Shown one piece after another: positions 1-42,282 of a DNA stretch of 42,282 nucleotides. The stretch comes from Candidatus Zhuqueibacterota bacterium. GTDB lineage: Bacteria > Zhuqueibacterota > QNDG01 > JABMRT01. Position numbers and translations under genes: made by a program. The stretch is from contig JABMRT010000191.1 in assembly GCA_013202295.1 (NCBI GenBank), forward strand, positions 1 to 42,282, given 5' to 3'. A model generated the notes under the pieces. The model was not told the DNA's origin and ran no database searches. It saw only the letters and a program-made list of their open reading frames with translations. Each line of letters begins with the position of its first letter. Within the stretch, counting starts at the first letter, position 1.

Positions 1-809
1 ATACCGATCAGGTGCGTGAAATCGCCAAGGAAGCAAAATATGAAGCCAAACATGCCGCCTATCTTTCAATGAAAATTAGACAAACCGAAGATTCGAAGGC
101 TACGATGGAAGTCATTGCACTCGAAGCCGAAGCGCCACTTCAGCACATCGGTGACAAGCTCGAAACCGCAGTGGCTTTTGATCAGGGAATCAAGCCTGCT
201 GAAGATGAGATTCTCCACAAAATTTGGGTATTGCAACAAACCATTGCCAGCCAGAATCAGGACATTGAAGACAAAGAAGCCCAGATTACTTTACTCACTC
301 AGCAGATTCAGAATATGGAATCGCAGCTGGGTGATTTGAAAGACAAGGAACAAAATCTGGCCGCATTGATGAATAAACAAAAGCTGGCTAGAGAGAAATA
401 TGATAAGGTTGAAAAATCCTTTACAGTAGCCGAAGCACAGGTATTGCGGATGGGAGAACAGGTCATCATCCGACTTTATGGCCTTTCATTTGATGTGGGC
501 AAATCCACTATCGATCCGAAAAATTTTGGTCTTCTCTCGAAAGTCGTAGATGCGTTCAATCTGTATCCAAGCTGCGGCGTCACAGTTGAGGGCCATACCG
601 ATTCATATGGCACAGATGACGCCAATCAAAAACTCTCTACAGAACGGTCTTCAGCGGTTCAGAAATATCTGGTCGCCGCCTCAGGAATTGGCGAATCCCG
701 GATCATGGCTGTGGGATACGGGGAATCCAAACCGGTTGCTTCAAATGAGACAAAGGACGGCCGGCGTAAAAATCGTCGTATTGATATTGTGATTCATCCG
801 AAGGAATAA
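1..809 (+). CDS. OmpA-family peptidoglycan-binding protein, 5' partial
   Basis: The frame is open to the left edge, so the N-terminus (signal peptide or lipobox) lies outside the window; a GTG at 12 is only an internal codon. The visible N-terminal half is a long Gln/Glu/Lys-rich coiled coil, possibly with a DUF4398-like helical segment before it. The last ~120 residues form an OmpA C-terminal domain, with GHTDSYGT and later DGRRKNRRIDI matching the peptidoglycan (diaminopimelate) binding signature. In this family the domain tethers outer-membrane or periplasmic proteins to the cell wall. It is followed 21 bp later by a small STAS-like gene on the same strand, probably co-transcribed. The domain call is secure; the role of the coil is unknown. 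Confidence 0.9.
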   Translation, partial: TDQVREIAKEAKYEAKHAAYLSMKIRQTEDSKATMEVIALEAEAPLQHIGDKLETAVAFDQGIKPAEDEILHKIWVLQQTIASQNQDIEDKEAQITLLTQQIQNMESQLGDLKDKEQNLAALMNKQKLAREKYDKVEKSFTVAEAQVLRMGEQVIIRLYGLSFDVGKSTIDPKNFGLLSKVVDAFNLYPSCGVTVEGHTDSYGTDDANQKLSTERSSAVQKYLVAASGIGESRIMAVGYGESKPVASNETKDGRRKNRRIDIVIHPKE

Positions 810-830
810 ATTGCGTTTACGAGGAAGAGC

Positions 831-1181
831 ATGGTCACGTCAAGACTTGAAGATGGTATTGTTTGGTTTATCATCGAGGGTGATTTGACAGCCGATGAAA
901 TGATTCCTGAAACGGATAAATGGCTTTCGCGGCTTGATGAATATTGCGGTTATATCACTGACATTCGAAAAATGGAAAAAGCATCGTCGTATGATAAACA
1001 ACGAATGGAAGACCAGCGTAAAAAGAATAAAACTGGCAAACCCAGTGCACTTCTTTTAAAAGACGATGCCATGTCTGTCATTGCAAAGATATATATCAAT
1101 TTTACCAAAGCAAAAGATACGAGATATTTTACTGATCCTGAAAAAGCCAAGGAATGGCTGAAGAATTTTAAAAGTCAGTAA
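831..1181 (+). CDS. STAS/SpoIIAA-like small protein
   Basis: This is a 116-residue cytoplasmic protein with no signal peptide or membrane segment. A GAGGAAG ribosome site sits six bases before the ATG, supporting the start. The alternating strand/helix pattern (VWFIIEGDLTADEM at the N-terminus, the ending YFTDPEKAKEWL) resembles the SpoIIAA-like/STAS family found in many Gram-negative bacteria as stand-alone proteins of unclear role, possibly lipid or anti-sigma partner binding. I do not see a clearly conserved phosphorylatable serine. It lies 21 bp after the OmpA-like gene and is closed by the terminator at 1201-1229. The family assignment is by overall pattern and is moderate. Confidence 0.6.
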   Translation: MVTSRLEDGIVWFIIEGDLTADEMIPETDKWLSRLDEYCGYITDIRKMEKASSYDKQRMEDQRKKNKTGKPSALLLKDDAMSVIAKIYINFTKAKDTRYFTDPEKAKEWLKNFKSQ

Positions 1182-1200
1182 ACAGATCTGCATGACAACA

Positions 1201-1229
1201 ATAAAGCCATCCATTTTGGATGGCTTTAT
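1201..1229. terminator. Bidirectional hairpin terminator
   Basis: A perfect 12-bp stem (ATAAAGCCATCC / GGATGGCTTTAT) with a 5-base loop lies between two convergent genes. T-rich bases follow the plus-strand stem, and the A/T-rich outer stem can serve the other strand. The stop codon of the minus-strand ferredoxin gene (1226-1228) lies inside the stem. Confidence 0.85.
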
Positions 1230-1531
1230 TTATTCTCCTTAAGAATGGCTTCAATCCTGTTTAAAATCTTGGGCACATCGTTCACATGAACTCCGGAAAA
1301 CCAGTCCTGTTGAGGATACAGCATTACATTCGGCCCGGAATCGCAAACACCTAAACATCCACTTTGCGAGATTCTAATTTTGGGTTTCCATCCGCGATTA
1401 GCGATCTCCTCTTTCAATAAACGTCGGATCTCACTGCTGTTCCCATCCGCGCAGGATTTACGTGCACCCTTCCGGTCATTTGTACACACAAACACATGGC
1501 AAAGATACGGCGATTGATTGGATTCTAACAA
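1226..1531 (-). CDS. [2Fe-2S] thioredoxin-like ferredoxin
   Basis: This is a small thioredoxin-fold [2Fe-2S] ferredoxin of the Shethna/NuoE-like type. Cysteines are placed as expected: one after the first strand (HVFVC), one in KSCADG, and a pair in SGCLGVCDSGP, the family hallmark. An ATG at 1549 opens the longest frame, but GGAGG sits only inside that extension, seven bases before an in-frame TTG at 1531. TTG is therefore the more likely start and gives about 101 residues. The likely role is electron carriage in the cytoplasm; the redox partner is unknown. It has no operon partner: the GH94 gene upstream on this strand ends with its own terminator. Confidence 0.85.
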   Translation of the reverse strand: MLESNQSPYLCHVFVCTNDRKGARKSCADGNSSEIRRLLKEEIANRGWKPKIRISQSGCLGVCDSGPNVMLYPQQDWFSGVHVNDVPKILNRIEAILKENK

Positions 1532-1573
1532 AATATTTCCTCCATTCATATAGGTAGGACATCCATTCTACGT

Positions 1574-1612
1574 AAAAAACAAATGCCACGCAACTGTTAA
1601 TTACGCGGCATT
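1574..1612 (-). terminator. Rho-independent terminator of the GH94 module
   Basis: On the minus strand, AATGCCGCG and CGTGGCATT (1604-1612 and 1582-1590) pair over nine positions with one G-U wobble. After one further base comes a run of six T (1574-1579). It lies between the end of the GH94 gene at 1677 and the ferredoxin gene. Confidence 0.7.
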
Positions 1613-1676
1613 CTGATAGCTATATTGGAAAGGTGTTATCGTTCCAAAACTCCTGCATGGAAGTAACGCTGATGAC

Positions 1677-4073
1677 TTATCCCATCACAACATGTACAAC
1701 ATTCTCATCTTGCATCATTGAATTGGAAATGAGATTGCCCTGAATCTTCTCACCATTCAGGACAACTTCCTTCACACCCTTTTCCACATGGTTTGGATTC
1801 TCAACAGTGACCTCGAATTTCTTACCTCGGAATTTACGGGTAACTGTGAATCCGGACCAGTCAGCCGGGATACAGGGATCTAAGCTCAACCCATTGTATT
1901 CGGGTTGAATTCCGAGAATGTGCTGACCAATCGCGAAATAAGTCCAGGTTGCGGAGCCTGATAACCACGGAATACGTGATGCTCCGTGCTTCGGACTGAA
2001 CTTCGCATATGTGGATTGGCACACCACATAAGGCTCAATCTCGCGGATCTCAGCTTTTTGATTGTACGCAGCAGGAAGATAGGATCGAAGATATTCGTAC
2101 GCACGCGTGCCGTGTCCCAGCATCGCTTCAGCTATGACCGCCCATCCCTGTGTGTGAACAAAGATGCCGCCATTCTCTTTCTGTCCAGGATTCATAAGCG
2201 CAGCGCGAACAATATTATAATCCGTTTCAGTATAGGGTGGATCGCAGAGCGCCAATCCATATTCTGTCGCTAAATGTTGTTTCACACCATCCATGGCTGA
2301 CTTCGCCTGCGCTTCGGATGCAGCGCCACTCATCACAGCCCAAGTTTGTGAGTTCAGAAAAATCTTGCCTTCCGGGCTTTCTTTGGAACCGAATTTCATT
2401 CCATCATATCGATAGCCACGCATGAACCATTCACCATCCCAGGCGTGTTTCTGGAGATTCTCATCTAATTTTTGGAGGAGCGGTTCCGCCCACTTCTTGG
2501 CATCGGAATCGCTCAATAGATCCGCGATTTCGAGATACACCTTAAACGCGAGTCGGAGCTGCAAAGCCACAAAAACCGATTCTCCCGTTTGACCGAAACG
2601 CAGACAATCATTCCAATCTGCCCTGAGTCCGCAGGGCAAACCATGTTGACCCAGCCGGTCTAGACTGAATTGGATGGCTCGTTTCATATGGTCGAAAATG
2701 GTGTCCTCGTCTGAGTCGGAATATGGAAGAACCTTTTTATAAAATTCAATATCACCCGTTTCTTTCACATACGCGGGGATGGTATTAAAGAGCCACAGCG
2801 CGTCATCAGAACGATAGTCCTCTTCAGCCGGTTTGGGCTCATGACCAGGCACATGCCCGAATGGCATAACCACCGGCATGGCGCCGCCCGTGGACACCTG
2901 GCCTGTGATCATCAGTTCAAGCCGCTCCTTGGCTTCATCCGGGATGGTGTGAAGTACGCCCAGAAAATCTTGTACTGTGTCACGGTAGCCTAATCCATCG
3001 CGATCAATACCGGAATAAATCAAACTCGCAGCGCGTGACCATGCGAATGTAATCAGCGCGTTATAAATCCCCCACGTGTTGATCGTACTGTTTAATTCTT
3101 CATCCGGCGTTTGCGCGGATAATCCTTCCAGCCGGCCATGCCAGTAGGATTTGACTTTCTCCAGTTCCTCATCCGCTTTCTGGATATTCTGGAATTCTTT
3201 GGCCGCCTCACGTCCCTGCACATCCGCTTTGCCCACACCCATAAGAACTAGGAAATCTTTGGATTCACCGGGCTGAAGTGTCAACTCCACCTGTAAAGTA
3301 CCGCAGGGATTGTCGCCATACGCGAGTGATCTGAAGCATTGCCCTTTCTCTACAGCAATGGGATTGGCGTAGGTTCTATACGGCCCTAAAAAGGCTTCAC
3401 GATCCGTATCGTATCCGATCACCTTCGCGCCCACGATGACCTGGAAACTATGCCGTCCCTGATCCTTCTCCTTAAAATTATCGGGCATTTCAGGGATATA
3501 GACATTGGTACCGTGATCGATCATATTATCCACGATGGACATTTGCGGGGTGTATTGCACGTATTGGATGTTTAGCAAATCATCGATTGCGTTCCAGGAG
3601 CCGACCAATTCAACATAGGTGAAGGCGCTGAGTTTGCGCGGCTTGGAATCCGTATTGGTCACGCGAACCTTCCAGATTTCGAACAGCTTGCCCATAGGCA
3701 CAAAATAGGTGACGTCGGATTTGATGCCTGAATACTCGGATTCAATCGTCGTGTATCCTGTGCCGTGATGACAGGTGGATTTAAAATCATCCAGGGATTT
3801 CCCAACCGGTTGCCATGAGGCGGACCAGAAGTCTTTGGAATCGTGATCGTGGAAATAGATATACCGTCCCGGCTGATCCATGGGGATGGAATTAAAGCGC
3901 ATGCGCATGTAGCGCCCCATGCCCCCGGACTTCCAGAAACTGTACCCCCCCGCATTGTTCGTAATGATCGCCCCATATTCCGTGGAGCCCAGATAGTTGG
4001 ACCAGGACTTCGGTGTGTCGGGACGCGTGATCACATACTCTTTTTTTTCATCGTCAAAATGACCGTATTGCAT
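1677..4073 (-). CDS. GH94 glycoside phosphorylase, paralog A
   Basis: At 798 residues this matches the normal length of cellobiose/chitobiose phosphorylases and it is cytoplasmic (no signal peptide). The N-terminal beta-sandwich begins with the family opening FDDEKKEYVITRPDTP. The (alpha/alpha)6 barrel carries GLGYRDTVQDFLG and RADWNDC, whose second Asp is the general acid in this family. GH94 enzymes reversibly phosphorolyse beta-linked disaccharides to a sugar 1-phosphate plus the reducing-end sugar. It is clearly closer to paralog B (5684-8077) than to the chitobiose phosphorylase at 33787-36186: both share NNAGGYSF, STGGAMPVV and HTQGW. Substrate is unassigned; cellobiose- or cellobionate-type beta-glucosides are candidates. 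It is separated from the symporter gene by a hairpin and a palindromic repeat, so its expression may be reduced or independent. AAGGA precedes the ATG. Confidence 0.9.
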   Translation of the reverse strand: MQYGHFDDEKKEYVITRPDTPKSWSNYLGSTEYGAIITNNAGGYSFWKSGGMGRYMRMRFNSIPMDQPGRYIYFHDHDSKDFWSASWQPVGKSLDDFKSTCHHGTGYTTIESEYSGIKSDVTYFVPMGKLFEIWKVRVTNTDSKPRKLSAFTYVELVGSWNAIDDLLNIQYVQYTPQMSIVDNMIDHGTNVYIPEMPDNFKEKDQGRHSFQVIVGAKVIGYDTDREAFLGPYRTYANPIAVEKGQCFRSLAYGDNPCGTLQVELTLQPGESKDFLVLMGVGKADVQGREAAKEFQNIQKADEELEKVKSYWHGRLEGLSAQTPDEELNSTINTWGIYNALITFAWSRAASLIYSGIDRDGLGYRDTVQDFLGVLHTIPDEAKERLELMITGQVSTGGAMPVVMPFGHVPGHEPKPAEEDYRSDDALWLFNTIPAYVKETGDIEFYKKVLPYSDSDEDTIFDHMKRAIQFSLDRLGQHGLPCGLRADWNDCLRFGQTGESVFVALQLRLAFKVYLEIADLLSDSDAKKWAEPLLQKLDENLQKHAWDGEWFMRGYRYDGMKFGSKESPEGKIFLNSQTWAVMSGAASEAQAKSAMDGVKQHLATEYGLALCDPPYTETDYNIVRAALMNPGQKENGGIFVHTQGWAVIAEAMLGHGTRAYEYLRSYLPAAYNQKAEIREIEPYVVCQSTYAKFSPKHGASRIPWLSGSATWTYFAIGQHILGIQPEYNGLSLDPCIPADWSGFTVTRKFRGKKFEVTVENPNHVEKGVKEVVLNGEKIQGNLISNSMMQDENVVHVVMG

Positions 4074-4095
4074 TTTAAAAATCCTTTAAGTAATC

Positions 4096-4128
4096 AAACC
4101 TGTCAGGTTTCTAAAACCTAACAGGTTT
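4096..4128. repeat. Dispersed palindromic repeat, copy 1
   Basis: Two 15-base arms (AAACCTGTCAGGTTT and AAACCTAACAGGTTT) are inverted repeats with one mismatch, and each arm is itself nearly palindromic. A close relative lies at 13411-13443. It sits in the gap between the symporter and GH94 paralog A. Confidence 0.8.
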
Positions 4129-4157
4129 TAAATTTCGTTATTCATCCTTTAAAAACA

Positions 4158-4192
4158 AACCCGGATCACCAACCATCAGCAATCCGGGTTTA
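4158..4192 (-). terminator. Hairpin terminator after the symporter gene
   Basis: A perfect 10-bp stem (AAACCCGGAT / ATCCGGGTTT) with a 15-base loop lies just after the symporter stop on the minus strand, followed by GTTTTTAAA. It could terminate or attenuate transcription before GH94 paralog A. Confidence 0.65.
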
Positions 4193-4205
4193 GAATACCA
4201 ATTCG

Positions 4206-5624
4206 TTACATCACCACTTCTTCTCCAGCCACTTTGCGTCGATCTTCAAGATCGGTTGAGATCTCAGCAACCCGTTTTTCGTTCAACGGATAGAATGTCA
4301 CTATAATCATTGAGATGATTCCCATCCCGGCCGGGATCAGGCTGAAAAGAAGAATCAACCCTTTCAGGCTGTCTGCGGACTGGACTTCATTCGCCGCAAA
4401 TCCAACCTGGGACATCAGATTCAATGCTACAAATGCACCCAACGCCCATCCAATTTTTTGTGACATAGTCGATGCGGAAAAAATCAGACCCGTGGCGCGT
4501 CGCCCGCGTTTCCATTCCGCATAATCGGCCGTATCAGCATACATCGCCCATAGCAGCACACTAAGCGGTCCACCCGTTAGGGAGCCGATAATCTGAACGA
4601 TGAATATTAATGCCATCTGCTCCGGGCTGAGAATATAAAAGGAGGCTGTGCTAAGAATCGCGATAATAAAAATAATAAGAAAAGCGCGTTTCTTACCCAC
4701 AATTTTCGCGAACCAACTCACAGCAAACACGCCAAGAAGAGAAGCAATCTGGCCGATGGTATTAAAAGCGGAAACCAGAGTCGCAAAATCATACTGTTTG
4801 CTTCCCAGGAAGGGCAATGTGAGATCGCGGGTTCCGATCACATATTTAAAGTAATGAGCCGTCACACTGCTACGCACCGCCACAAACAGGATAAAGGTAA
4901 TCGTCGTCGCAAGCAGAATGAGCCAGGGACCATTGGTGACCAACTCATAGAGATCCTTTTTGATCGAGGATTTCTGGGACTTGGGCGGCTGAACACGCTC
5001 TTTGGTTCCTTTAAATGCAATGAGGAAGAACGCTATAGCAGCAATACCGTAAACCACAAAGGACAATTGCCAGCCCTTCGCGTCATTGCCCCCTCCCAAT
5101 CCCTTCACCATGGGGAGTAAGGTCGCGGACACAATAATTCCTGCTGCGAACGCGAAAATAAATTTAACGGATGAAACCGCGGTCCGCTCATTGGAATCCG
5201 GTGTAATCACGCCGAGTAATGCAGTATAGGGAATATTGATCGCTGTATAAAGCATCATGATCAGGATGAATGTCGCATAGGCCCAGATAACTTTGCCTGT
5301 CATACTAAAATCAGGAACCGTAAATGCGAGCACACCAGCAATGGCAAAGGGGACACACAACCAGAGTAAATAGGGACGAAACTTACCCCATTTTGTTTTA
5401 GTCCGATCCGCAATAATGCCCATCATCGGATCATTTACACCATCCCAGAGACGACTGACCAGAAACATCGTGGCTGCGACGCTCGCTGGAATCAGAAAAA
5501 CATCGGTGTAGAAAAATGTAAAGTACAACATAAACGTCTGCCAGTAAAGCACGGATGCGAGATCGCCAAATCCATAGGCGAGTTTCTCTTTCATTTTCAA
5601 TTTACCAGCCAGCTTTTCGACCAT
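4206..5624 (-). CDS. GPH-family sugar:cation symporter (MelB-like)
   Basis: This is a twelve-helix transporter of the glycoside-pentoside-hexuronide family in the inner membrane, importing a glycoside with Na+ or H+. Diagnostic stretches are YGFGDLAS at the N-terminus, RLWDGVNDPMMG with DRTKTKWGKFRPY in the first cytoplasmic loop, and a central basic loop. The frame could begin at 5660, but GGGAGG lies just upstream of the ATG at 5624, giving the usual MVEKLAGKLKMKEK start. It lies between two GH94 genes on the same strand, 59 bp after paralog B. The context implies import of the beta-disaccharide that these phosphorylases cleave, with cleavage conserving one phosphate bond. Confidence 0.9.
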   Translation of the reverse strand: MVEKLAGKLKMKEKLAYGFGDLASVLYWQTFMLYFTFFYTDVFLIPASVAATMFLVSRLWDGVNDPMMGIIADRTKTKWGKFRPYLLWLCVPFAIAGVLAFTVPDFSMTGKVIWAYATFILIMMLYTAINIPYTALLGVITPDSNERTAVSSVKFIFAFAAGIIVSATLLPMVKGLGGGNDAKGWQLSFVVYGIAAIAFFLIAFKGTKERVQPPKSQKSSIKKDLYELVTNGPWLILLATTITFILFVAVRSSVTAHYFKYVIGTRDLTLPFLGSKQYDFATLVSAFNTIGQIASLLGVFAVSWFAKIVGKKRAFLIIFIIAILSTASFYILSPEQMALIFIVQIIGSLTGGPLSVLLWAMYADTADYAEWKRGRRATGLIFSASTMSQKIGWALGAFVALNLMSQVGFAANEVQSADSLKGLILLFSLIPAGMGIISMIIVTFYPLNEKRVAEISTDLEDRRKVAGEEVVM

Positions 5625-5683
5625 GATTCCTCCCTCAATAAATAAAATTTCCGACCACAAGATGGATCGGAAGATTAATCACT

Positions 5684-8077
5684 CTATCCTAATAACACTT
5701 TAACAGTGTTGGATGATTCCATTAATTCCACAGGGATGAGCTGTCCCTCAATTTTATTGCCATTGAGGATGATCTCCTTCACCCCTCGATTCATACCATT
5801 TGGATTTTGAATTGTGATATCCAACATCTTACCACGAAACCGTCTGCTGATCGAAAAATCCGACCAATCCTTCGGTATGCAGGGATCGATCAAAAGTCCA
5901 TTATATTCGGGTCGAATACCGAGTATGTATTGGGTTGCTGCGAAATAGGACCATGTGGCTGATCCTGAAAGCCATGGCAGACGGGACGCTCCGAAACGCG
6001 GGCTATACTTCGAATGTGTGGATTGACAATTCACATACGGCTCAATCCCTCGAATTTCGGCCTTTGTATTCATGGCCGATGGCATGGATGCCCGTAAATA
6101 TTCAAACGCCCGATCGCCACGCCCGAGCATGGCCTCAGCAATTACAACCCATCCCTGCGTGTGACAGAAAATCGCACCGTTTTCTTTCATGCCTTTATTA
6201 AATAGAGTGGACTTGATGATGGCCAAATCCGTTTTTTCGTAAGGAGGATCAAGGATCATCAAGCCGTATTCCGTGGCCAATCGATCGTGAACCACATCCA
6301 TGACAGCTTCCCCTTTTTCATCCTGGATCAACCCACTCAATACCGCCCATGATTGAGGATTGAGCCACACGTCGCCCTCATCGACTTCTGCAGTACCGAA
6401 AATAAATCCATCCTCGCGAATCGCTCTGCGGAACCAGCGTCCATCCCATGCGTGCTCATTCAAATTTATATCGAGGGTTTTGAGATGTTCAGCCGCCCAG
6501 GTGGATTCTTCAGAATTCTTTAGAAAGTCACAAATTTCAATATAGGTTCTTAAGGCGTACCGGAGCTGGAGGGCCACGAAGATGGTCTCGCCGTTAAAAC
6601 CGAGCTGAAGGCAATCGTTCCAGTCCGCGAGAAGTCCGCATGGAAATCCGTGACTACCGGATCGGTCGAGAGAAAACTGGATGGCTCTTTTTAAATGGCC
6701 AAGAACCGTATCCTCACCTTCATCAGCGTACGGAAGTACCTTCTTATAAAATTCAACATCGCCGGTTTCTTTCACGTAAGCCGGGACCGTATTAAACAGC
6801 CAGTAGCAATCATCCGATCGGTATTCGGATTCTTCGGGTTTCTTCTCTTTTCCCGGTTCATGTAATATTGGCTTCACAACCGGCATGGCCCCACCCGTTG
6901 AAACCTGGCCCGTAATCATCAGTTCGAGCCGTTCCCCCGCCTCTTCTGGTATGGTATGGAGCACACCCAGTAAATCTTGGACAGTGTCGCGGTATCCCAA
7001 TCCGTCTCGTGCTCCGGCATATACCAAACTCGCGGCACGGGACCATGAATAGGTGATCAAGCTGTTGTACGGGCTCCACATGTTCATCATACTATCAAAT
7101 TCGGGATCAGGTGTGGAGGCAGTCATGCCCTGAATTCTGGTGTGCCAATGTGATTTCACCTTCTCAAGTTCAAATTGGATTTTGGAGAGATCCTTGAATT
7201 CCTGCGCCGCAGCTTTGCCTTCCACGTCAGCTGTACCAATGCCCATGAGCACAACCACTTCGCGGGATTCACCAGACGCCAGTTCCAGATCAGCCTGGAA
7301 CACTCCGCAGCCATTGTCTCCCGAAGCAAGGGAGCCGGTGCATTTGCCTTCTTCCACGACAAGAGGATTTCCATATCCTCGGTACGGGCCGATAAAGGAT
7401 TCACGATCCGTGTCAAAACCGGTAATTTCAGCGCCAACCATCGTAATAAACGAATGCCTGGACTGGGGATCGGCATTGAAATCACCATGCACCGTCGGCA
7501 GCAGTGGATTGATCGCTGCATCAATCACTCCGTCTACTTCGGTCATTTGAAGGATATACTGGGAATACTGCAGATTGAGCCAGTCCTGCCACAGCTCCCA
7601 AAAATTGGAGAACTCCACGAAATTGAACAGCGAAAGTTCACGGGGCTTGGAATCCTGATTTGTGATTTTGAGATGCCAGCATTCAAACGCGCGGCCAAGT
7701 GGTACAAAGTAGGTCGCTTCAGATCGGATTTGGTTATAATCGGATTCAATGACCGTATAGGCCGTACCATGACGGCAGGTGGTCTTGTACTCAGAGAGTG
7801 GCTTGCCAACCGGCTGCCACGATGCAGACCAGTAATCTTTACTTTCACGGTCACGGAGGTAAAAGTACCGGCCTGGTTGATCCATGGGCAAAGTATTCGC
7901 ACGCCAACGTATGAAGCGCCCCTGCGCCGCGGAATGCATAAAACTATATCCACCCGCATTGTTTGTGATAATAGCGCCGTACGTCGTATCACCCAAATAA
8001 TTGGACCACGATCGAGGTGTATCTGGCCTGTCAATTACATATTCTTTGTTCTTATCGTCGAAAAAACCAAATTGCAT
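5684..8077 (-). CDS. GH94 glycoside phosphorylase, paralog B
   Basis: This 797-residue cytoplasmic protein has the same domain order as paralog A: beta-sandwich from residue 1 (FFDDKNKEYVIDRPDTP), linker helices, (alpha/alpha)6 barrel with GLGYRDTVQDLLG and ADWNDC, and a C-terminal sheet domain. The general-acid Asp of WND is kept, but the residue before ADWNDC is Leu where paralog A and the chitobiose phosphorylase here have Arg. Relative to paralog A it also lacks a short insertion just before GLGYRD. These differences suggest a different acceptor preference. It is the first gene of the minus-strand unit, preceded by AGGAA and a promoter/operator at 8183-8230. The substrate is not determined. 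Confidence 0.9.
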   Translation of the reverse strand: MQFGFFDDKNKEYVIDRPDTPRSWSNYLGDTTYGAIITNNAGGYSFMHSAAQGRFIRWRANTLPMDQPGRYFYLRDRESKDYWSASWQPVGKPLSEYKTTCRHGTAYTVIESDYNQIRSEATYFVPLGRAFECWHLKITNQDSKPRELSLFNFVEFSNFWELWQDWLNLQYSQYILQMTEVDGVIDAAINPLLPTVHGDFNADPQSRHSFITMVGAEITGFDTDRESFIGPYRGYGNPLVVEEGKCTGSLASGDNGCGVFQADLELASGESREVVVLMGIGTADVEGKAAAQEFKDLSKIQFELEKVKSHWHTRIQGMTASTPDPEFDSMMNMWSPYNSLITYSWSRAASLVYAGARDGLGYRDTVQDLLGVLHTIPEEAGERLELMITGQVSTGGAMPVVKPILHEPGKEKKPEESEYRSDDCYWLFNTVPAYVKETGDVEFYKKVLPYADEGEDTVLGHLKRAIQFSLDRSGSHGFPCGLLADWNDCLQLGFNGETIFVALQLRYALRTYIEICDFLKNSEESTWAAEHLKTLDINLNEHAWDGRWFRRAIREDGFIFGTAEVDEGDVWLNPQSWAVLSGLIQDEKGEAVMDVVHDRLATEYGLMILDPPYEKTDLAIIKSTLFNKGMKENGAIFCHTQGWVVIAEAMLGRGDRAFEYLRASMPSAMNTKAEIRGIEPYVNCQSTHSKYSPRFGASRLPWLSGSATWSYFAATQYILGIRPEYNGLLIDPCIPKDWSDFSISRRFRGKMLDITIQNPNGMNRGVKEIILNGNKIEGQLIPVELMESSNTVKVLLG

Positions 8078-8182
8078 ATTATTTCCTGATTACTGATTAT
8101 TATAAATAAATAGATATTATCCGCCAGTTTTACCGGAATATTCTTTTCTTCTGATTCCTGACTCCGAATTCAGTTATTAGAA

Positions 8183-8230
8183 CAAACGTTTGCGGAAATA
8201 TAATATAGGAAACGCAATGAGAATTTACAA
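8183..8230 (-). promoter_or_regulatory. Promoter with LacI-type operator for the GH94/symporter unit
   Basis: On the minus strand TTGTAA (8225-8230), a 17-base spacer and TATATT (8202-8207) form a plausible sigma70-type promoter. The perfect palindrome CAAACGTTTG (8183-8192), with the central CG usual for LacI/GalR-family operators, falls at the predicted start site. Repression by a LacI-family protein with release by a sugar is inferred. No LacI gene is in the window. Confidence 0.6.
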
Positions 8231-8263
8231 AGTAAAAGATCAGGGTAATTAACTTTTTTATCC

Positions 8264-9364
8264 TTAAAGGAGGCTTTCTCTCAAAGCTTCAATAAATCCC
8301 CGATTCTGATCCTCTGTTCCGATCGTGACACGAAGACAATTGGGTAAACCATAATTGTCAACCTGACGTGTGATAAATCCTTTATGGAGTAGTGTATCGA
8401 AAACCGGCCCTGAAGGCTTTCCTAAATCAATAAGCAAAAAATTTGCTTGTGATGGATACCACTTCACACCCATTTGCGTGAGCGTATCCTCAACTTCTTT
8501 GCGGCCTGACGCGTTCACTGCCTGCGTCTTTTTAACATGAGCAGGATCGTCCAACGCCGCACAGGCTGCGATTTGCGCCATACGATTTACGTTGAAAGGC
8601 GGACGTACGCGATCCATGTAGCTCACCAAATCGGCACTGGATACACCATAGCCGATCCGCAATCCTGCCAAACCGTAGATTTTTGAAAAGGTACGGAGTA
8701 CGACAAGCCGGTGACGGTACGGCGCGTACTGCAATCCATCAAGTACTTTGGGATCGTCCACAAACTCGGCATAGGCTTCGTCAATACAGATAATCACATC
8801 ATCGCGCACATGCGTCATGAAATGAACAAACTCATCATCATATATGGGAATGCCGGTGGGATTGTTCGGGCTGGCAAGAAAAATCACTTTAGTCTTGGCA
8901 TTCACAGCATTGTAAATTGCTTCAAGATCACAGGTCAAATCATCACGGAGAGGCACAGCAATCTCCTCTCTATTATGTGAAATACCCGCCAGTCGATAAA
9001 TGATGAATGAAGGATCTCCGATCACGATATTCTCATCTGCAGCCACAAAGGTACGGATGATAAACTCAATCACTTCATTACTGCCATTGCCGATGATGAG
9101 GTTATGGGGCTCTACATCATATTTGGATAAATGTTTTGCCAGCCGTTCCTTGAGCATGTAACACCCGCCATCAGGATAAATATGCATCTGCTCTGCGGCT
9201 TTCTGAATTGCTTCAACTGCCTTTGGAGAAGGCCCGAGTGGGTTCTCATTCGACGCCATCTTCACCAGATTTTTAACTCCAATTTCCCGTTCAGTCTCCT
9301 CAATCGGCTTGCCCGGTTTATAGGGCCTGAGCTCTTCAATGTTCCGTGTCACCAAAGGTTTCAT
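8264..9364 (-). CDS. hisC: Histidinol-phosphate aminotransferase
   Basis: This is a PLP-dependent class II aminotransferase of 366 residues, the full family length, converting imidazole-acetol phosphate to L-histidinol phosphate in histidine synthesis. Visible motifs are SNENPLGPSP near the N-terminus (substrate/PLP region), SPNNPTG, the cofactor Asp in CIDEAYAEF, and the Schiff-base Lys in TFSKIYGLAGLRIGYG. AAGGA lies upstream of the ATG, and the ATGA overlap with the preceding patatin gene indicates translational coupling. No other his genes are adjacent, although a PHP-type histidinol phosphatase occurs at 40316-41119. Related enzymes can act on tyrosine or phenylalanine, so specificity is likely but not proven. 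Confidence 0.92.
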   Translation of the reverse strand: MKPLVTRNIEELRPYKPGKPIEETEREIGVKNLVKMASNENPLGPSPKAVEAIQKAAEQMHIYPDGGCYMLKERLAKHLSKYDVEPHNLIIGNGSNEVIEFIIRTFVAADENIVIGDPSFIIYRLAGISHNREEIAVPLRDDLTCDLEAIYNAVNAKTKVIFLASPNNPTGIPIYDDEFVHFMTHVRDDVIICIDEAYAEFVDDPKVLDGLQYAPYRHRLVVLRTFSKIYGLAGLRIGYGVSSADLVSYMDRVRPPFNVNRMAQIAACAALDDPAHVKKTQAVNASGRKEVEDTLTQMGVKWYPSQANFLLIDLGKPSGPVFDTLLHKGFITRQVDNYGLPNCLRVTIGTEDQNRGFIEALRESLL

Positions 9365-10233
9365 TGTTTGTCCTTTTTAGATTTTCCAGTTTTCTTATGT
9401 ATCCCGGGAATTCCCTTTTTAAAAAAGTTTTTAAATCCCTTGTTATCATTTTTCCACGCACTCATTGCTTCGCGAAACCGTTCAACATCAACCACCGCGC
9501 TATCGATAATTTTCTCATATTTCTCAAATTCAAGAAGCCCCACGTTTTGAAACGGCGGTTTGTAATATAGATCAGGTTTGGCGATAGACATTTTATTCAG
9601 CACAATCGCATTCTGAAGAATTTGTACAGTGGAAAATATATTCTCAAACATATTGGGCACACGAACCTTTTTCGGGATCATGGATGTGCCGCCCACGTCA
9701 ATGGCAATGAGTAAATCGCATTGATCCCGAATCACATCATAAGGCACGGGATTGGATACACCGCCATCGATGAGAACCTGCCCGCCAATCTTGACCGGTT
9801 CAAAAATCGCGGGGATAGAGATACTTGCTCGTATCGCAGGAATCAGATCCCCCTTATAGAGGATGACCTCTTTCTGCTGCCAGTAATCGGTTGCGATAAT
9901 TTTCAAGGGAATTTTCAACTTCTCAAAGGTGTGTATGGGTAGATTCTCATCCAGAAATTCGAGGATTCCCTTACCTTTGACCAGTCCTGCTATACTGAAG
10001 AAAGAGGGATCAACCAGTTTGGTGATCTCACGTAAACCAATCTCCTGAATCAGATCCTCCATTTGCTGACCGCTGTACCCGGAGGCGTAAAATGCCCCGA
10101 TAATTGAACCGATGGATGTTCCGGAAATGATGGAGGCTTTCAGACCCAACTCATCCAGCACCTTGATGAATTCAATGTGACAAAGCCCGCGTGCGCCGCC
10201 ACCACCAAGCGCCAATCCGATCTTCTTTTTCAT
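9361..10233 (-). CDS. Patatin-like phospholipase, RssA type
   Basis: This is a cytoplasmic serine lipase-like protein with the patatin Ser-Asp dyad. GGGGARG forms the oxyanion hole near the N-terminus, GTSIG carries the nucleophilic Ser, and DGG carries the Asp. The frame opens at 10275, but the first patatin strand begins at MKKKIGLALGGGG, so ATG 10233 with AGAAAGG upstream is chosen, giving 290 residues. RssA-like proteins are esterases/phospholipases of mostly unknown substrate. The C-terminus is a highly basic Lys-rich tail. The stop codon overlaps the hisC start (ATGA), an unusual pairing with no known metabolic link. Confidence 0.9.
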   Translation of the reverse strand: MKKKIGLALGGGGARGLCHIEFIKVLDELGLKASIISGTSIGSIIGAFYASGYSGQQMEDLIQEIGLREITKLVDPSFFSIAGLVKGKGILEFLDENLPIHTFEKLKIPLKIIATDYWQQKEVILYKGDLIPAIRASISIPAIFEPVKIGGQVLIDGGVSNPVPYDVIRDQCDLLIAIDVGGTSMIPKKVRVPNMFENIFSTVQILQNAIVLNKMSIAKPDLYYKPPFQNVGLLEFEKYEKIIDSAVVDVERFREAMSAWKNDNKGFKNFFKKGIPGIHKKTGKSKKDKQ

Positions 10234-10399
10234 CCACAGCCTTTCTCTTTGTCTATATCCGCATTGGACAATCAAACATAATCATTTGAAATCGTATATT
10301 CCATTAAAAAATGGAGTGGAATTCCTACTCTATAATTACTTCTGCTTTTCATTTAACCTTCACAATTCAACATTAAACATTTGAATGCATGAATATTTC

Positions 10400-10428
10400 T
10401 TGACATTCCAATCAGGTTTATTTACAAT
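10400..10428 (+). promoter_or_regulatory. Sigma70-like promoter for the acylase/exoribonuclease pair
   Basis: A perfect TTGACA (10400-10405), a 17-base spacer and TACAAT (10423-10428) place a transcription start near 10435, about 26 bases before the TTG start of the acylase gene. Confidence 0.8.
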
Positions 10429-10460
10429 GGATAGACCTTTTCAAATCAACGGATAATAAC

Positions 10461-12440
10461 TTGATAAAGTATCGCTTTATACGAATTGTTTTAATCAGTA
10501 TTTCAACCCTGATGCTGATCGGCTTCATTTTTCTCAGCATTGGTTACAGGCTGGTAACGCGCTCTCTACCCGACACATCCGGCACGATGCATTGTGAAGG
10601 ATTGCAGGCAGACGTTCAGGTATTTCGGGATGACCTGGGTATCCCCTATGTTCTAGCGGATAATGAGGCGGATCTCTTTTTCACCCAGGGTTATATCACC
10701 GCTTTGGATCGCTTTTTTCAAATGGATTTGAACCGCCATCTTGCGGACGGACGGCTGGCCGAGCTGTTCCTTTTAAATGGGTCACGGACAGATACTTTAA
10801 TGCGGTCGGTTAATCTCACCGCCAAGGCCAAGGCGGATTATCAAAGTCTGCCTACTGATATTCAACTCATCTTTCAGAGTTATTCTGAAGGAATCAACGC
10901 TTTTCTGGATCAATACAGCGAGCGGCTGCCCCTCGAATATACGATCTTAAATAAGAAGACAGATCCCTGGCAGCCAGAAGAATCACTTGCCTTGCTCTAT
11001 TTTCATGCATGGATGAGACAACCTGAGGGTCTCCTCAGATCGCTGTCTAAAACTGACCGCGTGGGGAATGAATTGCTTTCTGAGGGGTATGTTAAAAAAA
11101 TTCTGCGGGATGGATATCTCAGCCTGCCTCCCCTGTCCAATCTGAGCTGGATTGTTTCCGGAAAGAAATCCGCATCCGGCAAACCCATTCTCGCTTCAGT
11201 GTATAACGAATCCGCTGTGCAGCCGAATATCTGGTATGAGATGCATCTGTTCAGTCCGGATTTGAGGGCGGGCGGATTGTCCCTGCCCGGTGTGCCAATG
11301 ATATTGAGCGGGCAGAATGGAGCCGTCGTGTGGGCATCAAACGTCCGACAAATGTGGACGCATCTATCCGCTTCCAATGTGAATACAACACATTTGAATA
11401 TTGGATTTTGTCGGCAGTTATTGGCGACCATGCGATCCCGTACTGTGATGAACCTGCAGAAAGCGGCTGGTCCTGCAACGGATTCAAACTGGTTCATTCT
11501 TAGTGCCGATTCATCGGGAGGCATGAACACATATCCCCCGGTGGAGCCGCGTCCGACTAGCTTGAATGGATGGATCGCCACAGACGGCGCTCGCATCGTA
11601 ATGGACAATACTCCTTTGGCGCATGAGACGTGGCCGTTAAGACGCCTGGCCGATCTGTTGAATGCGGATAGCACGTTCACGCCGTATCGGATGCGCCAAC
11701 TCCAGTCAGATTGTCGCTCCGAATTTGCCATGGATGTTTTGAAACATGCATTGCCGATTCTGGAGACGATACAAAATGACAATCCAGTTGTGATAAAAGC
11801 CATTGATCAATTGTCATCCTGGAAAGGTGAAATGAAACCGGGCAGCTCGGAAGCCCTGATCTTCCAAACCTGGATATCCCTTCTTTTTAAGCAAGATGAT
11901 CCTGATATTATTTTCGATCACTTGCCCCAGATCACATTTCCAACGTTAATAAATCAAATTAGAATGGAAAGCAGACAGACCGAAATAAAGCAAAGTTTTA
12001 TTGATGCAATCGAATTGCTTCGTGAAAAATGGGGTGACAATATCTCGCACTGGTCATGGGGAGCCGCGCGAAACGTAAAATTCCGACACCCGTTAAGAGG
12101 CAATCCCCTGTTGGACATGGTGATGACTCTGGGGCCATTCCACTTTGGCGGTTCTGCCATGACACTGCTTGGCGCGGGACATTCGCTCACCGATCTGGAA
12201 CACATCAATTGGATACAATCCGCACGGATCATCATACCGCTTGATGATCTCAACCGGACATTTTCAGCATTATCCACGGGTCAATCCGGGCAACCGGTTG
12301 ACACCCATTATCGTGATCAAATTGTGCTTTTCCTTTCGAATGAATATCATCCCAATTTGACAGACATCAATAGAATTCACCGCTCGGGATGGGAGCTATT
12401 AACACTCAATCCGGGAGATGAAAATGTCAAAAAAGAATGA
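10461..12440 (+). CDS. Penicillin acylase family (Ntn-hydrolase) protein, divergent
   Basis: This 659-residue protein starts at TTG and has an N-terminal membrane anchor (about residues 7-30), placing the rest in the periplasm. The alpha-chain pattern (QVFRDDLGIPYVLADNEADLF, TQGYITALDRFFQMD) is standard. The chain-junction region reads S226-N-L-S229-W, where the family has Ser-Asn-x-Trp, so one extra residue displaces the usual nucleophile spacing. The beta chain is shortened in the middle, while DNTP, WSWGAARNVKFRHP and LSTGQSGQPVDTHY are retained. Family members hydrolyse amides such as N-acyl amino acids, homoserine lactones or penicillins. Activity and autoprocessing are uncertain here. 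Its 3' end overlaps the next gene by 17 bp, so the two are co-translated. Confidence 0.88.
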   Translation: MIKYRFIRIVLISISTLMLIGFIFLSIGYRLVTRSLPDTSGTMHCEGLQADVQVFRDDLGIPYVLADNEADLFFTQGYITALDRFFQMDLNRHLADGRLAELFLLNGSRTDTLMRSVNLTAKAKADYQSLPTDIQLIFQSYSEGINAFLDQYSERLPLEYTILNKKTDPWQPEESLALLYFHAWMRQPEGLLRSLSKTDRVGNELLSEGYVKKILRDGYLSLPPLSNLSWIVSGKKSASGKPILASVYNESAVQPNIWYEMHLFSPDLRAGGLSLPGVPMILSGQNGAVVWASNVRQMWTHLSASNVNTTHLNIGFCRQLLATMRSRTVMNLQKAAGPATDSNWFILSADSSGGMNTYPPVEPRPTSLNGWIATDGARIVMDNTPLAHETWPLRRLADLLNADSTFTPYRMRQLQSDCRSEFAMDVLKHALPILETIQNDNPVVIKAIDQLSSWKGEMKPGSSEALIFQTWISLLFKQDDPDIIFDHLPQITFPTLINQIRMESRQTEIKQSFIDAIELLREKWGDNISHWSWGAARNVKFRHPLRGNPLLDMVMTLGPFHFGGSAMTLLGAGHSLTDLEHINWIQSARIIIPLDDLNRTFSALSTGQSGQPVDTHYRDQIVLFLSNEYHPNLTDINRIHRSGWELLTLNPGDENVKKE

Positions 12441-13398
12441 TCAAATCCGAATTCACGATCTGAAAGCCGGTCAATCCGTATCAGGATCGTTTATCATCCG
12501 CAAGAAAGAATTGAAAACCAAGAAGGATGGAGAACCTTTTCTGGTCATCGAATTGGGGGACAGCAGCGGCCGAATCACCGCCCACATCTGGGATCGCGTC
12601 AGCCAGCGCACCGAGACCCTGTATGAGGGGGATGTGGTGGCCGTGAAGGGAAAGACCCTCACCTATCATGACAAACTTCAAATCAATGTCGATCATATTG
12701 AGGTGGATAAATCGGTAAAGGCGCAGGATCGCAAAAATTTCATCGCTGCATCTCCAATCCCTGTGGATCGCATGCTGGCTCGTCTGGACAAACTTGTGGC
12801 CAGTGTGAAGGATAAGGATTTAAGCAATCTTCTGAAACGCATCTTCGAGAATAAATCGTTCCGCCAGAAATTTCAGGAAGCGCCCGGCGGAAAATTGTGG
12901 CATCACGCTTATCTCGGCGGCCTGCTCGAACATTCGATCCAGGTGGCCAGTCTCTGTGACAACGCGGCGAGCGACTATAAGGAGATTGATCGGGATCTTC
13001 TGATCACCGGCGCCCTGCTTCACGACATCGGCAAGATTGAGGAGTATCGTTTTGATGAAGGATATATTGACTATTCCGACACAGGCCGGCTTCACGGGCA
13101 CATTTCAATAGGCGCGCAAAATGTCCGGATCGCGATTGAGAAAATTGAAAAGCAGAATGGATTCCCCGCGGAAAAGAAGATGCTGCTCATCCATCTGATA
13201 CTCAGCCATCAGGGTGAACTGGCGCACGGTTCGCCTGTGGTGCCCCTGACCCGCGAAGCTTTGATTCTGTATTATATGGATGAAATGGATTCAAAGGTTA
13301 ATGCCATCAGCCATGTGATGGAAAGGGACAAAGAACCTGACCGGCGCTGGAGCCGTTACGTACCTGTTATGGATCGGTTTATTTATTTAGGGGAGTAA
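12424..13398 (+). CDS. 3'-5' exoribonuclease, YhaM family
   Basis: This is a cytoplasmic two-domain nuclease. The N-terminal OB-fold (about residues 10-95) has SGRITAHIWD and is followed by an HD domain (about 155-290), with metal ligands in HHAYLGGLLEHS and LLHDIGK. YhaM-type enzymes degrade RNA and single-stranded DNA 3' to 5' with Mn/Co. The ATG at 12418 directly abuts GGGAG, so the in-frame ATG at 12424 with six-base spacing is the better start. It overlaps the end of the acylase gene and shares its promoter. Length (about 324) is normal for the family, and the call is firm. Confidence 0.92.
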   Translation: MSKKNDQIRIHDLKAGQSVSGSFIIRKKELKTKKDGEPFLVIELGDSSGRITAHIWDRVSQRTETLYEGDVVAVKGKTLTYHDKLQINVDHIEVDKSVKAQDRKNFIAASPIPVDRMLARLDKLVASVKDKDLSNLLKRIFENKSFRQKFQEAPGGKLWHHAYLGGLLEHSIQVASLCDNAASDYKEIDRDLLITGALLHDIGKIEEYRFDEGYIDYSDTGRLHGHISIGAQNVRIAIEKIEKQNGFPAEKKMLLIHLILSHQGELAHGSPVVPLTREALILYYMDEMDSKVNAISHVMERDKEPDRRWSRYVPVMDRFIYLGE

Positions 13399-13410
13399 TT
13401 TTATACTATC

Positions 13411-13443
13411 ATACCTGCCAGTTTTTTAAAACCTGGCAGGTAT
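13411..13443. repeat. Dispersed palindromic repeat, copy 2
   Basis: Arms ATACCTGCCAG and CTGGCAGGTAT (11 bp perfect) with a T/A-rich centre form a 33-base palindrome. It matches the copy at 4096-4128 in layout: ACCTG-x-CAG, T-run, A-run, CC-x-x-CAGGT. Confidence 0.8.
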
Positions 13444-13457
13444 GGTCAAACCATAAA

Positions 13458-13491
13458 AAAAGTCCATCCCGAATAATCGAGATGGACTTTT
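13458..13491. terminator. Bidirectional terminator
   Basis: AAAAGTCCATCCCG and CGAGATGGACTTTT pair with one mismatch around a six-base loop. Runs of A and T on the two sides suit termination of both the exoribonuclease gene (plus) and the lipoprotein gene (minus). Confidence 0.85.
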
Positions 13492-13511
13492 AATTTTGTA
13501 TTTAGGATAGT

Positions 13512-14606
13512 TTAGGGTTCCCAGACACGAATTTTGCTGAGTTGGTCACTTCCATACGTGAAAGCAATGCCCGTATCATAAACCTCTTCGTCGCCATCCA
13601 CAGAGTCAGGTTCTCCAAATACAGCTACAATTTCATCGCGTGTGCTGCCAAGTCCGATTTCGACATCCCCGACATTGTCAATCAAACCATCATAAGGTAC
13701 TTCAAGAGTGACCTGGTCACAGGGCACATTGGGATAAAGTACCAGTTGCCTTGATGGGAAGAATACCTTAAGGCCAATCCATGAATATCCAATCATATGA
13801 ATTCCGGCTTCAAGAGAATCATTAATAGTATAAGATCTTAGATCATGCTGTCCATAATGATCAAGAACTTCCTGATAAATGTCACCGATCATCACATGTG
13901 CGGCTTCTTCACCCGAAAATACTTCTACTTCGCGTTGAAATGAAAGACTCACCGTGACATCCACATTACCGCCATTGGACTCAATCAAAATTACACCTGT
14001 ATAATCGCCATAATCCATTCCCCAGGGACGGGCTTCCACATGTAATGTATCCGGCTCATCCAGAATGCCTACTGAATCACCTGGGATAACGATCCAGTCA
14101 GGCATCGAAGTAATTTCATATCTCAGAGAATCGGTTCCATGATTATATAGAATAAGATCTTCAACCAAACCATTGCGGTCGAAATAAAGGATTTCCTGAT
14201 TGACATCAAGTTCAGCGGGTTGATTATTTAATGTCACTGCAATATCCACATCTCCACCATTCGATTCAATGCTAATGGTTCCGGAGTATTCACCATGCGC
14301 AACAACGGACCGATCAAACGAAATCTCGAGACGTTCCCAACCCCTATTCGCAAGCACACTTGCCAATTGTGAGAGCTTCACCCATTCAGGCTTGGAAGTA
14401 ACTGACCAGGAAAGATTGTCTTCTCCATCATTTCTGAGCGTAACTACATCATATACTTTTCCCGGCCCAAGATTAACAGATGTTTTTGAAATGATCAGTT
14501 CAGCATCAGAGGGAGGATCAGGTGTGACGGGTGTATCGTTATTTTTACAACCACCCACAAGCAAAAGTGCAAAAAGCACTGTCAACATCAAATCTTTTTT
14601 TCTCAT
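13512..14606 (-). CDS. Lipoprotein with two BACON-like repeats and a BamE/SmpA-like tail
   Basis: A lipoprotein signal ends in LLLVGGC, so the protein is lipid-anchored on the outer or inner membrane. Two ~95-residue beta-sandwich repeats follow, each with Leu-Asn-Trp/Tyr-type cores and matching ends (ESNGGDVDIAVTL and ESNGGNVDVTVSL). This pattern is typical of BACON or related Ig-like domains, which often bind mucin or carbohydrate. The last ~130 residues contain GLGSTRDEIVAVFGEPDSV and a closing strand, resembling SmpA/OmlA (BamE) domains, though distantly. It is monocistronic: promoter at 14716-14744, AGGAAA before the ATG, terminator at 13458-13491. The function is unknown; surface binding is the inference. 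Confidence 0.75.
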   Translation of the reverse strand: MRKKDLMLTVLFALLLVGGCKNNDTPVTPDPPSDAELIISKTSVNLGPGKVYDVVTLRNDGEDNLSWSVTSKPEWVKLSQLASVLANRGWERLEISFDRSVVAHGEYSGTISIESNGGDVDIAVTLNNQPAELDVNQEILYFDRNGLVEDLILYNHGTDSLRYEITSMPDWIVIPGDSVGILDEPDTLHVEARPWGMDYGDYTGVILIESNGGNVDVTVSLSFQREVEVFSGEEAAHVMIGDIYQEVLDHYGQHDLRSYTINDSLEAGIHMIGYSWIGLKVFFPSRQLVLYPNVPCDQVTLEVPYDGLIDNVGDVEIGLGSTRDEIVAVFGEPDSVDGDEEVYDTGIAFTYGSDQLSKIRVWEP

Positions 14607-14715
14607 TTTATTTTCCTATACTTATTAATAACATCAATCGAAAGACCAAACCTGAACTGATAGAATTATGTTGTTTGGACGTTGAATACTTCAGGAATGT
14701 ATACAATCGGTTTAG

Positions 14716-14744
14716 AGTATAATCAATATTTTCTTTAAAGTCAA
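14716..14744 (-). promoter_or_regulatory. Sigma70-like promoter of the BACON lipoprotein gene
   Basis: On the minus strand TTGACT (14739-14744), a 17-base spacer and TATACT (14716-14721) predict transcription from about 14709, leaving a 5' leader of about 100 bases. Confidence 0.75.
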
Positions 14745-14843
14745 TAATTCCATAATCTGTTTACATTGTTTTACATGAAAAGGTTCCGTAATGGGAGCCC
14801 TATTTCGCTATAGGAAATACATGCCTTTATTATAAAAAATAGT

Positions 14844-16400
14844 TTAATTAAATGTTTTACCAAGAAAGATGACCGAATAAAGAATCCATCCTACAGCCAG
14901 CGGACAGACAAACCTGAGAAGAAAACGCCAGATCCCCAATCCGATAAACGATCCATGGCCGGTTTCGACTTCTTTTTTAATGAAGGATTTCTTTAACACC
15001 CAACCGGTAAAAATGGCAATCAGGATTCCACCGATGGGCAGGAACCAATTGGTGGCGAGATAATCCATCGTATTGAATACACCCGTGACTGTATCCTGGG
15101 GCCACTCACCTTGATTGATTATCCCGTCCTGATCTGCATCCAGCTGATTGATTGACGCAGGTTCCAGCCATTTATTTTGAATATCTGGCTCTGCTTGAGT
15201 GATTTCATTAAGTGAAAGCATCTGATTGTCATCAAGATCGATTTGAGTAAAAACCTGGGCGGCATTACTAAAGGGCGTCCATCCACTTAGTTTTTTAATC
15301 GAGCCCAATGAGAGCGCCGAGAGAATCCCGAAAAGGAATACCAACAGGCCCACAACCAGCGTTGCACGTAGTCGCGGCCAGTTCAAATGATCAATAAAAT
15401 AGGAAACCACCACTTCAAGCAAAGAAATGGTTGAGGTCAACGCGGCAAATCCCACGAGCAGAAAAAAGAGTGGTGCGAGAATCGCCCCCCCGGGGAGCTG
15501 ATAGAACATCTGGGGAATCGTGGTAAACAACATGCCCGTGCTTGCGAATTCCTCGGGCCATGCACTCTCACCCAGCGATGAAAACACAATTGAAAACATG
15601 ATGACACTCGCCATGACAGCAATGAGTGTATCCATCAGTACGATGATTCCGGCAGCACGAGGAATCGATTCTTTTGTGGACATATAACTGCCATACGTAA
15701 TAATGGCGCCCATGCCCAGGCTCAGCGTAAAGAACGCATGGCCCACGGCTTCAAGCACACTTTCAGGCCGTATTGGCCCGGGGGTGAAAAGAAAACGAAT
15801 CGCGCGTCCGAAACCCGGTGTAAAAAACGAATTGACTAATAAAACGATGAGGATTAAAAGCAGAAGGGGCATCAGGATTTTTGTAAGCCGTTCAATCCCG
15901 CTTTTCACACCGAAAACAACCACGGATACGGAAAAGAGTGTAAAGAGTGCGTGGTAGAGGATCTGCAAAGATCCATTGCCAAGAAATGTGATAAATTGGG
16001 GAGACATCGCCTGAGCCGTCTCAGGCGAAAATCCATTGATTGACCAGCCAAGAGATTGGATGAAATAATGAACAGTCCAGCCGGCAACCACATTATAATA
16101 TGAGAGGATGACAAATCCGGTACCGATGCCGAGCCACCCGACAAGACTCCAGGCTGGATGATTGAGTTCAAGAAACGCACATACCGGACTTTTTTGCGTG
16201 GATCGTCCAATGACAATCTCGGCCATCATGATGGGAGCGCCTACCAAAAGAATGGTGACAAGATAAATAAGGACAAACGATCCGCCCTGATTATCATAGG
16301 TGATATATGAGAACTTCCAGAGATTGCCCAGACCAATGGCTGAACCAGCAGAGGCTAAGATAAATCCGATACGGCTAAAATGTCCCCGATGAGCATCCAT
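14844..16400 (-). CDS. Neurotransmitter:sodium symporter (NSS) with EF-hand pair in EL5
   Basis: This is a LeuT/MhsT-fold transporter in the inner membrane using Na+ to import an amino acid or related compound. The unwound TM1 motif GSAIGLGNLWKF and the TM8 segment ALTSTIS are present, and I count 11 membrane helices. Between TM9 (ending ILSALSLG) and TM10 (LATNWFLPIGG) lies an unusual ~75-residue insertion with two canonical EF-hand loops: DLDDNQMLSLNE (residues 388-399) and DADQDGIINQGE (421-432). By LeuT topology this is the extracytoplasmic loop EL5. The frame opens at 16427, but ATG 16400, with GAGG upstream at long spacing, gives the normal NSS start; this choice is uncertain. The substrate is unknown. 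Confidence 0.92.
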   Translation of the reverse strand: MDAHRGHFSRIGFILASAGSAIGLGNLWKFSYITYDNQGGSFVLIYLVTILLVGAPIMMAEIVIGRSTQKSPVCAFLELNHPAWSLVGWLGIGTGFVILSYYNVVAGWTVHYFIQSLGWSINGFSPETAQAMSPQFITFLGNGSLQILYHALFTLFSVSVVVFGVKSGIERLTKILMPLLLLILIVLLVNSFFTPGFGRAIRFLFTPGPIRPESVLEAVGHAFFTLSLGMGAIITYGSYMSTKESIPRAAGIIVLMDTLIAVMASVIMFSIVFSSLGESAWPEEFASTGMLFTTIPQMFYQLPGGAILAPLFFLLVGFAALTSTISLLEVVVSYFIDHLNWPRLRATLVVGLLVFLFGILSALSLGSIKKLSGWTPFSNAAQVFTQIDLDDNQMLSLNEITQAEPDIQNKWLEPASINQLDADQDGIINQGEWPQDTVTGVFNTMDYLATNWFLPIGGILIAIFTGWVLKKSFIKKEVETGHGSFIGLGIWRFLLRFVCPLAVGWILYSVIFLGKTFN

Positions 16401-16483
16401 TGGGTTATCGAACCTCTTCATATTCAACGAATGTGATAATGGTATTATCTGGGTGAATGGAAATTACTAAACCAATTCCCATC

Positions 16484-16873
16484 CTATTTGGATTTGCCAA
16501 TAAGCTGATCAATCTGCTCGAGAATATCGCTGGGCGAATTGGCACCTTTGATTTTATAGAAATTGGCTCCAAGATCGAGCGCTTTCTGTACATCTTTATC
16601 CGCGCCCATAACTGAAAAAATGATCACGGGAATGTTTTTTGTCTGTTCATCTTCTCGAACTTTTCGCAGCACATCATATCCGCTCAATTCCGGAAGAATA
16701 AGGTCGAGTAAAACCAGATCCGGTTTTTTCTCTTTGATCATTGCCCATCCTGTGGCCCCATCCCCGGCCTCGATCACTTCGAATCCGGCATTCTCCAATA
16801 CTCCCCGATAAATGAGGCGAAAAACCTGTTCGTCTTCAATAATTAACACAGTACCATCATAGATTCGATCCAT
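16484..16873 (-). CDS. Single-domain response regulator (CheY-like)
   Basis: This 129-residue stand-alone receiver domain has the acidic pair at IIEDEQ, the phospho-acceptor Asp in LLDLILPE, the Ser switch residue in IIFSVMG, and a Lys in FYKIKGA near the position of the conserved Lys. It has no output domain, so it likely acts by protein contact or as a phosphorelay intermediate. AGGAG overlaps the end of the upstream hybrid kinase gene, with a 9-bp gap. This is translationally linked expression, and that kinase is its probable partner. Confidence 0.9.
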   Translation of the reverse strand: MDRIYDGTVLIIEDEQVFRLIYRGVLENAGFEVIEAGDGATGWAMIKEKKPDLVLLDLILPELSGYDVLRKVREDEQTKNIPVIIFSVMGADKDVQKALDLGANFYKIKGANSPSDILEQIDQLIGKSK

Positions 16874-16882
16874 TGCGAGCTC

Positions 16883-18355
16883 CTATTTCTTTTTACTCTT
16901 TTCACCCAAAGGCAGACTGAAGCAGAATGTGCTGCCCTGATTAAATTTTGAGGAGACAGTGATATCTCCCTCCATCAACTTCATGAATTCTTTGGCAATG
17001 TATAAACCCAATCCACAGCCACCCTTTGAAGAAGGCGCACCTGTGAAAATTTGATCCTTCGTAAACAATTTCTGTATGTTCTGCTTCATAATACCGCTCC
17101 CTGTATCTTTCACTTGAACTATTGCAGAACCGTTTTGAGTTTGTGTGGATATATGTATCGATCCCTTGTCTGTGAATTTAAGTGCATTGTGGATGATATT
17201 GCTCAGAGCTTCAATGTATTTATCGTGATCTGCCGAAACAAAAATGGGATTCTCCGGGATATCAACTATCAATTCGAGATCTCTGTCTATGGCATTTTGT
17301 TCGAATGGTTTAGCGGCGTCCTGCAGCATTTCACCCAGATTGACCTCCGCGATTTCAACCGAGATAATCCCCCGCTCGATTCTGGAAATATTTAGCAAAT
17401 CAGAAATAATTCTGTAATTTCTCTGATTAATTTCTTCCATTGCATGGAGATATTCGAGCTGCTTGTCTGTCAAATCTCCGGTCAGACCTGCCAGCATATT
17501 GTCAATACATCCCATCACAGCAGCGATGGGTGTTTTAAGCTGATGGGAGACGAGAGAGACGAAATCGCTTTTCATTTGTTCAATGCGTTTTCGTTCAGTG
17601 ATATCTCTTGCAATGATCGTAAAGAAAACATCTTCTTTAATTTCCCAAGTGGTGAGCGTGTACTCCATGGGAAACTCAGACCCGTTTTTATGCCAGCCAA
17701 AACTTTCAATCGTTTTTCCGATGATTTCAGATTCACCTGTCAGGATGAAACGGTTAATTTCATTCTCAAAGTCGAGCCGTAATCGTTCGGGCACAATAAA
17801 GCTGAAAGGTTTCCCAGCGATCTCTTCGTTTGGATACCCGAACAGATCTTCAACCGCTTGATTGCAGAAAGCGATATTGCTCTGACCATCAATGGTTAAA
17901 ATAGCCTCAGTAGCAGTATCGATCACAAATCGATATTTTTGCTCGGATTCACGCAACTGTCTTTCAAGTTTCATGCGATATAGCGCGAACTCGATCGTGG
18001 CTTTCAGTTCATGCTCCTGGAACGGTTTTACAACAAATCCATAAGGATCTACATTTTTCGCGCGGTCAATAATCTTTTCACCACCATAGGCGGTAATGAA
18101 AATCACAGGAATATCACATTCCTTCCGGATCTCGCCGGCTGCTGTAATACCGTCCATGCGATCCTTACCTGGCATCATAATATCCATCAAAATCAGATCA
18201 GGACGATGCGATTTGGCCAGTTGCACAGCTTCTTCACCGGACGAAGCAACAGCGACGACCTCATACCCCATTGAATTTAAGAATTCTTCCAACTGATTGG
18301 TGATAATAACCTCATCATCAACCAGCATCAATTTTGCTTTCTGTTGTTCTCCCAT
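16883..18355 (-). CDS. Soluble hybrid sensor kinase: REC-PAS-HisKA-HATPase
   Basis: The domain order is an N-terminal receiver (about residues 7-120, Asp in LILMDIMMPG, Lys in VVKPFQ), a PAS domain with PAC tail (about 130-255, IARDITERK), a dimerisation/phospho-acceptor helix with His in VSHQLKTPI, and an ATPase domain with N-box (NIIHNALKFTDKG), DTGSGI and GLGLYIAKE. It has no membrane segments, so it is cytoplasmic and sees a signal through PAS or through phosphorylation of its own receiver. The frame could start at GTG 18370; ATG 18355 with AAGGA close upstream is also good and is chosen. It forms an operon with the response regulator at 16484-16873 and sits between two NSS transporter genes. 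Confidence 0.92.
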   Translation of the reverse strand: MGEQQKAKLMLVDDEVIITNQLEEFLNSMGYEVVAVASSGEEAVQLAKSHRPDLILMDIMMPGKDRMDGITAAGEIRKECDIPVIFITAYGGEKIIDRAKNVDPYGFVVKPFQEHELKATIEFALYRMKLERQLRESEQKYRFVIDTATEAILTIDGQSNIAFCNQAVEDLFGYPNEEIAGKPFSFIVPERLRLDFENEINRFILTGESEIIGKTIESFGWHKNGSEFPMEYTLTTWEIKEDVFFTIIARDITERKRIEQMKSDFVSLVSHQLKTPIAAVMGCIDNMLAGLTGDLTDKQLEYLHAMEEINQRNYRIISDLLNISRIERGIISVEIAEVNLGEMLQDAAKPFEQNAIDRDLELIVDIPENPIFVSADHDKYIEALSNIIHNALKFTDKGSIHISTQTQNGSAIVQVKDTGSGIMKQNIQKLFTKDQIFTGAPSSKGGCGLGLYIAKEFMKLMEGDITVSSKFNQGSTFCFSLPLGEKSKKK

Positions 18356-18516
18356 AATCCTTCGATTCACCTTCTATAAATTAATCTAAACTTAATGATT
18401 AAAGTGAAATGAAGCAACAATATTTATATGATATACTCGATGATTCGGCTTCACTCATTCAAACATCTGAATATCTTCACATACTGGATTCCAAATCATC
18501 AATTTGTCAATTACTT

Positions 18517-18633
18517 TTATTTTTTAATGAAATCCGTCGGACGGTTTTTCATGGCAATCACAAGACAAATTGCCAAACCGCCATAAAGAATCAGGCAGCC
18601 GAAGGTCATCATCAGCCATGCAGACAGGGGCAT
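18517..18633 (-). CDS. MetS-like small subunit of an NSS transporter (38 aa)
   Basis: This tiny frame overlaps the stop codon of the NSS gene by one base (TAATG), with AAGGAG six bases before its ATG. The product is a single membrane helix with a short basic tail: SAWLMMTFGCLILYGG followed by LAICLVIAMKNRP. It fits the MetS/MaAIMP family of small subunits needed by NSS amino-acid importers such as the methionine/alanine MetPS system: a hydrophobic helix containing a (W/Y)GG step and ending in Met-Lys. The context makes it the partner of the 18633-20117 transporter. Confidence is high for a real gene and good for the family. Confidence 0.8.
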   Translation of the reverse strand: MPLSAWLMMTFGCLILYGGLAICLVIAMKNRPTDFIKK

Positions 18634-20117
18634 TATTTCTCCTTGTTATGGATTGAATCAGTATGACTTGATATTTTATAGAGTATTACAGCGAGCAACA
18701 AAAATATCGCGAGTACACCCCACCCACCAATCCAGGTCGCCCATCTTGGGTATCCCTGATAGCTGCTCTTGAATTCATTGATCAGATTCACGATGAGGAT
18801 CACAGTTAGTATGGCTGGAGTAACATAACGCAAAGCCCAAATCCACCAGACACCCAGCTTGACCTCAGAAATCTCATTCAGATAGACACGAAAATCCTGA
18901 ACACGATCGAGATATCCCACAATGAGACATTGCCCCAAACCGGCCGCGACCAGTCCGAAATCACAAATCCATTTATCAATAATGTCAAACCAGTAAAATC
19001 CACCCTTGGTTATAAATATTAGTGAGATCGGAAAGGCAATCGCGACAAACACAAATGCCAGCTTCCCCGGGGATTGATTCCATTTATCACGCACTCCTGT
19101 GGTAAAAGCTTCTTGAAGAGCGAATGCGGAATCAATGCCTAACGTCAGCAGGGTGACAAAGAAAATGATTCCGAAAAAGCTATTTAGAGCGGGCAATTGC
19201 GAGATTGCAATCGGAAAAGCCACAAAGGCCAAACCGGTCCCGCTGGCAGTGACTTCAGGAACAGGCACACCCTGAACACGCGCGAGATACCCCAGCATGG
19301 AAAAGACCACAAAACCGGCGAAAAAGCTGATCCCGCAATTCGCCAATCCGGTAATCAGAGCGCTATTTGTGATCTCGGCTCTTTTTCCTAAATAGGATCC
19401 ATATCCTATCATGACACCAGAGGCCAGGCTTAATGAGAAAAAGATCTGCCCGTAAGCACGCAGCCAAATTGCAGGAGAAGCCAACATTTTGAAATCAGGT
19501 GTGAGATAATAGCGAATCCCATCGAGAGCGCCCGGCAATGTGAGCCCTCGAATTAAAAGAACAACAAGCAGAATGAGAGGTAGAGGGACCGTAATGAAAA
19601 CAACTTTACTTACGTTTCGAACGCCTTTGCGCAGGATGAGAAACACGGTCGCCCATGTCAACGCCATACCGATTACGAGATACCAGAGAGGCGTACCGAG
19701 TTCCGCCGGGCCGGATGACCGCTGAAGAATGGTATTGATAAAAAAGGATTCAGCCTGATCTCCCCAGCCTGAATGAACGGCATGCCATAAATACACCCAT
19801 GACCATGCCAGTATGGTACTATAATAAATCACGATGCCGGCGCTGAGACCCACCGTCCACCATCCGAAGAGTTCAAGTTTGGGCCGGATCGCACCAAAAG
19901 CCCCGGGTGCCCCGCGTTGCATGCGCTGTCCCAGTCCCATTTCGAGAATCAACATGGGAATACCGGCAGTAAACAGAGCTATGAAATAAGGGATCAGAAA
20001 CGCGCCCCCGCCGCTTTGATAGGCTACATAGGGAAAACGCCAGACGTTCCCCAATCCAACCGCAGAGCCAATCGCCGCCATAATAAAAGCTGTTCTACTG
20101 TGCCACCGTTCACGCAT
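18633..20117 (-). CDS. Neurotransmitter:sodium symporter (NSS), second copy
   Basis: This 494-residue LeuT-fold amino-acid symporter opens with the TM1 sodium/substrate motif GSAVGLGNVWRFPY. TM6 is in FFSLSLASGVMIGYGSY and TM8 in LTLGIDSAFALQEA. It has twelve predicted helices, the last one (GGWGVLAIFLLLAVILYK) near the C-terminus. Unlike the 14844 paralog it has no insertion between TM9 and TM10. It is followed in overlap by a MetS-like small subunit, which suggests a methionine/alanine-type importer, although the substrate cannot be read from the sequence. AGGA lies upstream of the ATG. Confidence 0.92.
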   Translation of the reverse strand: MRERWHSRTAFIMAAIGSAVGLGNVWRFPYVAYQSGGGAFLIPYFIALFTAGIPMLILEMGLGQRMQRGAPGAFGAIRPKLELFGWWTVGLSAGIVIYYSTILAWSWVYLWHAVHSGWGDQAESFFINTILQRSSGPAELGTPLWYLVIGMALTWATVFLILRKGVRNVSKVVFITVPLPLILLVVLLIRGLTLPGALDGIRYYLTPDFKMLASPAIWLRAYGQIFFSLSLASGVMIGYGSYLGKRAEITNSALITGLANCGISFFAGFVVFSMLGYLARVQGVPVPEVTASGTGLAFVAFPIAISQLPALNSFFGIIFFVTLLTLGIDSAFALQEAFTTGVRDKWNQSPGKLAFVFVAIAFPISLIFITKGGFYWFDIIDKWICDFGLVAAGLGQCLIVGYLDRVQDFRVYLNEISEVKLGVWWIWALRYVTPAILTVILIVNLINEFKSSYQGYPRWATWIGGWGVLAIFLLLAVILYKISSHTDSIHNKEK

Positions 20118-20254
20118 TCAGTTCAGATCCTGACTCAATTTTAATTTGGGAATTGAAAGAAAAGACATGTTCATCCTATTCTGATACCAACGAATTGCAC
20201 TTTGAAATTATCTCATCCTACAATTGGATTCTTGATGCACTTGCCAGGGAGAAC

Positions 20255-20995
20255 CTACTCTCCCGCATTCTTAATATCTTCTGCAATTTCTGGATAATAT
20301 TTGACCATGCAATCCTCACAGATCCCATGGGAAAATTCCACCTCAGCACGATCTCCGATATATTTTTCGATTTTCTGCCAATAACCTTCATCATCACGAA
20401 CATTCTTACAATGCATACAAACGGGCAATAAACCACGAAGTTCTTTCACTTGGGCCAACTGTTCAGCCGCCTGTCTATTAGATGCAAACACCTGCTGTAC
20501 AAGATCTGCGATTAATTGGAAAGCAGAATTTTTTTGGCCCAAATCTCCGAGTTCTGAAAATAGATTTTGAAGATGTCGTGCATAACCTTCTTCAGGGGAT
20601 TGATTACCTGTTTCTTGTTTCATAAGGTGAAAAAGCGCCTCAAACGCCGGATGCAGCATGTAAAATTCGAGGCGGTATGCAGTCAGAAAAAGTTGTTCTC
20701 GATCATCATATTGGATATTTTTAATCGTTTCTTCAACCTGTTTGGAGATGGACCGCAACTCACTGAGTACCCGTGTGGGATAATCAAACACGTCACGGAT
20801 GCGTCCCGCTTCGGTCAACTCTATAAGAGATTTCCAGTATTGGAGATGCTCCCCTTCCTGGACTGCCATGGATCGCCAGAAAGTTTTCATCTTCTCATCC
20901 GAAGACTGCTCCGAGACAGACTGATAATAACCCATCGCCATCTTCTCAAGTTCGATGGCTTCATTTAAAATATCAAAGAGTACATCCACTGCCAT
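20255..20995 (-). CDS. Ferritin-like/rubrerythrin-type domain fused to a CxxC-CxxC domain
   Basis: The N-terminal ~160 residues are helical with ferritin-like carboxylate motifs: EAIELEKMAMGYY, then QEGEHLQYW (ExxH), and in the second half a helix with LEFYMLHPAFEAL. The C-terminal ~55 residues carry Cys193-x-x-Cys196 and Cys226-x-x-Cys229 in the pattern CMHCKNVRDDEGYW...HGICEDC. That domain usually ends PAS/receiver signalling proteins and probably binds zinc. The protein is cytoplasmic, about 246 residues, with GAGGAATAG before the ATG. The combination suggests redox or metal sensing feeding signalling, which is inference. No partner shares its transcript; the NSS gene begins 137 bp downstream. 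Confidence 0.75.
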   Translation of the reverse strand: MAVDVLFDILNEAIELEKMAMGYYQSVSEQSSDEKMKTFWRSMAVQEGEHLQYWKSLIELTEAGRIRDVFDYPTRVLSELRSISKQVEETIKNIQYDDREQLFLTAYRLEFYMLHPAFEALFHLMKQETGNQSPEEGYARHLQNLFSELGDLGQKNSAFQLIADLVQQVFASNRQAAEQLAQVKELRGLLPVCMHCKNVRDDEGYWQKIEKYIGDRAEVEFSHGICEDCMVKYYPEIAEDIKNAGE

Positions 20996-21227
20996 CTATT
21001 CCTCACGATCTATCCAATTGGTATCAATCAGACCTGATGTGGATGCATAAATAATGCCTGAATAACGGTTTTTGTGCAAATTCCGAAAGAATTCGAATGC
21101 GCCGCAATTCATGGAATATTTTTTAAATAATCATGGGGAAGTTTTTTCTTAAAAACCAATCCGGAGAATAATCTTTAACTGTGAAAGGAAAGGATAAATT
21201 GCCCTGTCGTTCAATAGAGTGCAGACA

Positions 21228-22481
21228 CTATTCTACATTCAATTCCTGAAAATACAACAATCTGGTTTCCATGGCTGAATATTCAGAACCCATCACCTCA
21301 ACAATTATAAAAAAGAATTCCGGAAAATTTGGATTTTGATGTTTTATCTGTTTATACAGAGTTGACAAACTTGAATTTCTGCACAGCATACGCACGATCT
21401 CAATTTGCGCGGGATAGGCAAATCCGGTCAGAATCATATAATTCTCTTCCTTATTTCCCGGAAGTTTTGCGATCATTCCCAAATCGGAATAGCGCCCATC
21501 TTTTAATATACTGGACTTATAAGTGATCACTGAATCCGGATTCGTTCGTTCGACAATAATATTCCCTCTCCAGAAATCCGAATCCGCATATTTGTATTTG
21601 ACAGGCAGCTTATCCATGATAAATTCAAACTGGCGTAAATTTCTAAATCCACCGATATAGATGATATTTTGATCATTAATTTTTAATAAATCAAAATGGG
21701 AAGACATGTATATAGAAGACAGTTCTATATTCACTTTTCTGCTGAATGAATAATAGACATGACTCAAATCGGTGATATTAAAAATGCTGTTTAGCGGAAG
21801 CGATCCCTGATCCATCATAATGAGCTGACGATCGGGGTGACTTTCTCCGAATTGAATGAATTTGTCGGCAATGTTGATCTCATGGTCGATGATAAATCGA
21901 TATCGCTTCAATTGATTGTCATATTCCTGATATAAAAAATGATCTCCAATTAACAGGGTTGTACTGAGATTATTCTTAAAAAACGTCGACCAGATGGGAT
22001 CATCCAGATGAATCGGCTCCTCAATAAAGCGACAAGATTTTGTTAGCTTGTAATATTGATATATAAAATAAGCACTGACTATAAGAAGAATGATAAGGAG
22101 AATTGATAGAATAAGATTTCCAGAAGAAAGAGATCGCCTTTTTTTATTTAATACTTTCTCCTTCTCTTGAAATTTGACTTCATAATGCCCTTTGGGGATG
22201 ACTAGCCAAATATTATCAGCTTTTCCCTCATTCTCGTAGTATGATTTAATTTTTTGTCTTAACCGATGTGCATAATAGCGAACCAGAGTATCTTCTGATG
22301 GATTGAAATCTTTGTCTTTTTTAAAGACATCAATAGCAATCGAATATTCTTTGGGAATATTACCCTGAATGGATGATTCAACAAGATAGGTCAGAAGAGT
22401 AATATATTTTTCAGCATTATGAAAATACTCGCTGGAGACGATCTTTTCAAGAATGCTATTTTTTGTGGGTGTGTCAATCAT
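21228..22481 (-). CDS. ToxR-like membrane-anchored winged-helix regulator
   Basis: Residues 1-105 form a DNA-binding winged-helix domain of the type seen in front of TPR or cyclase modules, with YSIAIDVFKKDKDFNP, LVRYYAHRLRQKIKSYY and VIPKGHYEVKF. After a basic linker (NKKRR) there is one membrane helix (about 122-144), then ~270 extracytoplasmic residues of unknown fold. The layout is that of a one-step transmembrane transcription factor sensing periplasmic conditions. It is divergent from the chitin operon across a 254-bp intergenic region, so control of that operon by it is the natural inference. The ribosome site is weak, and A+T content is higher than in genes to the left. Confidence 0.75.
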   Translation of the reverse strand: MIDTPTKNSILEKIVSSEYFHNAEKYITLLTYLVESSIQGNIPKEYSIAIDVFKKDKDFNPSEDTLVRYYAHRLRQKIKSYYENEGKADNIWLVIPKGHYEVKFQEKEKVLNKKRRSLSSGNLILSILLIILLIVSAYFIYQYYKLTKSCRFIEEPIHLDDPIWSTFFKNNLSTTLLIGDHFLYQEYDNQLKRYRFIIDHEINIADKFIQFGESHPDRQLIMMDQGSLPLNSIFNITDLSHVYYSFSRKVNIELSSIYMSSHFDLLKINDQNIIYIGGFRNLRQFEFIMDKLPVKYKYADSDFWRGNIIVERTNPDSVITYKSSILKDGRYSDLGMIAKLPGNKEENYMILTGFAYPAQIEIVRMLCRNSSLSTLYKQIKHQNPNFPEFFFIIVEVMGSEYSAMETRLLYFQELNVE

Positions 22482-22735
22482 ACGATCACTTATTTTTTTG
22501 AATTATAATGATTTTTTTTTACTCTGGCAAGTCCTTATTTTTATTATTTTAATATTTACACTGCTACTGTGAGCTAACAGTGTGACAACAGTTCCTATCT
22601 TGTATCTTTCAATCCTTTATATTTATATTGAAGTTATTATTTTATTGAAGGTATTCGGACTCAATATTACCATGAAAGCAAATTCATTTTGTTTGTATTG
22701 TTGGCCAATTCAAAAATAACAATTGGAGATACGTC
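22482..22735. promoter_or_regulatory. Divergent control region of the chitin operon
   Basis: This A/T-rich region separates the regulator and receptor genes. ACTGT-GAGCTA-ACAGT (22566-22581) is an interrupted palindrome, with an outer ACACTG/CAGTGT pair around it, and is a candidate binding site. TTGAAG (22645-22650), 17 bases, then TACCAT (22668-22673) is a weak plus-strand promoter candidate. GGAG precedes the receptor ATG by seven bases. All assignments here are tentative. Confidence 0.4.
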
Positions 22736-25660
22736 ATGAAGTATCGAAGCATTCTTTTCGTGCATCTGTTTTCAATTTTAATGATCATCCCATGTTATTT
22801 ATACGCAGCTACTAAGGCGAGCATCGAAGGGAATATCACAGACACCACAACCGGACAGGCTCTGCCCGGCGCAAATGTTTTTCTTGCCGGCACCAGCATA
22901 GGCACTGCGACAAACTTAAATGGAAAATTCAGTCTTACGAACATCCCGCCGGGTGAATATACATTGCACGTTAAATATATTGGATATCAAGCCATTGAGA
23001 TTCCCATTCAATTGCAAACCGGAGAATCGCTTATAAAGAATATCGAACTGGAATCGGTGGTTCTTCAAGGCCAAGAAGTCGGTATAACCGTTCAGGCAGA
23101 GGGTCAGAACGAAGCCATCAACAGACAGTTGACATCACGTTCAATTATAGAGGTAGTATCTTCGGCCCGTATTCGGGAATTGCCGGATGCGACTGCAGCA
23201 GAATCAGTGGCAAGATTACCTGGGGTATCCCTTTCAAGAGAAGGTGGTGAAGGTACAAAAGTCGTTATTCGAGGAATGAGTTCTGAACATAATAAGGTAA
23301 ATATTGAAGGAATAGAAATAGCCTCAACCGATAGGGATAATCGCAGTGTAGATATCAGTATGATTTCACCCTATATGCTAGAGAGTATTGAAGTTCAAAA
23401 AGCAGTTACTGCTGATCACGATGGCGATGCCATGGGGGGAACTGTAAATTTTATCATAAGAGAAGCATCGCCGGAGTGGGATTTTGATGTTATAGCTCAG
23501 GAAGTGCATAATGGTTTAAGGAATACTTATGAAGATTACAAATTGGTTGGTAGTATTGATAACAGGTTTTTTAATGATTTATTTGGGGTGTTTTTACAGG
23601 TAGATGTTGAAAACAGAACCCGTGACTCTGAAACCCTTACTGCTGAATATCAGCTTCCTAAACCCAAATTGAATCAGGATAATATTACTTATGTAAATAA
23701 TGTTTTATTGGAAGATATATATAGAGATAAAAAACGTCTTGGTGGCGCAGTGGTACTGGATTACAGATTACCGACTACACATATTAAATCTGTCAATTTT
23801 TTGAGTAAAATCGATACAGATGTTGACACCTATTCAGAGCTGTGTGATGCTGAGGGAGCGTTTCAAGGTCACAGGTCTTCTTTTAGAGAAGAGAATATAT
23901 CTCTCTTAACCAATAGTATTCATGTAACTCAAAATTTTCCGAATGCAAAATTATTTTTAAGGGCATCACGTGCTGAATCGGTTAATGATGTTCCTAATGA
24001 TGCTTTCTGGAATTTTCGAAATAACTCTGGTCTGGAAGCGGGTTTCAATGTACAAACTTCGCCACAGGATCTTTTTCGTTATGCCAGAAATGATACGGCT
24101 GCAGAGTTTTTAAGGATGATCGATTGGAATAGTCATAGAAATGAAGAAACGATTTGGGAATACAAAACAGATTTCGAATACGACTATGCTTTTTCTAAAC
24201 AAGTTGCTGGAAAACTTAAAATCGGTGGAAAATACAAAGAAAAGACTCGGTCTTATGACCATAATAGTACATTTATCGATGCATACCTGGAGAGCACCAA
24301 AGGGGCCAGAAATGCCATTATCGATTATCTTGGTCTGTCTCTTCCACATGATGTCAGGGAATTGCCCCTTTTGTATTTTATGGACGACAGTTACGATAAT
24401 GACAATTACTTGAATGGCGATTTCAGTATGGGGCCCTTTCCTGATACCGATATGTTAAGAGAAGTTATCCATATGATCAGTAATTCGTTATTCCCTGCTA
24501 GCGTGTACAGTGGAGGAGAAATCGTCCCTGATGCTGTTGAGTCCATAAGGCATGATTATTCTGGAAATGAGTATTATAGTGGTGCATATATCATGACTGA
24601 TATGAAGATCGGGGAAAAAATTGAATTTAATCCTGGTTTGAGATATGAACACAATGTGACCAAGTATACAGGTATTCGGGGTGATATTACAACAGGAGGA
24701 ACTCCAGACAGAGAATGGACAGTCTGGCACGATACCACCCTAAGTAGGTCAAATGATTTCTGGCTTCCGATGATCCATTTGAAAGTTAAACCAACTGGTT
24801 GGCTTGATATTCATCTGGCCTATACCGAATCGATTTCCAGACCTGATTACACTTCAATCATCCCATCGTATCTAATCAATAGAACCACTATTGATGACTA
24901 TGGGAACATCGGGCTGAAACCATCCCACTCAGAAAATATCGACCTTCAATTTTCAATTCACAGCAATGAAATTGGTTTGCTGACTCTTGGTGGTTTTCAT
25001 AAGACCATTTATAACCAGATATTTGCCACCGGAGGAAGAGTGGTTCCTGACTCAGCGGCTGCCTATGAGTATCCAGGGTTGGAAGAGTATCAATGGGATA
25101 ATGTCATTGGGAGCAAGATCTATACGTATGTCAATAATCCGAACAAAGGAACGGTCTGGGGGCTGGAATTTGGATGGCAGACGCATTTCTGGTATTTGCC
25201 AAGTTTCCTAAAGGGATTGGTATTTAATGGAAATTATACACATATCTTCTCTGAAACCAAATATCCAAGAACAACAATTGAATTTGATTATACTACATTT
25301 CAACAGACCAACAACGACACTTCGTATACGGCCCGATTTATCAATCAGCCCAAAGATATTGTGAATCTGGCATTCGGGTATGATTACAAAGGTTTCTCAG
25401 GTCGTATTTCCATGCTGTATCAATCCAATGTCTTTGCAGAGAATGATTTTTGGCCGGAATTAAGAGCAACCACGGCTGAGTATATTCGATGGGATATTTC
25501 TATCAAACAGCAATTGCCAGTTAAAAATTTAGATTTCACATTGAATTTTGTGAACTTAAATGCTGAAATTGATAAGAATATTAATCAAAGTACAGGAAAT
25601 CCGACCTTAAGAGAAAACTACGGTCGCAACATAATTGCAGGATTGCGTTATACATTTTAG
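22736..25660 (+). CDS. TonB-dependent receptor, chitooligosaccharide uptake (inferred)
   Basis: This 974-residue outer-membrane receptor has a signal peptide (about residues 1-24) and a carboxypeptidase-regulatory-like beta domain (about 28-110; IEGNITDTTTGQALPGANV, then LNGKFSLTNIPPGEY). The plug (about 130-245) has ELPDATAAESVARLPGVS, VVIRGM and GGTVNFI, then a 22-strand barrel ends in the aromatic terminus RYTF. It resembles the Xanthomonas/Caulobacter-type receptors used for plant and chitin glycans. It is the first gene of a seven-gene plus-strand operon with chitinase and chitobiose phosphorylase, so chitooligosaccharides are the inferred cargo. There is no SusD partner; a secreted beta-helix protein occupies that position. 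Confidence 0.92.
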   Translation: MKYRSILFVHLFSILMIIPCYLYAATKASIEGNITDTTTGQALPGANVFLAGTSIGTATNLNGKFSLTNIPPGEYTLHVKYIGYQAIEIPIQLQTGESLIKNIELESVVLQGQEVGITVQAEGQNEAINRQLTSRSIIEVVSSARIRELPDATAAESVARLPGVSLSREGGEGTKVVIRGMSSEHNKVNIEGIEIASTDRDNRSVDISMISPYMLESIEVQKAVTADHDGDAMGGTVNFIIREASPEWDFDVIAQEVHNGLRNTYEDYKLVGSIDNRFFNDLFGVFLQVDVENRTRDSETLTAEYQLPKPKLNQDNITYVNNVLLEDIYRDKKRLGGAVVLDYRLPTTHIKSVNFLSKIDTDVDTYSELCDAEGAFQGHRSSFREENISLLTNSIHVTQNFPNAKLFLRASRAESVNDVPNDAFWNFRNNSGLEAGFNVQTSPQDLFRYARNDTAAEFLRMIDWNSHRNEETIWEYKTDFEYDYAFSKQVAGKLKIGGKYKEKTRSYDHNSTFIDAYLESTKGARNAIIDYLGLSLPHDVRELPLLYFMDDSYDNDNYLNGDFSMGPFPDTDMLREVIHMISNSLFPASVYSGGEIVPDAVESIRHDYSGNEYYSGAYIMTDMKIGEKIEFNPGLRYEHNVTKYTGIRGDITTGGTPDREWTVWHDTTLSRSNDFWLPMIHLKVKPTGWLDIHLAYTESISRPDYTSIIPSYLINRTTIDDYGNIGLKPSHSENIDLQFSIHSNEIGLLTLGGFHKTIYNQIFATGGRVVPDSAAAYEYPGLEEYQWDNVIGSKIYTYVNNPNKGTVWGLEFGWQTHFWYLPSFLKGLVFNGNYTHIFSETKYPRTTIEFDYTTFQQTNNDTSYTARFINQPKDIVNLAFGYDYKGFSGRISMLYQSNVFAENDFWPELRATTAEYIRWDISIKQQLPVKNLDFTLNFVNLNAEIDKNINQSTGNPTLRENYGRNIIAGLRYTF

Positions 25661-25794
25661 TTGATAGATAAACAAGATAAGGAGGTAGAAAAACATTTTT
25701 TAAATGCATCAAAACAAAAAAAGGGGAGGTGATAACAAAAAGAGTTATTTTTTGTGGAAGAGAAAATAAAATATAACATCAAGGAGAAAGAGTT

Positions 25795-27402
25795 ATGAAA
25801 AAGTTACTAGTGATACTGATTTGTGTCTTGCTTGGAGGTGCGACCTTATTTGCTCAAGATACATTAACAATTGCACCATTACCCGCCGGTGAATTTCTAA
25901 ATGAAAAAATAGACGATGAATACTCAAATTACGATGTGTTCAAACTGGAGCGAGGAGGAGTTTACTACCTTAATGGTGCCATTACCACTGTGGGAGGCTT
26001 AAATCTCGTTGGTGAAGTAGAACCGGAAGCAACAGCTCCAGCTGTGATCCAGCCAGGGATTCTGGGTGATGGTACTATTCCTGATCAAACATTTAATATT
26101 TCTGGTGATTTTACCCTGAAACATATCTATTGCATGGCAGTAGGACCTTTGGGATTACAGCAGCAGGGAAATTTCTGTAATATCGCCACAGATGAGGTAA
26201 CGGTTGTTATTGATCAATGCGTTATCGAAGGCAATCAGGAATTTGGTGTAAGAGTTCTAGGTAAATATCCGACCATAAGCGTAACCAATACTAAATTTAG
26301 AAATTGCCAGATGCTGGGCAATTATTATAATGGACGCGCGTTATGGACAGATCAACCGTCTGAATCAATTCTACTGGAAAACAACACCATGCTAAACTGT
26401 GTTGCTTACTTTCTGGTTGATCGGGGTTCAAAATCTGTGAAAATCAACCACAACACGCTTGTGAATATATTGGGTACCCCCAATTTCATGCACCAGCAGT
26501 ATAATTGTGAATTTACCAACAATGTATTTTACAACAGTAATTTCTTGGGTCAAAGTCAGACGCAAATCGATGGTAACTGGGATGATATGGATAACGAACC
26601 TGCTGCCACATTCAGTGTTGATACCTTATCTGCGACAGTTGATAGTATGTGGAACGCAGATGTTCCTGGTGGTCCCTATACCGAATCCGATAGAAGTGTT
26701 CAAGTTGAAAATAATTCCTATTTCTATTCTCAAGACTTTGTCGACTTCTGGGACAGCAGTGCTGATCTTCATGGCGGTTATTTCATGAACTCCCGTACAG
26801 AGGCGATGTTCGCTGATGATACAAATTATCCCTTACTCATCGCTGAAGGTAATGTGAATGTTGAACCCAATTTTGCCCAGAAACCTGATACTGAAGCTGA
26901 ACAGTTAGCTAATTGTCAAGCTATTCGAGAGGTACCTGGTGCTCCTAGTGCCGTATATTGGGGATATGACGGTGCCAATAATGAATTGGGTAATCTTGTT
27001 TGGCCTCTCCCCGAAGATCTATCTTATGATAATGCAGCTTTGTTAACAGCTGGTACTGATGGCTTACCTTTAGGTGATTTAAATTGGTTTGGATTAGCAG
27101 TAGGGGTGGATTCAGATGATGATCTAAAAATGCCAAAAGATTTCACATTGCATCAAAATTATCCGAATCCCTTCAACCCCTCGACAACCATCGAGTACAC
27201 ATTGAACACAGCAGGCGTGACTAACCTGAATGTGTGCAATTTGTTGGGACAGAACATCATGACCCTGGTCGATCATGAACACCAGAATGCGGGTCTTTAT
27301 AAAAAATCAATTGACATGTCTGGCTTTACCAGCGGCATGTACTTTGTCGTTCTTGAGCAATCAGACAACCGTTCAATTCAGAAGATGATGTTGCTAAAAT
27401 AA
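25795..27402 (+). CDS. Secreted right-handed beta-helix protein with T9SS sorting domain
   Basis: A signal peptide (ending LFAQD) is followed by ~300 residues of parallel beta-helix repeats (short turns such as VVIDQCVIEGN, ISVTNTKFRNC, ILLENNTMLNC, VKINHNTLVNI). The C-terminal ~85-residue type IX secretion sorting domain starts at NYPNPFNPSTTIEY and ends SIQKMMLLK, so the protein is exported and probably surface attached. Beta-helix proteins are often polysaccharide lyases, but I see no convincing catalytic residues. Binding of polymer or a lyase-like role are both possible. It lies between receptor and chitinase, where SusD-type glycan-binding lipoproteins usually sit. AAGGAGAAAG precedes the ATG. 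Confidence 0.82.
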   Translation: MKKLLVILICVLLGGATLFAQDTLTIAPLPAGEFLNEKIDDEYSNYDVFKLERGGVYYLNGAITTVGGLNLVGEVEPEATAPAVIQPGILGDGTIPDQTFNISGDFTLKHIYCMAVGPLGLQQQGNFCNIATDEVTVVIDQCVIEGNQEFGVRVLGKYPTISVTNTKFRNCQMLGNYYNGRALWTDQPSESILLENNTMLNCVAYFLVDRGSKSVKINHNTLVNILGTPNFMHQQYNCEFTNNVFYNSNFLGQSQTQIDGNWDDMDNEPAATFSVDTLSATVDSMWNADVPGGPYTESDRSVQVENNSYFYSQDFVDFWDSSADLHGGYFMNSRTEAMFADDTNYPLLIAEGNVNVEPNFAQKPDTEAEQLANCQAIREVPGAPSAVYWGYDGANNELGNLVWPLPEDLSYDNAALLTAGTDGLPLGDLNWFGLAVGVDSDDDLKMPKDFTLHQNYPNPFNPSTTIEYTLNTAGVTNLNVCNLLGQNIMTLVDHEHQNAGLYKKSIDMSGFTSGMYFVVLEQSDNRSIQKMMLLK

Positions 27403-27425
27403 TCAATTTACCTCCTCTCATCCCG

Positions 27426-27462
27426 TGGATCCGGAGCAGCTTGACCCGCTGTTCCGGATCCA
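27426..27462 (+). terminator. Strong hairpin after the beta-helix gene
   Basis: TGGATCCGGAGCAGC and GCTGTTCCGGATCCA pair over 15 positions with one mismatch around a seven-base loop, followed by TGGTTTTC. The poor T-run suggests partial termination or an mRNA-stabilising hairpin between the highly expressed surface genes and the downstream enzymes. Confidence 0.55.
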
Positions 27463-27568
27463 TGGTTTTCTGTCCATCGGATGGACTTTTATCAGTAAAA
27501 CCTGAACAAATCTCCACCTGACTTGCAACAATTAACGAATTTCGGAATCCACCTAAAGACAAACAAAT

Positions 27569-28963
27569 ATGAGATATAAACACGAAAAATATGCCCGGCC
27601 GATCTTTCAAATTGTATTTCTGATTGCTATTCTGTGGGCATTTGGATTTCTTTATGCAGACAGAATCGTAGTTGGGTATTATCCATCCTGGTTGAAATCG
27701 ACCTTGCCCGCAAGTAATATACAGTTTGAGAATCTGACCCATATCAACCACGCCTTCGCCTGGCCTGAGCCGGATGGTCAAATCCACACAGATTCTGGAT
27801 TCCTTTATCCAGAACTCAATGATCTCGCCCATCAAAATCAGGTTCAAATACTGATCGCCCTTGGTGGCTGGGGCAATTCAGATGGATTTTCGCCCATGGC
27901 CGCCGATTTTAGTAGTCGATTTATTTTTATCAGTAATCTGGTCGATTTTTTATACACTCATGACTATGATGGCGTGGATATTGACTGGGAATTTCCCAAT
28001 TCAACCACTGACAGAGACAACCTCACCCTGCTGATCCGTGAAATTCGTCAACGGTTCGAACTACAAAATCCGGATTGGCTTATTACTTTTGCCGTGGGCA
28101 CAAGCAGTTGGACAGGACAATGGTACAATTATCCTCAACTCATGGCAGATGTCGATTGGTTCAATGCCATGTGCTATGACTATCATGGAAGCTGGTCAGC
28201 ACATTCCGGGCACAATGCCCCGCTCTATCAGCCGCCCGGTGATAACTGCGGCGCTGTTGATGTAGGGATGACCTATCTACATCAGACACGCGGTATACCT
28301 AAAAATCAATTGACCGTGGGCATCCCGTTTTACGGTAAAGAATTTATCACATCGGGTCTTTACGGTTCATTCACCGGCCTGGTAACCGATCATATATATT
28401 CTGCAATTATCCCAAGATTGAGCAGTGGCTGGACCTATAACTGGGACAATGTCTCCATGGTTCCCTACCTGACAAATAGCGACAATACCCGATTGATCAC
28501 CTTCGAAGATACACTTTCAGTCCAACGAAAATGTGAATGGATAAGAAATCAGGGATATACCGGTGCTATGATCTGGGCTCTCGGACAGGATCTGACATCC
28601 GGCGAACAGCCGCTTTTAACCAAACTGGCCTCTACCCTGTTTGATACGAGCACAGCAGTTAACCTGACAGCTGATCAAACTCCAGTTGGTTTCGAACTCA
28701 ATGAGAATTATCCAAATCCCTTTAATCCGCAAACTACTATCGAAGTTTATCTAGACCGACAAAGTCATATTAATTTGAGTGTTTACAATGCCGCCGGACA
28801 AAAAGTGAAAACCCTGGTTAATTTGAGCCTGATGGCCGGAAGCCACCGATACATATGGCTGGGTGATGATGATGGAGGGAAAAGGATTGAAAGTGGTGTC
28901 TACTTCTGCCGCCTGCAAAGCGCTGAGGGTGTCAAGACAATAAAAATGTTATTGATTGAATAA
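27569..28963 (+). CDS. Secreted GH18 chitinase with T9SS sorting domain
   Basis: This 464-residue endo-acting family 18 glycosidase has an N-terminal signal/anchor (residues 10-30) and a TIM barrel starting RIVVGYYPSW. ALGGW serves as the SxGG-like strand. The catalytic motif DGVDIDWE has Asp134, Asp137, Asp139 and proton donor Glu141, and the later barrel strands MCYDYHG, GIPFYGKEF and GAMIWALGQD are present. The C-terminus is a sorting domain with NYPNPFNPQTTIEV, directing export by type IX secretion. It hydrolyses chitin with retention through the N-acetyl group. It stands 15 bp before the GH20-like gene. The ribosome site is weak. Confidence 0.95.
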   Translation: MRYKHEKYARPIFQIVFLIAILWAFGFLYADRIVVGYYPSWLKSTLPASNIQFENLTHINHAFAWPEPDGQIHTDSGFLYPELNDLAHQNQVQILIALGGWGNSDGFSPMAADFSSRFIFISNLVDFLYTHDYDGVDIDWEFPNSTTDRDNLTLLIREIRQRFELQNPDWLITFAVGTSSWTGQWYNYPQLMADVDWFNAMCYDYHGSWSAHSGHNAPLYQPPGDNCGAVDVGMTYLHQTRGIPKNQLTVGIPFYGKEFITSGLYGSFTGLVTDHIYSAIIPRLSSGWTYNWDNVSMVPYLTNSDNTRLITFEDTLSVQRKCEWIRNQGYTGAMIWALGQDLTSGEQPLLTKLASTLFDTSTAVNLTADQTPVGFELNENYPNPFNPQTTIEVYLDRQSHINLSVYNAAGQKVKTLVNLSLMAGSHRYIWLGDDDGGKRIESGVYFCRLQSAEGVKTIKMLLIE

Positions 28964-28978
28964 ATAACGGATGATGAA

Positions 28979-30079
28979 ATGAATAAGAATAAATCGATAT
29001 TTCTACTATGCCTTGTTTTCATTTTAATCCAGTGCCGCTGGATCTCAAAATTAGGAGACAATCAGCAAGAGGAATCTTGGCATGCGGTTCATATCCTGAG
29101 GGTATATTCGGCTGCCGATGTGGACAATTTGATCGATGTAATGCCGCAATTGGCTGACATTGGGCTAAACACCATCATCCTGGAGTTGGACTTCAATTTT
29201 AAATATGAATCTCATCCTGAACTCATTTTACAGAAAGATCCAATCACTCGGGAAAAAGCAGCACTCCTTGTTAAAACATGCAGGAATAACGGAATCCGGT
29301 TAATCCCAATGTTTCAATGTCTGGGGCATCAGTCCTGGGCTGAAGAAACCTATCCGCTGTTGATTCAATATCCGGAATTTGATTTGACACCCGGTGCGTA
29401 TCCGAACAATGAAAACATCTATTGCCGCGAATGGGATCCTCTGAATCCCAAAGTGTATGAGATCGTTTTTGATCTGCTGGATGAATTAATCGATGCCTTC
29501 GAGGCCGACGCCTTTCATGTAGGTATGGATGAGGTCTTCCTGCTTGGCGATGAAAAATCACCTGCCACCCGCGGAATGGATCCGGCAAAGCTTTATGCCA
29601 AAGCAGTGAACGATCTTTATAACCATCTTGTGAAAAAACGAGGCGTGGAAATGATCATGTGGGCCGACCGGTTCATTGATAACAATCAGTACGAATTTGG
29701 CGAGTGGGAGTCTTCAGCCAATGGAACGGCTCCGGCGATTGATTTTATCCCGAAAGACATTATTCTGTCACCCTGGCATTATACCGACAGAGAATCCTAT
29801 CCGTCTATTCCCGTTTTCCTGGCCAAGGGATTTCGTGTTCTTCCTGCAAGTTTTAATGATACAAGTGCGGTCAATTCTCTGATAAAATATAGTTATGATT
29901 TTAAAGAAAATAGAAATATGCTCGGCCATCTGTTTACGACCTGGACCGTTCACGCCATTGATTCACTCATCATGTACTCCGCAATCCGGACTGGAATGGA
30001 AACGATCATGAGATTGGAAAACACGACAGATTCTCAATCCAGTCTGGATTCATCCCCCCCCATACAGGAGAAGCTGTAA
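28979..30079 (+). CDS. GH20-like beta-N-acetylhexosaminidase, catalytic domain only
   Basis: The 366-residue TIM-barrel protein has the family 20 signature His180-Val-Gly-Met-Asp184-Glu185 (AFHVGMDEVF), the acid/base pair used with the substrate N-acetyl group. GHQSWAEE and WADRF are further family strands. The usual N-terminal non-catalytic GH20 domain is missing, so it is shorter than most hexosaminidases. The N-terminus is a hydrophobic signal ending ILIQC, an imperfect lipobox (Gln before Cys), so it may be a periplasm-facing lipoprotein. It is placed between chitinase and the cytoplasmic enzymes. It probably removes terminal GlcNAc from chitooligosaccharides, leaving disaccharide for the phosphorylase. 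Confidence 0.85.
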   Translation: MNKNKSIFLLCLVFILIQCRWISKLGDNQQEESWHAVHILRVYSAADVDNLIDVMPQLADIGLNTIILELDFNFKYESHPELILQKDPITREKAALLVKTCRNNGIRLIPMFQCLGHQSWAEETYPLLIQYPEFDLTPGAYPNNENIYCREWDPLNPKVYEIVFDLLDELIDAFEADAFHVGMDEVFLLGDEKSPATRGMDPAKLYAKAVNDLYNHLVKKRGVEMIMWADRFIDNNQYEFGEWESSANGTAPAIDFIPKDIILSPWHYTDRESYPSIPVFLAKGFRVLPASFNDTSAVNSLIKYSYDFKENRNMLGHLFTTWTVHAIDSLIMYSAIRTGMETIMRLENTTDSQSSLDSSPPIQEKL

Positions 30080-30107
30080 ATCTCCCGATATACACAATGA
30101 GAAAGAT

Positions 30108-32492
30108 ATGAACGAAAATACAATAAAAGATACGAGTTTGAAACAGATAGAAAAGCAAACGCGATCAGCGGTCGAGCAAACTATTCTTAGAAACAGCGAT
30201 CAAAAGATTATTTACCCTCCGACCGAAAAGATTAAAACCCTGGTAATCGATAATTTCCCGGCGCTGGGCCGCCTGACCGCCTTACGGTTTCTGGAATGGG
30301 CACAGGAAAATGAAGGTTCGGTGATCTCACTTCCGACCGGGAAAACGCCAGAGTTTTTTATCAAATGGGTAAAATATTTTCTTGAGGAATGGCAATCAAA
30401 TAAAGTACAAAAGACACTGGCAGATTATGGCATGGATCCAGCAAAAAAGCCGGACATGTCTAGTTTTTATTTTGTACAAATTGATGAGTTCTATCCTATT
30501 CTCTCAACACAGCAGAACAGCTTTTATTACTACGTCAACAAGTTCTATATTAAAGGATTCAAGTTGGATCCCGAAAAGGCCCTATTGATAAATCCGGACA
30601 TTATCGGCATTCCGGAAAACGAAAGTCTTCAGTCTATCTGGCCAGAAAGCTGTGTGGATCTGTCATTACGAACCCAATATCCCAAAACGAAACTCGAAGA
30701 AAAGCAGAAAAAGGTCATCGCAATGATTGACCAGTTTTGCCATGACTATGAGACCCGGATTTACGAGCTGGGAGGCATCGGATTTTTTTTAGGTGGTATC
30801 GGTCCGGATGGTCATATTGGTTTCAATGTGCAGGGCTCGGCCCATTTATCAAACACCCGCTTGACACCAACCAACTATGAAACACAGGCCGCCTCGGCCG
30901 GCGATCTGGGAGGCATTGAGATTTCACGGAACCGGTTGGTAATCACAATCGGTTTACAAACCATCACCTATAATCCGGATGTGACAGCCATTATCTTTGC
31001 TGCTGGTGAATCAAAAGCGCAAATGGTGCAAAAAGCGATACAGTCTGAAAAAAGTTTATCGGTGCCGGCATCGGTATTACACGGATTACCCAATGCCCGT
31101 TTTTATTTAACACATGGTGCGGCAAAACTGTTGACAGAACGACGGTATCATGCATTGACCTTACAGAAAGTTATCAGCGAACAAAATTCCGATCGGATAT
31201 TAACTGATATTTCACTCTCTTTAAACAAGTCGTTGCTTGAACTAAGCCAGAAAGACGTGGTCAGTGATAAAGAGGGCGCTTATATGGTAAAGCAACAAAA
31301 CGGTTCACTGGAAACCAGATTGAACATACTGGAACGTCAGTACAAGAAACAATTGCTTTCTGCTCTGCAAATTCCCAAGAACGAGATATTTCTGCATACC
31401 GCCCCCCATCATGATGATATCATGCTGGGATATTTGCCCTACCTGGTTCGATTGATGCGTGAGCCATCCAATAAACATTTTTTCAATTATCTGACAAGTG
31501 GATTCACAGCTGTTACCAACCTGTATATGCTTCGTCTTCTGAATGAGCTCTCAGAATTCATGAAAACAGAAAGCTATCGGGAATTATCATTAAATGGCTA
31601 TTTTGATCCGTCTAACCGGGTATTCAAAAATGAAGATATGCTTTATTATCTGGATGGAATTGCAGGTAAAAACTGCGAGATGCGGCGTAATGCCGAGTCC
31701 CGACGCTTATTGCGTAATATCATTGAGATCTTCGAAGACGATTCCTTTGCCAACCTGAACAACCGGATCACTGAATCAATTAATTATTTCGCCACACAAT
31801 ATCCAGGAAAAAAAGATATCAGCTATATTCAGCAGCTAAAGGGTATGACGCGTGAATGGGAGGCTGATATTTTATGGGGATCTTTCGGATTCAGTGTAGA
31901 GTCAGTCATTCATTCCCGGCTGGGTTTTTATAAAGGCGATATTTTTACCGAAGAACCCGAAAAACATCGCGATGTTCTTCCGATTCTTGAATCACTAAAA
32001 AAGATAAAACCAACGATTATCACAGTCGCCTTTGATCCGGAAGGAAGCGGACCGGACACCCATTACAAGGTGCTTCAGGCCATATCCACTGCTCTCAAGC
32101 TCTACTGTCAAGAGACCGGAAACGACTCAATTAAAATTTGGGGGTACCGGAATGTCTGGTATCGATATCATCCCTCTGAGTCAAACCTTCTCATCCCGGT
32201 CACCCTGAATACCATGACAACCCTGCATAATGCCTTTATCAATGCCTTCGGTTCCCAGGCCGAAGCATCTTTTCCAAGCTTTGAATATGACGGACCCTTT
32301 TCCGAGCTGGCACAAAAAATTCAAGTTGAACAGTACAAACAGATGGCTATACTGCTGGGTGAAGATTTCTTCTATCACAACTCCGATTCTAGAATCCGTT
32401 CCACGTGTGGACTGATCTATTTGAAAGAAATGAACCTGGAAGAATTTTTAACCTATTCGAGAGAATTACAGAAAGCAACAGAGGAATTATAA
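30108..32492 (+). CDS. Glucosamine-6-phosphate deaminase fused to a PIG-L/LmbE deacetylase domain
   Basis: This is a 794-residue cytoplasmic fusion. The N-terminal half (about 1-370) is NagB-like: PTGKTP (76-81) for phosphate binding, the Asp-Glu pair in QIDEFYP, and GIGPDGHIGFN with the catalytic Asp/His. This half converts glucosamine-6-phosphate to fructose-6-phosphate and ammonia. The C-terminal half (about 405-780) is a PIG-L/LmbE-type zinc deacetylase: His434-His435-Asp436-Asp437 in APHHDDIMLGY and a second ligand region at GPDTHYKVLQA. Similar fusions occur in Bacteroidetes. A deacetylase for GlcNAc or its phosphate would replace NagA, which is absent nearby. That is inference; the deacetylase substrate is not established. 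Confidence 0.9.
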   Translation: MNENTIKDTSLKQIEKQTRSAVEQTILRNSDQKIIYPPTEKIKTLVIDNFPALGRLTALRFLEWAQENEGSVISLPTGKTPEFFIKWVKYFLEEWQSNKVQKTLADYGMDPAKKPDMSSFYFVQIDEFYPILSTQQNSFYYYVNKFYIKGFKLDPEKALLINPDIIGIPENESLQSIWPESCVDLSLRTQYPKTKLEEKQKKVIAMIDQFCHDYETRIYELGGIGFFLGGIGPDGHIGFNVQGSAHLSNTRLTPTNYETQAASAGDLGGIEISRNRLVITIGLQTITYNPDVTAIIFAAGESKAQMVQKAIQSEKSLSVPASVLHGLPNARFYLTHGAAKLLTERRYHALTLQKVISEQNSDRILTDISLSLNKSLLELSQKDVVSDKEGAYMVKQQNGSLETRLNILERQYKKQLLSALQIPKNEIFLHTAPHHDDIMLGYLPYLVRLMREPSNKHFFNYLTSGFTAVTNLYMLRLLNELSEFMKTESYRELSLNGYFDPSNRVFKNEDMLYYLDGIAGKNCEMRRNAESRRLLRNIIEIFEDDSFANLNNRITESINYFATQYPGKKDISYIQQLKGMTREWEADILWGSFGFSVESVIHSRLGFYKGDIFTEEPEKHRDVLPILESLKKIKPTIITVAFDPEGSGPDTHYKVLQAISTALKLYCQETGNDSIKIWGYRNVWYRYHPSESNLLIPVTLNTMTTLHNAFINAFGSQAEASFPSFEYDGPFSELAQKIQVEQYKQMAILLGEDFFYHNSDSRIRSTCGLIYLKEMNLEEFLTYSRELQKATEEL

Positions 32493-32512
32493 TTGAAAGA
32501 AAAAATCAACCT

Positions 32513-33781
32513 ATGATAAGAAACACCGTTAAGCCAAAACATCCTGCAACCTGGGTACCCACTCTTTATTTTTCGGAAGGTCTGCCTTTTGTGGCTACGG
32601 CAACCGTTTCGGTTCTAATGTATAAAAGTCTGGGTTTATCGGACGCACAAATCGCCTTTTTTACGACACTCATTATGTGGCCTTGGACACTAAAACCCCT
32701 CTGGGGGCCGATTCTTGAAATGTACAAAACCAAAAAGCATTTTGTCGTGGCTACACAGTTTATTGGAGGAATTGCCTTTGGCATCCTGGCCCTGTCGTTA
32801 CCCTTGGATGGATTTCTGCCCTATTCCTTAGCTCTGTTTGTGATCATCGCCTTCAATTCCGCAACACACGATATCGCGGCTGACGGCGTTTATATCAATG
32901 TACTCACAACAAGACAACAAGCCCAATATGTGGGATGGCAGGGTGCTTTTTACAATGTGGCCAAGGTAATGTCACAAGGAGCGCTTGTTTACATTGCTGG
33001 AAAACTCGAACTCGTAATTGGTATCACTGAAGCTTGGATGGTGGTCATGAGTCTCTTTGGCGTGATGCTGACGCTGTTGGCTATTTACCATCTGAAAATG
33101 CTGCCTTCCGGAGGAGGGGCCAATGGCGTTCAAAGCCGGCGTGAAGCGTTTGCAACATTCTGGCAGGTAGTTAGGACATTCTTCCAGAAAAAATATATCT
33201 TCTGGGGGATCGCTTTTATCATCTTATTCAGGACGGCTGAAGGGCAATTGACTAAAATCGTGCCCCTGTTCATGCGCGCAGCGCGGGAAGATGGCGGACT
33301 GGGACTGCTGACCTCAGACATTGGTATTGCTTACGGGATATTTGGGGCAATCGCCTTTGTGTTGGGTTCCATTGCAGGAGGCTATTTTGTATCCAAAAGA
33401 GGATTGAAAAAATCGATTCTTATCCTGTGTATTCTTTTCAACATTCCAGACGTGGTTTATGCCTATCTCGCCTTTACTCAGCCGGAAAGCTTTGCAATCA
33501 TTTGTGGGGCAATTGCCATAGAATGGTTCGGCTACGGATTTGGTTTTGTTGGTGTCATCCTTTTTATGATGCAGCAGATCGCTCCCGGAGAATATAAAAT
33601 GGCCCATTATGCTTTTGCCACGGCTGTCATGAATCTGGGATTTATGCTGCCCTCTATGATCAGTGGCTATGTCAGCGACTACATGGGATACAAATATTTC
33701 TTCTTATGGGTCATGGTGGCCACCCTCCCTTCATTTTTTGTGGCCTGGCTTGTGCCCTTTAAAGAAGTTCAAAAGGATTAA
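32513..33781 (+). CDS. AmpG-like MFS permease, candidate (GlcNAc)2 importer
   Basis: This is a twelve-helix major-facilitator permease related to AmpG, which imports GlcNAc-anhydromuropeptides. The N-terminus PTLYFSEGLPF, the loop LWGPILEMYKTKK and HDIAADGVYIN match that group. The frame is open from 32405 across the end of the previous gene, but the homology starts at MIRNTVKPKHP, so ATG 32513 is chosen; the ribosome site there is weak. Only 5 bp separate it from the chitobiose phosphorylase gene, so the two are surely co-translated. Inner-membrane import of N,N'-diacetylchitobiose is the inferred role. Confidence 0.88.
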   Translation: MIRNTVKPKHPATWVPTLYFSEGLPFVATATVSVLMYKSLGLSDAQIAFFTTLIMWPWTLKPLWGPILEMYKTKKHFVVATQFIGGIAFGILALSLPLDGFLPYSLALFVIIAFNSATHDIAADGVYINVLTTRQQAQYVGWQGAFYNVAKVMSQGALVYIAGKLELVIGITEAWMVVMSLFGVMLTLLAIYHLKMLPSGGGANGVQSRREAFATFWQVVRTFFQKKYIFWGIAFIILFRTAEGQLTKIVPLFMRAAREDGGLGLLTSDIGIAYGIFGAIAFVLGSIAGGYFVSKRGLKKSILILCILFNIPDVVYAYLAFTQPESFAIICGAIAIEWFGYGFGFVGVILFMMQQIAPGEYKMAHYAFATAVMNLGFMLPSMISGYVSDYMGYKYFFLWVMVATLPSFFVAWLVPFKEVQKD

Positions 33782-33786
33782 ATTTT

Positions 33787-36186
33787 ATGAAATATGGCTT
33801 CTTTGATAATCATAACCGAGAGTATGTGATTGAACGACCGGATGTCCCTGTTTCCTGGACGAACTATCTCGGTGTGAAGGACCTGTGCACTGTTATTTCG
33901 CATAACGCTGGCGGATATTCTTTCTATAAGTCCACGGAGCACCACCGAATAACCCGCTTCCGGCCAAATGGAGTTCCCTTGGATCGTCCTGGGCATTATG
34001 TCTATATCCGCGATGATGAGACGGGTGAATACTGGTCCATATCCTGGCAACCTGTCGGTATGGATTTTACCAAAGCAAGATATATTTGCCGTCATGGATT
34101 ATCCTACTCAAAATTTCAATGCGATTGCCAGGATATTGAGGCCGAACAACTCATATTTATCCCGGTGAATGACGATGTAGAGCTGTGGGATGTTAAATTA
34201 AAAAACAAATCAAACCGACCCAGAAAGCTGAGTATCTTCAGCTATGTTGAATTTTCCTTTCACCATACAGAAATTGACAACCAGAATTTCCAGATGAGCC
34301 TGTATGCCAGCGGTTCCAATTTTAAAGAAGGCATCATCGAATACGACTTCTTCTACGAACCCTGGACTTATCATTTTTTTGCTTCCAATTTTAATCCGGA
34401 CAGCTACGATTGTGTTCGAGATACGTTTATCGGGAATTACCGAACCGAGTCCAACCCGATCGGTGTGGAGCGTGGTGTGCTGCAAAACAGTGTGGAACTG
34501 GGAGGCAATCAATGCGCATCCCTGCACAAACAAGTGATCCTCAGGCCAGGCGCTGAAGAGCGGTTGGTCTTTATGCTGGGTGTTGGTTCTCGTGAAGAAG
34601 CAGGATATCGTATAAAAGAAAAATATTCGGATCTCAGGAATGTCGATAAAGCCTTTGGCGATTTGAAAAAATACTGGAAACAAAAGACTTCTGTTTTTCA
34701 GTGTAAAACGCCCCACAACGGCTTTGATACCATGATCAATACTTGGACTCTGTACCAGGCTGAAACCTGTGTCGTTTGGTCCCGTTTTGCTTCTTTTATC
34801 GAAGTGGGAGGACGTGTAGGACTCGGTTACCGCGATACAGCACAGGATATCATGGGCGTTCTGCACACCAATCCATCTAAAACTAAAAAGCGCATCATCG
34901 AATTGCTTAAGGGACTTACTCGCATGGGCTACGGCCTGCATCTTTTTGATCCCGAAGTATTTGAGCCGGAAGAGGATAGACTGCCCGGCGTAAAACTGCC
35001 GACCGTTGTTCCCAAACCCAATGCTGAGGATATTGTCCATGGTCTGGAGGATGCATGTTCCGACGACGCGCTCTGGCTGGTGGCCTCTGTGTGCGAATGG
35101 ATTATTGAAAACGGCGAGCTTGAATTTTTCGACCATATGATATCCTATGCCGACGGCGGCGAAGGAACCGTATACGAACATCTTACGAAAATTCTGGATT
35201 TTTCTGCCAGCCATGTGGGTCAGTCCGGTATCTGCCAAGGACTGCGTGCCGACTGGAATGATTGCCTCAATCTGGGCGGCGGCGAAAGTGCCATGGTCTC
35301 TTTTATGCATTACTGGGTTATTAATATATTTTTAGAGTCAGCTATACAATTGGAACGGCAAAAGGATGTTGAAAAATATGCCGAGATGGCCAATAAAGTA
35401 CGAACCGCATGTGAAGAGATGCTCTGGGATGGCGAATGGTATCTAAGAGGCTTCACAAAGGATGGCAGGAAGATCGGCTCCGGGGAAGCTGAGGAAGGAA
35501 AGCTCTTTTTGAATGCACAGAGCTGGGCCGTTTACTCGGGCGTAGCGTCTGAAAAGCGCGGAAAACAAGGCATGGACGCCGTGGATAAACACCTCTATTC
35601 ACCTTTCGGGATTCATCTGCTCTGGCCGGCCTATTCAAAACCGGATGATACGATCGGCTATGTCACCCGCGTCTACAAAGGCATCAAAGAAAATGCCGCC
35701 ATATTCAGTCATCCCAATCCATGGGCTGTGATTGCCGAGTGTAAACTGGGACGTGGCTCAAGAGCCATGAAATTTTATGATGCCATCCTTCCCTATCGTC
35801 AAAATGACATGATCGAAATTCGCCAGTCAGAGCCATACTCATACTGTCAATTTATTATGGGCAAGGACCATACCGCACACGGACGGGCCCGACATCCCTG
35901 GCTTACAGGAACAGCCTCCTGGTTTTATACTGCAGCCACAAAATATATTTTGGGAATTCAACCGACTTACAACGGTTTGCAGATCGATCCGTGTATTCCT
36001 GCAGACTGGTCCGGATTTCAGGTGACTCGGAAATGGCGCGGCGCAGTATACCACATACAGGTCAATAATCCGACAGGTGTGGAAAAAGGAGTGAAATCCA
36101 TCTTCTTAAACGAGCAGGAAATCGAAGGATTGGTCCCGATACAAAAAGCAGGTTCCTTGAATACTGTTGTGGTAGAAATGGGTTAA
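33787..36186 (+). CDS. N,N'-diacetylchitobiose phosphorylase (GH94)
   Basis: At 799 residues this closely matches the Vibrio chitobiose phosphorylase throughout: MKYGFFDNHNREYVIERPDVP, VISHNAGGYSFY, GHYVYIRDDETGEYWSISWQ, the long stretch from TLYQAETCVVWSRFASF to GLGYRDTAQD, and the acid-bearing RADWNDCLNLGGGES. The enzyme cleaves (GlcNAc)2 with phosphate to GlcNAc-1-phosphate and GlcNAc in the cytoplasm, saving an ATP. It is the last gene of the chitin operon, with AAGGA in the end of the permease gene. It belongs to a different branch from the two minus-strand GH94 paralogs, which lack its HPNPW and LNLGGGES variants. This specificity call is the firmest of the three. Confidence 0.95.
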   Translation: MKYGFFDNHNREYVIERPDVPVSWTNYLGVKDLCTVISHNAGGYSFYKSTEHHRITRFRPNGVPLDRPGHYVYIRDDETGEYWSISWQPVGMDFTKARYICRHGLSYSKFQCDCQDIEAEQLIFIPVNDDVELWDVKLKNKSNRPRKLSIFSYVEFSFHHTEIDNQNFQMSLYASGSNFKEGIIEYDFFYEPWTYHFFASNFNPDSYDCVRDTFIGNYRTESNPIGVERGVLQNSVELGGNQCASLHKQVILRPGAEERLVFMLGVGSREEAGYRIKEKYSDLRNVDKAFGDLKKYWKQKTSVFQCKTPHNGFDTMINTWTLYQAETCVVWSRFASFIEVGGRVGLGYRDTAQDIMGVLHTNPSKTKKRIIELLKGLTRMGYGLHLFDPEVFEPEEDRLPGVKLPTVVPKPNAEDIVHGLEDACSDDALWLVASVCEWIIENGELEFFDHMISYADGGEGTVYEHLTKILDFSASHVGQSGICQGLRADWNDCLNLGGGESAMVSFMHYWVINIFLESAIQLERQKDVEKYAEMANKVRTACEEMLWDGEWYLRGFTKDGRKIGSGEAEEGKLFLNAQSWAVYSGVASEKRGKQGMDAVDKHLYSPFGIHLLWPAYSKPDDTIGYVTRVYKGIKENAAIFSHPNPWAVIAECKLGRGSRAMKFYDAILPYRQNDMIEIRQSEPYSYCQFIMGKDHTAHGRARHPWLTGTASWFYTAATKYILGIQPTYNGLQIDPCIPADWSGFQVTRKWRGAVYHIQVNNPTGVEKGVKSIFLNEQEIEGLVPIQKAGSLNTVVVEMG

Positions 36187-36289
36187 ACATGCTTAATGCC
36201 CAAGCAATGTAAAATATAGGGAAACAAATACTCGGTCTTTCATCCTGTTCCTGGGGCTCAAGGTCATTGTCAATCTAAAAATGCAATCC

Positions 36290-36610
36290 TCATAAGTTCC
36301 ACGCCAGAATTAAATCATACCACTCGTTAGTTGTATTTCTCAAATACTCTTGCCTCGAATCCCTCACTGAGCCATATCCGCATATGGAGACGGATCCGGA
36401 TGTAGGTTTCAACATCGTAGCAAGAATACGTAATGTCGTTGTCTTACCCGCACCGTTGTGTCCGAGCAATGACAGTACTCTACCCGGCTGACAGGTAAAA
36501 CTGAGGTCGGATACAGCCGTAAATCGGCTATCTTTTTTGGAAGCCGATTGTTCACGTCTGCCTTCTTTGGACAGCTTGAATGTTTTTGTTAAATTTTTAA
36601 CTTCAATCAT
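36290..36610 (-). pseudogene. Truncated ABC-transporter ATPase (NatA-like), copy A
   Basis: Starting at ATG 36610 (GAGGA upstream) the frame reads MIEVKNLTKTFKL and reaches Walker A (GHNGAGKTTT) and the next strand (TSGSVSICGYGSV). It diverges and stops after 106 codons. The Q-loop, signature motif, Walker B and H-loop of a ~300-residue ATPase are all absent, as is any permease gene. Its first 20 codons and leader are duplicated at 37743-37820. It is almost certainly non-functional. Confidence 0.8.
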
Positions 36611-36628
36611 GGATAACAAATCCTCTTT
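36551..36628. repeat. Direct repeat, copy A (ABC gene 5' end)
   Basis: 36551-36617 matches 37743-37809 with a single mismatch in 67 positions. The match continues, after four differing bases, through CCTCTTT to 36628. The two copies are in the same orientation, 1192 bp apart, and bracket the nucleotidyltransferase cassette. Confidence 0.95.
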
Positions 36629-36816
36629 AAAGACACCTGTCTCCCGCAAAGGAAGAATTGAACCTGACTCAATTGAAAAAGTACATTTTGCCTCCCCACT
36701 CCGGCGACTGTCTTTCGACGCGGCTCGGGGCTAGCGAACTTTAAAACGGATTGCGACCGGTGAATCCGGCGGGCTTGATCCCAGTCTTGCGAAGAAATGA
36801 ATAGGTCATAGAGAGA

Positions 36817-37392
36817 TTACGCCATTTCCTTCAAGGCGCGACCGAGCAGGTCAGTGACCTTGAGTTCATCCGCCCATTGTTTTAAATAATCCAAATCCAG
36901 TTCACCGGCCCTCGTTTTCAGCACACCGAGAACATCGCGCCATTGATGGTCTGCAACCTCGCCGCCCATGCGGTACCATTCGAGTTTGGAAAGTATGGTG
37001 TCTTCGGGACTGGCAAATTTGGCACTGACTTCCGTTTCAAAGGTAAAGGTCTGCTTTTGGGCGCGGGAAAGTTGCGACTGAAGGAAGGGACGCGGGCGCG
37101 GGATGAAAACATCCACTTTGAACATGCTCTCCTTGTGGATGATGTTGAAACTGGAGTTACGCTTGATGGATTCGGCGATCATTTCATCGTCCACATAGAA
37201 TTCATCTTGCAACGACGAGACAAACGGTTGGAGATGTTCGAGCCGCATTTCAGCGACGATGTCCGAATCCTGAGTGGTGCGAACCATGCCGTGAAGCGTG
37301 CTGGCAAGTGACCCACCGATTAGATAAGGAATGCCGAGTTTTTCAAAAACACCCGTTACTTTGAGAGTGACTTCAACAGGTTCATTTTGCAT
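36817..37392 (-). CDS. Nucleotidyltransferase-fold protein (AbiEii-like)
   Basis: This 191-residue protein has the minimal nucleotidyltransferase signature: GGSLASTLHGMVRTTQDSDIV (Gly-Ser step then Asp-x-Asp), a third acidic strand in MFKVDVFIP, and KLEWYRMGG followed by HQWRDVLGVL, as in AbiEii/DUF1814 and DUF6036-type proteins. Such proteins transfer nucleotides to RNA or protein and often act as toxins or uncharacterised pair members. It overlaps the 84-codon gene upstream by 11 bp (ATGCAAAATGA), with GGAGA eight bases before its ATG, so the pair is co-translated. The cassette lies between two copies of an ABC gene fragment. The target and toxicity are unknown. Confidence 0.82.
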   Translation of the reverse strand: MQNEPVEVTLKVTGVFEKLGIPYLIGGSLASTLHGMVRTTQDSDIVAEMRLEHLQPFVSSLQDEFYVDDEMIAESIKRNSSFNIIHKESMFKVDVFIPRPRPFLQSQLSRAQKQTFTFETEVSAKFASPEDTILSKLEWYRMGGEVADHQWRDVLGVLKTRAGELDLDYLKQWADELKVTDLLGRALKEMA

Positions 37393-37636
37393 AATCGGTC
37401 TCTCCGTACACTTTACACGCTATTTCATCTCCAAGGAGTAAGCCTGCCAATCTTCGGCGCAATTCCGTTTCGCTGGCGTGTGGATATTGCGAGCGCAGGC
37501 CTGTCAATGCCAACATGCGCGCAGAAGCGTTAAGTTGGGCCAGCATGTGCATTTTGCGCGTCGGACTTGCCTGCCGCCACAGCCGGATTTGCAGGGCTTC
37601 CATTTCAGGATGGGTATCAGAGAATATCGCGCTCAT
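37382..37636 (-). CDS. Small partner of the nucleotidyltransferase (84 aa)
   Basis: This is an all-helical 84-residue protein with no signal or membrane segment. The pattern IRLWRQASPTRKMHML, then LALTGLRSQYPHASETELRRRLAGLLLG, is one I recognise as a recurring companion of stand-alone nucleotidyltransferase genes in diverse bacteria; no function is known to me. On the minus strand TATAAT lies about 11 bases before its ATG, so the transcript might have almost no leader; no clear -35 is seen. It could be an antitoxin, a substrate of the transferase or a subunit. The gene is real judging by the 11-bp overlap with its partner. Confidence 0.75.
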   Translation of the reverse strand: MSAIFSDTHPEMEALQIRLWRQASPTRKMHMLAQLNASARMLALTGLRSQYPHASETELRRRLAGLLLGDEIACKVYGETDYAK

Positions 37637-37685
37637 AAAATGATTATATCCTATAGAGACTTTTCACCATTTCAGTAATCTTGAT

Positions 37686-37735
37686 CGCCCTGGGATTCCG
37701 CTCCAGGGCGTTAAATTGTGAGGGCTTAGCCCTCA
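37686..37735. terminator. Two adjacent hairpins
   Basis: CGCCCTGG/CCAGGGCG (37686-37693 and 37703-37710) and TGAGGGC/GCCCTCA (37719-37725 and 37729-37735, loop TTA, then TTTATTATT) are perfect stems in series. They lie between the ABC fragment B and the cassette and can insulate the cassette from folE transcription. Confidence 0.6.
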
Positions 37736-37739
37736 TTTA

Positions 37740-37802
37740 TTATTCACGTCTGCCCTCTTTGGACAGCTTGAATGTTTTTGTTAAATTTTTAACTTCAATC
37801 AT
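37740..37802 (-). pseudogene. ABC ATPase N-terminal remnant, copy B
   Basis: This is an ATG with 20 codons identical in sense to the start of copy A (MIEVKNLTKTFKLSKEGRRE), then TAA. It is a fragment left by duplication or by insertion into the original ABC gene. Confidence 0.8.
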
Positions 37803-37820
37803 GGATAACTGGCCCTCTTT
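37743..37820. repeat. Direct repeat, copy B (ABC gene 5' end)
   Basis: This is the partner of 36551-36628 in the same orientation, with one mismatch in the first 67 positions. It ends shortly before the folE stop codon. Confidence 0.95.
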
Positions 37821-37847
37821 CACACTTGGATAAATATGGTATTCAGC

Positions 37848-38390
37848 CTACTTTGAAATCAACCGCAGAAATTCATGACGTGTGGATTGCCGTTTCTCAA
37901 AACTGCCCAGCATGGCAGAGGTCTGCATGACCGAATTCTGCTTTTCCACACCGCGCATCATGGCGCAAAGATGCTGCGCTTCGACTACCACACCCACACC
38001 ACAGGGTTTGAGCACTTCACAAATCGCACTCGCGATCTGATTGGTCAACCGTTCCTGTACTTGCATGCGGCGCGCGTACATATCTGCAATGCGTGCTAGT
38101 TTGGACACGCCGATGATTTTGTCGTTGGGAATATATCCGATGTGGCATTTACCAAAAAAAGGCAACATGTGATGCTCACATAGGGAATAAATCTCGATAT
38201 CCTTCAGGATGATCATATCGCGCGTTTCCGCCTTAAAAATCGCATTATTGACCACGGATTCCAAATTCTGCCCATACCCCCGGGTAATGTACTGCATCGC
38301 TTTGGCAGCCCGCTGCGGTGTTTTGATCAGCCCCTCGCGTTTGTGATCCTCACCAATTTGTTTAATCAAATCCAAATAAATTTTTTCCAT
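37848..38390 (-). CDS. folE: GTP cyclohydrolase I
   Basis: This 180-residue enzyme converts GTP to 7,8-dihydroneopterin triphosphate, the first step of folate/pterin synthesis. Zinc ligands are in [10 protein letters not shown] and [16 protein letters not shown] and [10 protein letters not shown] are family strands, and the N-terminus [18 protein letters not shown] is typical. ATG 38390 has GAGG six bases upstream, which is preferred over the TTG four codons earlier. TATAAT on the minus strand (38427-38432) provides a -10 element, with a heptamer array just upstream of it. The length and motifs are complete. Confidence 0.96.
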
Positions 38391-38426
38391 GTATCGCCTC
38401 AAGATTGTGTCAAAACAGGTTTAGCA

Positions 38427-38432
38427 ATTATA
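38427..38432 (-). promoter_or_regulatory. -10 element of folE
   Basis: A perfect TATAAT lies on the minus strand, about 37 bases before the folE ATG. The position of the -35 falls at or inside the heptamer repeat at 38448-38482, where CAAGTG sits 17 bases away and GTGACA/GTGACT lie at non-ideal distances. Confidence 0.55.
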
Positions 38433-38447
38433 TTGACAATTCCGCTA

Positions 38448-38482
38448 GTCACTTGTCACTTGTCACTTGCCACTTGCCACTA
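38448..38482. repeat. Tandem heptamer array (GTCACTT)3(GCCACTT)(GCCACTA)
   Basis: Five perfect-period 7-base units lie in tandem: three identical GTCACTT, one GCCACTT and a final GCCACTA. They are located just upstream of the folE -10 element, in the gap to the membrane methyltransferase gene. Confidence 0.9.
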
Positions 38483-38545
38483 AATATACGCATCAATAAT
38501 CGCAATTTAAAATATTTTGTACTGGTTTGAATGAAGCAGTACGGT

Positions 38546-39337
38546 CTATTTTATTTTCGGGAGGAACATGCCGGTCTGTGCCTGATATACCGCATATTCC
38601 GGGATGGCACCCCTCATTTTCTCTTCTTCAAGCCGCGAGCGCCCGATTTGACCCGCCAGGAACACAAAATAAAGCACCACGGTCAATTCATTAAAATGAA
38701 GGATGCAGCTGCCTAGAAACGTAATAAAATAACCCAGATAAATGGGATGCCGCACCCATCGATAGGGTCCTGATTGCACAAGTGCCCGGACCTCCACGCG
38801 AATAGAAAAAGACCGTTTCAAATGCAGGACACCCAAACACGTAATCACACTCCCCAGACTCATCAAACCCAGGATAAACAAATAGAGGTAAAAATGTATT
38901 GAACTTGTTGTAACAGAGATAAATAATTTCGTTCTGAATAGAACAATAATGAACGGGATACCCGAAACTGCAAAAGGAAACAAGGTTTCCATCATACCTT
39001 CCGCGCGTTTGAGCGGAGGAATTCGCGTCCAGTAGGAAATGACATAGGCCGCAAGATTAAGCGATTCAATAATCCAAAGTGCTAGACGCACCCCCCAAAA
39101 CCATTGGACGGATCCCAATGGCTCCACATTCTGGTTGGACAAAAGGGCCTGATAATGAAAATGACGGAGGGTGGATTCCCAGGTGCCGGGAAATTGACTG
39201 AAGATGAGAATGCGATAGCCGACGAATCCAAGCAGTCCTGCGATTACTGCGATCTTTACCAGATTGTCCTGATACTCAAGATAATAGGCAATGGATTTTT
39301 GAAGCAGTGATTGATTTGATTTTTGTGTCTGGGACAT
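38546..39337 (-). CDS. Isoprenylcysteine carboxyl methyltransferase-like membrane protein
   Basis: This 263-residue inner-membrane protein has about six hydrophobic helices and a C-terminal ICMT/PEMT-type SAM-binding signature: GPYRWVRHPIYLGYF, then GRSRLEEEKM and IPEYAVYQAQTGMFLPKIK. In bacteria such proteins methylate varied lipids or small molecules; the substrate cannot be inferred. The N-terminal third (about residues 1-130) is an additional membrane region not found in the minimal ~180-residue proteins. It lies alone between folE and a terminator-bounded gene. Confidence 0.8.
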   Translation of the reverse strand: MSQTQKSNQSLLQKSIAYYLEYQDNLVKIAVIAGLLGFVGYRILIFSQFPGTWESTLRHFHYQALLSNQNVEPLGSVQWFWGVRLALWIIESLNLAAYVISYWTRIPPLKRAEGMMETLFPFAVSGIPFIIVLFRTKLFISVTTSSIHFYLYLFILGLMSLGSVITCLGVLHLKRSFSIRVEVRALVQSGPYRWVRHPIYLGYFITFLGSCILHFNELTVVLYFVFLAGQIGRSRLEEEKMRGAIPEYAVYQAQTGMFLPKIK

Positions 39338-39446
39338 TTCGAACCTGTGGCTGATCAGATTTAAGATAAAGCAAGATAATGTAAAACCTTTAGGTTGTCA
39401 AGCAGGAATGCGGCTATCGATCAGGTTGGATTTGAATCGAAGGGAT

Positions 39447-39477
39447 AAAAAAATGCCCCGAACAGTTGTTCGGGGCA
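39447..39477 (-). terminator. Rho-independent terminator
   Basis: TGCCCCGAAC/GTTCGGGGCA is a perfect 10-bp GC-rich stem with a four-base loop. On the minus strand it is followed by a run of seven T (39447-39453). It ends the gene at 39513-40055. Confidence 0.9.
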
Positions 39478-39512
39478 CCCGGAGAGAGAGAAAAATGAAA
39501 ATGAGAAGATAT

Positions 39513-40055
39513 CTAATTTAATGAAGCTGCTGCCGCAATCAGTCCTGCATTTTCAGTCCAGTCACGATCTTTTCTAGAGAGTCGAACTGAAAGGTTGGCC
39601 AGCACTTCCTTGCCCTGATCCTCAAGATGCAACACATAACCAATGGTTACAATCTCATCAGGATTGCTATTCGCATTCAACAGATTGCCACGTCCATCCC
39701 TGAATTCAAAATGAAACTTTTTAACATCGACCATAAACGGATAATCATTTTGCCATAGTGCGCCATACATAAAATTGAATTCATGCGCGTTTCCATCTTC
39801 ATCCTGAAATAAAAGATGATCAGAATGTGCATTGATGATCAGATCCGCCGAACGCAAATCTTCATGCAGTCGATTTAGAAGAATCCGTGTTTTATAGGGA
39901 ATTCGACCGCCATAAACGCGGGAATCCCACGACTCCATACGAGCCGCAGTAAGACTGCCAATCCATCCCAACAACAACAAACCACTCAGGAGAAGTGTTA
40001 AAAAGCCGGCCATTTTTTTTCTACGAAGAAAATTCATTTTGTGCTCATGTCTCAT
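39513..40055 (-). CDS. Single-pass membrane protein, pseudopilin-like (unassigned)
   Basis: This 180-residue protein has a basic N-terminus (NFLRRKK), one long hydrophobic helix (about 17-38) and a soluble domain. LLNRLHEDLRSADLI, the strand pair around LLFQDEDGN, and VKKFHFEFRDGRGN resemble the soluble part of type II secretion pseudopilins (GspJ/PilW-like). However, there is no prepilin peptidase site (Gly-Phe-x-x-x-Glu): Glu5 is missing after GFLTL. It stands alone with a terminator downstream and no pilus genes nearby. I treat it as a hypothetical exported protein with a pseudopilin-like fold. Confidence 0.6.
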   Translation of the reverse strand: MRHEHKMNFLRRKKMAGFLTLLLSGLLLLGWIGSLTAARMESWDSRVYGGRIPYKTRILLNRLHEDLRSADLIINAHSDHLLFQDEDGNAHEFNFMYGALWQNDYPFMVDVKKFHFEFRDGRGNLLNANSNPDEIVTIGYVLHLEDQGKEVLANLSVRLSRKDRDWTENAGLIAAAASLN

Positions 40056-40315
40056 TCATATTGCTGAATTACTGATTATTGCCTTGATGTCATCCATTTA
40101 AGCAATGTTTATGCCAGAGAAAGGTGCACACGAAAGATATTCCTGACAACCAAATTGCCAATACATTGATAATAATAATGTTAGTTCATGAAAAGTGCGA
40201 GATTTTTTACTGAGCATTTATTAGATAGAAGGATTCACAAATTGAAAGGGAGTTGCACAAAATCAAAACAGTATGGGAAGAATCACCCCATTATGATCAT
40301 AATTCGATCAGATTA

Positions 40316-41119
40316 TCAAACACGGTATGCGAGAAGTGCGGGACGGAACCTGAAACAGGTGGTATATCCGGCTTTTTGGAGCAGCTCCTTCGCAAGATGG
40401 AAATCTGCTCCGACATGTTTGGGTTCATGCGCGTCCGATCCCGTGATAATCGGAATTTTGTATTGACCCGCCAATCGTATCAGATTCAAACCCGGATATG
40501 TTTCCCCGGGTTTCTTCCTCAATCCGGACGTGTTCAATTCAATCGCCAGACCGGTCTTCTGAATTTCTTGAAACAGCCGTTCCGCCTGAGTTTGGATGAA
40601 ATCCGTCCGGTCCGGATAATTCCATTTAATCACATCCACATGGGCGATCACATCAAACAGTCCGGATCGCACTCCCCGAATCAACCGGTCAAAATATTCT
40701 GTGATAAACGCGCGAATTTCATCATCAGACAGGGGCTCCGCTTCATACATAAAAACCGGAACTCCCTCTATAAAATGCACCGACCCGATGACATAATCGA
40801 TTGGAAAGGTTCCCTTTAATTCAATAAGGGAGGATTCAAATCCATTGTATACATCTGCCTCAATGCCTAACAGAATTTGAATCTGGGGATAGCTCTCACG
40901 CAAACCTTGGATGGTATCGACATAGATTGAAAATTGATTCCACTTCATGCGATGTTCAGGATCGTACAGATCGCGCACCGGCGCGTGATCCGAGAACCCG
41001 ATCTCGGTAAAGCCGAGCTGGATCGCGCGCAGAACATACGCCTCCATCTCGCCCGTTGCATGGTGACAATAAGCAGTATGAACGTGATAATCGGTTTGAG
41101 AAACTGGTAAATCTTTCAA
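40316..41119 (-). CDS. Histidinol-phosphatase, PHP family
   Basis: This 267-residue PHP-superfamily metal phosphatase has its metal ligands spread as expected: DYHVHTAYCHHA at the start, SDHAPV, GIEADV, GSVHFIEG, DVIAHVDVIKW and GSDAHEP near the end. The family (HisJ/HisK type) removes phosphate from L-histidinol phosphate, the step after HisC; other PHP phosphatases act on different substrates, so the role is likely but not certain. It is unlinked to other his genes. The 260 bp downstream on the minus strand hold nothing I can identify. The start ATG at 41119 has AAAGG about ten bases before it. Confidence 0.88.
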   Translation of the reverse strand: MKDLPVSQTDYHVHTAYCHHATGEMEAYVLRAIQLGFTEIGFSDHAPVRDLYDPEHRMKWNQFSIYVDTIQGLRESYPQIQILLGIEADVYNGFESSLIELKGTFPIDYVIGSVHFIEGVPVFMYEAEPLSDDEIRAFITEYFDRLIRGVRSGLFDVIAHVDVIKWNYPDRTDFIQTQAERLFQEIQKTGLAIELNTSGLRKKPGETYPGLNLIRLAGQYKIPIITGSDAHEPKHVGADFHLAKELLQKAGYTTCFRFRPALLAYRV

Positions 41120-41288
41120 AAGGTCTCACTTGATTTTGATGAACAGGAAAATAAAAATACTAATATTTCCTCATCGAGTCAATGGATTTCAAAAATCACG
41201 ATAAAAGAACTTGTCGTGAATTACGAAATTGTCTATTTTAAATGAATTCAACAATCAATCAGCAGGAAGATAAACAATAGAGGCATAC

Positions 41289-42282
41289 ATGAGCCAGTGG
41301 CAAGCCAAATTTCAATCCGGAGCAACCCGCACTTTTTCAGGATCCATTTTATTGTTGGATATTCTGAAGCAAGTCAAACCGGACATCCCCCATGCGATTG
41401 TTCTCGCCAAAGTCAACAATCACATTCGGTCATTGCGTGAGGAGATATCAGACAATGCTGCGATCGAGTGGATCTCGATTAATGCCCTCGAGGGCCGGCG
41501 GTCATATCAGCTCACCCTTTGCCTTGTACTGGTGCGTGCGTTTGAAGAACTGTATCCGAAAAAACAATTGATCATCGACCACTCTCTCGGCAAGGGTCTG
41601 TATTGCCAGATGAAGGGAGAAGAATCGTTTTCGCAGGCCATGCTGCGGGAGCTTAAGCTTCATATGGTTGAGACAATTGGACAGGATGATCCGATTGAAC
41701 CGGATGAAAAATTATCCGATACAACTTCTGAAAAAGAGGCTTTCGGGCTAAAACCGCTCGCCACGATGTATCCATACCGATGTGGCAAAACAACAACGTG
41801 TATGGGATATCCCTTGCTTCCCTCGGCTGGATGGTTGAAAACATTTGATCTTGTACTCTGGGCGCCTGGCATGATTCTGCGCCTGCCGGATGAAGACAAT
41901 ATCAACGTACTACCGCCCTATCAGGAACAGAAAAAACTATTTCAAGTCTTTCACGAATATGGTCAGTGGGTGGAAATTCTGGGCATCGAACATCCGGATG
42001 AACTGAACCGTGCCATTGAGACCGGAGAGATCTCGGAGCTTATTAAAATTGCTGAAGGACTTCACGAGAAAAAAATCGCGTCCATTGCTGATGAGATTGC
42101 AAAACGAAAGCATGACACAAGGATTGTGCTCATTGCCGGCCCTTCCTCTTCGGGTAAAACTTCTTTTATCAAGCGGCTTACCATACAGCTTCGTGTGAAC
42201 GGGCTTCGCCCGCTGACAATGTCACTGGATGATTATTTTCTGGATCGCGAGAGAACACCCATGGACAGCGAAGGCAATCCTG
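41289..42282 (+). CDS. Uridine kinase-like nucleoside kinase, 3' partial
   Basis: The frame opens at ATG 41289 (GAGG five bases upstream) and stays open to the window end, about 331 codons. The first ~60 residues look TGS-like, then comes a region like the second N-terminal domain of threonyl-tRNA synthetase (IDHSLGKGLYCQM and following). From about residue 280 a P-loop kinase domain begins with LIAGPSSSGKTSFIKRL (Walker A, near 42132) and continues MSLDDYFLDRERTP, the uridine kinase/phosphoribulokinase signature. Such TGS-kinase fusions are annotated as nucleoside kinases that phosphorylate uridine or cytidine. The C-terminus is outside the window. Confidence 0.88.
   Translation, partial: MSQWQAKFQSGATRTFSGSILLLDILKQVKPDIPHAIVLAKVNNHIRSLREEISDNAAIEWISINALEGRRSYQLTLCLVLVRAFEELYPKKQLIIDHSLGKGLYCQMKGEESFSQAMLRELKLHMVETIGQDDPIEPDEKLSDTTSEKEAFGLKPLATMYPYRCGKTTTCMGYPLLPSAGWLKTFDLVLWAPGMILRLPDEDNINVLPPYQEQKKLFQVFHEYGQWVEILGIEHPDELNRAIETGEISELIKIAEGLHEKKIASIADEIAKRKHDTRIVLIAGPSSSGKTSFIKRLTIQLRVNGLRPLTMSLDDYFLDRERTPMDSEGNP

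Follow-up and report, generated by a model that had tools for sequence, protein, structure and literature searches.

A minus-strand gene of the window (the whole 42,282-nucleotide stretch of DNA analysed here) encodes a protein that is, by sequence and predicted fold, a member of the neurotransmitter:sodium symporter (NSS) family of the MhsT type, and that carries, in the loop joining its ninth and tenth transmembrane (TM) helices, an insert harboring a pair of EF-hand-like loops. The insert is confirmed as a fact of the sequence, its chance of proving functionally interesting is moderate, and it is a genuine oddity that, among the importers examined, is so far confined to a single species. 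The reading that we favor, and to which we give about an even chance of being correct, is that of an MhsT-type symporter to which one lineage has added a periplasmic EF-hand-pair lobe that is normally loaded with Ca2+ and that acts as a structural clamp. An earlier note on this DNA had proposed Ca2+-gated or Ca2+-stabilised uptake; that interpretation is partly supported, in that both the location and the apparent chemistry of the predicted Ca2+ sites fit, whereas its gating part gains no support. The features on which the argument turns are as follows.

14844-16400, minus strand: predicted NSS transporter, MhsT-type; 518 amino acids, 11 predicted TM helices
16314-16316, minus strand: Lys29, aligned with LeuT Arg30, the outer-gate partner of Asp404
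15312-15374, minus strand: TM9, residues 343-363, from the AlphaFold model and the MhsT alignment
15240-15266, minus strand: predicted E-helix of EF-hand 1 (NAAQVFTQI), residues 379-387
15087-15257, minus strand: insert in EL5, net 57 residues (382-438), absent from all examined homologues
15204-15239, minus strand: EF-hand loop 1, DLDDNQMLSLNE, residues 388-399; PS00018 match, Pfam EF-hand_6 sub-threshold
15105-15140, minus strand: EF-hand loop 2, DADQDGIINQGE, canonical, residues 421-432; PS00018 match, Pfam EF-hand_1/5 sub-threshold
14997-15080, minus strand: TM10, residues 441-468, from the MhsT alignment and the AlphaFold model

The open reading frame starts at an ATG (with a TTG at 16427 as an alternative start), and its product matches the Pfam SNF profile (PF00209) with an E-value of 6e-44 and 151 bits, versus a cut-off of 27. 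Comparison with PDB sequences identifies MhsT of Bacillus (Halalkalibacterium) halodurans (PDB 4us3; E 2e-82) as the closest solved structure. The AlphaFold model of the full protein, which was built with 61 aligned sequences (none other of which carries the insert), displays pLDDT values above 90 across 354 residues and a pTM of 0.87, and a Foldseek search of the PDB with that model ranks MhsT first, with a TM-score of 0.91 by target length. The protein shares with MhsT (4us3, 6yu6) the whole TM core, the number of TM helices (11 in the model), the Na+-site motifs, which are intact (GSAIGLGN in TM1, FFTLSLG in TM6 and ALTSTIS in TM8), the gate aspartate of TM10 and the aspartate of the proposed proton site (Asp263 in MhsT, Asp257 here). 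The core is predicted, from its sequence, to be an ordinary Na+/amino-acid symporter of the MhsT type, with uptake as its expected activity. LeuT from Aquifex aeolicus shares the fold, and its outer-gate Asp404 aligns with Asp446 (15063-15065) in TM10, but it has 12 TM helices, no EL5 insert and an arginine (Arg30) where Lys29 is found here; in LeuT those two residues, Asp404 and Arg30, form the outer-gate salt bridge (PMC11886772). A lysine in place of that arginine is also present in the nearest relative and in planctomycete homologues.

The alignment with MhsT pairs residue 369 with MhsT residue 372 and residue 440 with MhsT residue 381, and the insert therefore falls in the TM9-TM10 loop (EL5), which is where the earlier note had located the two EF-hand loops. 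Some 70 residues separate the aligned ends of the two helices, versus about eight in MhsT, which has no EF-hand there. Homology to the MhsT/LeuT topology predicts that EL5 is extracytoplasmic, and the acidic composition of the insert (12 Asp or Glu residues versus one Lys) agrees with that placement; its proposed proximity to the outer gate is likewise upheld by homology, through the equivalence of Asp446 to LeuT Asp404. The insert joins TM10 directly, with TM10 starting at residue 441 and the gate aspartate coming 14 residues after the end of EF-hand loop 2. A TonB-dependent-receptor-like gene (22736-25660, recognized by eye in its translated sequence) lies elsewhere in the window and suggests a Gram-negative envelope, so that ‘outside’ would correspond to the periplasm.

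The two 12-residue loops originally picked out by inspection were recovered at exactly the coordinates given above, and both satisfy the full PROSITE pattern PS00018, with the 12-residue loop followed by a hydrophobic residue 13 (Ile in loop 1, Trp in loop 2). Their ligand positions 1, 3, 5 and 12, which had been described as acidic or Asn, are indeed D/D/N/E in loop 1 and D/D/D/E in loop 2, while loop position 8 is hydrophobic in each (Leu395 and Ile428). The impression that this regularity exceeds chance was borne out by shuffling: when the 62-residue segment was permuted 200,000 times, at least one PS00018 match arose in 0.14% of the permutations and two arose in none, and two matches never arose in 50,000 permutations of the whole protein. 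No other PS00018 match occurs in the six-frame ORFs of at least 100 amino acids in the window. The predicted E-helix that precedes loop 1 places hydrophobic residues at positions -1, -4 and -5 and an alanine at -8; the AlphaFold model forms a helix at residues 378-385, but with pLDDT below 50 from residue 381 on.

Measured against a conventional EF-hand pair (PF13499, PS00018), the insert displays two 12-residue loops, the full ligand pattern and the characteristic loop-to-loop spacing of 33 residues, and it differs in its sub-threshold profile scores, in the glutamine (rather than glycine) at position 6 of loop 1, in flanking stretches that are short and contain prolines (including one in the stretch after loop 1), and in being embedded in a loop of a membrane protein. 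When submitted alone, the insert matches the Pfam profiles EF-hand_6, EF-hand_1, EF-hand_5 and EF-hand_7 with E-values of 3e-4 to 3e-3, all short of the gathering cut-offs (20.7 versus 25 bits for EF-hand_6, the best; 18.4 versus 30 for EF-hand_7, E 0.003), as do the EF-hand matches of the full protein. Among PDB sequences it is closest to the tandem EF-hands of the calcium-dependent protein kinase SK5 (E 0.001), followed by calcineurin B and calmodulin at E 0.2-0.9. In the AlphaFold model of the full protein most of the insert has pLDDT below 50, and when folded alone as a single sequence the insert returned no structure (mean pLDDT 46); because AlphaFold had no homologues of the insert to draw on, these values neither confirm nor refute an EF-hand geometry. 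Since the loop pattern is present, the profile scores lie below threshold and the predicted fold is indecisive, the insert is best described as ‘EF-hand-like’, and its sequence makes a good, if not overwhelming, case for an EF-hand pair. A dockerin, which would be recognized by its profile and by two repeats of about 22 residues with Asp at loop position 12, was considered and rejected, given that no dockerin Pfam match was found and that both loops have Glu at that position.

In the nearest homologue (L005/L042, from the same order and 67% identical), the 57 extra residues (net) are replaced by GDKSK. When the same region was compared across 149 distinct homologous ORFs, it spanned 104 residues in the ORF of the window and 29-55 in the others, one truncated ORF aside. 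The search for EF-hands among NSS relatives that had been suggested at the outset yielded a PS00018 match in none of the approximately 147 distinct homologous ORFs outside the window, and the second NSS of the window (18633-20117) lacks the insert, as had been claimed, and has an ordinary short EL5. A broader survey used the insert plus its flanks as the query and covered about 1,400 genomes in all (82 from the same phylum, nine single genomes, and samples of 299, 343, 396, 80 and 195 genomes from five other phyla). Being mainly sensitive to MhsT-like NSS, such that distant NSS or eukaryotic EF-hand insertions could escape it, this survey returned no second insert-bearing NSS: no NSS match besides the window's own starts before query position 57, and the insert is missing from all matches whose sequences were inspected. 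One further match spans the EF loops only (query positions 18-73) and lies inside a planctomycete open frame of 848 amino acids. No additional copy of the insert was found in the same genome or in the phylum, strict loops of the form D-x-[DN]-x-D-G-x-hydrophobic-x3-E occur only four more times in the genome, and the G+C content of the insert (0.45) lies inside the gene's own range. The simplest reading of its origin is a recent acquisition in one lineage. The arrangement had been described as unfamiliar among characterised NSS proteins, and no EF-hand insert in an NSS, LeuT-type or other secondary transporter was found in the NSS structures or in the literature searched, which covered few subscription journals.

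A group of MhsT-like planctomycete NSS of about 590-600 amino acids (L115-L122), considered as further candidates for an EL5 insert, was rejected because its extra residues lie in the TM3-TM4 loop and contain no EF-hand loop; that insertion (in EL2) comprises about 120 residues, is charged and probably helical, and is present in several planctomycete genomes. Two NSS matches lie in very long frames, of 1700 amino acids (L171, G1245) and 947 amino acids (G1127:C1:2864048), which are possibly fusions or simply long open frames.

Under the favored explanation, one lineage would have gained a small EF-hand-pair lobe in the periplasmic TM9-TM10 loop, and that lobe would probably bind two Ca2+ ions at the usual periplasmic level. 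Once loaded, it would act as a permanent clamp that orders or stiffens both EL5 and TM10 at its outer end, where the outer-gate aspartate lies. A structural role, rather than a switching one, is what we infer for it, because the Ca2+ level of the periplasm normally suffices for such loops to stay occupied. This reading of a loaded, stiffening lobe is argued from its ligand chemistry, its location and published precedents. Calcium loops of the Dx[DN]xDG type are strongly biased to the periplasm or cell surface, and Tk-subtilisin depends on a Ca2+-binding insertion in order to fold (PMC3123361). In the periplasmic lytic transglycosylases Slt35/SltB, which differ from the present case in being enzymes rather than transporters and in having one EF-hand-like loop only, an EF-hand insertion is tied to Ca2+-dependent stability or partner contact (PMC12547810). 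EfhP (PA4107) of Pseudomonas aeruginosa is likewise membrane-bound with two predicted periplasmic EF-hands, but has a single TM anchor and is not a transporter (PMC4053335). The clamp is favored by a PS00018 pair beyond chance, the hydrophobic residues at loop position 8, the E-helix pattern, the sub-threshold EF-hand matches, the clean insertion relative to homologues, and the confident modelling of the flanking helices and core as MhsT; against it stand the failure of AlphaFold to fold the insert, Pfam scores below cut-offs, the Gln at position 6 of loop 1, the proline in the stretch after that loop, and the confinement of the insert to a single sequence, too few to measure selection on the loops.

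The same lobe might instead serve as a switch, with Ca2+ on the EL5 EF-hands altering the tilt of TM10 and hence the closing of the outer gate, so that uptake would depend upon external Ca2+. Ca2+ switches are most commonly built from EF-hand pairs, but EF-hands seldom run short of Ca2+ outside the cell, and gating requires an external Ca2+ concentration that varies through the binding range. The direct junction of the insert with TM10, which bears the equivalent of LeuT Asp404 and tilts toward TM1b upon outer-gate closure, makes such a mechanism attractive, while the assignment of TM10 to the more static scaffold of the fold speaks against it (PMC11886772). The restriction of the insert to a single species also deprives gating of any conservation signal. 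On balance we consider it unlikely; the fuller claim of a Ca2+-sensing bacterial NSS, in which external Ca2+ would exert allosteric control over the outer gate by way of an EL5 EF-hand pair continuous with TM10, is slightly more doubtful still.

Two further readings, both improbable, leave transport itself unaltered or the lobe without function. The insert may be inert or decaying EF-hand DNA in a tolerant loop, binding Ca2+ weakly or not at all, as its presence in one species only, its sub-threshold Pfam scores and its low AlphaFold confidence would allow; yet all of its ligand positions are intact and both loops fit PS00018, which is not to be expected of decaying sequence. With a marginally smaller chance, the lobe may dock a periplasmic partner in a Ca2+-dependent manner while transport is unchanged, for which a precedent exists in the EF-hand loop proposed to mediate periplasmic contact between SltB1 and PBP2 (PMC12547810); no candidate partner has emerged, however, the lipoprotein-like BACON protein (13512-14606) being known only as a neighbour. 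An artefact of assembly or binning, in which unrelated DNA was joined inside the gene, is very improbable: the assembly is a draft of 303 contigs and the insert is found in no second genome, but the reading frame continues across both junctions of the insert, which agrees in G+C content with the gene and sits precisely in the TM9-TM10 loop.

NSS proteins serve as models of the human neurotransmitter transporters. If the lobe does bind Ca2+, it would provide a natural example of a calcium module, stabilising or regulatory, placed at the outer gate of a LeuT-fold transporter, and how far the movement of TM10 and EL5 matters for gating could be tested directly with such a removable, metal-controlled clamp on TM10. 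The insert also indicates that EL5 tolerates a 57-residue domain. At present this case stands on one sequence from one species, an uncultured bacterium.

Directly downstream of the transporter gene, the lipoprotein-like protein mentioned above (minus strand) displays two BACON_2 matches. Between the two NSS genes, and on the same strand as both, a stand-alone receiver-domain protein and a REC-PAS-histidine kinase are encoded at 16484-18370 (minus strand); the neighbourhood of the nearest homologue does not share this gene order. Elsewhere in the window, three similar candidate glycoside phosphorylases of about 800 amino acids were recognized by eye (1677-4073, 5684-8077 and 33787-36186), near genes for MFS-type transporters and for GH18-like and GH20-like proteins (of these calls, GH20 was tested); together they form a possible sugar-use cluster.
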